Of a DNA stretch of 64,000 bases, positions 1 to 64,000 are shown piece by piece. Position 1 is the stretch's first letter. Each line of letters opens with the position of its first letter. The stretch is from Gaertneriomyces semiglobifer. Lineage: Eukaryota > Chytridiomycota > Chytridiomycetes > Spizellomycetales > Spizellomycetaceae. The stretch is taken from positions 20,790 to 84,789 of the forward strand of contig JAHLKF010000041.1 in NCBI GenBank assembly GCA_025558075.1. Direction: 5' to 3'. Below the pieces are notes generated by a model. That model was not told the DNA's origin, did not search any database, and saw only the letters and a program-made list of their open reading frames with translations. A program made the translations under genes and the position numbers.

Positions 1-2
1 AG

Positions 3-560
3 GCTTTAAAAGCAGTTAGACCGAGTTTGGAAATCATGTGTTGCGGGAGTTACCGGCGAGGCAAAGAGAGTTGTGGGGATGTTGATCTGTTGGTGTCTGA
101 GCCGAATGACGCATTCGCCGGTGTTGTGAAGGATTTCGTTGCTGCTGGGTTGGATGCTGGATGGTTGTTGGATTCATTGCATGGAAGAAACGGCAAGGCG
201 TTGAGTGACGATACTATGTTATGGATGGGGGTGATTCGATGCCCGTCTGCTTCTGGCGACGTGGGCCCGAGACTCGCGAGACGTTTGGATATTTTTCTTA
301 CGCCTCAGCAGTCGATTGGAGCTGCATTGCTTCATTATACTGGCAGCGACGTCTTCAATCGGTCATTAAGGAAGCTTGCCCAAACAAAGAGAATGAAGTT
401 GAGTCAAAAAGGACTGTTCAGGAATGTGCATAGGTGGCGGGATGGCGAAGGCGGAAGGGCAAATACAGATGGCGAATGGGTCGCTGGAAGGACCGAAGCG
501 GACATTTTGGAAACGTTAGGTGTGGGATGGAAGGAGGCTTGGGAACGAGATTGTGGATAA
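3..560 (+). CDS. DNA polymerase family X, C-terminal part (5' end outside window)
   Basis: The reading frame is open from base 3, so the gene enters from the left and only its C-terminal ~185 codons are visible. It would fill short gaps in base excision or end-joining repair in the nucleus. Visible hallmarks are CGSYRRGKESCGDVDLL, with the two metal-binding aspartates of the DxD pair in the palm, then RRLDIFLTP with the third catalytic Asp, then HYTGSDVFNRSLRKLA of the thumb, and the usual C-terminal block ending GVGWKEAWERDCG. These match Pol lambda/mu/beta and fungal Pol4; the BRCT and 8-kDa domains that would separate these are off the window. No intron is seen in this part. The gene is convergent with the Rdx gene, 144 bases apart. 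Confidence 0.88.
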   Translation, partial: ALKAVRPSLEIMCCGSYRRGKESCGDVDLLVSEPNDAFAGVVKDFVAAGLDAGWLLDSLHGRNGKALSDDTMLWMGVIRCPSASGDVGPRLARRLDIFLTPQQSIGAALLHYTGSDVFNRSLRKLAQTKRMKLSQKGLFRNVHRWRDGEGGRANTDGEWVAGRTEADILETLGVGWKEAWERDCG

Positions 561-704
561 AACCGCGCCATAAGACGGTCCGGTTACTTGATTATTCAAA
601 GTAGATATTGTTGCGTGAGATGTATATAATGCAGAAACAAGCTAGAATGTTCACAACCATCCGGCGTGGGTATAGGTCATCGCCGCTCGATCAAGATCAT
701 GGTT

Positions 705-1196
705 TCAGTCGCAGCCACCGGGACCGCATTGCTGATCTTTCGACATTGACTGTTCGGTACTCAGGCCAGTGCTATCCACGGCCTTGTGGTCTTTCTTATC
801 TGAATGTCCCAAGCCAACAGCTGGCGCAATAATGTCCCTCACCCGCTGTTTCAAGACTTTCAAATCCGGAAATCCTCCGTCGACCTGTTGATGCTCATTC
901 AATTCTGAGGGGGATTTACTAACGGGCGTTTTCGCAGCTCATACCTTGCGATCCCAAACACATTTTACAGTGATATCGCCAGTTCCCTCTTCGTTCTTCG
1001 TGATGAGGTTCACAATGAAGATTCCTTTTCCACTAGGAACTAACGCAATTTCGCCCAATAAACATGTGGTATCAGAAGAGCCAGCGTATTTAGGATCAGT
1101 GAAGGTTGTCAGGAGCTCCTGGCCCACCCATGCAGCCCGCAGCATCCAACGACACAGTGGACAATAATGGATCTCCAGTCGAGGGTAATGGGACAT
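705..1196 (-). CDS. Rdx-family (SelT/SelW/SelH-like) thioredoxin-fold protein, two exons
   Basis: Two exons, 1196-945 and 884-705, give 143 residues. The intron starts GTATGA on the minus strand and ends CAACAG, and the phase is 0. The start ATG at 1196 leads directly into PRLEIHYCPLCRWMLRAAW, the N-terminal signature of the Rdx family. Its redox motif is CPLC, a CxxC in place of the CxxU of animal selenoprotein W. Later blocks GEIALVPSGKGIFIV, VWDRK and GGFPDLKVLKQRVRD are also family hallmarks. A C-terminal extension of about 40 residues ends in a small Cys/Gly cluster. The family is linked to redox control, but substrates are generally unknown. The upstream in-frame extension to 1274 was not used because similarity begins at MSHYPRL. 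Confidence 0.85.
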
Positions 1197-1267
1197 CGTG
1201 GCGAATGCTACGATCTTTGTAGAATCTGAAGTTTTGATTAACATAACGCGCAGAAAGTTGAAGCACG
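1197..1267. promoter_or_regulatory. Short divergent promoter between Rdx and methyltransferase genes
   Basis: Only 71 bases separate the two start codons, which point away from each other. A shared bidirectional promoter is inferred from the arrangement. No TATA box stands out. Confidence 0.45.
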
Positions 1268-2096
1268 ATGACACAAGAGGCAGAGTCCAAGGTCCAGAGC
1301 GTTGACGATGTCCCCACTGCTCCCTATTTCTATTCTTTCTCTACCCGGCCGTTCGAGCCTGAGATTCCCGACTTGGTCGTGCATCAAGATCCTGCAGGTC
1401 TCTTAGCAGCCGGGGTGGGTGCGACCGTATGGGATAGCGCTATCTGCCTCGCCAAATACATCGAAAAGGTCTTCCGCGAAAACCCAGAATATGTAGAAAC
1501 CTTGCGGGAGAAGAGGATTGTGGAAGTTGGAGCCGGGACGGGCCTGCTGGGTCTAGCTGTTGCCACATTGTTGCGAGACATACCGAGTGAAGTTCACCTC
1601 ACAGACAGGTAATATCACTCCAAAAAGGCTTTGGACGAATAGTAGGGCTATAAAAGAACATTCATCCATTCCATTTTTTAGAGAGATTGCTCTTCCGTTG
1701 CTGCACAAAAACGCTTCGGTTTGGCGTTCAACACAGGCAGCGTCCCCACTTTCGGTCTCCGTTTCCGCTTTGGATTGGCTGGCTCCACCGAAACCTTCTA
1801 CTCCTCAGCACGATTGCTTTAGCCCTGCTCGTCTGATACTACTGGCAGACTGTGTATATACGCCCTCTCTCTACCAGCCGCTCGTGGCTAGCCTGCTGTC
1901 GATTTCTGATGAGAATACCGAAATTTTGCTAGCGTACGAGAAACGGGATTTTGGAAAGGAAATGGAGTTTTTTGCTCTGTTCGGGAAAGAGTTTACTTTT
2001 AGCCATGTGAAGGAGAATGAGTTGGACAACGAATGGGCAACGGAAGATATTTGGATCTTTCGAGCTAAGAGAAGACCGCTAACAGGTGCAACCTAA
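1268..2096 (+). CDS. METTL21-type (Methyltransf_16) protein methyltransferase, two exons
   Basis: Exons 1268-1608 and 1682-2096 are joined by a 73-base GT-AG intron, giving 251 residues. Motif I of the seven-beta-strand SAM methyltransferases is VEVGAGTGLLGLAVA. After it comes the acidic end of strand 2 at HLTDR, and then LILLADCVYTPSLYQPLVASL, which carries the D-x-x-Y type post-motif of the METTL21/VCP-KMT/EEF-lysine methyltransferase group. The N-terminal block ATVWDSAICLAKYI is also characteristic (GAxVWDSA). Members methylate lysines of elongation factors, Hsp70 or p97. The exact substrate cannot be read from sequence, and fungal nicotinamide N-methyltransferase-like proteins share the same domain. 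The product has no signal peptide or membrane span and is probably cytosolic. Confidence 0.85.
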
Positions 2097-2904
2097 ATAA
2101 ACTGTATCTGAGATGGATCTGAGATCTATGCATCCACTGCATTGACTCATATTGGGAGACGGAGGAGCACCGGAACCAATGGTAATTTCTGTTTACTGAG
2201 AAGTACGCTAGATTGTAGTAATATATAGAAGTTAGGGGTGCATATGACTCCGCAGTGTCTGCTTTGTATTAGGCTTATGAACGATTGAATCTGACTCCAG
2301 TACATTTGGATGAAAGCCCTTGGTTCTGATACCCGGTTTTGATATTTGGCCAGATGGAATGTCAAGTTGAGTTTCACCACAAACTGAATGGTTCAACTGG
2401 TGATGCAGTTTTCGGGCAGCGCGGTTTTCCCCGTATCTCTTCGCAGGCCCCATCGATGATGCCACAAGGTTTATCAAAGTAGATTGTGGACTCGTAACAG
2501 ATCGAGTGCGAAAGTTTGACGTTTCTCTCAAGATATGTCCTGAGAAACGCGCAACGCGTCACAATAGGACCCCCTTTCGCAGCCTTTACGGATGGATGGA
2601 CGGGTAGCCATCAAACATGATGTTCACACTCATAATCAAAATAGTCTCATGGGATGCACTCTGCGCTCCGTCGCACCGGTCGGATCGGTTTGAGGCTCAA
2701 CCAGCTCACTGCATGATGTATTCGGTCCGACCGCTCGGCAGGAGCCTCTGACACCAAACTTATTTAAAGCATCCTACACTTTGTTGGCCGTTTGACAAGT
2801 AACCTATCGCTATCAACTGGAGCGTTCTCGTTTGTTGTTTGTTGGAATTAGGTACATATATCGACGCTTACTCAAAGCAAAGAACTGAGTGGGAAAATTT
2901 CGTA
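2097..2904. other. Intergenic, no supported gene
   Basis: About 800 bases between the methyltransferase stop and the first ATG of the HAM1-like gene. Short minus-strand open frames at 2147-2562 show no recognisable domain. The right part should hold the HAM1-like promoter; 'tatttaaagc' near 2760 is the only TATA-like stretch I notice. Confidence 0.5.
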
Positions 2905-5900
2905 ATGCCCACAGCTGCCAATTACGATTGGTATACGGTGAGTTGGGTACTTCTATTAAAACGTCTGTACAGCGCTAACAACATGCTACTGCCATCAGAC
3001 GCGGGCAGCTACTACGGCTGCTCCGGCTACAGCTGCCGCTGCTGGTACAGCAGCTAGCCGCCGTCGACCTTTTGGGCGTAGAGGAACTGCCCCTGCAGTT
3101 GGTGCTGCCGCAGCGGGCGCAGGTCTTGCTGCGACTGGCGGTGCAGGAGCAGCCCCTGCCGCGCAACGGGCAGCTACAACAGGAATGGGTGCAGGTGCTC
3201 GCGCGCAACCGCCTCTTTCAACCGAACCAGGTCAACTGCCCGCCACTCATACTTGGATGAGCCGCGGAGCTGATGAGCGATGGGAACGTGCTGCTCGCCC
3301 AATGGTAAGAACTGCTCCAACGCCTGTAGGAACATACACCGACTAACCCGTGATTCCTGCGTTCGCTAGTCGTTTGTCTCTGCCTTGAGCGCGTTGCAAG
3401 AAGGGAAACTACCAACCAACGCTCAAATCGACGCTCTGATCGACCGCTTTCTGACTTCGGACGAAATTGAACGTCGTCGGTACCTTCTTTCCGAACAAGG
3501 CGATGTCGCTTGGACCAACTTCACACACCTCCTTCAAGCTTTGAAGGACGTACTCGATCATAAGAATGCCGATGAAGAGATTCAGAAGTTTATTTGGTAC
3601 ACCCGTCAAGCGGCTACAAGCAGGGCTCAGCACGGGATGGAACAGGGAATCGAAACTGCGCAAGACCCAGCTGCACGGGAACGAGCGATGGCTAAGGGAA
3701 AAGGAAGTAAGTACAACTGACGCTTATTGCAAGACAGTATGCTGGCAACCGGATTGACTGACGTCGCCCAGCTTTCGATCGTTTATCTAGCATAGCCCGT
3801 CTCACCCTCACCGATCAAGAATTCCGGGAGATCCTTTTCGGGTTCAATGCACTGTTTCAGGATATTGTTTCTGGTATTGGCCGCGGTCACCCGACGTATG
3901 TATGCCATCCGGTTCCGAGATATTCTCGCTCCAAACGAACTCATCATGATCATCTTCTTTGTTTATGTTTGATCAGTAGCGAATATGAGGAGCCTTCAAG
4001 CTACCAACCAGCTACCACTTACGAACCTGTCGGGGGCACCGAAAAGTCTCGGGTCACCGAAGGAATCATAAGCGAGCCTGGCCCCTCCTACGCAGGTGGA
4101 AGCGCGGAGGATGTGGTCGTAGAATTGGCGGTGCCCGTTGGACGTGAACGAGTCTACACCGTTCCTGTTGGCACAGACGTGTCTCGTCAAGATTCCGCCT
4201 ACCGCACCGATACACGGACATCCCGATACAGTGGATTTGCCGACGAAGGTCATGGCGTCAGTACAACTACGCCGGCAGCGCCCGTCCGTGATATGATGCG
4301 ACAGGAAACTCTACTAGAGTTGATGGGGTACCTTCAAAGACTCATGGTCAAGGCCCATACCAACCAGGATTATTTGGACGCCTTGAAATATATGCTGCAG
4401 ATGATTGAGCAAATGGAACATGGAACGTTTGCATTGACACCGGAGAGGAGACACATAGAAGACATGAATTTGATCCAAGCGCAACATAGCTTGCAGGTTG
4501 GTCTTACCATATCTTTGAACGTATGCTGCATGCATCTAACGCCCTTGGCTTTTAAGGCGATCTTGGAGCGCTTCGCGAACGACTCGTCCCTTCGCCCCTT
4601 ATTGGACACCCTTGATCACTTTGCCGACCGCTTGTTTGAAGATTTTGCTCTCCGCGATGTTCTCCGCAACTTTCGCATCTTCTTGCAGGATAGCTTGGAT
4701 AGCGAGAGATACGTCGTTCATCCCGACTACACTCCTCGCGGCGCTGAATTGATCCGTCGCGTCAGAGAAGTCCTGGCGTCCAAATACGTGAACGAGACTC
4801 AACAGCTGGCGGATGAGGTTAACCAATACACGGATGGACTCAGGCACGACGAGCTGACCGGTAGGCTTGCCGATGAAACCACTCGGTTCATGAACAGCTT
4901 GGTCCGAGACCCAGAGTGAGTTCCACAAGCGCACTGTAGTCGCTTGGTGTCTTGTCAACGTCTCTGACCTCAATATTAGGACTGGTGCGTATACGCTCAA
5001 AGTTTCTCTCATCGGGGACATTGGCACCGTGTTTCTCCCTGCCCTTCTTGAGCAGATGAAGTACATTCCCATTCCGCGCATTGAATACGAGGACGCCAGC
5101 TGGCACCTTATTATTGAGGATATCATGCTGCAATCGTCAAACTTTTTGCCGGGGGTTATGGACGTAGAGGTACTATTTGTCTACGGGCACCCATCTTGCG
5201 ACGAATGCAACACTAACGTTATAACTTTCCCAAACAAAGGTTACCAACCGCGCGGTAGTCGGGTTTCGCCGCCGCTCATTCCGAAACTTGCTTGCTACCG
5301 GATTCACTGTGAATATGCATGAGATCCACGCAGAGGTGGAGGATATGCCTTTCTATTTTCACAAAAAAACCGGCTTCCCACGGATAAGAGATGCTGGGGT
5401 TGCCGATCTTACTGTATGTAAAGAATGGCTCTCACCCTTCCTCCTTCCCTTTACTCACTGCTTCAACTTAGATCTCCGGTCGAGGAATCAGTACCCACGC
5501 TACCTGTCTCCTCGATCTCGACAACCCACACCAAACCCTGGTTCCAGAGTCCGTTGCTGTGGCAGTCAACGATTTGAAGCTCAACGTTCACGATACCAGA
5601 AACGACACGATGTACCGTTCGATTGCACCCCTCCTCAATCGCGTCATCACGGCCAGAGTTCAAAGCACACTTGAAGAGCAGATGCGTCAGTACATTCTCA
5701 CTCTCGACCGTCTCCTGACATCCTTGAAAGGCCGGTTCATCCAGCAGCCCACTGCGGGTGGGCGTACCCCTGTCGGGGCCAGGAGGACCGTGAGCCGCCT
5801 ATTTGGTGCTGTGGGCCTTGGGAAACGCGAGAGCGGACTCGGCATGAAGGGCAAGGCGGCTGACACTACTGGTGGAGAGGAAGCAGGGATCGCTGCACCA

Positions 5901-6002
5901 GTAAAAATGGCAACTCACAGACCTACCAGAAGGCAAAGGAGAAACCCCTGGACCAGTGACGCTTTTGGAACCGTTACCTCCACCACGACAAGAGGCCAGT
6001 AA
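2905..6002 (+). CDS. HAM1-like fungal protein (DUF4449-type), nine exons
   Basis: The inferred exons are 2905-2937, 2999-3304, 3370-3706, 3772-3895, 3977-4496, 4557-4915, 4980-5169, 5240-5413 and 5472-6002. All are bounded by GT-AG and keep frame, giving 857 residues. The intron 4497-4556 is 60 bases, a multiple of three and stop-free, so it may be retained. The N-terminal ~110 residues are Ala/Gly/Thr-rich and disordered. A helical region follows (SALQEGKLPTNAQIDALIDR, TFDRLSSIARLTLTDQEF). The C-terminal half has LEQMKYIPIPRIEYED and EDIMLQSSNFLPGVMDVE, a pattern I associate with the fungal HAM1-like C-terminal domain, thought to resemble BPI/LBP lipid-binding folds. The tail is basic. A membrane- or lipid-associated role is family inference. 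The start ATG was chosen because it is the first in the frame leading to the first donor site. Confidence 0.68.
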
Positions 6003-6458
6003 ATGACAGGAAGAATTTCTCATTCGCAGTCGTCGTCCGGTAGATATCAACTGTTTTGCTCCCAGTGGCGATGGATAATTAATCACATCGTTGTCGGCTG
6101 GCCCTGGGATGCGCTGAATAGGTAGCTTACTTGGTTATATAGTCACATGTAGTCTTGTCCACTTTAGGTATATTTGGCAGAGGTTCGTACTAATATGATT
6201 TGCCTCGACCTCAGCAACTTTCGTGCTTTGTTAGGAGCCGATCACAGGCTTTCATACTCGAGTACCTTTCATTTAGTCCTTTCATTGCGGTTCTTTGATC
6301 ATTGACCCCCCATACCGCTCAGGAGAATGTTCCGTTACAAAGAGTGATCCAAAAAAAATTGTAACATGTTTCGCATAATTCAGACTATCGATAGTATAGC
6401 TGGGCTAGCGCTAACTATTTCGACCATCTAAACTGCTTTCTCTATATCAACGCGTATA
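6003..6458. other. Convergent intergenic region
   Basis: About 455 bases between the 3' ends of the HAM1-like and TTC36 genes. It holds 3' untranslated sequence, and no gene is seen. Confidence 0.5.
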
Positions 6459-7197
6459 TCATGCCGGGGGCTGCAACTTCTTCATAGCTTCCATAACCAT
6501 CGCATTACACATTTTCGCATACGGATTATTCCGCACGACTTTCTTGGCCAGTTCATTGCCATATCGAGCACCCATAGCCATATCCGCTTCATACCCTTGC
6601 ACATCGCCAATCTGTTTCCTGAGCACGGCTCTCTGCGTGTAAGCCTGTTTGAGGACTTTAGCGTCTCCCTGTCCATACTGGATGGCGGTCTCAAGGTCTT
6701 GTTGCGCTTCGGGGAGTTTACCTTGTAGACGAAGCACCTGGGCGCGGTTGTTGTAGGCTGACGCATAGTGCGGACATAAGGTGATGGCTTCTGTCAGGGT
6801 GGTGTATGCGGCGGGAAGGTCGGATGGGTTGGAAGATGCCTGTCGTACGGCGGTGGATTCTAGGAGACGGAGTTGGGATAAAGTGGTGAACGGAATTTCT
6901 GGTACATTTGCTAAAATGTGAAAGCATATGAGCTTGGGACAGAGTGTGTGGCGGTGATTCATGTATAGGACTATACCGGAGCACGAGGCTTGATCATCAT
7001 CCGCTGGAGAATCGTCGATGGCATACTCGGAGTCTGGGTTGAAGACAAGGTTGAGAATGTCCTATATCATTGATGAATTAACAAAAGTAGCATGGTGCGA
7101 AAGTGGGCATCCCTAGCTAAACAAAAAAAAGAGCAAGCAACTTGCAGTCGAGCGTACATACCTCGTCGTGCTTGGATATAGGTTTCTCGGTTGTCAT
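6459..7197 (-). CDS. TTC36: Tetratricopeptide repeat protein 36 homologue, three exons
   Basis: Exons on the minus strand are 7197-7162, 7061-6977 and 6910-6459, giving 190 residues, essentially the length of animal TTC36. The short first exon encodes MTTEKPISKHDE. Exon 2 supplies ILNLVFNPDSEYAID, which matches the family's N-terminal LxxIFNPxxP-type block. Exon 3 holds the TPR hairpins, with ASAYNNRAQVLRLQGKLPEA as the clearest repeat, then QAYTQRAVLRKQIGD and the diagnostic C-terminus NPYAKMCNAMVMEAM. TPR arrays are protein-interaction scaffolds; TTC36 has no catalytic activity. Introns carry GTATGT and GTATAG donors and TAG acceptors. TTC36 is best known from animals, so its presence is a mild argument for an early-diverging fungus. 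Confidence 0.87.
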
Positions 7198-7759
7198 TCT
7201 TCCGTCTAAACGTCTCTATTGGTAGTGAACTTCGCTACTCAGTGGGGTGTGCTTGGTCGGTTGAACGGCAGGTACTTTTTATCGCGTGTGGGAGGCGGGA
7301 CCTTGACAAGTGTGAAATCGAACACTCTTTCGATTATCGATAACAGTCGTTTGTCACTGGACGCTTTCTTAAACTTTAAAGATGAGTGTGCCAACGTTGA
7401 TCTTGACTGCGAGTGAGAATCCTGGGTGTGACTGCATACCGCCCATAGTCGCCAGGGATTCTCATCATTGTGAGAATGACCCTGCTTGCATGGTACAGCA
7501 GTGTTGTTGTTGATCGGACGAGTTGAAGGATAACAACAGATTCGTGAAAACAGGGGTGATGGACCAGCTATGATCTCATCAACAGCGTGGAACTGCGCTC
7601 GGTGTTGTCAGCCCCAACACTTCTTCAACACTATAAAAGGCCCACTCGCTCTCATGTAACACTCCCAACCTCTCCACCGAAGCTACCCACGCGTATACGC
7701 CCTTCGATCTTCCACGCACACACAACCTCTCACTCAACCCCCACACACTGATTCCAACA
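7198..7759. other. Divergent intergenic region between TTC36 and a membrane-protein gene
   Basis: About 560 bases serving as upstream region for both flanking genes. It contains a clear TATA box for the rightward gene (annotated separately). A dyad-like stretch, 'gagaatcctgg ... cagggattctc' around 7414-7465, was noticed without known function. Confidence 0.45.
7632..7638 (+). promoter_or_regulatory. TATA box of the 7760 gene
   Basis: TATAAAA lies 122 bases before the ATG and is followed by a C/T/A-rich leader, a typical fungal core promoter layout. Confidence 0.55.
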
Positions 7760-8370
7760 ATGGGCCGCGACAACTGGAAACCCATTCCCCACACCGTCCG
7801 CATCGGTCTCTCAACCTCCATATTCTACAGCATGGCCGCCGGCGCCGCCGGCGTCGCAGTCATGACACTCACCAGTAAACTCGAACAATCCTTCCTCACC
7901 CACCGTCCAAACTCCTATATCCCAGGTCACACCCTCTGTCGACTGCTCAACCTCCCGCTTTACCCCGCCGGTTCCGATAAAGCTCTTCTGGTGAACCACG
8001 CCATGCACTGGGGCCAAGGTATCGTCGCGGGGGCGATCAGAGGCGTCATGGCGTATTATGGAGTGGCAGGACCTTATGCTACGTGGATCTTTTGGGGTAT
8101 ACGGTTGAGTATCGACCAGACCTTGGAAAACGTGACTGGAATCGGTGCGTTACCGTGGACGTGGCCATGGCAGGAACAGGTAAGTTTACGAGTGCTTTTA
8201 CTACGACTGCTGACCGCCTCTCCGCGTCGGGTCTTGATCAAACACCCCATTTTCTAAACGTCTTTTTGTTTCGTTTCGACCCCCAGATATTGGATTTAAT
8301 GATGAAAGCAGCTTACGCTTTTACCACCGGGTACATTGTGGATCGTCTCGTCTTAGACTACCGTTACTAG
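7760..8370 (+). CDS. Small fungal integral membrane protein, two exons, function unknown
   Basis: Exons 7760-8179 and 8287-8370 with a GTAAGT...CCCCAG intron give 167 residues. The start ATG at 7760 is the first after the TATA box. There are about three to four hydrophobic stretches: IFYSMAAGAAGVAVMTL near residues 21-37, IVAGAIRGVMAYYGVAG near 90-106, YATWIFWGIRLSI near 107-119, and a short C-terminal one, AAYAFTTGYIVD. The motif NHAMHWGQGIVAGAIRG resembles a block in uncharacterised ascomycete and basidiomycete membrane proteins. No catalytic residues are apparent. I do not assign a function. Confidence 0.72.
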
Positions 8371-8906
8371 ACAGAATGATCTCCCCCACCGGCCTTCGCA
8401 CACCCCCGCGTGTGTACGAAATTCAGAAAGTGACACCATACAAGCCTTCCCATGTATAGCCAACATCCATCTCGTCAAATCCCGGTTCGTCGCGATAATA
8501 GTTTCTCTGTCGTGGCACGCTTCTTTGGACGGTTGGCGGCGGTGCTGGCGATGACCTGTCATCTGGTGTTCCGTGGCTGTTGCTGGAGCCCGACCATGGC
8601 ACATGTCTTTTAGATATGAATAAATAAAAAATGGGATAAACGAGAAAGTTGTGTTCAGATTTTTTCAGGTAGCAGAACAAAAAAAAAAAGAAACTTTTTC
8701 CCCGCTAGGTCTAGTGATGCCCTATCAGGCCTTTGTTCTCCATATCCTTGCAGTTCATATATTTGTCTGAGTTCCGAACAGACATATCTCACCCCCAAAA
8801 AACGGTATCAGTACACAACAAGTTCTCTAAAACTGTCGTATCCTCCCCCAAAAAAAACCAGCCAAGGTGGAACACCGTCCCCATTCCAAAATCCATCGAG
8901 TGTTCC
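8371..8906. other. Convergent intergenic region
   Basis: 3' untranslated DNA of the 7760 gene and of the UBZ4 gene on the opposite strand. It has A-runs near 8680 but no gene. Confidence 0.45.
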
Positions 8907-10988
8907 CTACCTTTTAAACCCCATACTCCGTCCAGCATAACTTCTTCCTCTCCCCCGTCCCCTTCCTCTCGGCTTCCAACTCCGGCGGGTCCCCGTCCCA
9001 CTGCCTCTCGACGAACTCGACAAACTTTTCGTTTTTCGTTGCGGCCCTGTCCACCCACGAGAACCGCCGTTATTATTATCATCATCTTCATCATCAAGAT
9101 TTTGGTATGTGGGTCTACTGGGTCCCCCTATATCCCCACCCGCCCCAAACTGCTTCCAGAACATTTCGTAGTCGGGGTCGCCTTTGTGGTCGTTCAGGTT
9201 ATCAAACCCTTGAAGCGGGGACATCTGTTGGTCGTCTGCATCCGACGCGTCATTATCGTTCGCGGAAGGCGTTTTGTCATTGGCCGTTGTGGTAGTATTG
9301 TTGTTGTTATTTGTGTTTGTGTAATCGAAGACATCGTCTTGTGAGAAGATGGGCCAGGGGTCTGGAACAGAGTAAGGTTCATCACCGTGGGTTGTTGGCG
9401 TGTCTTCAGGAAACAGTTGGGCAGCTAATTCCTCTGCACTTGTTGGTTTTGGGTTTGGATGACGGGTGAATGGTTTTGGGTTGTTTGAGAAGAGGTATTC
9501 GGGGGAAGGAGGGGAGTCAGCGTTCAGCATCATCATCAGGTCGTCATCATGGTCGGTTTCCGGGATGAAGTGGTGGCCACCGTCTAGGACGTCAGCAGTA
9601 TCAGAACGTCCGAGTGCGGATGCGGGTTGGTGAGTGGATATCGGTGGGTTGCGGTTTGTTGGTGTCTCAATCACCTCATGTCTTGATGTTGGAGAGGGTG
9701 GACGGTCATTGACTTCAAACCAATCATCATCAGGAAACACTCCATCCTCCACATTCCACCGTCGTTCGTGCTCTGGCAGAGGCACATCTCCACTCAATTC
9801 CTGTTCGATATCGGAATCAAACGCCATGCTGCCACTTAACTCTTCATCCACGTGCTGTTGGATCTCGGATACTGGAAACATGCGTGCACAGATGGGACAA
9901 CACGCCTCCATTTGTCGTGGTTGTGGTGGTTGTTGTTCGTGTATGAGTGTGCGAATATCCCTCGTTCGACCATGAGTGAGCGGTTGCGGTTGCGGGGTGG
10001 TTGGTCCAGTCGGCGCGCATTTGACAACAGTACTAGTGCCTCCGATACGATCAGGATCTACCCATGCAGTCGCGTCTTCAGTCTCGGAAAGACTCTCACC
10101 ACCACTCACACTACCACCATCACTACTACTACCGCTATCACCACCATTCCCACCGTCACCACCGATTTTGAACGCCCGTCGCCGCTTCTTTTCGCGTCGT
10201 TTCCGGTGTTGTAACAGTTGAGCCATCGTTTGCTTTCGTTTGGCTTTTGCGTCATTTGTTGTGGTGGTAGTAGTATTAGATCTAGACGTTCGATTCTCAT
10301 TGTGGAGGGATGTTGGTGGTGGGGAGGTATCCACCAAGGATGAGGGCCCGTTACAAGTCGCCGCGTGTCCCTCGATTTCTACGGTCGGGTACATGACCGC
10401 ACATAACGGACATCGTACACCCTCTTCAATCTCTCTTTCCCTCTCTCCCTCTCTTTCCGCTTCTATATCTCCTTCTATCTCTAACTCTTTTGCTGTCTCT
10501 CTTTCTGTTTCTGCTGACCCCACCATCCCCCCGTCCCGTGTCGCCGCAACTTCACGATTCATCGCTACATCATCCTCAAACAGCGCGTCAACATCCACAA
10601 CTTCCGGACACACCTTGCCTTTCGTCCTATTTCCATTCCCCCCACCCTCCCTATCACCCCTATAACCGCTTTTGGAAGGCGTCACAATCACCAAATCCTC
10701 ATCTCCAGACTCAACATTCACATCGTCTCCACCACTCCTCTTCGGATTTCGTGATGTGCCCGTACTTTGACTCAGACCGAGAATGGGAGTGGTACCCCTT
10801 ACAAGCGATCCGCCTTTCAATCGTTTTGTTGGCGTGGATACCCGTTGACTCTTACCACCGCTAGCAGTATTATGAGTATGAGTAGGAGTGCTGATCTTGC
10901 TAGTAAGAGTCGGAGTGATACTACTACTGCTACTGATGGGTGTAGGCCGAAACTTTCCAGGTGTAAGGTCAAAAAACGAATCACACAT
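8907..10988 (-). CDS. UBZ4-type zinc-finger protein, largely disordered
   Basis: A single uninterrupted frame of 693 codons starts at the ATG at 10988. Residues ~193-212 are CPLCAVMYPTVEIEGHAATC, a C-x2-C-x11-H-x3-C pattern typical of Rad18-like UBZ4 ubiquitin-binding fingers. A second related finger near 364-379 (CPICARMFPVSEIQQH) lacks the fourth ligand, with Glu where Cys is expected. Between them lies a basic stretch near 250-275 (KRRREKKRRRAFK in outline), a likely nuclear signal. Long Glu-rich, Asn/Thr-rich and Ser/Gly runs fill the rest, and the C-terminus is Arg/Gly-rich (GRGRGRGRS). This suggests a nuclear ubiquitin reader in DNA-damage signalling, but only the finger is recognisable. 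Confidence 0.7.
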   Translation of the reverse strand: MCDSFFDLTPGKFRPTPISSSSSITPTLTSKISTPTHTHNTASGGKSQRVSTPTKRLKGGSLVRGTTPILGLSQSTGTSRNPKRSGGDDVNVESGDEDLVIVTPSKSGYRGDREGGGNGNRTKGKVCPEVVDVDALFEDDVAMNREVAATRDGGMVGSAETERETAKELEIEGDIEAEREGEREREIEEGVRCPLCAVMYPTVEIEGHAATCNGPSSLVDTSPPPTSLHNENRTSRSNTTTTTTNDAKAKRKQTMAQLLQHRKRREKKRRRAFKIGGDGGNGGDSGSSSDGGSVSGGESLSETEDATAWVDPDRIGGTSTVVKCAPTGPTTPQPQPLTHGRTRDIRTLIHEQQPPQPRQMEACCPICARMFPVSEIQQHVDEELSGSMAFDSDIEQELSGDVPLPEHERRWNVEDGVFPDDDWFEVNDRPPSPTSRHEVIETPTNRNPPISTHQPASALGRSDTADVLDGGHHFIPETDHDDDLMMMLNADSPPSPEYLFSNNPKPFTRHPNPKPTSAEELAAQLFPEDTPTTHGDEPYSVPDPWPIFSQDDVFDYTNTNNNNNTTTTANDKTPSANDNDASDADDQQMSPLQGFDNLNDHKGDPDYEMFWKQFGAGGDIGGPSRPTYQNLDDEDDDNNNGGSRGWTGPQRKTKSLSSSSRGSGTGTRRSWKPRGRGRGRGRSYAGRSMGFKR

Positions 10989-11805
10989 CTACACACACGT
11001 TCCCAAATACGTCTGAATCGTTGTTCGAATTATCTTAAATCAATTCAGTGTGAAATACGAGTTTGTTGGAAAACGGTGCAAAAAACAGCCGTGTTCGGAC
11101 ACACCCGGACGGACAAACCGAGAGGCTTTTGAATTTGTGGAATTCACACGCGTCGCAGCGTCAGCACGTTCGAAAAAATCTTTAAAAATTCAAACACCAA
11201 AACCAAAAAACCAACCCTCCGGATCCGATCGTTTCGCTTTCGCTGTGCTGCTGTGCAATATGTAAAAACCCAAGGAAAAAGAAAGGTATAGCCAATGTCC
11301 TGTTTAGATAAGTACCAAAGAAAAAGGGGGGGGGGGGTTTACGGACCTCCGAACACCCACACAAAACAAAAAAAAAAAAGTAAAAAATGGAGGACCCCAG
11401 CCGCGCACACACATCTCTTTCGCTCTCGGAGCCTTGCGCCTTCTCTCGGAGCCATGATGAGAGGGGGTGTGGGACTTATATAACGAGGTGATTTCTGTTC
11501 GTACAGGTTTTTCTCGATTTGTGGGGCGGGATGTTTAGGCGAAGAACCCATATCCAAAGAAAGACAAGCACCCAAACACACACACAGAGGACAACACATA
11601 GAACACATCGAACACAGTAAACAACACAACACGACACATAGCACACACCGGTTCTCTCTCTGTACCTCTTTCTCTTTCTTTCTATGTCCCTTACAAAAAA
11701 CAAAGAGTTACCCACCACCACCACCACACACACACACAGGGGGGGAGCGACACACATCATTCCCCCCACATTCTAAGCAGCGGTTGGAACAAACAAAGCC
11801 TCTTG
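10989..11805. other. Intergenic, low complexity
   Basis: Contains a G12 tract (11326-11337), A-runs, CA repeats near 11570-11590 and 11735, and pyrimidine runs. This is the upstream region of the UBZ4 gene and the 3' flank of the velvet gene. No coding potential is supported. Confidence 0.5.
11326..11337. repeat. Poly-G tract (12)
   Basis: Uninterrupted run of 12 G preceded by an A-rich stretch. Confidence 0.9.
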
Positions 11806-13731
11806 CTATATACTTTGATTCATCAACTCCTGCTGTTGCTGATGCGTCACATACAACACCCCATCCTGCGTCGACCCCATCGATTCCTCATGTCCAGGCG
11901 GTGGCCGTGACGTCGTAATATGCGTCACAACCTCATTACTATCCATATCCGTATCCTCCCCTTCCATCCCTGACGGTGCTGGTACGTGTTGTTCGTGTCG
12001 TCGTTGTTGGTGTTGGCGTTGACGTTGTGCTGGTGGTGCTGTTGATGGGTGGTGGGGTTGTTGTTGCGGCGATGGCTCTTGTTGTTGTTGTTGTTGTTGA
12101 TTTTGGTCTTCCGACGGCCGTTTGTAGTACGGTTGAAACCGGATGGCCGCATAGTCGTGTCGTAAATGGATCGGCATGCCTTGTCGCGCAAAATGCCGTG
12201 ACAAATCAGTGGATTCTAAAATAGGGTGCAAATGCGTTAAGAAAAGGGCGCGGTTTCAATCAACGGCATCCTCTCGATCGAGCGACGAAAGGCGGCGAAC
12301 GACAAATGAAAACGATGACATACCCATGGTTCCGGGGAAAAAAGCAGGTGTGTAAACTTGAAAGGTATCACTGGTCGTGCTTGCCCATGCTCGCGACGCA
12401 GGTCGGACTTTGGATGTACTCGGATCTAACAATTTGTCCAACCTGTGCAGATAACGAAGAAAGGAAAACGAATGTCAAGCAATGTTCACACTAAGGAGTA
12501 CGAGGGACGGGAAAGAAACCAAACAAACAAAACGAGACAAGGAACGTACCCGGCGACACTATGAACGGAAAAAAACAGTCGATACATTCCGCGCGTTCGC
12601 ACGCCCAGATCATGGAACACAAAGTACATCCCAGGCCGTCCATCCAAATCGTTCAATACATCTGCACAAGCGCAAAAAGAAAGTCGAAACATGGGTTAGG
12701 ACGCATTACACCCACATTGCGACAACAGCCAAATGGGAATAACTTACGACACGGTACGACAGTACTCCCCACCAACGTCTTGTAAATCTTTTCCTCGCCG
12801 CTTCCAGGATTCGTACCCTGCGGCGGGGCGGTGATGGCTGTATAAGGTTTGAATTCCTCATCGGTGGGTGGGTGTTGTATGTATCCTTGTCCATCTTGTG
12901 ATTGCTGTTGTTGTTGTTGTTGTTGTTGGTGTTGTTGATGTTGTGGTGGGTAATGCACCTGTGGGGGTTGATAAGGTCGAACCTGAGGAGCACCAGCACC
13001 ACCAGCGGCAGTAGTAGAAGCAGAAGCACTAGTAGAAGAAGTCACAGCACTTCCTCCTCCTGGCGCGGTCGGTGTAGCAGACGAACTCGACTGTGGAGCA
13101 CTCCCACTACTACCTCCGCCCCCTGTCCCACCACTCGTATTTGTGGCGCGGAGGACGAGTGCGCGGTCACTGATCCCATCTTCGGCACGCAATGTGGCGT
13201 GGCAGATGAGGGTCGGTGTCCTCTCGTAATCGACGGTGATGGGAACGCCGTTCTGTGTGATCAAGAGTTGGAGAATCGGTGGTGGATCACTGTGAAAAAG
13301 GAAGCGCGCGGGACAGAAAAGAAAGAAAAGGCGTGCATTTGCTGTTAACGGGACGAGGTCTTTGCGAGACACCACAAAAACGAGGTGCTTCTCCATTCTG
13401 CAACCATTGGAAGAACACAGACACACAACAGAAACAGACAGAACACTTACATCAACCGTCTCTCCAAGGTTTTAGCAAACCCACACATCCTAGCCTGCAC
13501 CGGTTGCTGCCTCACAACCACCTCATACTCAAACCCCTCATCCGGTCCCGTCGCAGGCCCACTCGCAGCAGCCGCATTCAAAGCGTTCATCGAAAACCCG
13601 AAAGCGCCAAACCCTTCTCCTCCCATGTTGACAGCGGCAATGGCTGCTGCTGTGGCTGCGTCGATGGTGCCCGGTGGGAGGGTTCCCGGTTGGATCTGTG
13701 GTAGGTGGGGAGGTAGAGAGGGATGGGACAT
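11806..13731 (-). CDS. velB: Velvet-domain transcription factor, VelB-like, five exons
   Basis: Minus-strand exons 13731-13451, 13289-12748, 12661-12550, 12442-12324 and 12215-11806 join in frame to 487 residues. The velvet domain is spread over all exons. It shows FEYEVVVRQQPVQARMCGFA, then DPPPILQLLI, then CHATLRAEDG, then TLVGSTVVPC, then LNDLDGRPGMYFVFHDLGVR and MYRLFFSVHSV, then FQVYTPAFFPG and ESTDLSRHFARQGMPIHLR. A Gly/Ser/Ala/Gln-rich insertion of about 110 residues splits the domain between CHATL...ALVLRATN and IYKTLVGS. Such an insertion is known for VelB rather than VosA, hence the symbol. Velvet proteins bind DNA with an NF-kB-like fold and couple development with secondary metabolism, VelB acting with VeA or VosA. 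The tail is Gln-rich. Every intron has GTAWGT/GTACGT-type donors. Confidence 0.86.
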
Positions 13732-14106
13732 TTTTTCTTTTTCTTTCTTTGTCCGTCTTCTGATGATGCTGTTGCTGCTGCTGCTGCGTCGCTTATGGTG
13801 TCGTCACAGGATGCGGTGGGTGGGAGTCTTGGAATGTGCAAAGCGTGTGTTTGCGATGGTGCCGACCGCCTTGAATGAGCGTTGTGAGAAGACTGTTTCC
13901 TCAGTGTGCGTTGATGGGTTGTTTTCCTTTTTGACCGATCAACGGATGATATAAGCTGGGGTTGAATTGGATAGGTTGTGGATGAATGAGGTATTTTTGC
14001 TGCGGCGGGCACTTTTTTTTGTTTCCCCCAATAAAGGCCAGATCGGGGTATCCACTTTACGTTTTTTTCCTCGTTGAAAATGAAAGTGTTCTCTGTGGAA
14101 GAAACT

Positions 14107-14127
14107 TGTGTGTGTGTGTGTGTGTGT
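14107..14127. repeat. TG dinucleotide repeat
   Basis: About ten consecutive TG units. Confidence 0.9.
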
Positions 14128-14483
14128 TGATCAACTACTATTTTGGAATTTACACATGTTGCATACGGCTTATTCCTTCCTTACCCAGTAGGAGTGGTCA
14201 CGATGGTGCAATCACGGATGCAGCCTCCCCTTCCAAATCCTCTTTTTGTCGTTGTCTGTCTGTTGATGTTGAGTGGGGGGAGTGGTGGTGGTGGAGTGGA
14301 GTAGGTGGGTGGTGGTGGGGTTTAGTAAGAGTACAAGATGGTTGAAAGAAAAAAACGAGGGGCCAGTCCTTGAAATGGGCCTCCTGGTTGCAATCCACAG
14401 GAAAGCGTTGAATGAATGGGAGCGGATGCGACAATTGGGGAGCGGGGGGGTGGCCACGGTCGCGCGAATGTATGTGTATATAT

Positions 14484-14505
14484 GGGGGGGGGGGGGGGGG
14501 GGGGG
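14484..14505. repeat. Poly-G tract (22)
   Basis: Uninterrupted run of 22 G; expected to be prone to slippage and G-quadruplex formation. Confidence 0.9.
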
Positions 14506-15036
14506 AGGAGGTGTTTTTGCTGCTATACAGAAAAGTAGAGTATATATAGAAAGAATGGGCGAGTTCTACTTTTTTGGAAGGGGGAACCGACCCGAAATGG
14601 TTCAAATGAACCTAGGGTGTGCAGAGTGATGAGAGAGTGAGTGAGCTGACTGGGTGTTGTGTGAGTGCACGCCTGTGTTGTTGTTGTGTAAGTACTACAC
14701 GTACAGAACAAGAGATAGCGGGGGCGGGATGGCATGGGTGCGTAAGGATGAGTTGGGGTGTTCCAAAGGACTTTTCCAAACTTGTATCCGCTTCCACGGA
14801 TTGCATGTCTTTGGCGATGAAGGATGAATGCAATTTGTGTGTGGGGGGGTGCACCCTGTTCTCGGGATTGTTCGCCAAATGAAGTAATGAATAATAATGA
14901 AAATAAAGTTTTACGTTTTACGAATGGACGGACATGCCACGTTGGGGAAGCGTTGATGAATTGTGAAAGTCGTCGTATACGTCAATTGTCAAGTACAACG
15001 TCATTGCCCCGCCTGTTGCAGTGCAGTGCTCTGATC

Positions 15037-15060
15037 TGTGTGTGTGTGTGTGTGTGTGTG
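15037..15060. repeat. TG dinucleotide repeat
   Basis: Twelve consecutive TG units, followed by a further TG-rich stretch. Confidence 0.9.
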
Positions 15061-15295
15061 CTTCCTGCTGTGCTGTGCGCTGTGCATGTGCGCTGTGTGT
15101 GCTAGGCGGGTGTGAGTTCACTGTTCCCTGTTTCACTGCACTGCACTCACATCCCCTTTGGCATTTGCTACTTTTGTTAAATTCAACAACGGCCCAATGG
15201 CAACGCAACGCAAGGCATTACTAGGACCGCGCGCGCTATCGATCAATTAAGGGCGGGGGACCATCCATTCATCCAATGCATTTAATTTATGTTGC

Positions 15296-15313
15296 GGGGG
15301 GGGGGGGGGGGGG
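15296..15313. repeat. Poly-G tract (18)
   Basis: Uninterrupted run of 18 G. Confidence 0.9.
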
Positions 15314-16482
15314 TTGCTTATTAGTTAGTTAAGTTACCCATCCATCCCCATTAATAATGCTATCATACTATTCCCAACTAACAAACAAACACACTCTCTT
15401 GTTGTGCATGTGATAATTACCGGATCATTCTCGTCTCTTCTTCTTACGCGGTGCGGCCCCCCACCACTCACTCCCCCCCTTTCCTCGCTCACACGCCTCA
15501 CATACTCAATTTCAAATTCATTATTAATTCAAACTCCACTCACTAATAACCAACCAATTAACCAACGGCCCCCCCCCAACTCTTCAAACTCCCAAACCAA
15601 CGGTTGCTCATTCGCAAGCCAGTGGCTACTGTCACGTGAGACTAATGTGGCGGCTGTGTGGCCCGCGGCTCAGGATCGCTAGGCAGTCTAGGCTCAGTGT
15701 GTGTCCTTTGGGTTTTGGCATTTGTGTGTGTTGTTATGCGTTATGTGACAATTTGAGATCTGTTCTGGGTTGGTTGAACGAAAAAAAAATGGAATCCTTC
15801 GCATACCCATGGTTGGCTGGTTGGTGGAGAGTGGGGTTAGGGTGGAGTGAAGAGTCGAGTGGGGTTAGGGCTGTAGGTAGTGCTTACGGGAAGTGTTAGG
15901 TAATGGTAGCGGTGATTATGTCATGTACGCGTGGTGTGCATTCATGTGGAACTGCTTGCTCGTCCTTCCAGACGACGTTGTCAAACTTTATTTAGATTCT
16001 GCTTGCACTTGGAAGAGATAAATATGGAGACGGCGGATAAGATGCTGGGTTTCCCCCTGTGCTACTTGTACTAGCTAGTTCAATTGTCAAAGCAACAGCA
16101 CCACACGCACACACACAAAAACACAATCAGATACTACACCGCGGAAAAAGCGTGGGATGTATATGAAATTTGTATGAATGCACCCCAAACCCACATACAC
16201 TTATATATACCCGACAAGTTGGATTCCATTCTTCTGATATGAGAGAGATATTGTTGTCGGTGCAAAAGTGTATAAAGGGATACAACTCTGCATGGGTGTG
16301 TGCCCTTGTGAGTGTTCCGTTTCTAGAGGGAGGGGGGGCATGAGGGGGATACTATTGTTGCGGAGGAACCCCAAAACCTTTGCCCAACAACAAGCACACA
16401 TACACACACATCTATATCTCAAAGAGACGGAGGTGGCGGCATGACATTGCGAGAGACATAAAAGAGCGGTGGTGCAACCTTT

Positions 16483-16495
16483 CCCCCCCCCCCCC
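16483..16495. repeat. Poly-C tract (13)
   Basis: Run of 13 C, G-rich on the minus strand, about 140 bases before the ATG of the BTB-like gene. Confidence 0.85.
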
Positions 16496-16631
16496 TCCCT
16501 TTTCCTTCTTCTTCATCTGTATTAAACATTACCTCATAATTCCAACCTCGACTGTTACAATTCTTTTTTACTTGAGTTATATAGATCGGTGCTTGCTGCC
16601 CCCACGCTTACACACACTGACAACGAGAAGT

Positions 16632-17540
16632 ATGTCGACCCTGGTTCTCGCTCACCCATCTCATCTCTCCACGACCTTTCGTCCTCCTCTCCGTCCCTAT
16701 TTCTCAGCCGCAACCACAACACTATCCACACCATCCACATCATCAACAGTACCAGCTGTACCATCACCATCAACAACTTCTACGACAATACCAGCAGAAA
16801 CACCACCATCAACACCACCCACCCACTCACTCCCACCCACACCCCCCTCCTCCCCCTCCTCCCCCCAAATCCCCCCCTGCTACATCCTCGAAAAACTCCA
16901 CTCCCTCGGACTCCAACTCTTCAACTCCTCCCAAAACGCAACCTGCATCCTCCGTATCGTCTCTTCACTCTCCTCCCTCTCCTCCCCACACATCTCCCAA
17001 ACGGACCTCTTTTTCTGGTGTCACCCCATATTCATGATTCCTCACTCTTCAACACTCGCTTCAATATTCACACACCATTCGAGGGTCTCACCACTGCCAT
17101 CACCCTCTTTGATATCGAATATTGCTTTCAAGTGGTCTTACTTACACCACAAACCTCATAAAAATAAAGAGAAGAGTAGGAATACACCGGTGATTATTAC
17201 GACACCGACAGTGAAAGATTGCACGCCCCTGCTTAGTCTCCATCTCGCCTCGCCCTCCACTTTTCCCGAACTCTTGTTTGCCATGTACACTGGATCACCG
17301 ACACGGTGGAGACGTGCTCTTGAACGGGACGGTGTCAATGCACAATGGGATGCGGAACGGTTGAGGGTCGTGTTTCCGAATTCAAAACGGGTTGACGTGG
17401 GTGAGGATGAAGAGTCAGATGATGGCGATGATGAGGAGGAGGAGGAGGAGGACGTTGTTGTTGATGGTGATGAGGACGTTGATGGTGATGGTGATGTTGA
17501 TGAGGACGTTGATGGTGATGGTGAGGATGAAGGGCTTTGA
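16632..17540 (+). CDS. Putative fungal BTB-like protein with acidic tail
   Basis: 302 residues from the ATG at 16632. The open frame begins earlier (16380), but the region before 16632 is untranslated-like simple sequence. The N-terminal ~75 residues are Ser/Thr/Pro-rich. The middle contains VKDCTPLLSLHLASPSTFPE, continuing LLFAMYTGSPTRWRRALERD. This is reminiscent of the fungal BTB-like fold in which LHxPxPxxFxxLLxYLYTGxxxRW precedes a helical end. The C-terminus is a run of Asp/Glu/Gly/Val from about 250 on, encoded by imperfect GATGGTGATG repeats. I cannot name the function; a protein-interaction adaptor is the family-based guess. Confidence 0.5.
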   Translation: MSTLVLAHPSHLSTTFRPPLRPYFSAATTTLSTPSTSSTVPAVPSPSTTSTTIPAETPPSTPPTHSLPPTPPSSPSSPQIPPCYILEKLHSLGLQLFNSSQNATCILRIVSSLSSLSSPHISQTDLFFWCHPIFMIPHSSTLASIFTHHSRVSPLPSPSLISNIAFKWSYLHHKPHKNKEKSRNTPVIITTPTVKDCTPLLSLHLASPSTFPELLFAMYTGSPTRWRRALERDGVNAQWDAERLRVVFPNSKRVDVGEDEESDDGDDEEEEEEDVVVDGDEDVDGDGDVDEDVDGDGEDEGL

Positions 17541-18085
17541 TGATAAACAGGATACCTGGGGAATACGCGCGCTCTCTCTCTTTCACTTCTATATGTCTGT
17601 GTGTTGTGTGGGGACTATATAGGATTTTTTCTTTGTTTTCTCTCTCTCTCCTGTTACACTTTTTTGAATATGAGCGATTTTCACTTTTGGTTCATCATTT
17701 TGATTTGTCGTTGGATTGTCTGAGTGCAACCAATAAATACACTTTCGATATACACGTAATGTATTGGGAAAGAAACAAACAAGCAGGACTACCATTCGCT
17801 TTGACACAGGTACGTGCATATATATACCAACTCCCCGTTTTTCCCCCAACCTCCATTCATTCCATGCATTTCCAAAGTGATAGGGAAAAACTAATGACGT
17901 TTTCAATCAAATAAAAGTTCTATCTAAAAACGTGCTACCTATGAGGACCTAACAAAAAACCAAACCAAACAAACAAAAACAACAAAAGGGATCAAAGATA
18001 AAAACGAAACGCCTACAGCTATGCCTTTGTTACATAATACTGCCATATGCATTCTTTCCGCGTGCCGCCGTCAAAAAACACAGTT
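17541..18085. other. Convergent intergenic region
   Basis: 3' flanks of the BTB-like and pseudouridine-synthase genes; A/T-rich, no gene seen. Confidence 0.45.
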
Positions 18086-21000
18086 TTAGAGAATAGTACA
18101 TCCCTTTGCCGGTTCCGGCGTCGGCTCAGTGGCGGCCTTGGTCTCAACGACGGGCACAGACCTTGTCGCTTCCGTTGTGGGTTCGTCTTTCACTGTGGTG
18201 GCAGTTTCGGGCGCAGCATCCAAAATGTGCGTGGTCTCATCCAGGATGGAGGAAACAGTGTCCATGACTTGGTTGGCGACGGCGGTTTCAGCGGATGTGA
18301 GTTGAGATGCGGTGGTCTCGGAGGATGAGGCGACGTCTGCAGCAGGTACCGACTCTGCAGGTTCCTTGGCTTCGACAGGCGCAGCTTGTTCCGCGACTGG
18401 CGCAGGCTCTGTTACTTCTGTGGCTTCAACTTGTTCAGGCTCAGTTACTTTCGTAACTTCAGTAGGCGCAGATGCAGTCTCGTCCGCCACTGCCACAGGC
18501 TCTGTAGCCTCAACAGGTGCAGGTACAGATTCCTCAGCGACAGGCGCAGGTTCTGTAATCTCCTTGGTTTCAACAGGTTCAACTTGTTCAGGTTCGGTTG
18601 CTGCCGCAACTTCAGTTTCTTCCACTGGCGCCGCCTCTGTAGCCTCAACAGATGCAGGTACAGTTTCTTCAACAACAGGCGCAGGCTCCGTAATCTCCTT
18701 GGTTTCAACAGGTTCAACTTGTTCGGGCTCGGTTGCTTCTGTAACTTCAGTATCTTCCGCCACCGGCTCGGCCTCTGTTACTCCTTCTGCGGGTGCAGCT
18801 ACAGTTTCCTCGGCGACAGGCGCAGATGCAGGCTCTGTAGTCTCCTTGGTTTCAACAGGTGCAACTTGTTCAGGCTCAGCTGCTTCTGTAACTTCAACAG
18901 GCGCAGATGTAGTCTCTTCCACCACTGGCTCAACCTCTGTAGTTTCAGTGACTTCGGTTTCGGTTGCATCCATAGCTTCAGCAGGCGCAGATGTAGTCTC
19001 TTCCACCACTGGCTCAACCTCTGTAGTCTCAGCGACTTCTGTTTCGGTTGCTTCCGTGGCTTCAGCAGGCGCGGATGTAGTCTCTTCCGCCACCGGCGCA
19101 GGTACTGTAGCTTCTGCGGGTGCAGGTACAGTTTCTTCGGCAGCAGGCGCAGGCTCTGCGGTTTCCTTGGCCTCCTCGACAGGTGCAAATTCTTCAGGCT
19201 CGGTAATTTCCTTGGCTTCAACAGGTGCAACTTCTGCAAGGTCGGTGGCTTCTGTAGCTTGCTCAGGCGCAAGGGCAGTTTCTTCCGCAACGGGCTCAGC
19301 CTCTGTAGCTTCTACAGGCGCAGGGGAAGGTTCAACAGATGTCACATCCTTGTGCGACTCGGTGTCAGCAGCCGCAACCTCAGCCACAGCGTCTTCAGTG
19401 TGTGTCTCGACGACTGCGTCAGCAACAACAGCAGCGTTTTCAAGATCTGCAGACTCCTGTTGGCGGGTTGCATCATCTTCCTGTACGGGTTCTACCGGTG
19501 TCTCACCCTTGGCGACTGCAACCTCAGCAGGGGATGTTTCAACGATAGCACTCACAACCTCAACCTCTCTGTCCTGTTGATCCACGACGGATGGGGCCAT
19601 GGAGGACTCTACTGCTGCCTCCTCTACCTTCTCATCCTCAACAGAAGCCGGAGCAGCCTCAACAGTGGGCTCAGGTTGGTCGTCAGTAGAGTCAACCACC
19701 GTGGTAGCGTTTACGATTTCCCTTTCGTCATCAGCAGCTTCCTGAGCGACTGACGGTTGCTCCTCAGCGGCCGAGCTCACATCGGCTTCCTCGTTGGCAG
19801 CAGGCGTAGGGACCTCCTCGGCCATCGAATCAACGATAGCATCGCTCACAACAATTTCCTTATCTTCAACGACAGTGGCCTCTGCTTCAACAGTAGTGTC
19901 CTCAACGGGTTCCTGCACCGATGAGTCAACAACAGCAGCAGCGCTCACAGTCTCCTCGCTGCTGTCAGCCACCTCGGACGACGGCTGTGCCTCAGCAAGC
20001 GGCTCCTCCTTGACGTCAGCAGAGTCAACGATGGCGGTCGTGCTAAGAATTTCTCTCTCAGTATCAGCGTTTTCCTGTTGACGGGTGGCATCCGTAGGTT
20101 CTTCGACAGGTGCTGCCTTGTCGTTCACAATCGCTACTTCGCTTTCCTCCGCATGAACAGCTTCGACAGGGCTCGCCTCTGCCGACTCAGTGATGTGCGC
20201 AGTGATAACTTCCTTCTCCACTTCCGCATCTTGCTGCTGGCGGGTACTGGCAACGGCCGCTTCTTGTTCTTCAGCAGGAGTGGCCCCATTCTCAGCAACC
20301 ACTTGATCATTGGCTTCTTCCGTAACGTCCTCAGCGGCCATGGCTGCCGTAGGAGTTGGCTCAACAGTAGAATCCACAATGATCTCCTTCTCAGCAACGT
20401 CGCCTCCCTGTAAAGGAGATGCCTCTACGGGCTTCTCTTCCGCAACCGGGGCCTCAGCGGTTTCCGGAACGACAGCCTCAGTAGATGGGACTGCGGCGTC
20501 CTCGAGTTCGGTTTCGCGGGATTCCACTTCCTCGTCCTCTTCGACAGGGGTTCCGTCCTCCCTGACTTTCTTCAAGTCGGCAACATCCCTCATCAGCTCG
20601 GCTCCAGCTCCACGCTTCGCGGGAACAAGATGTTTGTTCTCATTGTACACTTCCTCAACGGGGCGTTTAGATCCACCGTGGGATGATTCATCAGTCTGAG
20701 GCACGGTGGACTCGGCAACAACTGACTCGTCAGCTGCACCAGATTGTTCACTTTGCTCGGCAGAGCTTTCAGTCGGAACTTCTACCGGGGCCTCAGTAGA
20801 TGGCAACTCGGTCTGATCCTGCTCAGGCTCCGTTTCGCTGGAAGTTGCATCTGCAGAAACCTCAAGGGGCGCATGCGCTGCAACATCTTCAATTTTCGTG
20901 ACGGCTTCTTGAGATGAGGGCTCAACATCGTTCACCTGTTCGCGTTCCTCAACATCCTCTGCATTTGCCGGCACAGAGTTTTCCTCCTGTGAAGCCATCT

Positions 21001-22450
21001 CAGCGGGTACGGCGAGAGGCGCCTCGGATTCCACTTGTTCAGAGTCCGCAATTTTCTCTTCAGGGGTTACATACGCGGTGGGTTCAATCAGTTCGCGCTG
21101 TTCAGACTCAGTCACTACATTTTCCGGCGCAGCGATCTCATCCGAAGCAACCTCTGCGACGGGTTCAGGCTTCGGTTGCTCAAGCTCAGCCACAGCCGCT
21201 TCCGAAGCAGCTTCCGTGGTAGGGACATCCAATTTAGGCTGCTCAGCGTCCGTCACAGGAGTATTCGCAAGCTGTTGCCTCCACTGCTGTTCCAATTCAT
21301 AACTCCATTTTAAATGTTCATCAGCGGTCTTCTGCCCATCGACCTTCAACAGCACGGCAGGTCGGGGAATCCCCTCACCATCTCCAGCTTCATCTGTAAT
21401 CAAGTCTGCAAACGGCTCCTTGGCTTCAAATCTCAAGACCTCACCATTCGGTTGTGGCAAAGCCAACCTCCAGGAATGCAACATGCACCTGAAAGCGCTG
21501 CTTGTGTGCGGTACTTCATAAGTGGGGTCACCAATGATTGGGTGTCCAATGCTCGCCATGTGAACGCGGAGTTGATGACGCCGCCCCGTAACCGGAGAAA
21601 GTTCAACATGAGTGACCGGAGTATCAAAGAAATAGCCACGACGAATCAATTGGACGTGCGTTTGGCATGCTTTCCCTAATTCTTCGCTCGGCGCCACAAT
21701 CGTCTTTTTGTCATCTGCCGGATCATCCATAAGAGGAGTTGTGATTTCCATTTCATCTTGTTCGAGGTGACCCCGTACGAGCGCGGTATAGGTCTTCTTA
21801 ACTTGGCGGCGGGAAAACGCCTTCCCAGCAATACCAGCTGCCTTTTTACTGAGGCCCCAGCAGTGTACTCCAGAAGTGACATAGTCGAGTTGATGGAGAA
21901 GATAGAGCTTCTCGTGCTGCTGGAAGTCTCGGTATAGAAGCGACTCTGAAGTGGGGCAAGATTCGGTGTCACCATCGATGCGCACAGAGTATGGCTTGTT
22001 GGTGATGAGATAATGCTCAGGGTCATAATACAAGATCTCCATCTCATAGTCGCGGTTGTACCGCGGGTCGTGTCCTAGTACAGTCTGCACAGAGCTAGGG
22101 GATGCCGTCGGAGCAAACGTCGCTGTGTCCAGAATTGTCATTTCGCCTTGTTCAGCAACATCTTCTTCCGCTTCTTCGTCCACGGCAAGAGTTGAGTTCT
22201 CCTCCTTGGGTCCACTTGCCGCCGTTTCTTCGACGGCGTCAAAATCCTTACCGCCAAAAACAGCCTCCACGGGAATAAGTGTCTGCTCGCTCTCAATAAG
22301 CTCAGTAGTCACGTCCTCTTGACTTTTCGACGCAGTTTCCGGAACTTGTTCGTCGGTTTGTTGTGCGTTCTGGTTAGGAAGTGCCTTTGTAGAGACTATG
22401 TCAACGGCAGTCTGTTCCGTGACCTGCTCATGTTCCACTTCGCCCATCAT
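18086..22450 (-). CDS. RluA-type pseudouridine synthase fused to a long acidic repeat tail ending in a CaaX-like box
   Basis: One open frame of 1,454 codons from the ATG at 22450. Residues ~135-355 form an RluA/RPUSD-type catalytic domain. The active-site loop is LLHQLDYVTSG with the catalytic Asp at ~189. KKTYTALVRGHL, then HVELSPVTGRRHQLRVHMAS, then GHPIIGDPTY are standard blocks of the family. RPUSD1-like enzymes isomerise uridine in RNA. Residues ~360-1450 are disordered and rich in Glu, Ala, Val, Pro and Thr. They contain degenerate tandem repeats of the type PVVEETTSAPAEA and EPVETKEITEPAP. The last residues are AKGCTIL, so the final four, CTIL, look like a prenylation box (Leu favours geranylgeranylation). 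That combination is unusual for this family. Similar-length antisense frames at 18312-19753 are by-products of the biased composition. Confidence 0.85.
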   Translation of the reverse strand: MMGEVEHEQVTEQTAVDIVSTKALPNQNAQQTDEQVPETASKSQEDVTTELIESEQTLIPVEAVFGGKDFDAVEETAASGPKEENSTLAVDEEAEEDVAEQGEMTILDTATFAPTASPSSVQTVLGHDPRYNRDYEMEILYYDPEHYLITNKPYSVRIDGDTESCPTSESLLYRDFQQHEKLYLLHQLDYVTSGVHCWGLSKKAAGIAGKAFSRRQVKKTYTALVRGHLEQDEMEITTPLMDDPADDKKTIVAPSEELGKACQTHVQLIRRGYFFDTPVTHVELSPVTGRRHQLRVHMASIGHPIIGDPTYEVPHTSSAFRCMLHSWRLALPQPNGEVLRFEAKEPFADLITDEAGDGEGIPRPAVLLKVDGQKTADEHLKWSYELEQQWRQQLANTPVTDAEQPKLDVPTTEAASEAAVAELEQPKPEPVAEVASDEIAAPENVVTESEQRELIEPTAYVTPEEKIADSEQVESEAPLAVPAEMASQEENSVPANAEDVEEREQVNDVEPSSQEAVTKIEDVAAHAPLEVSADATSSETEPEQDQTELPSTEAPVEVPTESSAEQSEQSGAADESVVAESTVPQTDESSHGGSKRPVEEVYNENKHLVPAKRGAGAELMRDVADLKKVREDGTPVEEDEEVESRETELEDAAVPSTEAVVPETAEAPVAEEKPVEASPLQGGDVAEKEIIVDSTVEPTPTAAMAAEDVTEEANDQVVAENGATPAEEQEAAVASTRQQQDAEVEKEVITAHITESAEASPVEAVHAEESEVAIVNDKAAPVEEPTDATRQQENADTEREILSTTAIVDSADVKEEPLAEAQPSSEVADSSEETVSAAAVVDSSVQEPVEDTTVEAEATVVEDKEIVVSDAIVDSMAEEVPTPAANEEADVSSAAEEQPSVAQEAADDEREIVNATTVVDSTDDQPEPTVEAAPASVEDEKVEEAAVESSMAPSVVDQQDREVEVVSAIVETSPAEVAVAKGETPVEPVQEDDATRQQESADLENAAVVADAVVETHTEDAVAEVAAADTESHKDVTSVEPSPAPVEATEAEPVAEETALAPEQATEATDLAEVAPVEAKEITEPEEFAPVEEAKETAEPAPAAEETVPAPAEATVPAPVAEETTSAPAEATEATETEVAETTEVEPVVEETTSAPAEAMDATETEVTETTEVEPVVEETTSAPVEVTEAAEPEQVAPVETKETTEPASAPVAEETVAAPAEGVTEAEPVAEDTEVTEATEPEQVEPVETKEITEPAPVVEETVPASVEATEAAPVEETEVAAATEPEQVEPVETKEITEPAPVAEESVPAPVEATEPVAVADETASAPTEVTKVTEPEQVEATEVTEPAPVAEQAAPVEAKEPAESVPAADVASSSETTASQLTSAETAVANQVMDTVSSILDETTHILDAAPETATTVKDEPTTEATRSVPVVETKAATEPTPEPAKGCTIL

Positions 22451-22854
22451 CTACAGCATGGGCAGACCATGTTAGCCGCGGGTTACTCTGGGAAACCCCA
22501 CAAAAAGCGCGCACCATCTACACACCTTTCTGGCGCTTACAATTCCTCTCAATGAGAGTCCCTCTCACAGTTTCTTCTTTCCACAATGCCAATGAATGCA
22601 GCGATGCGTTGCTATGGTGTTGCTACGCTGATCTGCAATATGTGGGTATGAGGGCGTTGCTGCTTGAAGAAGGAACGGGCGGTCTGTCGACTTTGGGCCA
22701 GGCGGACGAACTTTCCCAAGGCCTTGCATGACTGTGCGCATTGCCCTTTGGTGGCTGGTGGCGTAGTCTTACTGCGGCATGTGGCAGTTATGTCATCAGG
22801 AAAACTCCGACATCACCCGGGTCACAATCAACGACTGGCAAAAAGTAGTAAATT
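22451..22854. other. Intergenic between pseudouridine synthase and tRNA-Arg
   Basis: Upstream region of the leftward gene; no gene supported. Confidence 0.4.
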
Positions 22855-22926
22855 CGAGCTTACCAGGGATCGAACCTGGAATCTCCTGATCCGTAGTCAG
22901 GCGCCTTCCCATTTGGCCATAAGCCC
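22855..22926 (-). tRNA. tRNA-Arg (ACG)
   Basis: On the minus strand the gene starts GGGCTTA at 22926 and ends TAAGCTC plus a discriminator G at 22855. The acceptor stem is fully paired with one G-U. The anticodon loop is CTACGGA (anticodon ACG, decoding CGT/CGC after inosine formation). The T arm contains GGTTCGATCCC. There is no intron and no encoded CCA, as usual for eukaryotic nuclear tRNAs. Confidence 0.93.
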
Positions 22927-23638
22927 TTTCGTTGGTGTTATCGACATAACAACGGTGACATAAGCATTCTCGTATTGAATCTAAGTCTATATTGTTGACT
23001 TAAGTGAGAATACTCACTCTCAAACTCCGACGACGCGCGCGCAACGCATAATTTCCTTCAGCCTAACTTGCGGAAGCGGTTCAAAGCGCATATCATTTTC
23101 TCAAAACGGTCAACAAAAACTCGCGCGACGACAAAAATGCGCCTGTCCCACAAATCAAGCACGATGGACCTTTGATAGTTGTATCGCAGAAGAAGGAACA
23201 CGCAGCATATCCACGGATTGTTGACTTTGAGAGCAGTGATGTCGGAGGAGACAGAAGAATTGACTTGCGAGCCTTCCCAGTCCAGTGGATGTGAAAAAAA
23301 TGGACGGCCGCCCGCTGTTGGCCTTCATAAATAGGGGCTCGTCTTGAACAGTGGCCCGCCACAATCGTCCTCCACAAGCGTTGACGTGCGTGTTAAGACG
23401 GTTTTTACCTGCCCCAGATGCACCTCATTACACTTCGACTAAAACCTCAATGGACCACAACGGCCCTCTTCGAGTCCCAACCGGGGCCGCAGGCCCCCGG
23501 GGGAACGTTCATGCAAATGCATCTAGCCGGACGTATGAACGAACAGACGTTGCGTGAGCGGCGGGAATATCTCGACAACAGAGTTGGTTGGTGATTGCAT
23601 CTTCAACCACCGCCCAAAAGGCAGTATCTGACTTTTAG
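22927..23638. other. Intergenic, no supported gene
   Basis: About 700 bases between tRNA-Arg and the next gene. A short minus-strand frame at 23093-23377 has no recognisable domain. Confidence 0.4.
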
Positions 23639-24259
23639 ATGCTTATAGGAACCCGGGTCCGCCCTAAGCTCTGGACTGTCGGCCTAGGGGGCTTGGTTAC
23701 GTTCGCACTCGTAATTGCATTCGTCGCTATTGCAATTACCGACTTCAATGCCTTTGGCAGTGCTTGCTCAAGTGTCAGTAGGAGCTACATACCATCTGAT
23801 GATTATCCTACGTCTTCCACGACCTCCACGAGGTCTATGAGGTCCACGACCGCAGAATTGGCCACGGCGACGTCATCCATAACGGTATCGACTACAACCG
23901 CTAGCACGACTACAACTGCGGCACCAGGGGTGGCTGGAACACCCGTCGCAAACAATTCGCCGCCTCAACCGCAGCGGCCGCAGCCGCAGCCTTCCAGCTC
24001 GTCGAATCCATTTCCGATCACGTATGATGAATGCGGTTGTCCGAGCCGGCCGGACGACGATCACTGTGAGGCATATAGAAGCACGCCGTACTGGGGCGAT
24101 TGTATGACGGAAGCCCAGCGGAAATGGGGGAGGTGCAGGTGCCCTACGCGCCCGCGCAGAGTGCTACATCGGAGGGACGATTGCTATAAGCCAAGTACAG
24201 GGAGGTGTGTTTCACTGCGTTTTCATATCTCCCAATGTAACCGCGTTAGTGATCATTGA
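23639..24259 (+). CDS. Type II-like membrane protein with mucin-like stalk and Cys-rich C-terminus, unknown
   Basis: 206 residues from the ATG at 23639. One hydrophobic segment near residues 13-34 (WTVGLGGLVTFALVIAFVAI) follows a short basic N-terminus, suggesting a signal anchor. Then comes a Ser/Thr-rich stalk of ~55 residues, a Pro/Gln linker, and a compact domain with about nine Cys (YDECGCPSRPDDDHCEAY, WGDCMTEAQRKWGRCRCP and others). The Cys spacing suggests a disulfide-bonded surface domain. I recognise no family. The next gene begins 24 bases after its stop, so the two may be co-regulated. Confidence 0.55.
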   Translation: MLIGTRVRPKLWTVGLGGLVTFALVIAFVAIAITDFNAFGSACSSVSRSYIPSDDYPTSSTTSTRSMRSTTAELATATSSITVSTTTASTTTTAAPGVAGTPVANNSPPQPQRPQPQPSSSSNPFPITYDECGCPSRPDDDHCEAYRSTPYWGDCMTEAQRKWGRCRCPTRPRRVLHRRDDCYKPSTGRCVSLRFHISQCNRVSDH

Positions 24260-24282
24260 TTCGGTTGTTCTCCACTAGTACA

Positions 24283-25084
24283 ATGGGTAAAATCGCAGGA
24301 TGCTTTGCAGGCATTATTATCAGCACCGTCCTCAGCACCCTCGCCTACAAAAGTGACCTAAAGGCGAGCCGAGAGGAGACACAAGCAGCTCTTGCTCACT
24401 TGAACAATCTCGACAATGCCCGTGGTGTTGTATGGAAATACGGGGAGCTGAAGAAAACGAATATAAGATACGAAAAGCATTCCGGACGGGTTGTGAGCAA
24501 GGACTCTTATAAGTTTCCGGTCAGTAACAGGCTGAATTCCGTTGGGCGCAAGAATGACGTTATGCTGACATGGTACTTTCTCTCCAAAGGTGGTGTTTAT
24601 GGAAACCTTCGATGTTCCGGCAACGTTTGAAGGGACCTCCTTAGATCATGATCTTCCGCCAACGCCAGTGGCACAGATGACGGAATATGCTTCCTCTTCT
24701 AACGTTCATCCGGAAGCAGTCAAGGTTGCCGTACCTTCGCATCCTGCGCACGTGGAGCATGGATTTGCCTCATTAGGGTTTTCCATGCCGACCGTACCTT
24801 CGCATTCTGCGCACGCAGAGCATGGCTTTGCCTCATCAGCAGCAGGGTATTCCATGGCGACCGTACCTTCGCATTCTGCGCACGCAGAGCATGACTTTGC
24901 CTCATCAACAGCAGGGTATTCCATGCCGTACCCGCCATCACAGGCCTACCAAGCATATTCCGCTCCCTATACCCCAACGTCTCCGGTACAGACATATGCC
25001 CCGCCAGTAGCATCTCCAGTAGAGAGCTTTGCGGAGCCATTGGGAGATCAGAAACCTGCGCCGCCGCCGTACTCCGGCCCTTGA
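24283..25084 (+). CDS. Single-pass membrane protein with tandem repeats and PPxY motif, two exons, unknown
   Basis: Exons 24283-24519 and 24590-25084 with a GTCAGT...AAAG intron give 243 residues. An N-terminal hydrophobic segment (AGCFAGIIISTVLSTLAY, residues ~4-21) is followed by a short helical region, then three near-identical 21-23-residue repeats beginning VPSHxAHxEHxFAS, then a Pro/Tyr-rich tail ending in PPPYSGP. The terminal PPxY motif is the canonical ligand of WW domains of Nedd4/Rsp5 ubiquitin ligases; small single-span fungal proteins with PPxY are known Rsp5 adaptors. Function here is inferred only from that motif. The start was set at the ATG at 24283 because the longer frame (24256) overlaps the previous stop. 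Confidence 0.58.
24731..24931 (+). repeat. Three coding tandem repeats (63, 69, 69 bp)
   Basis: Units begin 'gtaccttcgcat' at 24731, 24794 and 24863, each encoding VPSH(P/S)AH. The second and third are nearly identical, implying recent duplication. Confidence 0.85.
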
Positions 25085-26640
25085 TCAAATGGCGCTAATA
25101 ACACCTAGTTGTGCTTAAATTGCCATAGACATAGCTAGTGGTAGACATCGCTGTAACCTAGAAGACTAATACAAAGCACTACCAATTGACAGCGCTTAGC
25201 TGTCAATGGACGCAACTTGTTGGCAGGCCCACATATGAGTTCAAGATGCTGGTATACACTTTGCTGCTTGCCATTTATCATTCTGTAGACAGAATTGTCG
25301 AGAGCAGGTGAGAAACGCGCAGCCAATGATGACAAGCGGTGTGCAGCACTGCACCAGATGGCTGGCATCTCAGCGTTCGTTGCGAAACAATCCGGTACAG
25401 AACTAAAATGGGGCTACCACGTCCGTTACCATCAACACTGACATTGTCGATGTTTCCAGAAGTTCCTCTCTTATTATGCAACCTCAAGACGGTACATAGT
25501 GGAAGAGGAGGTACCTTTGATATAGTTTTCATACCACATTTCTACGATTGTACAGCAAGGTAAGGCTGTGACCTTCCAGACAGTGTGCAATCAAGTGAAC
25601 CGCCCGGCTTGCAGTCGTGCGCCTTACTTTTCCATGCGCACCACTAAAAGAGGCTGCTTTCACCAACGTTATAGCACGACATCACTAGCAACGTAGTTAT
25701 GCTCATCCTCCTGCAGATGCGACCTGCGGTCCGGCAGACGTGGTACTTCGCATTCAACCCATTGTTGTGTTTGCTCTCACCGGAAAGAGTGGAATCGCGT
25801 GTCGATGTCATGGCTGAGGAGCGCCTGTTGGCGGGCATGAACAGCACCTCGTAGAACCATCTTTATATCCAAAATTCCAAGGTTCGCATTGTTTGCCCCT
25901 CGCGAATGAACACAACAAGCTCCCGATTCGCCGCGTCTCAACTATTGCCATCGCAGTAACCCGTCTACCTTCATTTCTGGTCAGGATCGCATTGAACATT
26001 TCTTTCCGAGCGTGGCTTGATAGCAGTTCGCACTTGTTTCAGTATGCCTCCGGTCTGGCAGAGAGGGAAGCGAAACACTTGTCGCCATTTTTGGCTGTTA
26101 TGGTCCCAGCAAAAAAATGCAAGCAGCACACCATCGTGCCAGCCAGCCCTCTTTGGAACCACTGACGACCTCACAGACGGACCTCTCTCCCTCTCTCGAA
26201 GCCACCGTGTGCCGCTAAGTCGCTTTCTGTTTTCTTGAAGGTGATGAATGATTCTTGTAGGACTGTAGATTGTGACAGGCAGGCTACGTTCTCAACGTAG
26301 AGGCGTACGGCGTTTTCGAGATTCGTACCTATTTTCCTCGTTTTCGCAACTGTATCAAAGTGTCCTAGGTAAAAAGACACATGCCATCAATCCGAAGAAT
26401 ACCTTTCTTCTTCCCTCTCTCAAAAGACATTGATGGTGTATGTGAGTTATATTTGTGGATGCGAGGATTCTCTACCGCCGCGTTGCGTTCCCACGCGTGT
26501 TCGCATACTACTGTTCGGACAAGCAATCAACGACATGCACACTCTCCTTTCTCCCACACTTGCATTCCCTAAGACACAGTGCTGAAACGCAAAGTACAAA
26601 CACACACATTCAGTCTTTCTTTCTCGTTTCCCAGTCAGTC
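25085..26640. other. 1.5-kb region without supported gene
   Basis: Many short overlapping frames on both strands and no domain I can recognise. CT-rich stretches appear at the right end, similar to the leaders of the small-protein family described below. Confidence 0.4.
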
Positions 26641-26646
26641 TCAAAG

Positions 26647-26760
26647 TTCGTTCGTTATACAAAGAGATTCGCCCCAGACGGCTGGAGCGTTTACTATTCA
26701 TCCTGCACCCGATCCCAGTCCCTTCAAGCGCTCAAAGTCAGCTCCTGCGGGTTTGCGTTA
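26647..26760 (+). pseudogene. Decayed copy A of the VRYT-W-H small-protein family
   Basis: The frame reads FVRYTKRFAPDGWSVYY and later SLQALK. This matches the family core VRYTDEFAP-x2-WSIxHF and SLRALE seen in the four genes at 30.5-34.2 kb. No ATG precedes the core in frame, and the block after WSV has drifted. A CA/CT-rich leader (tttctttctcg) precedes it, as in the intact genes. Confidence 0.45.
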
Positions 26761-27126
26761 CCAGTACGTCCCGGGCGATTGCTGATAGCTAGCCAAGTCC
26801 AATCAAGGCCCTGAAAGGCGACCGCATACGGATACGGACGGAAAACTGGAGCTTGTTGCTAGCAAGGTTCGTGCGATTCCATTTCTAGTCAATGAAGCTC
26901 ATCTTTAGGGTATCATTATGCGGACGCGAGAACGATGAAAACAGGAAGTAGACGAGGAGTTTTCTCATAACAAGAGATATATTCATATTTATACACATGT
27001 GTCCTCTATGTACAAGGTTGGAGCACAGCCTTCGGTATCTTGATGCTAACTTCAGTGTGTTCATAGAGTAAGGCCGAAGACTTTTGGACAGGCGGAGATT
27101 CTTCTACTTGCGATTTCAAACTGTGT

Positions 27127-27712
27127 GTGTGCGTGTACCTACAAAAGTAAGCGAACGACCCGCAGAAAGACGGAGCTGCTCAGCGGGGCGGGCGCCTACA
27201 AATAAACCGAACGACCCGCAGAAAGACAGAGCTACTCAGCGGGGCGCCCGGTGGTCGTTAGTAAGTAAGAGAGGGGCGGAGCGGTCAGGGACTCACCAGT
27301 TGTGCCGGTGACGTTGTTTGCGAGTGTGCCTACAAAATACACCGAACGACCCACAGAGAGATCTTCTGCACTGCGGTTCGCCCGGTGGTCGTTTAGTAAG
27401 TAAGAGGGGGGTGTAGCGGTCAGGGACTCACCAGTTGTGCCGATGACCTTGGTTGCGCGCGTGCCTACAAAATACACCGAACGACCCACAGAGAGATCTT
27501 CTGCACTGCGGTCCGCCCGGTGGTCGTTTAGTAAGTAAGAGGGGGGTGTAGCGGTCAGGGACTCACCAGTTGTGCCGATGACCTTGGTTGCGCGCGTGCC
27601 TACAAAATACACCGAACGACCCACAGAGAGATCTTCTGCACTGCGGTCCGCCCGGTGGTCGTTTAGTAAGGAGGAGAGGGGCGGAGCGGTCGGGAACTCA
27701 CAGATTGTTGGC
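27127..27712. repeat. Tandem array of ~135-bp units (about four plus partial copies)
   Basis: The marker 'cccggtggtc' recurs at 27247, 27381, 27516 and 27651, giving periods of 134, 135 and 135. Units are nearly identical in the middle and more diverged at both ends; the left end decays into ~54-bp partial units. The period is a multiple of three, so the minus strand stays open across the array. Confidence 0.85.
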
Positions 27713-27753
27713 TGAACCAGGCAGCAGCCCTGAGCGACACAGGATGTGCACAA
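27232..27753 (-). CDS. Hypothetical repeat protein, or exon/intron repeat array
   Basis: The minus strand is open for 173 codons, with 45-residue repeats (EDLSVGRSVYFVGTRATKVI then GTTGESLT...LLNDHRADRSA). Alternatively, each unit is a 69-base exon plus a 66-base intron. GTGAGTCCCT looks like a donor, TTACTAAAC like a branch site, and GCAG is the acceptor, all recurring in register. Both readings preserve frame because exon and intron lengths are multiples of three and the junction phase is constant. I recognise no family and cannot tell which reading is used. Confidence 0.3.
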   Translation of the reverse strand: MCTSCVAQGCCLVQPTICEFPTAPPLSSLLNDHRADRSAEDLSVGRSVYFVGTRATKVIGTTGESLTATPPSYLLNDHRADRSAEDLSVGRSVYFVGTRATKVIGTTGESLTATPPSYLLNDHRANRSAEDLSVGRSVYFVGTLANNVTGTTGESLTAPPLSYLLTTTGRPAE

Positions 27754-27954
27754 ACAAACAGAAGAATGGCCGGCAGAGGCAACCGTGGTAGGAGCGCAAT
27801 AAGGCCGAGTGCACCGAGAAGCCAGCTATCGTAGATGGCCTCAACTGAAGGAGTGACGGATAGTGGGAAATGTAGAGGGAAAGTGCGAAAAAGTGGTCGC
27901 CTTTTAAAGGCAACTGACGCGTTCTCGACGCGTTGCTTAGGTAAGCAGCACTTA

Positions 27955-28140
27955 GTGTGGCACAGCCATAGGGAAGCTGGTTCTTAATCTAACCGGAGGC
28001 ACAGCTGCAATCTAAAAAGCGGCACAGCGACGTTCGGCTGGCTGGAGCAATCTAAATGGTGGCACAGCTGCAATCTAACTATGGCACAGCTATGCTGTTC
28101 ATAACGCTGTAATCTAAATGATGGCACAGCTTGATTGTTC
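27955..28140. repeat. Degenerate short direct repeats
   Basis: The words 'ggcacagc' and 'aatctaa' alternate five or six times with 15-40-base spacing. Function unknown. Confidence 0.6.
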
Positions 28141-30154
28141 AGGACAATAGAACCGAATTGGAGGTAAAAACGCCTTCCATAAAGAATGAACTGCATTTCG
28201 GATGTTACTGCCCGTGAGAAAAGGATGAAATGGGCTTAAACGCATGTAAACGTGCATGCAAGTTCGCGTACCTAACCGGGAACAATTTCGCAGCTTCACT
28301 GTAAATCTTGAGACCTGCTCGTGATTCTTCGTCGCTGCTTGTTTGACGCGGCTGTCCGGGCAGGAGTCATTGGCTCGGGTGCCAATGCATATGCGTCGCG
28401 TGCGTGATCGGAAGTCCGTTTCACAAGAAATAACAAACTGATTTAGTTGTACGTTATCTCTCTGGCCATGCGGAGGACAGGTTGATAACACTTCACGGAG
28501 ATAGTTCATCGGCAAGGCACAGTGATTCCAAGAGCTGTTTAACAGTGGTTATTTCGGAGATGCTTGATTTCCCGCCATCGATCGCCAGTTGTCAGGCGGT
28601 GGTATGTGCAATTCTCGTCTGGGAAACCAAAGAGGAGACCGGGACATCGTGCCGCACACTACCTGGGCATTCATTCGATCGTGCAATGGGGCAGGAAGCG
28701 CTGAACAAAGGGAAGTCAATCCAACTGATGGCGTGTGAAGGTGCAATCTCCATACGGATACGTACCACTTCGTGCAATGCGATGCTGCTCGCTTCAAACA
28801 GTGCATGGTTTCCTGCCTGCTTTTTCGGAAAGTTCCTGCGGTTGGGCGTCTGACGAGAAAAAGGGACCAATGTCTGTACAGGAGATGGCCGGGCGTTGGT
28901 CGCCTGAGGGTACGGTGCGAAAACGGCGAAAGACTGGTGTTCGTCGGCCCAACATCGCCGAGAGTTTCTTAGAATTGCATGTGGCATCGGGTGCTTCCAA
29001 AAAGATGCTTACAAGAATCACCTCCCACACATCGAGATCGTCTAGGAAACCATTGCTTCAAGTTGCTCCGACTTTGCGGCTAAGAAGGGCACCATTGCCG
29101 AGTGTTGGTGCTTTCGGGAAACCATTTTAGACGTCTTGGGCTTGTCCAAGTGGGCAGGTGAATTGCGGCCGTGAGTGGCGAGTACGAAGTGTTTGCGGCA
29201 TGCACTCCACAACAATCCTGACTCGTGTTGGCTAAAGTGCTAAGGAGTTCATCATAAGATGTTAACATGGAGGTCAGGCGGTGTCCGTTCTACGTACTTG
29301 CGCACCGTATGATTGAGCGACCGGATATTCTGGTCAGGCCGTAGTCCGGGCCAAAACTATTGCAGGGTCATTGGGTCGTAACTGGTGCGGCAGCTTGATT
29401 TGTTGATTTAGTGAGCGACTTCTGAGAATGGCTACTACGTCGTAGCGTCTGTAAAAGCCAGTGAGTTAGTCGACATCTACAGAGGCCGGTGAAAGCCAGA
29501 TTTATAAATAGTGGACACCTACCCTAGTATCTGATTGACATGCAGGCGCAAAGGGGCCGTTGAGACTGCACAAGAACCACTTCGGCGCTTTGCAGGTCAC
29601 TCGAGCCCATCATCTATCGCTTCATCCTGAGCCTTCTTCCAAGACCAAATATCATTCCTCTTCACTGGGCTGTTGTGGCGATCCGACAGCTGTCCATTGG
29701 AAGAATGGGAAATCACAGAATGCAGACTCGTGCCTGATGGTCCAAACCTGGATGTGCGAGCTAAGATCAAGAGATGTCCGGATCTAATGTAATGTTGCAA
29801 CACAGATACTATTAAGGTCCGATGGGAAAACGCGGCGCGACAGTTCAATTGGGTTCGGACATTGACACAACATTCCTCAGTCAAGACAACCTGTTCAATA
29901 CGCAACTGTAATTCGCAGGCAACCTACACATACGTATATTCATGACTGAGGATAATTCGTTGGTTCAGATCGTACGACATGTTTGGCTTTACTTGGAGAG
30001 CTGGACGTTACTAGCAGCCGCCAACTCCAGTGACTTCGCGGCGCTAGTAGACGATCGTGGTGAAGGAGCCGGAATGACAAGATCAAAACAACATGGTTTG
30101 GCATCAATTCCAACAATCAATGGACCAGCGACCTGCATTACCTCTAGATCTACT

Positions 30155-30203
30155 GCGAATGTGCAGAACGTACTTACTCGGACAATACCTTCTGCACATT
30201 CGC
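30155..30203. repeat. Perfect 14-bp inverted repeat
   Basis: GCGAATGTGCAGAA at 30155-30168 and its exact complement at 30190-30203, separated by 21 bases; can form a strong hairpin. Confidence 0.85.
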
Positions 30204-30406
30204 AAGATTTGCCACCGATGAGTTGTCGCTGCGCAATTGGCCTACGCGCATTATCCCACCCAGTTTGCCCCCTTCAAAATAACCAATCACAGCTCGACGC
30301 AATAGATCACAACTGCTGGTGTCCGTCGCACCAAACTCCCGGCGTTACACCAGGACAGCTGTCTATTTGCCCATTTGCAGTATTGCTTGTCAAGCAGCTT
30401 CCCGAA

Positions 30407-30413
30407 TATAAAA
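30407..30413 (+). promoter_or_regulatory. TATA box of small-protein gene B
   Basis: TATAAAA 124 bases before the ATG, followed by 'gacgtcgcttgcc' and a CA then CT repeat leader. The same arrangement precedes genes D and E. Confidence 0.6.
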
Positions 30414-30536
30414 GGACGTCGCTTGCCCCCAATCCCCTCACAACTTTCCACACACACACGCACACACATCTACACACATCTCGCTTTCGCCCTCTCTCTC
30501 CGTGTGTTGTGTTTTTTTTTTGTTTTTTGAACAACA

Positions 30537-30929
30537 ATGTTCAAAACGCCGGCCGCGGTCGTCCGTTACACGGACGAATTTGCTCCAGAAAGCTGGAGCA
30601 TCGAACATTTCCGCCGGCATAGGCCGGCACTCTCCCTGCGCTCCCTGGAGAGGGAGGCCTGGCGCGTGCGCGCGACCAGCCCGCACCCGGCCGCCGTCGA
30701 GGCGGCTAACAAGCTCATCACTGAGCTAAAGGTGCGTTCCGATTTCTTGTTGAAGTTCATTCTTTGTGCTAACTCTTGCTGTTAGGAGCAAAGCTCCAAA
30801 GCCCGCGTGGGGACCCCCCACCCTGCGGTCCGGCCCCCGGCGCCCACCGCCCTGCTCCCTCCTCGGGAGAAACCGGACGCGTTGGCTGCCGCCCTGGCAA
30901 AAATGGGCATCAATGACAAGAGGACCTAG
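30537..30929 (+). CDS. Small-protein family gene B (VRYT-W-H family), two exons, unknown
   Basis: Exons 30537-30731 and 30786-30929 flank a 54-base intron, giving 112 residues. The core is VRYTDEFAPESWSIEHFRRH, followed by RPALSLRSLEREAWRVRATS, then PHPAAVEAANKLITELK to the splice site. Exon 2 is Pro-rich and ends MGINDKRT. The intron carries TGCTAAC about 17 bases before its TTAG end, as do introns of the other copies. The core looks like an amphipathic helical domain with conserved Tyr, Trp and His. It has no signal peptide, membrane span or Cys. I do not recognise the family. It is the longest and most regular copy and best represents the ancestral gene. Confidence 0.6.
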
Positions 30930-30984
30930 ATATAGAGCCTCATATAATTTAACTAAAAAAAAAAAGAACCGTGTCGGATGAGCA

Positions 30985-31055
30985 AACTTGAACTATGCCT
31001 TTTTCCTCTGTGTGTGCGCCTGACTTTGACAGCATTGACTTTGACGTGGCTGTTG
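30985..31055 (+). repeat. Conserved downstream block of the tandem family (copy 1)
   Basis: The sequence 'tatgcctttttcctctgtg' followed by 'cctgactttgacagcattgac' recurs after genes D (33283-33338) and E (34311-34372). The duplicated unit therefore includes non-coding DNA. Confidence 0.7.
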
Positions 31056-31553
31056 CTCATAGTTCGCTACTAATAATTGATAATGGCTCACTGCGTCGTC
31101 GTCGGTGACAGACGTGGGAAAATAAAGTGGCAACACGGTGCCTCAAACGAATGCACAGATGAGTACTATCTCTGATTTAAGGTTTAAACGGCAATCAACA
31201 GTCATATTAATGGGGAAGCTCAGAATGCGGCTTTGTCGATCCACCGGCCCAGCCTGCATCATTGGGGCGGCAGTGCTGTTCAAATTCATCTTGGTTGGGG
31301 CTTTAAACTTATATATTATGTAAAGGATACCCTTCCGATCCATGTGCATAATCATTAGGCATCTGTTTGTTCCGTCGAAGCCCTCGCTCCAAGCCTGGCA
31401 TCCACAAGTTATAGCACCCTTGTTACGGACCATATAAGGCCGTCAGTGCCCGAAAGCTGCCTTTGCGAGGTAGGTAGAGTGCAGAACACTACTAGTTGCC
31501 CGAGACGCAGATCGAGGGCTATTCTAGATCTGCCTTTTTCCTTGAACGAAAAG

Positions 31554-31614
31554 TTCAAGGCACCCGCTCCAGTGGTCCGGTATATACGGATCATCTACAT
31601 GGAGCATCGAACAC
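31554..31614 (+). pseudogene. Fragment of the family's exon 1 upstream of gene C
   Basis: Reads FKAPAPVVRY and then matches 'tggagcatcgaacac', the WSIEH codons of gene B, with the middle deleted. It is fused directly to the CA/CT-rich leader of gene C. This looks like a product of unequal recombination between copies. Confidence 0.5.
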
Positions 31615-31696
31615 ACAAACACACACATCCACACACAACTCTCTCTCACCCTCTCTCTCTCTGTGCTGTGTTTTTTTCTTTTTCTTTTGAACAAGT

Positions 31697-32055
31697 ATGT
31701 TCAAAGCTCCCACCCCCGTCGTCCGTTACACGGACGAATTTCCTCCAGAAAGCTGGAGCGTTGAGCATTTCCGCCGGCATAGGCCGGCACTCTCGGTGCA
31801 GTCCCTGAAAAGGGAGGCATTGCGGGTAGGCGGCCGTCGAGGCGACCGACAAGCTCCTGAGAGAGCTTCGGGTGGGTTTTCTATCTTGCGGTTGAAAGCT
31901 CATTCTTTGTGCTAACTCTTGCTCTGTTAGGAGCAAAGCTCCACGGGAGAAGCCCGACCCACTGGCCGTGGCTCGGGATAAATGACCTCGTGACGTCTAC
32001 GAAGAGGCGTCATGAGGACGACGAGCCGGAAAACTTGCCACCGGCAAGTAAGTAG
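31697..32055 (+). CDS. Small-protein family gene C, two exons, altered middle
   Basis: Exons 31697-31871 and 31931-32055 (59-base intron) give 99 residues. The N-terminal core VRYTDEFPPESWSVEHFRRH is intact. After LKREALRV, a net deletion of about 20 bases relative to gene B shifts frame, so the AAVEA block is read in a different frame (GGRRGDRQAPERASG). Exon 2 is then read in the frame that yields LGINDLVTSTKRRHEDDEPE near the end, the same C-terminal block as gene D. The gene may therefore still be functional with a replaced linker, or may be decaying. Its TATA box is less clear than in the other copies. Confidence 0.5.
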
Positions 32056-32408
32056 ATAAATATATAGAGCCTCATAGTTGTATTTTAATAATTTATATAA
32101 TAAAAATCCGACGGTGGATTCAATATATTGTTACTCCATAGCTCTCAGTCTTCTCAGCTCTGCTCAGTCGATGGCATGATATTGATCAACATGAGCCTGC
32201 GTATCCTCTTTTCTCGCACTCGCAGGCCCTTTAAATTTAATTCATCCGGACGGGTGTAGTTTCCCACGCGTGTCTGCAGTGTACACCAGACAGCCAATCT
32301 AATACGTAAACCGCATCGGGAACATTGAGCCCCGTGAACATTTGAAATTGAGTCCAGGAGACATGGATCGAGATCAAGATGGGTGGCTTGGTTATGCAGC
32401 CTCCCGAA
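32056..32408. other. Spacer between family genes C and D
   Basis: About 350 bases, no gene; A/T-rich at the left end. Confidence 0.4.
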
Positions 32409-32417
32409 CATAAAAAG
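32409..32417 (+). promoter_or_regulatory. TATA-like box of small-protein gene D
   Basis: CATAAAAAG 136 bases before the ATG, then 'gacggtcgccgtcctcattcc', nearly identical to the block at gene E. Confidence 0.5.
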
Positions 32418-32544
32418 ACGGTCGCCGTCCTCATTCCCCGCACAGCTTTCCACAAACACACACACGCTCATACATACCGACCCTATTACATTATATATAA
32501 TTATCTCCCTCTCTCTTTTTGTCTTTTTTTTCTTTCTTTTTACT

Positions 32545-32912
32545 ATGCAGGCACCGGCCTCATTCGTCCGGTATACGGACGAGTTCGCTCCATCCCAATG
32601 GAGCATCGCGCACTTCCGGGCGCAGCGGCCTGACAAGTCGCTGCGAGCTCTCGAAAGAGAGATCCAGCGCGTCCGTGCGACGAGCACAGACGCGGCCGCC
32701 GTTGACGGCGCCTACAGGATCCGGAGGGAGCTGATCGTACGTCTCGAAATTCTTGTAGTTGAAGCTCATTCTTTATGCTAACTCTTGCTGTTAACTGTTA
32801 GGAGGAAATCTTCCGTCTCCGGCCAGCCTTCTCCCTCCTCGAAAGATGCCCGACGCGCTGGCCGTCGCTCGGGATAAATGACCTCATGACGTCTAGGAAG
32901 AGGCGTCATTAG
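32545..32912 (+). CDS. Small-protein family gene D, two exons, unknown
   Basis: Exons 32545-32736 and 32802-32912 with a 65-base intron give 100 residues. The core is VRYTDEFAPSQWSIAHFRAQ followed by RPDKSLRALEREIQRVRATS and a short helix RIRRELI. Exon 2 ends LGINDLMTSRKRRH, a basic C-terminus shared with gene C. The frame and all splice signals are intact, so this copy is probably expressed. It carries the same intron motif (TGCTAAC) as the others. Confidence 0.58.
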
Positions 32913-33855
32913 GACGACGAGCCGGAGAGCTTGCCACCAGCAAATAAGAAGTTGTATTTTATTATTATAATAAGAATCCGTGGGTGCCTGCCTTTGACAG
33001 TATTGACATCTAGTGGACACGTTGAATCTACGTAGTTGATAATTGCTGATGCTATAATTCCATGGGCTCACGTCCTTCGCCGTCCGCGCAGTAGTTGGAT
33101 TACCCCGCAGTAAAGACCAATCCATGTCATACCATTGAAGCGCCATTGAAATGGGTTCCTACTGCGCAGTGGACGGCGATGGCGCACGACGAGTACGCCA
33201 AAAGGATGTAGACTTGCTGTTGTTGTTTTTTGTTTTCTTTTTTTAATAATATGAGTTCGTCGGACGTTACGCAAACGTAAATCATGCCTTTTTCCTCTGT
33301 GTATGTGCCTGACTGTGACAGCATTGACGTAGCTGTTGAATCTAGTTGATAGTTGCCAATATTGAGTTGCTACTGCGCGCCGTCCTTCGTCGTGCGCTGC
33401 GTATTTGCAGATGGTCGTGTTACGCGTACCAGTTATCTGAGGTTTGCGAGGTAGGTCGAGGGCTATTCTACACTGCACGAGAGCACCAAGCAGATAGCCC
33501 GTAACAAGCGTGCTATAACTTATTAACGCCGCGTTTGGAGGACTTCGAGGGAATGAACAGACGTTTAGTAGTTATGCACATAGAAGGTTAACATTAACAC
33601 TAGGAGAAGTTAAGAGCTGCTGCCTGTTGACTTCTTATTGCAGCTCCAATGATGCTCTGCCTGCGTTCCAATAATTATGACCTCGTTGGATTAACATGAG
33701 CTGCAGCTGTCTGCATTCGTTTTTCCCACATCTGTCGCCCGCGTGGTATGACATGAAATAATCTATCCATAGGCTCATGCTAATTAAAATGGCTTGTTAC
33801 TGCGCAGCGGACAGCGATGGACGCTGCGCATTTGCTGTCAAGCAGCCTCCCCAAA
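32913..33855. other. Spacer between family genes D and E
   Basis: Includes the conserved downstream block (33283-33338) and a second match to sequence near 31460-31530 ('gcgaggtaggt' and 'gagggctattcta'). No gene seen. Confidence 0.45.
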
Positions 33856-33863
33856 TATAAAAA
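33856..33863 (+). promoter_or_regulatory. TATA box of small-protein gene E
   Basis: TATAAAAA 123 bases before the ATG, followed by the same 'gacggtggccgtcctcattcc' type block as gene D and a long CT repeat leader. Confidence 0.6.
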
Positions 33864-33978
33864 GACGGTGGCCGTCCTCATTCCCGACACAGCTTTCCAC
33901 AAACACACTATCTCTCTCTCTCTCTTTCTTTCTTCCTTTCTTCCTTTCTTTCTTTCTTGTTGTCTTGTTGTATTAACA

Positions 33979-34240
33979 ATGTTGACAGCACCGCCGCGAC
34001 GAGTCCGTTATACGGAAGAGTTTCCACCATCCCAGTGGAGCATCCGCCACTTCCGGCGTCATCGACCGGGCTTGTCTCTGAGGGCTTTGAAGAGGGAGGC
34101 CCTCAGAGTCCGCGCGACCAGCCCGGACGCGGACGCCGTCGAGGCGGCCGACTACCTTCTCAAGGTGATTTACGTAAGTTTCCGAATTCTTGTTGACGCT
34201 CATTCTATATGCTGACTCTTGCTGTTAGTGGCTTCTTTGA
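33979..34240 (+). CDS. Small-protein family gene E, two exons, C-terminally shortened
   Basis: Exon 1 33979-34173 encodes VRYTEEFPPSQWSIRHFRRH and RPGLSLRALKREALRVRATS, then PDADAVEAADYLLK. The intron (34174-34228) has a GTAAGT donor and TTAG acceptor. Exon 2 then gives only three codons before TGA, for a total of 68 residues, so the GIND-type C-terminus of B, C and D is missing. The N-terminal core is fully conserved, suggesting it is the functional part. Confidence 0.52.
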
Positions 34241-34310
34241 GGAGGTAGAGCTGTTGTTGCGTTGTTTTGTTGTTTTTTATAATAAGAGTCCGTTGGTCGT
34301 TACGTTAAAC

Positions 34311-34372
34311 TTGAACCATGCTTTTTTCCTCTGTGTGTGTGCCTGACCTTGACAGCATTGACGTGGCTGTTG
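34311..34372 (+). repeat. Conserved downstream block of the tandem family (copy 3)
   Basis: Near-identical to 30985-31055 and 33283-33338. Confidence 0.7.
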
Positions 34373-34676
34373 TGAACCCAGCTGCTAATGTCATTGGACC
34401 TTTGCACTCCTACCAACTTGGGTGTTTCTCTGTGCGTCAACGTCAGTCCCTTCCTCTCCCTAGCATTGTTGACAGGCGTGGGAAAATGCGTATGGGCACC
34501 TGTGTATGCAAGGTAACATTGCCGAAACCTCCCACACATGTCCTAGTGCATATCAAGGATCGTATCAGGAAACACTCTGTACCGCCAATGCTATGTACAT
34601 GGTTGAATTCTGTCTTGTCATGCTCATTAATTGCTGCCTGTGAATACAGTCTATCTGATGGAAAATGTCAAAAATG

Positions 34677-34749
34677 TGCGAAGTGTGAGAATCGAACTCA
34701 CGACCTTAGGATTATGAGACCTACGCTCTACCGACTGAGCCAACTTCGC
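34677..34749 (-). tRNA. tRNA-Met (CAT), elongator type
   Basis: On the minus strand GCGAAGT at 34749 pairs with ACTTCGC at the 3' end (34684-34678), with discriminator A at 34677. The anticodon loop is CTCATAA (anticodon CAT) with the T31/T39 mismatch typical of eukaryotic elongator tRNA-Met. The T arm contains GAGTTCGATTCTC. There is no intron and no encoded CCA. The arm differs from initiator tRNA, so this is not the copia primer tRNA. Confidence 0.93.
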
Positions 34750-36522
34750 TGGGATGAACTCTGAACGCACAGCACTCATGATAATGAGTGGCAACTGTGC
34801 AAGGCAATGACCCATTGGCCGGCACAGTCATGTTAGCAAGAGATTCTCTGACACGTGACAGCAACCTGCGCTTAGGACCGACGCGCTCATGGAAGTGTAA
34901 ACTAAGCCGTTAGCTGCCGCATTGGGAGTCTGGTCGACTCGCATGCGGTTAGTTTAACATTACATATACAGTGCCTCTGCCATCACTACTACGCCATGTG
35001 GACCCTGGCGAAGCGCACTGTGCGTAGTGCGTAGTGCCGTCACTAACCCACCCGCAAAATGAAAAATTCCGCTGGTTTGGTTCATCCCGCCCTCGTGCTT
35101 GGCTATGCTTCCATGTTTGACAAGGCCTTGAACAATTCCACAAGGGGTACATACATATACACTGACTGATGAACCCTGGTGGCGAGTATCGGCTCCTCCC
35201 GCCGTTCATCATTGTTGATGAACGACACTGAAAAACCACCCACCTGCTGCGTCTTTCATGTGCTACCATTTAATCACCCACTAATCATATTAATGGTTGT
35301 ATGACTAGCGTGTACGACGCATTTCACGACTTACTACGCTGCAACTCAGCGTTGCGTTCCAAATTCGTTTCCCTTTGACTACGCATTCGCCCAGTCCATG
35401 TATAGGCAACACGCATGGGTGCTTCGCTGCCTTTGATGGTGAAAAAGGTTTTTGCGTTGCCTTGCTCTCAATTTATTCGTCGTTTAGTCGCGTAGTTTTC
35501 CCGCCTTGCATTTTTCTGCTCAACCACCACACCCACAACCACACACCACAAGGGCGGGAACTCATCATTGGCCAAACATGCGATGGCCACAATTTCAAGG
35601 CCCAGTCCACTCAACGAGAGCCATATGGTGTACGTACCACGGTTTTTACCACCATGATGGGCAAACGCCACGCTAACCCGACCGAAAACTAAGAGGGGTT
35701 TAGGAACTGAGAACGAATATCCTTTATCTTTTTCTGTCTTTGCTCAGTTCACTCGGCAGATCTAGCTTATGCGCTGTAAACATATGTCCGTCGCAGAGAG
35801 AGAAAAACCCAGAAGTAGGGTATTACTAGCCGAGTGGGCATTGAGGTTACTCAACCTCCCATACCTGGGGTCTGGGGTCCCTGAGTGAGAAGGAAATTGA
35901 AACCCTTTGTTTTCGGTCGTCGTCATCTTTCTTCACTGTCTCCCACCTTGTCGTCCGTTCATTCCTGCACCTCCGGCCCTCCCTTCGTTCCATCACCTCC
36001 GCTCTCTTTCCCTCCCTCTAGGTCAACAGCTTCCATGCTGGCCGCCGTCGTCGTCGTCGTCATCATCTCTGCCATTCTGATCTAGATCGAACCTCCCTCA
36101 ACAAGATCCTCGTTTAAGACGGGGGTTCCCACACCATTTGCCACTTTCTCCACCAAGATTCGACTTGCCACCTCGACTTGCCACCTCGACGGCAAACAAG
36201 ACTCGGGCGTCTTTGACCTACTCTACTCCCTCGCCACTTCGCTGAAGACTGCTAGGGTACAACTGCATCGGACAACGACGACTAGCCACACTCACCACCT
36301 TACAAGAGACGGTCGTAATGAACAAGGTATTAGAAGCCGCAGCAGTACAGGTCTCGGAAGAGACCAACCCGGCGCAGCTTGGTTGCAACATTGATTTGGT
36401 AGGTATTCGCTTTCCGATGCGACGATCTTCGCCTCCTGTCGATCCGCATTCCCCCAGGGTCCACATGCAGTGCCGATCATGCAAAAGCTGTGATATTAAT
36501 GATGCTTTCACAATGATAGATC
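34750..36522. other. 1.8-kb region without supported gene
   Basis: Short frames only (for example 35375-35692 +, 34949-35269 -) with no domain. The right part (about 35.9-36.5 kb) is pyrimidine-rich and may be leader and promoter of the Zn2Cys6 gene; a short 5' exon from 36318 is possible but not supported. Confidence 0.4.
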
Positions 36523-37744
36523 ATGCGCTTACACCAATTCGCATTCAGTCCCAGTCCCAACAAACCAAATCCATATGTGGATGAATCTCAAGTCGATCTC
36601 GGTCGGTACCTCCGGGATGTATTTGGCTCCAATGCGGCCACTACAATACCCTCACCATCAAGACCTTCTCAACAACACCCACAAGTCAACATTACCGAAT
36701 TCCTCACTGATCCGGAAGACTTCACTGCGCTCTCCCCACCACGGCCTATCCGACCATCCAATCTTCTTGCACCAATGACGCCCGTTCTGCGTTCATCCAT
36801 GCCCAGGGTGCTGGAAGTCACGCCCACCAGGCAAACGCGAGGACGGCCCATGTTCAATCTCCCGTACGAGACTCCTCGGTCCCTCATCCCACCTCCGCCA
36901 CCATCCATCTCTTCTCGTTCAAACACAAGCACAATAGCTCACTTACCAGTGCTCTCGCCCTCACGCGACCTGCTCTCCTCCGATCTTTCCTCCCCACTTG
37001 CCTGTTCGCCGTCTTCTGGACTGCTCGGCTTTTTAGGCTCAGATCTCGAAGACGAGTTCCGAAGCCAAGAAAGCCTTCTGATGCTGGATGGCACTGATGC
37101 TTTTAGTGATCCACTCTCCTCGGATTTCTTCAGTGACGATATCCGTGAAGTTTCATCGCCGTTGGAATACCAACCTGCGCCCTTCCATGGCCTGCCCACT
37201 CCCGAAGACACTGACTCCAAATTCGACCGCGAGGTTCAAGCTGCGGAACGTGCGGCGGATTATACCCCTGTACCTGTTCGTCACCAACCACGACCATTCC
37301 CATCCTTGTTAACACCCACCAACATCATGGCGGCCGCCGAATCACGTAAGCGCAAAAACCACGAAGATGCAGAAAACATGCCCCCGACAAAGCAGACGTC
37401 AAAAACGCAGCGCACGCAGTGCAAGGTGGCATGCGTGGCGTGCAAAAGGGCCAATAAGAAGTGTGATTCTCGCAGACCATGCGAGAGATGCGAGAGGTTA
37501 CGGATTGAGAACTGTGAAGATGCACCCAGGAAGGAAAGGACGAAGGGTGCAAGGAGAGGAAAACGTGCGTTTTTATTTCATGGCCTTTGTTATACGTCGT
37601 GTGAATGTTGACAGGGAACCTTACTCTTTAGTCACACGTCAACCGTCCAACCTCCGCTTTTCATCTCCTGCTTCTTCGTCAGTCTGTGACCCGGACGACT
37701 TTTTTGGAGTGGACCCTTTGAGCGTGTTCAACCCCAGCAACTGA
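36523..37744 (+). CDS. Zn2Cys6 transcription factor, two exons
   Basis: Exons 36523-37564 and 37632-37744 with a 67-base intron (GTGCGT...TTTAG) give 384 residues. The acceptor was chosen because it keeps an open frame ending DPLSVFNPSN. A fungal binuclear zinc cluster lies near residues 304-331: C-x2-C-x6-C-x5-C-x2-C-x7-C in ACVACKRANKKCDSRRPCER continuing through NC. It is preceded by a basic KRKN patch and followed by RKERTKGARRGKR, a common extension. The first 270 residues are Ser/Pro-rich with acidic patches, a likely activation region. The cluster is near the C-terminus, which is less usual than an N-terminal position. Targets cannot be inferred. Confidence 0.8.
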
Positions 37745-38288
37745 CATTCCGAAGGGCGTATTCTGATGTTCTTCCGTTGCTGATGAGCTGTCTTGCTGTT
37801 TATGTGCATATAGCTTTCTATTCTTTTTTTTCTATATCTGGAGTAGTACCTTTTTTGGATTGGAGTAGGACAACCTTTTTTTGCTGGAGGGGTTAGAGAT
37901 CTGGTTTTGACACGAAGGAAGTGCAGAGGTGGTTATTTATTTGACAGTGATGAGAAGTAGAGAGAACACTTGCAAAGTAGACATTTAACGAAAATCGGTG
38001 GTGAAACGCGTCGGCGCGAAAGTGTTTGTCGGAGTTTATGCTTACATAATTCGTCCGAACGCGTTCCCGCAGTTTTCCACAGGCAAGTACCCAACAGTGC
38101 AGCACTGTCACTCCCAAGCTTGGGCAATGGCATGTCCATTTTGTTTGAATAGGCTTAACTGTCGTCCTGCATGTCGTTGAGATTACCATTAACATTTCTT
38201 GGTGTCAACCGTAATGGGCCGTCCAATTGCTTCTTTGATGGAGAATCGCGATATATTACTTTGGAACCAATAGCACGTTCCACCCGCA
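37745..38288. other. Intergenic, no supported gene
   Basis: 3' flank of the Zn2Cys6 gene with T-runs, and the 5' flank of the ankyrin pseudogene. The words 'ccgtccaattgcttctttgatgga' around 38218-38243 resemble 40325-40350. Confidence 0.4.
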
Positions 38289-40059
38289 ATGGCGCTACAG
38301 AACAAGCCCTCCTTGATCATCTCGGCAATCGTATTTCAGGTGGATGGTTTCGACGAATTCTGTGCTTGGACTTTCATCAGCCGGTCCTGGTGGCGTGCTG
38401 GGCGGACACCTCTTCATTTCGCTGTAATGATGACAATGCAAGCAAAGTACACTCACCCAAATCCAGTTAAAAAATTCTTCATCGACCGATTATACGTCAT
38501 TTTGTCAAAGGTGCGTTATTAAATGCTTGCGTATTTGCTTGGATCTACGTATTACCTTTCTCACCACGTTCTTCTGATCTGACCGGACAGGAGCCTGTGA
38601 AAACGTATCAGGAGCACAATCGACCACTTTTTGACACAAGGGAATTTATTGTGGAGACTTTGAAGGCTGGTCTTCATCAATATGGCGATGAGCTGGCCGA
38701 TCTCTACATGTTGGACTTATACTGTGTTGAGTCGCATGGAAGACGTGACCAAGCTTAACCTCAAATCACAAATTGCGCTCGGTGGCTGGCTCACTGTTGA
38801 AGGTCTCCTTCACATGCGTGTCCCACTCAATGAGGAGAATGTTTTCAAGACTTATACGCCGTTATCCGAACTACTAAGGAACCACTGTCCGGATCTCAGC
38901 CTGCTCTTGCTGGAAAACTATTCTGTGGACGTCACTGCTCGGAACAATCAAGCTCTTTGCGTGGCCATCCAACACAACTTATACTTCCTTGCCAGGAAAC
39001 TTGTCGCTATGGGTGCGAGTCCGGTGAACGCTGATGGGCAAATGGATTTGGCTTGTCCATTAGCTTTTGCTGCACTAAAGGCCGACCGCCGCATCATTGA
39101 CTGGTTGATTCAACTAGGAGCAGATGTCAATGAGTTTCCCGGTCAGGTTCTTTTTGCGCTTTGTTATGGACGCTCTACCTGGAAATACAAGGCGCCCCAG
39201 GCTGAACGGCTGGACCTTTTACGATATTTTTTGGACTCGGGCGCTACATTGGCGCAACCATATTTCATGGCCACTGTTCGGAGTGCAGCTCGTAGACTCG
39301 ACTTGCTTCAATGCTTGTTTGAGCACCCAACAGTCACCGTTACCCGTGAGATGGCGAATATGACAGTGTTGGTCGCATGCGCGTCCCATCAATTGGACCA
39401 GATACGGTATTTGGTCGATAAACACAAGGCAGATGTGAACTATGTCTTCCGTGATTCAGGTACTCCCGCTGCCACTCCCCTTTCGTTGTCGACTATAAAA
39501 GCCGAAGGTGCCATGGACGTTATTCGCCTGCTTTTAGATTATGGAGCCGATCTGCATGCACATGAGAACATTTTCCTTTTTCGCACGCTTGTGTGGATAC
39601 CTGTACATTGGGACACTAGCTTTTGGTATCAAGATGTCCGGTACCACTCAAGGCCCATATTGGCGAATGGATTTGGCGGACGATCGGTTGTGGTACTATT
39701 TGGAGGGCAAGCGTGACATAGACTGTGGTGACTGTGAATTGTAAACGCTTCCTGATGGGTCGACGAACGTGGAGCTTGCAGAGTCATATCTTTCTGGCAA
39801 CCTAAGGGTCGACCCGGAGGAAGAGAGAACCCCTTCCGATGATGAGTATGGCTCCGAGGATTATGAGCTTCCGAGGGACCCAATGCCAGCTTCAAAGGAG
39901 GAAGACTGCTACTACCCCATCTTTGAGTACCTGTTCACTCATGGGCTCCGAGCGGATGCCGAAAATGGGCTTTATTTAAAATGTGCGGAAAAATGGGGAC
40001 CATGGCTTCATGAGGTTTTTCTTGAACAGTTACGGAAGCAGAACCATGAAGACTCGTGA
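38289..40059 (+). pseudogene. Ankyrin-repeat protein gene, frame-disrupted
   Basis: Starting at the ATG at 38289, a first block (FDEFCAWTFISRSWWRAGR) leads to an intron (GTGCGT near 38511 to GACAG near 38590) and then EPVKTYQEHNRPLFDTREF. The frame shifts near 38735 into the ankyrin frame (LLLENYSVDVTARNNQALCV, LIQLGADVNEFPG, YFLDSGATLAQPYFM, LLLDYGADLHAHEN). It shifts again near 39600-39640, meets an in-frame TAA at 39742-39744, and then runs to 40059 (acidic SDDEYGSEDYE region). These lesions argue for a pseudogene, although extra introns could rescue the first shift. Ankyrin arrays are binding scaffolds; no enzymatic domain is seen. Confidence 0.6.
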
Positions 40060-40730
40060 AAGGCGACGCAATAAATATCTGCTACATAGATACACAAGCC
40101 ATACTATGAGAAATGGAAGACACAAAGCGACAAAAATCCCTGCAAGCAAAGTTGTCAGCTCCAGTCTGAAATTGCATAGACATCGCGGCTGGCACTCACC
40201 AGGCAACACTGTATCACCCAAGCAATGCGAGCAATGTAAATTGCACCTTCTCAACCTTGAAGGATCCTTGACCAACTCGAAGATGTCTTGGAAAAACCCT
40301 AAGTGGTGTCTACCGTAATTGCCCGTCCTGTTGCTTCTTTGATGGATTTACGCTTATTAAGAAGAACGGCGTTCGTTACATGAAAGATGAATAGAAGCAG
40401 GAAGCAGGAATCTTCACTGCAGTTAGACGCAAGAGAAGTGGGCATGCTGTGGGGTGAATGAATGGTATCAGGCGAGTTGATGGGAGCGCCGTCCCACGCT
40501 GCCACGCGACGCTCTCTTTAGGTTCCGCTATGAATATTATTCTCTGTTGGGAAGTCGCATTACAAAGGTTCTACCCCGAAAAGCAGAAGTCAGATTCGAT
40601 TAGACGGTCTGCGATATCTAGCATACAGGCAACACTATTATTCTGAATCTAACGCGCCAGAGTGGCTTTCTCTTTCATGTCGGAGAATTGGGATTGTCGC
40701 GGCAAAGATCCAGGACGTACTACCAGGGCG
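40060..40730. other. Region between ankyrin pseudogene and lectin gene with duplicated DNA
   Basis: No gene. Bases ~40301-40500 resemble ~42600-42835 on the other side of the lectin gene. Confidence 0.45.
40301..40500 (+). repeat. Left copy of a diverged direct repeat flanking the lectin gene
   Basis: Shared words with the right copy include 'tttacg', 'ggcaggaagc/caggaagcagg', 'tcctcgctgcagtt/tcttcactgcagtt' and 'gctgtggggttgaatga/gctgtggggtgaatgaat', in the same order. Confidence 0.6.
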
Positions 40731-42005
40731 TTATTCCAGTGTGTTGTACAATTTATTCGACCTATCGCGCAACTCGATTTTCCCGTCGTTAGTAAGACCC
40801 ATGGTGTACGGGAATATTGCTGTTTTCGGGATAGGGTTGGCGACGGACCAATAACGACGTTTGCCGCCATTGTCGTAAATGCTGATGGCACCGTCATGTT
40901 CGAGAACGACAGAGCTCGGCGCCTTATAATCTGCAATCTTTGTGGCGTTGACGATCGAGGTGGCTCCGTTTGGATGAATAATGGTGAGAGCACCGCCGTT
41001 GTCCTGGTCGCTGTAGACCAACGACTGCTCGTCCTCGGAGTAAAGCGGGGAGCCGTCATACAGGGTATTGTTGCGGTCGGAAACAAGACGGTAAATGTTG
41101 GGTTGATAGGCGCCGAGGTTCCATTGTTGATTGCGGGTACCAGAGGAGGTGTTGATTCCCACTTGGTTACCGTTGGTGTCCTTGTTCTGCAAGTTGTCGA
41201 GTACCAGAGTAGAGTTAGCGCTGAACGTAATGGCATCACCGTTCAGAACCCACGAGACGCTGAGGTCGTCAGGAGCGCACTCGAGCATGGTTATAGGCGT
41301 AAGTGGCGCGGCGGATTTGGCATGAAGACAGATGTAGGGGTTATCCTTAAGACGGAAGTGGCCAGTCGGTGCATCGTAGCCCCACAATTGCTTGGGACTA
41401 CCGTTGCAATCCCACAGTACCACCTTGTCCTCCTCACTGTTATCACCCTGGAGGCACTTGCCGTTGAACTTGTTGACAATGGGCAAATAATTAAGATTCG
41501 GCATGCGGGGGAACAGCCACACAACGTCGGTGGGACTGTCTATCAAGTAGAGGACACCACGCCCAGTAACATAAGCTCTAACATCGGCATCCGGCTTGGT
41601 GGTGAAGGCATTGGTGGCCCACAGAGGGCGCATACGCTGGTTGTACAACACCAGGTTGCCATCAACTTGCAGCCGCAGGAAGGTGTCCTTTTGTCGGACA
41701 TCGGCTAATGTCCGGCTCTTGCCGTGTTTGTTGACCAGTTCGAGTTTTCCATTCGCATCTAGGCAAAGACGGTTCTTGTGGTTCTCTCTCGCGATTAAGC
41801 ATTGACCAGCATACAACTCGTTGGGGGCCCATTTATTCTTAGCAGCGAGAAGTTCAATGGTTGCAGGGCGTTGAGGCGCCGGAGTGGGTGTGGGCGTTGT
41901 CGCGGGTTGCGTGGTTTGGGCAAAGGCGGTTGTCGCAGCTATGAGGAATAGCACCACAAAGACACCGCCTGCACGACGCAGGAATGCGGGAGGACGTAAC
42001 CACAT
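40731..42005 (-). CDS. Secreted lectin with bulb-type and ricin-type lectin domains
   Basis: One exon, 424 residues from the ATG at 42005. A signal peptide (AGGVFVVLFLIAATTAFAQ, residues ~12-30) is followed by a Thr/Pro linker. Residues ~60-165 contain FLRLQVDGNLVLYNQRMRPL, which carries the QxDxNxVxY mannose-binding motif of bulb-type (GNA) lectins in modified form. Residues ~170-300 resemble a ricin-type trefoil (GKCLQGDNSEEDKVVLWDC, QLWGYD, NPYICLHA, RNQQW). Residues ~305-424 look like a second bulb-type region (VVLEHDGAISIYD, GLTNDGKIELRD). The product is probably extracellular or cell-wall bound and binds glycans. Intact frame, signal peptide and flanking duplicated DNA suggest a recently mobilised accessory gene. 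Confidence 0.75.
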   Translation of the reverse strand: MWLRPPAFLRRAGGVFVVLFLIAATTAFAQTTQPATTPTPTPAPQRPATIELLAAKNKWAPNELYAGQCLIARENHKNRLCLDANGKLELVNKHGKSRTLADVRQKDTFLRLQVDGNLVLYNQRMRPLWATNAFTTKPDADVRAYVTGRGVLYLIDSPTDVVWLFPRMPNLNYLPIVNKFNGKCLQGDNSEEDKVVLWDCNGSPKQLWGYDAPTGHFRLKDNPYICLHAKSAAPLTPITMLECAPDDLSVSWVLNGDAITFSANSTLVLDNLQNKDTNGNQVGINTSSGTRNQQWNLGAYQPNIYRLVSDRNNTLYDGSPLYSEDEQSLVYSDQDNGGALTIIHPNGATSIVNATKIADYKAPSSVVLEHDGAISIYDNGGKRRYWSVANPIPKTAIFPYTMGLTNDGKIELRDRSNKLYNTLE

Positions 42006-42965
42006 GGGATCTAACTTACGAGGTCGTTTTCGAAAGGAAAGCCTTCACTTTGAAACAGGACGGTGCGAGGGCATCCCTGCAGATGTCAGCCTTTTTGTCT
42101 TTGGCGGGGTCTCTCGGCTACTTGGCGGTTCTGACCGGTCGGTCCGATGGGTTCGGCGTCCCATTCGGGGAAGGTTTACAGACGGACAAGACAAAATACA
42201 CCTCCAGCGCATCGGAGCTAGAGGCTAGAGCAAAGCCGTTGCGTAAAACCTTTTGCGTCTCTCGTTTGTTATCAAAATTCTTTTACGTACCAGTAAGTTT
42301 TACACTTTTACCAAAGGCCATTCTTCGTGGACGCGGAGGACACGGAGGCCCATCGGAGCTTTTGGGTTCCATTTTTATTTATGTGGAATTTTAAGTGTTC
42401 CACAATTCGGTCACACACGTGTCGAAGAGCATTTGCATCGTCGTTTGTTAACAAGTTTCGCCAGCAAAAGATCGTTTCCATCATGTGGCGCATCTCCCTG
42501 CTCAACTTGGAGAAGGCTGATGGTCGTTGAACGACCCCGCTTATGTGGAAAAGTGTTAATGAACGGCGTGCAGAACTTTGAAAATCTTGTGCGTGGGGGA
42601 TGGTCTTCATGGCGGTGCCTAAAGGTTCTTTGACAGATTTACGTCTATCCGAGTGATATGGTGTTCTCATTACATGTTGCGCTTCAAATTGCAAGGCAGG
42701 AAGCGGGGATCCTCGCTGCAGTTCGAGGCAAAAGCAGAGGCGGTGCTGTGGGGTTGAATGAGTTGAGGCAGTGGGTATCAATATCAGGCGGGTTGACCGC
42801 TGCATTTCATTCCAATTCGGGCGGGTGCTGTAGTGGAACAGTTCTGTTCATTAAGTTCCATTAGCAAAGATGTAAAGAAGGCAACAAGCAGTGCCAGAGG
42901 GTCATGACTGTAGAGTGGTTGTTGGATTTCAACGGTTGTGACTATGTGTCATGACTGGAGATGTG
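42006..42965. other. 960-base region between lectin gene and copia-1
   Basis: Upstream of the lectin gene; includes the right copy of the flanking repeat. No gene supported. Confidence 0.45.
42600..42835 (+). repeat. Right copy of the diverged direct repeat flanking the lectin gene
   Basis: Counterpart of 40301-40500; see that entry. Confidence 0.6.
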
Positions 42966-43241
42966 TGTTGTAAGGGGGTCCCGGTGACATACACGTCATA
43001 GGGATACCCTAACCAGGGCGCACGCTATGACATGAGTTCTTATCCATATCTGCACATACACGTGCGTCATGTGCCCATGAGCACGTGACCCATGTGACTG
43101 GATGCCCTAACACCCGACACGTGACCTTTTCCGTCAGGTGGTTCTCTTATGCCGGGCATTCAACTGTACTCTTAGAACCTTAGACTGAATACACATAAGC
43201 TTATTAGAAGGACCAGAGCCTCAGCAGGATCCTCTGCAACA
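42966..43241 (+). repeat. Copia-1 5' LTR
   Basis: Begins TGTTGTAAGGGGG, ends CTCTGCAACA. Contains at least two CACGTG-type hexamers (ACACGTGC, AGCACGTGAC, GACACGTGAC region) that could be bHLH sites, and 'agcttattagaagg' near the 3' end. Confidence 0.9.
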
Positions 43242-43257
43242 GGTTATGAGCCCCTGG
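43242..43257 (+). promoter_or_regulatory. Copia-1 primer-binding site matching the initiator tRNA-Met anticodon arm
   Basis: GGTTATGAGCCC directly follows the LTR and is complementary to GGGCTCATAACC, the anticodon arm of fungal initiator tRNA-Met. Drosophila copia and yeast Ty5 use such an internal half-tRNA primer. The same site is kept in copia-2 (61234-61249) and the short element (59961-59976). Confidence 0.72.
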
Positions 43258-43382
43258 CATCGATAGCTGTTACCTGCTTATCCTCTGCCCTTCAATCTCC
43301 GGGTGGAACGGCCCGTTACCGACGATTCCTCACTTGCCCGAGTGATCACGCTGTTTTCCCGACATACGACGCTCCCGACACC

Positions 43383-43515
43383 GTTAATCCCCCTGCCAGT
43401 GATTAACGACGACTGCCATTGATCCCCCTGCCTGCGATCAACGACAACCGCTTATTGAACACCCTGCCTGTGTTCAACGACAACTGACCCTTATTGCACC
43501 TTGCCTGAGTATAAC
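43383..43515 (+). repeat. Tandem hairpins in copia-1 leader
   Basis: Successive stem-loops: GTTAATC/GATTAAC (43383-43407), TTGATC/GATCAA (43419-43441), TTGAACAC/GTGTTCAA (43455-43477) and a weaker TTAT/ATAA (43491-43514). All loops contain CCTGCC or TTGCC. Stems differ in sequence but stay complementary. Confidence 0.8.
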
Positions 43516-43528
43516 ATTTTTTTTTTAG

Positions 43529-46500
43529 ATGGCCCGCTCGACCCGCAGTGCCAAGGAGGAATTCTCGGCCCCCGACAACCCTCCGTCACTGTTCGCTGAA
43601 CGACTGTTAACCGACACGCTTAAGAAAATCACCCCGTTCGACGGCAATCCCCAGGATGCCGCCCCCCGACTGTTGTCATTCATCCGCTCTATCACCATGA
43701 TTCACACCTTACGCCCCGATCTCACTGAGGAGGACCTTTTCTCAGTCGCCACCTGCAACCTTCGTGATTATGCCCTTACATGGCTCGAAAACTGGAACCT
43801 CTCCGCTGGAAAAGCCGACGCTATTACTCAGTGGACCCCCCTCCGTCGTGCGCTCCATCAACGCTTCATTCCTGCTGCTTATCTGGACTCTCAACGCCTT
43901 GCTCTGCGAAACCTCACTCAAACCGGCACCGTTGGCGAATACAACTCCGCTTTCGAGAAGATTCGCTTAACCCTGCCGAACATGGACTCTGACAACGTTT
44001 GCCTTACTTACATTTGCGGTCTCAAACCCTCAGTTCGTGACCGCATTCGCAATTGCGTTGCCGCCGACACCCAAACCCTCGACGCCTTACAAGTTGCCGC
44101 ACTGGACCTGGATGCATCAGTATACACAAAACCTCGGACTCCTGAAGCCTTTGCCGCTGCTGCCGCTGCCACGCACTCCCGTCGCCGTCCCAGGCCGGCA
44201 GCCCGTCCCTGTGACATCTGCACCCAAGGAACCCACTATGCTCATGACTGTCCCCTTGTCATTGACGCCAAGAAACGCGCTCAGTCCCGCCCGGCCGCAC
44301 ATGCCGCTGAACTTGCACACGACGACGAGGAATCTGCCCCGCCCGACTTCGATGCTGACACCGACTCCGATCTCGAGGCCTTCCTTGTCTTATCGACTGA
44401 CCGTGACGCGCCGCACTCCATTGCTCTCGATTCGGGCGCCACCCATAGCATCATTCACGATCGCTTCCTTCTGACGGAATTTCAAGCTTTTCCCTCGGCC
44501 CGACAAATCTCCGGCATCGGCACGTGCGCTGCTTACGGCAAGGGAACCTTAATCATCAACACACGTCATGGTTTACTTAAGCTTACTGACGTGCTCTATG
44601 CTCCCGAATGTCCGCGGAATCTGCTCTCTTTTGCATCATTGGCCCAGTCGCGTTATGCCTTAGAATTCTCGGCTGATCTTTGTGCCGGGTGGATTACTCA
44701 TCGCAAGTCGGGTGCTCGTGTAGCTGATGTCATACGTCACAATAAACTTTATTTTATTGCCGGGTACACAACCGCCTCTCCGGCTGAATATGAAGCCTAC
44801 ACCAGTCATTCCCGCCGCAGGTCCGCACGTAACGCGCGTCGCCCATCCCGGTACACCCACGATTCGTCCGTGACTGCGCCCCCCGCTGCCGTCACTGCGC
44901 CTCCGATGGCACAGCAACTTCACGCGTCCGACACGGTGGCACAGCACTTTCCGACAAAGCGACCAGAATCGACCAATTCGACCGAGTCGACACCGTCGAC
45001 ACCGCCGACACCTCCGACACCTGCGATTGCGGCTGCTGACACTGTTTATTCACAAGATATACCGCCTACTTCACATGCTCTCTCTGACCCTGCTCCTAGT
45101 CCTGCCGACTCTGTCACTCTTAAGCTCTGGCATCTACGTTTCGGTCATCCGAGCACTGCTAATCTCCAACTAGCGCTTCACGCATACGGCATTTCCGCGC
45201 CCGGCACCCTTGCCACCTGCGTCGGGTGTCGTGTCACTAAGTCCCGACGCTCTCCATTCAATCATGACAACCCCCAACCTGCAACCCGCATCCTTGGTCG
45301 CATCCACAGCGACGTACAGTCAGTCGAGCATGACACACTCGACCACTGCCTGTACCTTGTCACGTTCATCGACGAACTTACTTGATACGCACATGTCGCC
45401 ATCATCAAAAATAAACATGATGTCCCCGCTGAATTCCACGCTTTCCGCCAACATGCTGAAAACCTCCATGGCTGCAAAATCCTTGAACTGCGATGCGACA
45501 ACGGCGGCGAATATCTGAGTCATGCCCTTGTCGGCGATCTCTGGCAGCACGGCACCCGGGTTTGTCCTACCCACGCATACTCTCCCGCGCAAAACGGCAT
45601 TGCCGAGCGTTATATTCAGACGTTAATGACACAAACCCGGGCGGTCATGCTGTCGAGTCACATACCTCAGCACTTGTGGGGGGAAATTGTTGTTGCTGTC
45701 AACTACCTCCGTCAGCGCACCTCGTCCCGCACCATCGGAAATGCAGCTCCATATGAAAAATGGCATGGTTCTCCCGCGGACGTGGCGAACCTGCAGGTCC
45801 TGTGGTCCGACACTTATGTTCATAACCCTGTCGAACGCCGTCCCCACAAAAAGCTCGAACCCCGGGCTCGGCGTATGAAACTAATCGGGTACATTGACTC
45901 CACGGGTTATCGGTTCTATGACCCACTGACACAGCGCATCCATCGGTCCCGCAACGTCACGTTCGATGAAACCAACTATGTCGATCCTGCTCCCGACGCT
46001 TCCGATGATGAAGTCTTTGAAGTCGAGTACATTGGTGATGAACGGATCGCACCGACGGGGGAGCATCAATATTTTGTTAAGTACGTCGGGTATTCTGAAC
46101 CTGAATGGAACGACGCGTTCAACTTACACGGCTTGCCCGTTGTTGATGAATATTTCGCTCGTAAGCACCAATCCCCTGAAATTGCACCTACAGTCGAGGC
46201 ATTAGTAGCATCCGCTCTCGACGGCCCCCGTGCCCGGGAACCAGTCACTTATAAGCAAGCGCTGCGCTCACCTGACCGTCATGCCTGGCAGCAGACCATC
46301 GATAAAGAGCTCCAGTCCTTACTTGACAATCAGACGTGGATGCCCGTCGACGCCTTGCCGTCTGATGCTTATGCCATCGATTCTAAATGGGTTTTCAAGA
46401 TTAAGCATCACCCGGACGGTTCCATAAAAAAGTACAAGGCCTGCCTTGTTGCCCGCGGGTTTACCCAGCGCCCGGGTCTTGATTTCAATGAAACCTATGC

Positions 46501-47947
46501 CTCGGTTGTCAAGTTCAGCACACTGCGTCTGCTTCTCGCGCTCGCCCAGCTCTTCCGGCTCGAGATCCATCAAATGGATGTCCTCACGGCATTCCTGAAC
46601 GCTGTAATCGACACCAACATTCATATGCAACTCCCCGACGGGTCGTACGTTAAACTCCTACGTTCGATTTATAGGTTAAAGCAGTCACCGCGCTTATGGA
46701 ACCAAACCCTTGACACTTATCTGAAGTCCGTCGGTTTCCAACCCACGGTTCTCGACACCGCGCTGTACATTCGTCCCGTTGCCGGCGGCACACCTGACAT
46801 CATTGCCCTGTACGTCGATGACCTCACCATCTGCTCCACGACGGTCCGCATGCAGTCCATCAAGGACAGTCTTGCCCGGCGTTTCGCAACGGAGGACACG
46901 GGGGAGATTTCGTACATTTTTGGCATTGAAGTCACACGCACTGCTGACACACTGACACTGAACCAAGGCAAATACACTGATGACATGCTCCTTCGCTATG
47001 GCCTTGCCAATGCCACATCTGTCACTGTTCCACTGTCGCCCAGCTTATCGCTTGTCGCTGCCACCGACGACGACGTCCTGGCTGGTCAAAAAATTTATCA
47101 GTCAATAATCGGCAGTTTGATGTAGCTTACCATCGCTACACGGCCCGATCTCGCAATCGCAATCTCCAAACTGTCCCGCTTCTTGTCGAAACCAACTGAA
47201 CAGCATCTGAGTGCTGCTCGCCGTGTCCTCCGCTATGTAAAAGGCACTCGCAACCTCAAGCTCTTGTATGGCCCTGGAGACGGGGGAGTATCCTCTCTAC
47301 ATGGTTATTCTGACACTGATTTCGCAGCAAATGCTGAAAATCGACGCTCAACGTCGGCGTACCTTTTCCTGCTGAACGGAGGCGCTATTTCGTGGGCATC
47401 TAAACTCCAGAACTGCACAGCACAATCTACAGCAGAAGCGGAATACATTGCATTAGCTGAGGCCGCCAAAGACGCAGTCTGGGTCCGTCGACTGATGATC
47501 GCACTCCTCGAGCATTTTCCACGCAATGACACCCAGAAGTCCATCCTTCCCGGCACTGAACCCGGCACATATGGTGCTCTAACAGTGTACGAGGACAACC
47601 AGGCAGCCATCAAACTTGTCAACAACCCAGTAAATCACAACCGCACTAAACACATCGATCTCCGTCATCACTTCATCTGCGAAAAGGTCTATCAGACCTA
47701 GGAAATCGCCCTCTGCTACGTGTCCACTAACGACCAGCTTGCTGACGGACTTACCAAGGCCCTAGCAGCACCTGCTCTGAACAGCATGCTTCCCCGCATG
47801 GGTCTCCGTACGTCCGACACTGCTGACAAGCTGCTGACAGTGTCTGACAAGGTGCTGAAGGTGCCTGACACTGCTGACAGGTTGCTGACAATGCCTGACA
47901 CTGCTGACAAGCTGCTGAAGGTGTCGAACACTGAAAATAAGCACTAA
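43529..47947 (+). pseudogene. Copia-1 Gag-Pol polyprotein, three nonsense codons
   Basis: A single frame of 1,473 codons is interrupted by TGA at 45383-45385, TAG at 47123-47125 and TAG at 47699-47701. Copia-2 has sense codons at the first two (Arg, Tyr) and shares the third; copia-3 has Gln there. Domains in order: Gag with a CCHC knuckle (CDICTQGTHYAHDC); protease active site IALDSGATHSI; integrase zinc region (LWHLRFGHPS...CVGC) and DDE core (GRIHSDVQSVE, CDNGGEYLS, YSPAQNGIAERY); chromodomain-like segment; reverse transcriptase with ALYVDDLTI; RNase H (GYSDTDFAANAENRRSTSAY, STAEAEYIAL). After RNase H a tail of ~8-residue repeats (SDTADKLLTV type) ends NTENKH. Confidence 0.9.
45998..46170 (+). 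other. Chromodomain-like segment in copia-1 polyprotein
   Basis: Encodes DDEVFEVEYIGDERIAPTGE, then HQYFVKYVGYSEPEWNDAFN, then LHGLPVVDEYFARKHQ. It aligns with the chromodomain pattern EVEKIldhR...YlVKWkGY....tWEp..nL...lieeF, including the aromatic positions of the cage (F/Y, Y, Y). It is located between the integrase core and the reverse transcriptase. Confidence 0.68.
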
Positions 47948-47997
47948 ACAGCTGCTGAAGGTGTCGGGCAGTTTGCAGGAAATGTCGTGCATGCACC

Positions 47998-48007
47998 GAG
48001 GGGGGAG
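47998..48007 (+). promoter_or_regulatory. Polypurine tract of copia-1
   Basis: GAGGGGGGAG directly before the 3' LTR, the expected plus-strand primer. Conserved before the LTRs of copia-2 and copia-3. Confidence 0.8.
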
Positions 48008-48285
48008 CGTTGTAAGGGGGTCCCGGTGACATACACGTCATAGGGATACCCTAACCAGGGCGCGCGCTATGACATGGGTTCTTATCCATATCAGCACATA
48101 CACGTGCGTCATGTGCCCATGAGCACGTGACCCATGTGACTGGATGCCCTAACACCCGACACGTGACCTTTTCCGTCGGGTGGTTCTCTTATGCCGGGCA
48201 TTCAACTGTACTCTTAGAACCTTAGACTTGAATACACATAAGCTTATTAGAAGGATCAGAGCATCAGCAGGATCCCTCTGCAACA
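48008..48285 (+). repeat. Copia-1 3' LTR
   Basis: 278 bases, highly similar to the 5' LTR with several substitutions and single-base indels, so the insertion is not brand-new. Confidence 0.9.
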
Positions 48286-49101
48286 GCTAAAACCTAAGAA
48301 AAAACTATGGCAGGACGTTGCTTACATTATTGATTTACTTGTTGCCAGTTCCTCGGCCGTCGACAAACACACGGCTCTCAGTCCCAACACGGAACGGGAT
48401 TTGGATGCGAAGTACCACCATCAGGTACTTTCGATTTTGGGAGGAACTGTAACGTCCCATTATGGGGAGACTGAGTCAAGGTCGTCCCGATGGCGCCGTG
48501 TCAAGGCGGCGGGCTTGCTCAACCTGCCCACCAGCCGCATACGGGGCCAGTATGTTGATTTCATGCTGGTTGACCCAACAATTCGCAGCGATGACACGTG
48601 GGCCTTTGGGCCTTGGAGTTATCCGAAGTCGCCAACGTAGGCTCCAAGCGAAACCAAGATGCAAAGAAAGTTAGGGACAAACTCGGGCTGCAGATCCTCC
48701 TGAGAGACATAGCCTACAACATTGGCAAGAAAGTGCTTGATTGTAGGGAAGGGAGTTCGGCAGCGGCCGGCGAACTGGCAAAACTACCGTTGCCAGGCAT
48801 GGGCATCAATGTCATGCGGTACCAACTGATTGCCAATGTATATGTTGGAGAGGGACTGTATGCAAGTATACAGCTTGATGATGTGGATGCGCCTGTGTAC
48901 AATTGCACCACTTTCGGCGACAAAGTGCGCCGTTTGGCGCAGGTGATGCTCGCTTATCGCGAATTTCTTCGACGGGTATTGCAGGACGTTCGATACCTGT
49001 TAGACCCCTCCGCCCCTCTACAGGAGGAAGACTATATTTTTGGCGACAATATCGAATGGAAATGCCATTCCGTAGAACGAATGATCAAGAGGGAAAAGTG
49101 A
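48286..49101 (+). pseudogene. Truncated, frameshifted host-like gene of unknown function
   Basis: Open frame from the LTR border (LKPKKKLWQDVAYIIDLLVA) through YVDFMLVDPTIRSDDTWA. Near 48600-48612 a duplicated 'gggcctt' shifts frame, after which LELSEVANVGSKRNQDAKKV and KLGLQILLRDIAYNIGKKVL continue to a possible splice donor AAAGTGAGT at 49096. The 5' part is cut off by copia-1. The layout (E-x-S after a short strand, then K...D..KL) resembles uncharacterised PD-(D/E)XK-like proteins that are expanded in early-diverging fungi, but this is a weak impression. It is a fragment and unlikely to be functional. Confidence 0.5.
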
Positions 49102-49521
49102 GTTGTGTTTGTGTAGTGCTAGTGTAGCCAATTGCCGCAAGTCACAACACTTGTACGGCCAACGATGTAGACTATGGTACCCTGATACGATGAGGCGTAT
49201 GGGGTAACCCAAAATGTTATACATGCATACATTACCTATCTGTGCGGTAATTTCTCATCATCCCTTTTGCTATCATCATTCACCTACAAAGTCTCCCTCA
49301 TTGTCTCTAGATTGAAAAAAAAAAACGCCGCGGTCGTTGTACCCCAACAGCAAGCTGGCGAGGGCATCAAGCAGATCCTTGACATATATAGAGTCGGTAT
49401 CGCCGTTATGGTCACTACAATGGTAACCCTAACCCTAACATCGATGCGTGATATTTTTCAGTTACTTTATCGAGTGCGTAATCTTAGAAGCACTGTATTC
49501 ACAGTATACTTGGGAAAGCCG
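49102..49521. other. Junction region with telomere-like repeat
   Basis: Contains 'aaccctaaccctaac' at 49424-49438, two and a half CCCTAA units, and a frame (49267-49521) that runs into the next ORF through a TAG at 49522-49524. Marks the border of the virus-like cluster. Confidence 0.5.
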
Positions 49522-49524
49522 TAG

Positions 49525-50334
49525 TCTGATGGACATAAAAAAGGAAATTCGGAGGGACGTTGTCTTCCAAAGGATGATGTGGCGTATGAAAATCTACAGA
49601 GGCAAATACTTCTGGAGATAACAGCGAACAATTCTCGGTCATTCAAGCAAATGTTCCGGGCTTTTTGTAAATGGATGAGCATTGAAATATTGCCAGGCAG
49701 TGTTGACTTGATGGATGAAGACAAGGAAACGATAAGAGATTTATATGATTCGTCATTGAACATGTTCTCTTATGACAACATTGCTGACATAACCAAAGAC
49801 GACATCGGCATTATAGAAGACCGAATTCGCAAAGGGCTTGTAGTACCATCATCGGCATTGTTGGAAATAGAGAAGTATGAATTTTCAAAAAGGTTAAAGC
49901 CGGATATGGAAAGGGAAGAAATATCTTTTTTGTGGAATAATCATCGTCATATGGTCTATGGATTGGATAGATTGAACAAAACAAGGAAGGCTATGACATT
50001 ATACGCTGGCAGGGAGTATAATCCTGCAGCGCGTATAATATATGATTTCTACGAGGCCAACAACCTGAACTTTGACGATAGCATTCCCCAAAATGCAGTC
50101 TGTCATACTTCATTTGCCGACATTCAAAAGTGTTTTTATTTTCACAATAAACCAACCACTTATCGAATGGACCTCTACTCCAAAATGCTGAATATATATT
50201 TTAAGAGCAAAATTCTAACTAAAGATTATGACGCATCAATGCATGGGAAAAAATATACATGGGTTACGGATACTCATACCATTTCGTATGTACTCAGTAA
50301 AATGAGAACCGAAGAAGAACTTTTCGTTCTGTGA
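49525..50334 (+). CDS. Unknown protein of the virus-like cluster (possible nonsense codon at 49522)
   Basis: The frame follows TAG 49522-49524 and reads about 269 codons to TGA at 50334. Without an ATG near the start, the gene is probably 5'-truncated or interrupted by that TAG, since the preceding frame (to VFTVYLGKP) is open. Features: KDDVAYENLQRQILLEITAN, FRAFCKWMSIEILPGSVDLM, and a C-terminal half rich in Tyr, Lys and Asn (HTSFADIQKCFYFHNKPTTY). No catalytic motif is visible. It could be the C-terminal part of a replication protein, by position only. Confidence 0.5.
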   Translation, partial: SDGHKKGNSEGRCLPKDDVAYENLQRQILLEITANNSRSFKQMFRAFCKWMSIEILPGSVDLMDEDKETIRDLYDSSLNMFSYDNIADITKDDIGIIEDRIRKGLVVPSSALLEIEKYEFSKRLKPDMEREEISFLWNNHRHMVYGLDRLNKTRKAMTLYAGREYNPAARIIYDFYEANNLNFDDSIPQNAVCHTSFADIQKCFYFHNKPTTYRMDLYSKMLNIYFKSKILTKDYDASMHGKKYTWVTDTHTISYVLSKMRTEEELFVL

Positions 50335-50623
50335 AGGGATGATGAAGATGTGTCTGATACTGAATAAATGTCCGGTATATAACTTTAAATACGTGTATTT
50401 CTTCTTTATCACTGTCAGGAACGAGCATAAAGTCTTTTAATTCACGACGTTGCTGGTAACATGGGATGCAATAGGGTCTTCCGTGCATCTTTGGTATAAT
50501 AGTCTGGCAAGTGTCGGTTTTGCATTTTTTGCATCTGTTGGGGATGACGAGTTTGCCTTCAGCATCATACTGCGGAGTATAAACTGGGAAGGTTTCTTTG
50601 GAGCGTGGCTTGTTTGATTGCAT
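50294..50623 (-). CDS. Zinc-ribbon-like protein of the virus-like cluster
   Basis: 109 residues from the ATG at 50623. Two CxxC knuckles, CKKC and CIPC, are separated by ~20 residues (TDTCQTIIPKMHGRPY between), a treble-clef or zinc-ribbon arrangement. The N-terminus is hydrophilic and the C-terminus is rich in aromatic and basic residues. Its 3' end overlaps the end of the preceding plus-strand gene by 41 bases. A late transcription or nucleic-acid-binding role is possible but unproven. Confidence 0.58.
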   Translation of the reverse strand: MQSNKPRSKETFPVYTPQYDAEGKLVIPNRCKKCKTDTCQTIIPKMHGRPYCIPCYQQRRELKDFMLVPDSDKEEIHVFKVIYRTFIQYQTHLHHPFTERKVLLRFSFY

Positions 50624-50704
50624 CTGTTTTGTTTCTTAAATATATTCAAAGTGAATAAAAAGTGGGGCTGCGGTTGAACTGATTGAGTAATATCTCGGCT
50701 ATTG

Positions 50705-50712
50705 TATAAATA
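50705..50712 (+). promoter_or_regulatory. TATA-like box before the 50730 gene
   Basis: TATAAATA 18 bases before the ATG; a very short leader, in keeping with viral genes. Confidence 0.4.
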
Positions 50713-50729
50713 CGTTTCTAAGTAATAAG

Positions 50730-50987
50730 ATGTTCTCTTTAAACGATGAATACTTTGCAACACCAAAAGAACTGGTGCAAGAGACATGTTTACGGTTGTT
50801 CGAATCGCTGAAGCGGAAGGCTCAAGAACAATTTATTGAGGAACTCGAAGGACATGAAGATCTGGTGGATGTGGGTACATTTAAAGTATTAAAGTGGATG
50901 GTTTTATTCAATAAATTATCCGACAAATATAAAGACGATATCAAACAAGAACCATCTAAGAAAGGCAAAAGCAAAGGCAAAGCCTAG
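50730..50987 (+). CDS. Small unknown protein of the virus-like cluster
   Basis: 85 residues from the ATG at 50730. Mostly alpha-helical by appearance (KELVQETCLRLFESLKRKAQ), with an acidic middle and a Lys/Gly-rich C-terminus (KKGKSKGKA). Its stop overlaps the stop of the convergent ATPase gene by four bases, which supports real coding use of both. No family recognised. Confidence 0.5.
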   Translation: MFSLNDEYFATPKELVQETCLRLFESLKRKAQEQFIEELEGHEDLVDVGTFKVLKWMVLFNKLSDKYKDDIKQEPSKKGKSKGKA

Positions 50988-51715
50988 TTGCCGGGTTTGC
51001 CTTTAATAAGTACGTTTTCGTTATCTGGTGATTTAAGATTAATGTAAAGAAACGAATATGGTTCTTTTGTTGCCCGATCAGCAAGGTCGATAAACTTCTT
51101 CTCGGTTAGGTGACATCTTAACTCGGGTGCGATCTTTTCATATTGCTTCATATTCAGTTGATAAAGAATGACATTCGTATTGTTGACTCGCTGCAACGGC
51201 GTCATTTGGAGTGTATCATGGAAGGAGCACATTAAGGAAATGCCGCTGTGTCTCGCTCGAGAGTACAGAGTGTCGAGCATTTCTTTGATACCACTTGATA
51301 TTTCTTCATGCTTCTTGAGTTCTTTCTTAGGATCATTCCCCGTTTGTCGAGCGAGGATGCCGTAATCATCAATAACGATTAGAATGTGTTGTCGAGTCTT
51401 GTCTCGTTTGTAGAGTTCTCTCTGCCTTTCGAAGAGGGTATTGAGGACATGGTTCGAGACCAAATAGGAGATATATACATTGTTCTTCTTCTTAAGACTG
51501 CTCCAAATTGGATCCTCTATCGATGGTGTGAATATACATACGGCTGAATACGCTGGAGCGAGTTTCTCAATAAGGTTCACTTGACATGTAGTCTTACCAC
51601 TTCGACTTGAGCCGACTATTGATAGTACGAAGAATTTTTTGGGAAAGCCGTCAGGGGTCTTATCGATAATTTTGACTTCGTTTTCTTTCGGGATCTTGAC
51701 CTTGTGGATATACAT
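50984..51715 (-). CDS. Packaging ATPase, FtsK-HerA superfamily (A32-like)
   Basis: 243 residues from the ATG at 51715. Walker A is VGSSRSGKTT near residues 32-42, preceded by the hydrophobic strand FFVLSI. Walker B is HILIVIDDYG near 110-120. The conserved Gln/Arg region follows as LYSRARHSGISLMCSFHDTL. This arrangement, with an N-terminal beta-strand entering the P-loop at residue ~30 and a total length of ~240, matches genome-packaging ATPases of polintons, polinton-like viruses, virophages and NCLDV. It would pump viral DNA into the capsid. No introns. It is head-to-head with the penton-like gene. Confidence 0.85.
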   Translation of the reverse strand: MYIHKVKIPKENEVKIIDKTPDGFPKKFFVLSIVGSSRSGKTTCQVNLIEKLAPAYSAVCIFTPSIEDPIWSSLKKKNNVYISYLVSNHVLNTLFERQRELYKRDKTRQHILIVIDDYGILARQTGNDPKKELKKHEEISSGIKEMLDTLYSRARHSGISLMCSFHDTLQMTPLQRVNNTNVILYQLNMKQYEKIAPELRCHLTEKKFIDLADRATKEPYSFLYINLKSPDNENVLIKGKPGN

Positions 51716-51739
51716 TTCGGTTTAATTTCTTGTCTCTTG

Positions 51740-51748
51740 TTAATATAA
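51740..51748. promoter_or_regulatory. Shared TATA-like element between ATPase and penton genes
   Basis: TTAATATAA on plus reads TTATATTAA on minus. It sits in the 54-base gap between two divergent start codons and could serve both. Confidence 0.4.
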
Positions 51749-51769
51749 GGAGCAACATATTTCGTCATC

Positions 51770-52516
51770 ATGTACCGGGAGTATATATTGAATACTGCTA
51801 TCGTTGGCGACTCGGATAATGCTACGTTTTTTATATCACCACCGCAAAGTATATATGCATTTCATGTGATATCAGTCAACTTTATCCAGAGTTGGGATGC
51901 GATGAATACGACTAACAGTACTGTCCTCTTTGCAGAAATGGGGGACTCGACACCCAGAAAGGCGTCGATTGTAACTGGCCATTATAACGCATTCAACATT
52001 GGGGCAGCAGTAGCGTCGGCATTAACAAACGGTGGTACACAGACGTATACGTGCACATATGATGAACGAAGCCGTAGATTAACAATTTCGGCAACAGGTG
52101 GGAAAGACTTTAAACTTATCGAGGGCGCTAGGGGAAGCACCGCTTTTTTGCAACTAGAAATGTCGAAAGGAAGTGAATCTGGATATGGTCAATGGTTTAC
52201 TTTGCCTTCTCCGTTAAACCTGTCAGCAAGCCAGCCGATTCTGTTGACATCGAGAACTCTGCAAATGTCGAATGGAATCACATATGTCTCAGGAATAAAC
52301 AGTGACATGAATGTAGCGGCCTGTATAACACCCGATAGTTTCAACGATGTTGTTTCTTGGACGAATCCAAGTGACAAGATGTTCAACACAGGAGAAATCT
52401 CGATGAGTTTGATTGATATCCAATTGTTTAACAGTCAGACAATGCGACAAATTCGAACAACCGCTCCGATAGTCGTAGTTCTTGGCGAGTACGACGAACC
52501 TGCGGATTTGCTTTGA
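51770..52516 (+). CDS. Penton / minor capsid-like protein, single jelly-roll type
   Basis: 248 residues from the ATG at 51770. It is beta-strand rich, with few charged residues and many Ser, Thr, Asn. The order of blocks follows penton proteins of polinton-like viruses: an N-terminal SPPQSIYAFHVISVNFIQSW strand pair, then GHYNAFNIGAAVASALTNGG (the G-x-Y-xx-xxL amphipathic helix after a strand), then YTCTYDERSRRLTISATGG, and then a long loop and LLTSRTLQMSNG. The C-terminal strands are ISMSLIDIQLFNSQT and IVVVLGEYDEP. This is recognition by pattern, not by alignment. It lies 54 bases from the ATPase and 40 bases before the Lys-rich gene. Confidence 0.68.
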   Translation: MYREYILNTAIVGDSDNATFFISPPQSIYAFHVISVNFIQSWDAMNTTNSTVLFAEMGDSTPRKASIVTGHYNAFNIGAAVASALTNGGTQTYTCTYDERSRRLTISATGGKDFKLIEGARGSTAFLQLEMSKGSESGYGQWFTLPSPLNLSASQPILLTSRTLQMSNGITYVSGINSDMNVAACITPDSFNDVVSWTNPSDKMFNTGEISMSLIDIQLFNSQTMRQIRTTAPIVVVLGEYDEPADLL

Positions 52517-52556
52517 GGATTTTTTCTTGATAATGGGTAAAAGAATCCATTAGAAG

Positions 52557-53099
52557 ATGGAAAACTTACAGGGGAATTCGATCGCGGTAGCGGATATAGA
52601 GCCAAAAGAAACACCAGTACCGGACCCAGTACACGATTCAGTACATAACGATATTTCAACACCTGGTGAGGATATTGCAAAACCAAAGGTGAAGAGGAAA
52701 ATGACTGAAAAGCAGAAGGCGGTGCTCGAGGCGGCTCGAGAGAAGGGCACAGCCAGATTACGTGAAATGTCTAAGCATAGGGCTCAGGAAGATAAGCGAA
52801 AGAGGCTAAAGGAAGCAAAGAGGTTGCTTGAAGAGGATAAGACGAGAAAAAAGGCAGCAAGGTTAGCGAAATCAAAAAAAGCCGCAGATAAAGAAACGAA
52901 ACCAAAGGCATCGAAGCCTGCGAAGAAACAAGCAAAGGTCTCAGTTGAACCTGAAGAATCGAATATGCAACCGAATATGCAACCGAATATAAAGATACAC
53001 CCGACTAAACCAATTGCTAAACGTGTGTACGATGAGCAGGCTATTGTGATGCTTACAAATCCATACGATATAATGTTTGGGAACACATACAGAAGGTAA
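52557..53099 (+). CDS. Lys-rich coiled-coil protein of the virus-like cluster
   Basis: 180 residues from the ATG at 52557. The N-terminal ~40 residues are acidic and Pro-rich. Residues ~45-135 are a highly charged helix rich in Lys, Ala, Glu and Arg (EKQKAVLEAAREKGTARLRE and following). Two repeats of NMQP and a short hydrophobic C-terminus (IVMLTNPYDIMFGNTYRR) follow. Such basic proteins in viral morphogenesis modules may condense DNA. The gene ends five bases before a retroelement LTR, so its natural 3' context is lost. Confidence 0.58.
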   Translation: MENLQGNSIAVADIEPKETPVPDPVHDSVHNDISTPGEDIAKPKVKRKMTEKQKAVLEAAREKGTARLREMSKHRAQEDKRKRLKEAKRLLEEDKTRKKAARLAKSKKAADKETKPKASKPAKKQAKVSVEPEESNMQPNMQPNIKIHPTKPIAKRVYDEQAIVMLTNPYDIMFGNTYRR

Positions 53100-53104
53100 G
53101 TTTC

Positions 53105-53562
53105 TGTAGCGGGTTTAGACTTCCGCTAGTAATAAGTAGAAGTATATAGACGCGCTAGTACCAGGGTTAGAGCTATCTTAGTCAGCCAAGTCATGTGATA
53201 TAATTTCTGTTGTCGCTTAAGTCAGCGGGGCCTATAAGAGGACCGCACGGACTTATGCGACGAAGATCAGGCAGACATAGATCTAGGAAGAATACAAGAG
53301 GTTCTACTCAGATCTATAAGTCCCGTCGCTTCTGAACGAGTAAGACATCCGACAGTTCTAAGACCAGTGACTGATCATCCTGCCCCCTTAGAATCAGCAG
53401 TCTTATAAGTTCTCCGACGCCTCTCATCCCTAGCCCTGCAGGCATCAACACATCTATTATACCGCCGGCGGACACTTAGACGTCCGGCTCTTAACAAAGG
53501 AGATCATTAAGAGCGGAGTAATCCTCTTGGAAGCCCTACAGTCCGATCTTAATCCTTCTACA
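53105..53562 (+). repeat. 5' LTR of the Gag-CCHC retroelement
   Basis: Bounded by TGTAG and CTACA, 458 bases, directly followed by a primer-site-like TGGTGGAGAATCG. The second LTR is outside the window, so the boundary rests on the inverted ends and the PBS. Confidence 0.6.
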
Positions 53563-53577
53563 TGGTGGAGAATCGAG
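53563..53577 (+). promoter_or_regulatory. Primer-binding site of the Gag-CCHC retroelement
   Basis: TGGTGGAGAATCGAG begins with TGG, complementary to a tRNA 3' CCA end. The donor tRNA is not identified. Confidence 0.5.
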
Positions 53578-53633
53578 TTTGCACTGCACGTCAGGAACTC
53601 TAACAACTAATATACAACGGCGCCTCTGCACCA

Positions 53634-55385
53634 ATGCAGAACCCTATAAACCCTCGGATCGATTCCGAGCACGGCAACAATAACCGACTTGTACAAGAAG
53701 TGGGAAGCTTAGGAGTCGGTGATTCCGGCGTACGGTATCCCTCTCCCATAGCTGTTGAAAGAGACCCTCTCGATCACCCGCATGCCGCGCATATACCGGC
53801 CGATAGATTCGGACCCGCGGCGCTTCATTCGAATTCCAGGCCTAGAAGCAATTCGTTACCTTCCAACGCCCGCATTCCCGGAGCATGGCGTCCTAATTGG
53901 AACAGGATGGGACCGGTCGATTCGGTCCGCATTCCCTTCAACGTCCGCACGAGCCATCAATTCTATAGCGAAACAGATGAAAGCTCAAGGGATTCTTCTC
54001 TCGACCGCACAGGTCAGAGAGGTCAAGGCCCTCCTCGTGGCTTGCATCATCAGCAAGCATCAGTGCACTTTCAAGGTTTTTATGAACCGACTCGGGCCGA
54101 GCCTGAGGTCGTGCAACCAACTTATACGGCGCAGTCATCGGCCAACATACCGACCACCCACGAAGGCAGAGTTCTCGAGGCTCTACTAGCTCAGCTACAG
54201 GAGCAAGGGGAGGTCATCGCCAACATTAAGCAAGAAATAGCGGAGCTCCGACAACAGAAACACCAGTCCAGAGAGCCCTCCGTACCACAGAGTTACAGGA
54301 GCACCTATACGCCCAGCAACCCTGCATATCCACCGTCCACGGTTCCCGTGGAGCAGTATGGAACCTCCGCGGTCCCACGCCGGTACAAGGCAATTACCGA
54401 AGCGGACACCGGGCCGTTTAAAGGAGACGACAGTCCTTACATATATGACTGGCTCGAGGAAGCGCTTGGCGCACAAGGTCGCTTCCTAGCAACAGACCAG
54501 GAGATGGTCATGCTTATTCCCGCTATCTTCCCACCGAAGAGCCCAGCCAGAGTGTGGTTCCAACAACTACCAATGCGAGCAAAAGCCGAATGGACCTGGC
54601 AGCAATGGCAAACCGAGTTACAAGCGGAATTTGGGGACGAGACGCGTAGGAATCTCGCTAAGACAACTTACGAGCGCTGCACCCTGGATCCACAGGCGCA
54701 CAGCTCTTTCTTAGCGTATATCGACCAGAAGTTGCTGCTCAGGGCTCAAGCATTCGGCAACGAAGCCGATTTACGAGCCCTGAAGGATCGACTCCTTCAA
54801 GACATGCTAGACTACCTCCCGGGGCGAGTTCAATTAGCCGCCCAAAGTGCCCGGGTATGTGCTATACCGCAACTTAAATCCTTCCTCAAAAGGTATTTCT
54901 CCTCGCCGGAGGCCAAAAATGAGGACCCCAGTTACAAGCCTCGACGGACCGAAGAAGGGTCCAAGAGCCGAGACAAGCACAAGTCAAACAAGGACAAGGG
55001 CAAAGCCCAACCCCAGGCGGATGACTGCGCCAACTACCCTCAGGGTAGAGGACCGGCAAACCAGGATTGGAAAGGTCTGCCGAACCCGCGGAGGAAACCG
55101 CCGAACAACTGCCGAGAATGTGGCCACAGGCACTGGTTCAACTACTGCTTCAAGAACGCGAAGCGGGTCCATCCCGCTGACGGCGTCGGTGGCCCATACG
55201 GTAGACCGAAACCCAAGGACAAAGAGAAATCGTCCAGCCGCAAGGAAAAGACCTATTTAGTGGACGAAGATGACTCGTCGAGCGAGCACACATATTTGGT
55301 GCTGGCGAACGCTCCCAAGGTATTCTCCCTGGCAGATGCCGAAGGTTTCTGCCCGACAGGGTATTTTCAGAGCGTGTCCCACTAG
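53634..55385 (+). CDS. Gag protein of an LTR retroelement
   Basis: 583 residues from the first in-frame ATG at 53634. The N-terminal ~190 residues are disordered. A coiled-coil-like LEALLAQLQEQGEVIANIKQ leads to a Gag capsid region with the Retrotrans_gag pattern (PARVWFQQLPMRAKAEWTWQ, then QTELQAEFGDE). A Lys-rich linker precedes the zinc knuckle CRECGHRHWFNYC near residue 490. The frame stops at 55385; an overlapping frame continues from about 55360, compatible with a frameshift into Pol. Intact, so Gag could be made. Confidence 0.82.
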   Translation: MQNPINPRIDSEHGNNNRLVQEVGSLGVGDSGVRYPSPIAVERDPLDHPHAAHIPADRFGPAALHSNSRPRSNSLPSNARIPGAWRPNWNRMGPVDSVRIPFNVRTSHQFYSETDESSRDSSLDRTGQRGQGPPRGLHHQQASVHFQGFYEPTRAEPEVVQPTYTAQSSANIPTTHEGRVLEALLAQLQEQGEVIANIKQEIAELRQQKHQSREPSVPQSYRSTYTPSNPAYPPSTVPVEQYGTSAVPRRYKAITEADTGPFKGDDSPYIYDWLEEALGAQGRFLATDQEMVMLIPAIFPPKSPARVWFQQLPMRAKAEWTWQQWQTELQAEFGDETRRNLAKTTYERCTLDPQAHSSFLAYIDQKLLLRAQAFGNEADLRALKDRLLQDMLDYLPGRVQLAAQSARVCAIPQLKSFLKRYFSSPEAKNEDPSYKPRRTEEGSKSRDKHKSNKDKGKAQPQADDCANYPQGRGPANQDWKGLPNPRRKPPNNCRECGHRHWFNYCFKNAKRVHPADGVGGPYGRPKPKDKEKSSSRKEKTYLVDEDDSSSEHTYLVLANAPKVFSLADAEGFCPTGYFQSVSH

Positions 55386-55530
55386 AGGGGTTTAGCGGGA
55401 CACAGCGAACAGCTTCAACCCCGCAAACTACGTGGCTGGACAACCACGTACTCCTAGCCGAGCTAAGAGAACTTGAACAAAAAGAGAGCGACTTTCCACA
55501 GACAGTTGAAGAGCTCCGCAAGGTCGCCAC
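55368..55530 (+). pseudogene. Start of Pol of the Gag-CCHC retroelement, cut by copia-2
   Basis: In the frame shifted against Gag: VPLEGFSGTQRTASTPQTTW, then LDNHVLLAELRELEQKESDF up to the copia-2 border. It continues at 61527. Confidence 0.6.
55526..55530. repeat. Target site duplication of copia-2, left
   Basis: gccac, repeated at 61527-61531. Confidence 0.88.
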
Positions 55531-55806
55531 TGTTGCAGAGGATCCTGCTGAGGCTCTGGTCCTTCTAATAAGCTTATGTGTATTCAGTCTAAGGTTCTAA
55601 GAGTACAGTTGAATGCCCGGCATAAGAGAACCACCTGACGGAAAAGATCACGTGTCGGGTGTTAGGGCACCCAGTCACATGGGTCACGTGCTCATGGGCA
55701 CATGACGCACGTGTATGTGCTGATATGGATAAGAACCCATGTCATAGCGCGCGCCCTGGTTAGGGTATCCCTATGACGTGTATGTCACCGGGACCCCCTT
55801 ACAACG
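55531..55806 (-). repeat. Copia-2 3' LTR
   Basis: TGTTGCAGAGG at the left border; the right border is CAACG (expected CAACA). The polypurine tract complement 'ctcccccctcgg' follows. Confidence 0.9.
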
Positions 55807-58800
55807 CTCCCCCCTCGGTGCATGCACAACATTTCCTGCAAACTGCCCGACACCTTCAGCAGCTGTTTAGTGCTTATTTTCAGTGTTCGACACCTTCAGC
55901 AGCTTGTCAGCAGTGTCAGGCATTGTCAGCAACCTGTCAGCAGTGTCAGGCACCTTCAGCACCTTGTCAGACACTGTCAGCAGCTTGTCAGCAGTGTCGG
56001 ACGTACGGAGACCCATGCGGGGAAGCATGCTGTTCAGAGCAGGTGCTGCTAGGGCCTTGGTAAGTCCGTCAGCAAGCTGGTCGTTAGTGGACACGTAGCA
56101 GAGGGCGATTTCCTAGGTCTGATAGACCTTTTCGCAGATGAAGTGATGACGGAGATCGATGTGTTTAGTGCGGTTGTGATTTACTGGGTTGTTGACAAGT
56201 TTGATGGCTGCCTGGTTGTCCTCGTACACTGTTAGAGCACCATATGTGCCGGGTTCAGTGCCGGGAAGGATGGACTTCTGGGTGTCATTGCGTGGAAAAT
56301 GCTCGAGGAGTGCGATCATCAGTCGACGGACCCAGACTGCATCTTTGGCGGCCTCAGCTAATGCAATGTATTCCGCTTCTGCTGTAGATTGTGCTGTGCA
56401 GTTCTGGAGTTTAGATGCCCACGAAATAGCGCCTCCGTTCAGCAGGAAAAGGTACGCCGACGTTGAGCGTCGATTTTCAGCATTTGCTGCGAAATCAGTG
56501 TCAGAATAACCATGTAGAGAGGATACTCCCCCGTCTCTAGGGCCATACAAGAGCTTGAGGTTGCGAGTGCCTTTTACATAGCGGAGGACACGGCGAGCAG
56601 CACTCAGATGCTGTTCAGTTGGTTTCGACAAGAAGCGGGACAGTTTGGAGATTGCGATTGCGAGATCGGGCCGTGTAGCGATGGTAAGGTACATCAAACT
56701 GCCGATTATTGACTGATAAATTTTTTGATCAGCCAGGACGTCGTCGTCGGTGGCAGCGACAAGCGATAAGCTGGGCGACAGTGGAACAGTGACAGATGTG
56801 GCATTGGCAAGGCCATAGCGAAGGAGCATGTCATCAGTGTATTTGCCTTGGTTCAGTGTCAGTGTGTCAGCAGTGCGTGTGACTTCAATGCCAAGAATGT
56901 ACGAAATCTCCCCCGTGTCCTCCATTGCGAAACGCCGGGCAAGACTGTCCTTGATGGACTGCATGCGGACCGTCGTGGAGCAGATGGTGAGGTCATCGAC
57001 GTACAGGGCAATGATGTCAGGTGTGCCGCCAGCAACGGGACGAATGTACAGCGCGGTGTCGAGAACCGTGGGTTGGAAACCGACGGACTTCAGATAAGTG
57101 TCAAGGGTTTGGTTCCATAAGCGCGGTGACTGCTTTAACCTATAAATCGAACGTAGGAGTTCAACGTACGACCCGTCGGGGAGTTGCATATGAATGTTGG
57201 TGTCGATTACAGCGTTCAGGAATGCCGTGAGGACATCCATTTGATGGATCTCGAGCCGGAAGAGCTGGGCGAGCGCGAGAAGCAGACGCAGTGTGCTGAA
57301 CTTGACAACCGAGGCATAGGTTTCATTGAAATCAAGACCCGGGCGCTGGGTAAACCCGCGGGCAACAAGGCGGGCCTTGTACTTTTTTATGGAACCGTCC
57401 GGGTGATGCTTAATCTTGAAAACCCATTTAGAATCGATGGCATAAGCATCAGACGGCAAGGCGTCGACGTGCATCCACGTCTGATTGTCAAGTAAGGACT
57501 GGAGCTCTTTATCGATGGTCTGCTGCCAGGCATGACGGTCAGGTGAGCGCAGCGCTTGCTTATAAGTGACGGGTTCCCGGGCACGGGGGCCGTCGAGAGC
57601 GGATGCTACTAATGCCTTGACTGTAGGTGCAATTTCAGAGGATTGGTGCTTACGAGCAAAATATTCATCAACAACGGGCAAGCCGTGTAAGTTGAACGCG
57701 TCGTTCCATTCAGGTTCAGAATACCCGACGTACTTAACAAAATATTGATGCTCCCCCGTCGGTGCGATCCGTTCATCACCAATGTACTCGACTTCAAAGA
57801 CTTCATCATCGGAAACGTCGGGAGCAGGATCGACATAGTTGGTTTCATCGAACGTGACGTTGCGGGACCGATGGATGCGCTGTGTCAGTGGGTCATAGAA
57901 TCGATAACCCGTGGAGTCAATGTACCCGATTAGTTTCATACGCCGAGCCCGGGGTTCGAGCTTTTTGTGGGGACGGCGTTCGACAGGGATATGAACATAA
58001 GCGTCGGACCACAGGACCTGCAGGTTCGCCACGTCCGCGGGAGAACCATGCCATTTTTCATATGGAGCTGCATTTCCGATGGTGGGGGACGAGGTGCGCT
58101 GACGGAGGTAGTTGACAGCAACGACAATTTCCCCCCACAAGTGCTGAGGTATGTGACTCGACAGCATGACCGCCCGGGTTTGTGTCATTAACGTCTGAAT
58201 ATAACGCTCGGCAATGCCGTTTTGCGCGGGAGAGTATGCGTGGGTAGGACAAACCCGGGTGCCGTGCTGCCAGAGATCGCCGACAAGGGCATGACTCAGA
58301 TATTCGCCGCCGTTGTCGCATCGCAGTTCAAGGATTTTGCAGCCATGGAGGTTTTCAGCATGTTGGCGGAAAGCGTGGAATTCAGCGGGGACATCATGTT
58401 TATTTTTGATGATGGCGACATGTGCGTATCGAGTAAGTTCGTCGATGAACGTGACAAGGTACGGGCAGTGGTCGAGTGTGTCATGCTCGACTGACTGTAC
58501 GTCGCTGTGGATGCGACCAAGGACGCGGGTTGCAGGTTGGGGGTTGTCATGATTGAATGGAGAGCGTCGGGACTTAGCGACACGACACCCGACGCAGGTG
58601 GCAAGGGTGCCGAGCACGGAAATGCCGTATGCGCGAAGCGCTAGTTGGAGATTAGCAGTGCTCGGATGACCGAAACATAGATGCCAGAGCTTAAGAGTGA
58701 CAGAGTCGGCAGGACTAGAAGCAGGGTCAGAGAGAGCATGTGAAGTAGGCGGTATATCTTGTGAATAAACAGTGTCAGCAGCCGCAATCGCAGGTGTCGG

Positions 58801-59063
58801 AGGTGCCGGCGGTGTCGACGGTGTCGACTCGGTCGAATTGGTCGATTCTGGTCGATTTGTCGGAAAGTGCTGTGCCACCGTGTCGGACGCGTGAAGTTGC
58901 TGTGCCATTGGAGGCGCAGTGACGGCAGCGGGGGGCGCGGAATCGAGAGCAATGGAGTGCGGCGCATCACGGTCAGTCGATAACACAAGGAAGGAGTCAG
59001 TGTCATCTGCGGGATCGGGCAAATCAGAGAGGTCGGCGTCGTCATGTTCAAGTTCAGCGGCAT

Positions 59064-59068
59064 GTGCG
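59064..59068. repeat. Target site duplication of the nested short element, left
   Basis: gtgcg, repeated at 60182-60186. Confidence 0.88.
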
Positions 59069-59273
59069 TGTTGCAGAGGAATCTGCTGATGCTCTTATCC
59101 TTCTTATAAGCTCTGTTATCTCTCAAGTCTAAGGTTCTAAGTTCTAAACTGACGGTTGCGTTAAGCGCTTCCCGACGGAAAAGATCATGTGACTTAGGGC
59201 AGTGCTGACATAGCAGTTACCGATAACGGGGTAACCCCAATGGCGTGTATGCCACCGGGATCCTATTACAACA
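59069..59273 (-). repeat. Short element 3' LTR
   Basis: Matches 59977-60181 with no difference noticed. Confidence 0.9.
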
Positions 59274-59531
59274 CTCCCCCCTCGGTGCATACACGACATT
59301 TCGGTACACGGATGCATCCAGTTCCAGGGCGACAGCTTGTAAGACATCAAGGGTCTGCTTGTCAGCGGCAACTCGATTGCGAATGCGGTCACGAACAGAC
59401 GGTTTGAGGCCGCATATGCACGTGAGGCACACGGCGTCGGATTCCAGGTTTGGCAGTCGTTCAGCGAACAGTGACAGAGGGTTGTCGGGGGCCGAGAATT
59501 CCTCCTTGGCACTGCAGGTCGAGCGGGCCAT
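59217..59531 (-). CDS. Gag remnant of the short element
   Basis: 104 codons from the ATG at 59531. The first ~26 residues match the copia Gag N-terminus (MARSTCSAKEEFSAPDNPLS); after FAERL it jumps to the later Gag segment (LESDAVCLTCICGLKPSVRD). It ends by reading through the polypurine region into the LTR. The deletion removed most of the capsid domain. Keeping the first Gag codons may preserve a packaging signal; protein function is doubtful. Confidence 0.55.
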   Translation of the reverse strand: MARSTCSAKEEFSAPDNPLSLFAERLPNLESDAVCLTCICGLKPSVRDRIRNRVAADKQTLDVLQAVALELDASVYRNVVYAPRGECCNRIPVAYTPLGLPRYR

Positions 59532-59559
59532 CTTAAAAAAGTGTTATACACAGGCAAGG

Positions 59560-59880
59560 TGTTCAATAAGCAGTCGTCGTTGATCGCAGGCAGGGGGATC
59601 AATAAGTGTCGGGCGTCGTTAATCGCTGGCAGGGGGATCAACGGTCCGGCGGTGTAAGCAGTTGATCGCAGGCAGGGGGATCAATAGCAGTCGTTGTTGA
59701 TCGCAGGCAGGGGGATCAACGGTCCGGGGGTGTAAGCAGTTGATCGCAGGCAGGGGGATCAATAGCAGTCGTCGTTGATCGCAGGCAGGGGGATCAACGG
59801 TCCGGGGGTGTAAGCAGTTGATCGCAGGCAGGGGGATCAACGGTGCCGGGCGTCGTTAATCGCTGGCAGGGGGATTAACG
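59560..59880 (-). repeat. Expanded hairpin array in the leader of the short element
   Basis: About nine copies of a unit with 'gatcgcaggcagggggatca' or 'aatcgctggcagggggattaa', each with self-complementary flanks, spaced 25-45 bases. Same units as in the copia-1 leader (3-4 copies) and copia-2 leader (about 61010-61115). Confidence 0.85.
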
Positions 59881-59976
59881 GTGCAGGCGGAAACTGTCAA
59901 TAACGGGCAGATCCACCCGGAGACTGAGGGGCAGAGCATAAGCAGGTAACAGCTGTCGATGCCGGGGCTCATAACC

Positions 59977-60181
59977 TGTTGCAGAGGAATCTGCTGATGC
60001 TCTTATCCTTCTTATAAGCTCTGTTATCTCTCAAGTCTAAGGTTCTAAGTTCTAAACTGACGGTTGCGTTAAGCGCTTCCCGACGGAAAAGATCATGTGA
60101 CTTAGGGCAGTGCTGACATAGCAGTTACCGATAACGGGGTAACCCCAATGGCGTGTATGCCACCGGGATCCTATTACAACA
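59977..60181 (-). repeat. Short element 5' LTR
   Basis: Followed on the minus strand by GGTTATGAGCCCC (primer-binding site). Confidence 0.9.
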
Positions 60182-61009
60182 GTGCGGCCGGGCCGGACTG
60201 AGCGCGTTTCTTGGCGTCAATGACAAGGGGACAGTCACGAATGTAGTGGGTACCTTGGTTGCAGACGTCACAGGGACGGGCCGCCGGCGTGGGGCGACGG
60301 CGACGGTGCGTGGCGGCAGCGGCAGCGGCAAAGGCTTCAGGAGTGCCAGGAGTGCGAGGTTTCGTGTACACAGAAGCATCCAAGTCCAGGACGGCAATTT
60401 GTAAGGCGTCGAGGGTTTGGGTGTCGGCGGCAACGCGATTGCGAATGCGGTCACGAACCGAGGGTTTGAGACCGCAAATGTAAGGAAGGCAAACGTCGTC
60501 AGAGTCCATGTTCAGCAGGGTTAAGCGAATTTTCTTGAAAGCGGAGTTGTATTCGCCGACGGTGCCGGTTTGAGTGAGGTTTCGCAGAGCAAGGCGTTGA
60601 GAGTCCAGATAAGCAGCGGGAATGAAGCGTTGATGGAGCGCACGACGGAGGGGGGTCCACTGAGTAATAGCGTCAGCTTTTCCAGCGGAGAGGTTCCAGT
60701 TTTCGAGTCATGTAAGGGCATAATCACAAAGGTTGCAGGTGGCGACTGAGAAAAAGTCCTCCTCAGTGAGATCGGGGCGTAAGGTGTGAATCATGGTGAT
60801 AGAGCAGATGAATGACAACAGTCGGGGGGCGGCATCCTGGGGATTGCCGTCGAATGGGGTGATTTTCTTAAGCGTGTCGGTTAACAGTCGTTCAGCGAAC
60901 AGTGACGGAGGATTGTCGAGGGCCGAGAATTCCTCCTTGGCACTGCGGGTCGAGCGGGCCATCTAAAAAAAAAATGTTATACACAGGCAAGGTGCAATAA
61001 GGGTCAGTT

Positions 61010-61115
61010 GTCGTTGAACACAGGCAGGGTGTTCAATATGCAGTTGTCGTTGATCGCAGGCAGGGGGATCAATGGCAGTCGTCATTAATTGCTGGCAGGG
61101 GGATTAACGGTGTCG
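61010..61115 (-). repeat. Hairpin array in copia-2 leader
   Basis: Three units with stems ttgaacac/gtgttcaa, ttgatc/gatcaa and ttaat/attaa and a GGCAGGG loop on the plus strand. Confidence 0.8.
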
Positions 61116-61249
61116 GGAGCGTCGTATGTCAGGAAAACAGCGTGATCGCTCTGGCAAGTGAGGAATCATCGGTAACTGGCCGTTCCACCCGGAGACTGAA
61201 GGGCAGAGGATAAGCAGGTAACAGCTATCGATGCCAGGGGCTCATAACC

Positions 61250-61526
61250 TTTTGCAGAGGATCCTGCTGAGGCTCTAGTCCTTCTAATAAGCTTATGTGT
61301 ATTCAAGTCTAAGGTTCTAAGAGTACAGTTGAATGCCCGGCATAAGAGAACCACCCGACGGAAAAGGTCATGTGTCGGGTGTTAGGGCACCCAGTCACAT
61401 GGGTCACGTGCTCATGGGCACATGACGCACGTGTATGTGCTGATATGGATAAGAACCCATGTCATAGCGTGCGCCCTGGTTAGGGTATCCCTATGACGTG
61501 TATGTCACCGGGACCCCCATACAACA
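61250..61526 (-). repeat. Copia-2 5' LTR
   Basis: The right border CAACA at 61526 is followed by the gccac target duplication. The left border reads TTTTG instead of TGTTG. Confidence 0.9.
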
Positions 61527-61936
61527 GCCACCGTCTGGGGCACCCCGGGCATCGACGTGTTCGGACCAAATCTGGAGGAATCACACCTTCACCAAATATT
61601 GACTGAACCCATCGCATGGAGTTCCGGTCGAATATATTACGTGTATGTCCCACAGGCCTACGCTGCGCCCGTTCTTGAACGAGTCAAGAAGGACGCTACT
61701 CGGTCCTTGATCCTCATCCCACACGTGCCTGAGAGGGATCGAGAGGCTTTCCTGCAGTGGAGCCAGGACCACCCGCTGATCGTCCGCGACGATCAGCACG
61801 GGCCCGGACTGGTTGCATTTCTGCTAACTGGCCACCCAGCAGTGGCCGATTACTATGTCAGACGCCAATTCCCGCGTTACGTCAAGCTGGAAGAGCACCC
61901 ACGAGTGCTGCCCATGCAAGACCGCCCTCAGGTCAC
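61527..61936 (+). pseudogene. Pol fragment of the Gag-CCHC retroelement between two copia insertions
   Basis: Frame continuing from 55530: VWGTPGIDVFGPNLEESHLH, then WSSGRIYYVYVPQAYAAPVL, then SLILIPHVPERDREAFLQW, then VADYYVRRQFPRYVKLEEHP. The opening WGTPGIDVF resembles the WGTPxIDLFAT type block that follows RNase H in some retroelements, but here it comes soon after Gag. No catalytic motif is recognised. Cut at 61937 by copia-3. Confidence 0.6.
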
Positions 61937-62214
61937 TGTTGCAGAGGGATCCTGCTGATGCTCTGATCCTTCTAATAAGCTTATGTGTATTCAAGTCTGA
62001 GGTTCTAAGAGTACAGTTGAATGCCCGGCATAAGAGAACCACCCGACGGAAAAGGTCACGTGTCGGGTGTTAGGGCACCCAGTCACATGGGTCACGTGCT
62101 CATGGGCACATGACGCACGTGTAAGTGCTGATATGGATAAGAACCCATGTCATAGCGCGCGCCCTGGTTAGGGTATCCCTATGACGTGTATGTCACCGGG
62201 ACCCCCTTACAACA
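61937..62214 (-). repeat. Copia-3 3' LTR
   Basis: TGTTGCAGAGGG ... CTTACAACA; closest to the copia-1 3' LTR (both have 'gagggatcc' / 'ggatccctc'). Confidence 0.9.
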
Positions 62215-62274
62215 CTCCCCCCTCGGTGCATGCACGACATTTCCTGCAAACTGCCCGACACCTTCAGCAACTGT

Positions 62275-64000
62275 TCAGTGCTTATTTTCAGTGTTCGACA
62301 CCTTCAGCAGCTTGTCAGCAGTGTCAGGCATTGTCAGCAACCTGTCAGCAGTGTCAGACACCTTCAGCACCTTATCAGACACTGTCATCAGCTTGTCAGC
62401 AGTGTCGGACGCTGTCAACAACTTGTCAGAAGCGTCGAACGTGCGGAAACCCATGCGGGGAAGCATGCTGTTCAGAGCAGGTGCTGCTAGGGCCTTGGTA
62501 AGTCCGTCAGCAAGCTGGTCGTTAGTGGACACATAGCGGAGAGCGATTTCCTGGGTCTGATGAACTTTTTCGCGGATGAAATGATGGCGGAGATCAATGT
62601 GCTTGGTGCGATTGTGATTAACTGGGTTGTTGACAAGTTTGATGGCTGCCTGGTTGTCCTCGTACACTGTTAGAGCGCCGTGCGTGTCGGGGCCATGTTC
62701 AGTGCCCGGGAGAATGGACTTGTGGGTGTTATTTCGTGGAAAGTGCTCAAGGAGCGCGATCATCAGTCGACGGAGCCATACTGCCTCTTTGGCGGCCTCA
62801 GCTAATGCAATGTATTCCGCTTCTGCTGTAGATTGTGCTGTGCAGTTCTGGAGCTTAGATGCCCATGAAATAGCGCCTCCGTTCAGCAAGAAGAGGTACG
62901 CCGATGTGGAACGTTGATTTTCAGCATTTGCCGCGAAATCAGCGTCGGAGTAACCATGTAGGGAGGATACTCCCCCGTCTCGAGGACCATACAAGAGCTT
63001 GAGATTGCGAGTGCCTTTTACATAGCGGAGGACACGGCGGGCAGCACTCAAGTGCTGTTCAGTGGGTTTCAACAGGAAACGGGACAGTTTGGAGATTGCG
63101 AAGGCAAGATCGGGCCGTGTAGCAATGGTAAGATACATTAAGCTTCCAATTATTGACTGATAAAGCTTTTGATCAGCCAGGACGTCGTCGTCGGTGGCAG
63201 CGACAAGCGATAAGCTGGGCGACAGTGGAACAGTGACAGATGTGGCATCGGCAAGGCCATAGCGAAGGAGCATGTCATCAATGTATTTGCCTTGGTTCAG
63301 TGTCAGTGTGTCAGCAGTGCGTGTGACTTCAATGCCGAGAATGTACGAAATCTCCCCCATGTCCTCCATCGCGAAACGCCGGGCAAGACTGTCCTTGATG
63401 GACCGCATGCGGGCCGTCGTGGAGCAGATGGTGAGGTCATCGACGTACAGGGCAATGATGTCAGGTGTGCCGCCGGCAACGGGACGAATGTACAGCGCGG
63501 TGTCGAGAACCGTGGGTTGGAAACCGACGGACTTCAGATAAGTGTCAAGTGTTTGGTTCCATAAGCGCGGTGACTGCTTTAACCCATAGATCGAACGTAG
63601 GAGTTTAACGTACGACCCTTCGGGGAGTTGCATATGAATGTCGGTGTCGATTACAGCGTTCAGGAATGCCGTGAGGACATCCATTTGGTGGACGACAAGG
63701 CCGAGGAGCTGAGAGAGAGCCAATAGCAGGCGGAGCGTGCTGAACTTGACGACCGGGGCATAGGTTTCATTGAAATCAAGACCCGGGCGCTGGGTAAACC
63801 CACGGGCAACAAGGCGGGCCTTATACTTCTTGATGGAACCGTCCGGGTGATGCTTAATCTTGAAAACCCATTTAGAGTCGATGGCATAAGCGTCGGACGG
63901 CAAGGCATCGACGGGCATCCAGGTCTGATTAGCGAGCAAGGATTGGAGTTCTTTATCGATGGCCTGCTGCCAGGCATGACGGTCAGGTGAGCGCGCGCTT
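62275..64000 (-). CDS. Copia-3 Pol, reverse transcriptase and RNase H part (partial)
   Basis: Open from the window edge region (frame visible from ~63987) to TAA at 62275, about 570 codons. Reverse transcriptase motifs include IDSKWVFKIKHHPDG, MDVLTAFLNAVID and ALYVDDLTICS. RNase H follows with HGYSDADFAANAENQRSTSAY in two pieces and STAEAEYIALAEAA. Unlike copia-1 and copia-2 it has Gln (not a stop) before EIALRYVSTND, so the C-terminal repeat tail (~75 residues, SDTADKLMTV-type units) is translated. Near 63988 a one-base difference from copia-1 (CGCGCGC versus CGCTGCGC) may be a frameshift. Confidence 0.85.
   Translation of the reverse strand, partial: SARSPDRHAWQQAIDKELQSLLANQTWMPVDALPSDAYAIDSKWVFKIKHHPDGSIKKYKARLVARGFTQRPGLDFNETYAPVVKFSTLRLLLALSQLLGLVVHQMDVLTAFLNAVIDTDIHMQLPEGSYVKLLRSIYGLKQSPRLWNQTLDTYLKSVGFQPTVLDTALYIRPVAGGTPDIIALYVDDLTICSTTARMRSIKDSLARRFAMEDMGEISYILGIEVTRTADTLTLNQGKYIDDMLLRYGLADATSVTVPLSPSLSLVAATDDDVLADQKLYQSIIGSLMYLTIATRPDLAFAISKLSRFLLKPTEQHLSAARRVLRYVKGTRNLKLLYGPRDGGVSSLHGYSDADFAANAENQRSTSAYLFLLNGGAISWASKLQNCTAQSTAEAEYIALAEAAKEAVWLRRLMIALLEHFPRNNTHKSILPGTEHGPDTHGALTVYEDNQAAIKLVNNPVNHNRTKHIDLRHHFIREKVHQTQEIALRYVSTNDQLADGLTKALAAPALNSMLPRMGFRTFDASDKLLTASDTADKLMTVSDKVLKVSDTADRLLTMPDTADKLLKVSNTENKH

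Follow-up and report, generated by a model that had tools for sequence, protein, structure and literature searches.

Gene content of the locus

The window, a stretch of 64,000 nucleotides of DNA from Gaertneriomyces semiglobifer, a chytrid fungus of the order Spizellomycetales, corresponds to positions 20790-84789 of contig C41, which is 84.8 kb long, and the ORF listing of the window contains a cluster of six ORFs with zero internal stops. The initial annotation had started this cluster at 49522; all six ORFs and their strands are present, but positions 49522-49524 are an in-frame TAG stop, and the first ORF (49525..50334, + strand) is open only from 49525, with no ATG at its head. Its product aligns with the C-terminal region of a helicase encoded at locus L056 on contig C38 (tblastn E 1.7e-10, 28% over 183 aa), which scores above the Pfam cut-offs for both Herpes_ori_bp (E 5.6e-7) and ResIII (E 8e-8), and six further weak matches are found in the genome. 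What survives here is the C-terminal portion of a gene for an SF2 helicase of the origin-binding type, and thus the left edge of the viral fragment lies inside a cut helicase gene. A DNA search found no second copy of positions 48280-50340 in the genome. A 167-aa ORF adjoining the relic (48598-49101, + strand) matches no Pfam family and also has no second DNA copy in the genome. A telomeric insertion, suggested by the repeat CCCTAACCCTAA at 49427 and by several element copies at contig ends, was set aside, because the repeat, examined by eye, reads VTLTLT in the frame of a helicase-like stretch, and because C2, C19, C30, C34, C39, and C47 all terminate at one and the same base of the element, a pattern suggestive of an assembly break.

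The next two ORFs encode a Cys-rich, zinc-ribbon-like protein of 109 aa (50294..50623, - strand), with relatives at L039 (69% over 68 aa) and L041 (54% over 50 aa), and a conserved 85-aa protein with no assigned role (50730..50987, + strand), for which identity is 55-58% in L039, L041, and L017. The Cys pattern that gave the former its zinc-ribbon designation is present and is the sole basis for it, but the single Pfam row lies far below cut-off. The convergent overlaps described earlier are confirmed to the base, one spanning 4 bases (50984-50987) and the other 41 (50294-50334).

An intact A32-type DNA-packaging ATPase of 243 aa is encoded at 50984..51715 on the - strand and contains both motifs first read from it, VGSSRSGKTT and HILIVIDDYG. 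It scores 29.0 bits against Pox_A32 (Pfam cut-off 22.8) and matches the phrog_2666 terminase (E 8e-7), which gives the cluster the A32/FtsK-HerA packaging ATPase expected of polinton-like viruses (PLVs). Protein searches returned 17 relatives of the ATPase, seven of the penton described below (including the window's own), and 11 of the major capsid protein (MCP) termed MCP-B. Relatives of one or another of these proteins come from Powellomyces hirtus, Phlyctochytrium arcticum, Gaertneriomyces sp. JEL0708, and metagenome records, with no named virus among the homologues of the three; nor was a relative found when viral contigs were scanned with the ATPase, an ATPase alignment, and an MCP alignment. 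The initial annotation had held that best ATPase matches to non-viral proteins would count against a viral origin; the relatives that bear a name are indeed from chytrids, with no named virus among them, but the Pfam match above cut-off is to a viral family.

The ORF at 51770..52516 (+ strand, 248 aa, intact) encodes a probable penton protein, possibly with a single jelly roll, as suggested by structure modelling and by synteny with the ATPase and an MCP gene. The first nine PDB rows returned by Foldseek are all capsid chains, among them the mavirus penton (E 9.8e-4), as would be expected from the structural prediction of the initial annotation, but the fold rests on a low-confidence model (mean pLDDT 48.9, pTM 0.43). 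PDB sequence searches, including one with the penton family, returned nothing relevant. The last ORF (52557..53099, + strand) encodes an intact Lys-rich protein of 180 aa with 55-57% identity to proteins of the C35/C39-type elements discussed below.

The GC content of the cluster stretch is 0.39-0.42 in 2-kb steps, compared to about 0.46-0.56 elsewhere in the window, and retroelement sequences lie on both sides. Homology to related viral elements ends at 53099, and an LTR found at many places in the genome (53105..53562, + strand) begins at 53105 and cuts the viral element on the right, at the position where the MCP gene comes next in relatives. It is followed by the gag-like ORF of the same LTR retroelement (53634..55385, + strand; typed by eye), with 91-96% repeats on several contigs. 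A retroelement piece at 46814..48286 (+ strand), Copia-like by eye, has an inverted copy at 55530-57000 that is 99.05% identical over 1473 bases. Elsewhere in the window lie genes for tRNA-Arg(acg) (22855-22926, - strand) and tRNA-Met(cat) (34676-34749, - strand).

Related elements elsewhere in the genome

Homologues of the ATPase are found at 31 places in the G. semiglobifer genome, and those of the penton likewise at 31, counted after pieces were merged from 35 and 37 rows, respectively. Between the window and the copy on contig C35, the ATPase has a dN of 0.06 and a dS of 1.75 (ratio 0.034), the penton a dN of 0.13 with saturated dS, and the Lys-rich gene a dN/dS ratio of 0.21; the dS values of this comparison are near saturation and rough. 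The number of places and the low dN of the ATPase relative to its dS place the cluster beyond chance. By these sequence measures, which are silent on the window copy after its truncation, the viral lineages are shown to have been functional while they diverged. Several of the roughly thirty PLV places have no stop in the genes compared.

Thirty penton loci, representing 28 distinct places, were examined together with flanks of about 1.5 kb, three further places lying outside this set. A gene for MCP-A or MCP-B is present in this span at 24 of the 28, the exceptions being the window, C42:20602, C7, and C1, and in the last three an MCP-B homologue is found 9-10 kb from the penton. Among the 39 MCP rows in the genome none falls on C41. 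Thus, a double jelly-roll MCP, as is typical of PLVs, is present in the family and absent from the window copy, and the proposal that the same ATPase would be found beside such a gene elsewhere in the genome proved correct, next to the same ATPase-penton pair. MCP-B is nearest to giant-virus MCPs and also matches virophage MCPs. The initial annotation had inferred a capsid-forming virus lineage; the capsid genes of the relatives agree with this, but the copy in the window, truncated and lacking an MCP, is a relic that cannot itself form capsids.

The C35 element carries at both ends, 23.6 kb apart, a perfect palindrome of 54 bases (52 bases from TG to CA), and its flanking inverted repeats are identical over 1508 bases. 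The small genome with terminal inverted repeats characteristic of PLVs is therefore found in this relative (about 23.6 kb), while the window fragment has no ends. Terminal palindromes of C35/C39-type elements lie at L039:3234-3287, L044:629-682, L046:8953-9006, and L063:84-136, and could be opened hairpin ends. The C35 element encodes a DUF5906 helicase, MCP-A, the ATPase, the penton, the Lys-rich protein, MCP-B, a Ser-rich protein, an RVE integrase with a chromodomain (found on C35 and C39), a protein with a receiver domain, and a fibre-like protein of 1771 aa that contains F5/8-type-C domains; in C39-type copies a Prim-Pol plus DUF5906 protein replaces the DUF5906 helicase. On C42, C7, and C1, homologues of the fibre-like protein (L046:2715-8030) are encoded next to the penton. 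The response-regulator receiver domain (L046:2136-2648, - strand, E 9.5e-12) is odd for a virus. A tyrosine recombinase suspected by eye at L043:1656-3185, L056:2407-3423, and L045:1783-2832 was rejected, as Pfam recognised no recombinase there.

At the left end of the C39 element GCG CTCGT is followed by TGTCAC, at the right end on C32 GTGACA is followed by CTCGT ATCAAAG, and the uninterrupted sequence GCG CTCGT ATCAAAG is found on C7, C1, and C38, which represent three empty sites. These junctions indicate a 5-bp target duplication and TG...CA ends. On C35, ACGAT precedes an outer, partial left end and follows the right end, which fits the 5-bp rule, with the left side complicated by an inverted duplication. 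Copies that are 100% identical and inverted flank the C35 element (C35:89656-117148; L047:256-1600, L044, L046, and L052:35-1348), with a partial terminal palindrome outside the element on the left, and this arrangement is either a real fold-back or an assembly error.

The cluster is, in our judgement with little doubt, a truncated and immobile copy of an endogenous PLV. Judging from gene families and gene order, the penton and the double jelly-roll MCP of intact relatives would build an icosahedral shell, into which the A32-type ATPase would pump the dsDNA genome, and replication would be served by a helicase whose type (Prim-Pol, DUF5906, or origin-binding) varies between elements. In the C35/C39 type, the RVE integrase with its chromodomain presumably inserts the DNA into chromosomes, an event of which the 5-bp duplications are the observed trace. 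The window copy would then retain the middle of such a genome only, having lost its left part within the helicase gene and its right part to the LTR retroelement, which cuts in shortly ahead of the MCP position.

That the fungus has kept a virus-derived gene set for its own use, such as particle-making or interference with infecting viruses, would accord with the open state of all ORFs past the cut helicase and with the strong purifying selection on the ATPase relative to its relatives. However, this selection is between virus lineages, with a dS so near saturation that it predates the truncation, and a copy without an MCP flanked by retroelements makes domestication improbable. Less probable still, a HerA/FtsK-type ATPase could drive the transfer of a linear plasmid or other non-viral mobile element that encodes it; the lack of a viral name among the best ATPase relatives and the poor penton model speak for this reading, but are outweighed by the Pox_A32 match above cut-off and the double jelly-roll MCP beside the same ATPase-penton pair elsewhere. 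The AT-rich composition, unlike that of the flanks, would favor a contaminant contig or a free virus that entered the assembly together with the fungal DNA, but both can practically be discounted, as the fragment is embedded in a contig of 84.8 kb and adjoins a retroelement with copies on many other contigs, its relatives occur in Gaertneriomyces sp. JEL0708, P. arcticum, and P. hirtus, and the genome holds both a 5-bp duplication and empty sites.

Probable capsid-gene exchange and an apparently shared insertion site

Two paralogous MCP genes are found in one element (L041:3549-4763 and L041:6993-8240). Between the C35 and C39 elements dS is 0.19-0.26 in the ATPase, penton, and Lys-rich genes and 1.29 in MCP-B, and part of the C39-type MCP-A has 76-77% DNA identity with elements on C21 and C24, whose ATPase has only about 30% protein identity. 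This excess of MCP-B divergence and the likeness of MCP-A to other elements suggest that capsid genes have been exchanged between elements, and the two MCPs of the C35/C39 type seem to stem from two PLV lineages. An in-frame TAG lies within the MCP-A match of five C39-type copies, and in C2 and C59 the match is in pieces.

The C39-type PLV sits at one base of a 332-aa penton-like gene belonging to a second family of elements (L039:1-3234; L048, L049, and L050). The product of this gene scores 21.9 bits against DUF5901, below cut-off, and hhalign comparison with the window penton (13% and 46%) reveals no clear relationship. The 338-aa protein beside it has no relative by sequence, and a capsid role for it is a guess. 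PF03175, a protein-primed-type PolB (pPolB), accounts for 14 rows in the genome, some in open frames of >1000 aa, on C47, C30, C19, C39, C34, C59, C2, C10, C1, and C38, which bear the second family, and on C52 and C45. Because of this coincidence, the second family looks like a polinton.

The same insertion is found on seven contigs, the flanks of which differ by 0-3.7% (those of C59 and C2 being identical) and are equally near to those of empty sites (99.13% for C47 and the empty C1, 98.94% for C39 and the empty C7). Over 9 kb, the inserted element shows 100% identity among C19, C30, C34, C39, and C47, with the C59 and C2 copies almost identical to these. Such a pattern could arise by repeated insertion at one base, by gene conversion, or by an assembler joining one insertion to many repeats. 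The evidence points towards misassembly, because six contigs (C2, C19, C30, C34, C39, and C47) stop at the same base and a single right-hand junction to the second-family target is seen (C32). A bolder reading, in which a recently mobile lineage of capsid-encoding dsDNA viruses has a linear genome with 52-bp perfect palindromes at its ends, perhaps opened hairpins, and a two-MCP hybrid has inserted repeatedly at a single nucleotide position in the penton-like gene carried by a resident pPolB polinton, one virus inactivating another, is offered tentatively and seems rather unlikely as a whole.

Relation to known viruses

The C35/C39-type relatives share with Polintons/Mavericks an RVE integrase, A32-type ATPase, double jelly-roll MCP, penton, and inverted repeats, but the pairing of pPolB with RVE was not encountered, as none of the 14 PF03175 rows lies on C35, C21, or C41. 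Among virophages (mavirus, Sputnik), it is the mavirus penton that appears nearest to the modelled window penton by Foldseek, and mavirus, like the C35/C39-type relatives, is a small dsDNA element with an RVE integrase. Mriyaviruses also combine a short, giant-virus-like double jelly-roll MCP with a packaging ATPase in a small genome, but their genomes are reported to be 35-45 kb, compared to 23.6 kb for the C35 element with its RVE integrase, and all of them encode an HUH endonuclease (PMC11253617).

The initial claim that no known fungal chromosomal gene set resembles this one does not hold, as an earlier study describes one integrated PLV in the chytrid Spizellomyces punctatus, together with genes for an MCP, an ATPase, and a helicase in Allomyces macrogynus, a chitinase in 52% of the 'S. 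punctatus group', and target duplications of 5-7 bp for some integrated elements (PMC7805220). Compared by description rather than by MCP sequence, S. punctatus and G. semiglobifer are alike as related chytrids with an integrated MCP-bearing PLV, but differ in load, with one element in the former and about 31 ATPase places in the latter. No chitinase was recognised in the scanned proteins of the G. semiglobifer elements, a subset of their ORFs, and no S. punctatus protein is among the 11 MCP-B matches.

According to a 2023 report, double-stranded DNA viruses that infect fungi are unknown to date (PMC10640383), and a large PLV survey of the same year excluded fungi (PMC10120064). None of the literature matches listed, from a coverage that leaves out most subscription journals, describes PLVs of Gaertneriomyces. 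The kind of virus is already known, and what stands out is what looks like an unusually rich load in one fungus, at about thirty places, the majority of which include capsid genes. PLV capsid modules seemingly pass between lineages, and one PLV seems to lie inside a polinton. Whether fungi harbor capsid-forming DNA viruses is a question that becomes directly testable in G. semiglobifer.
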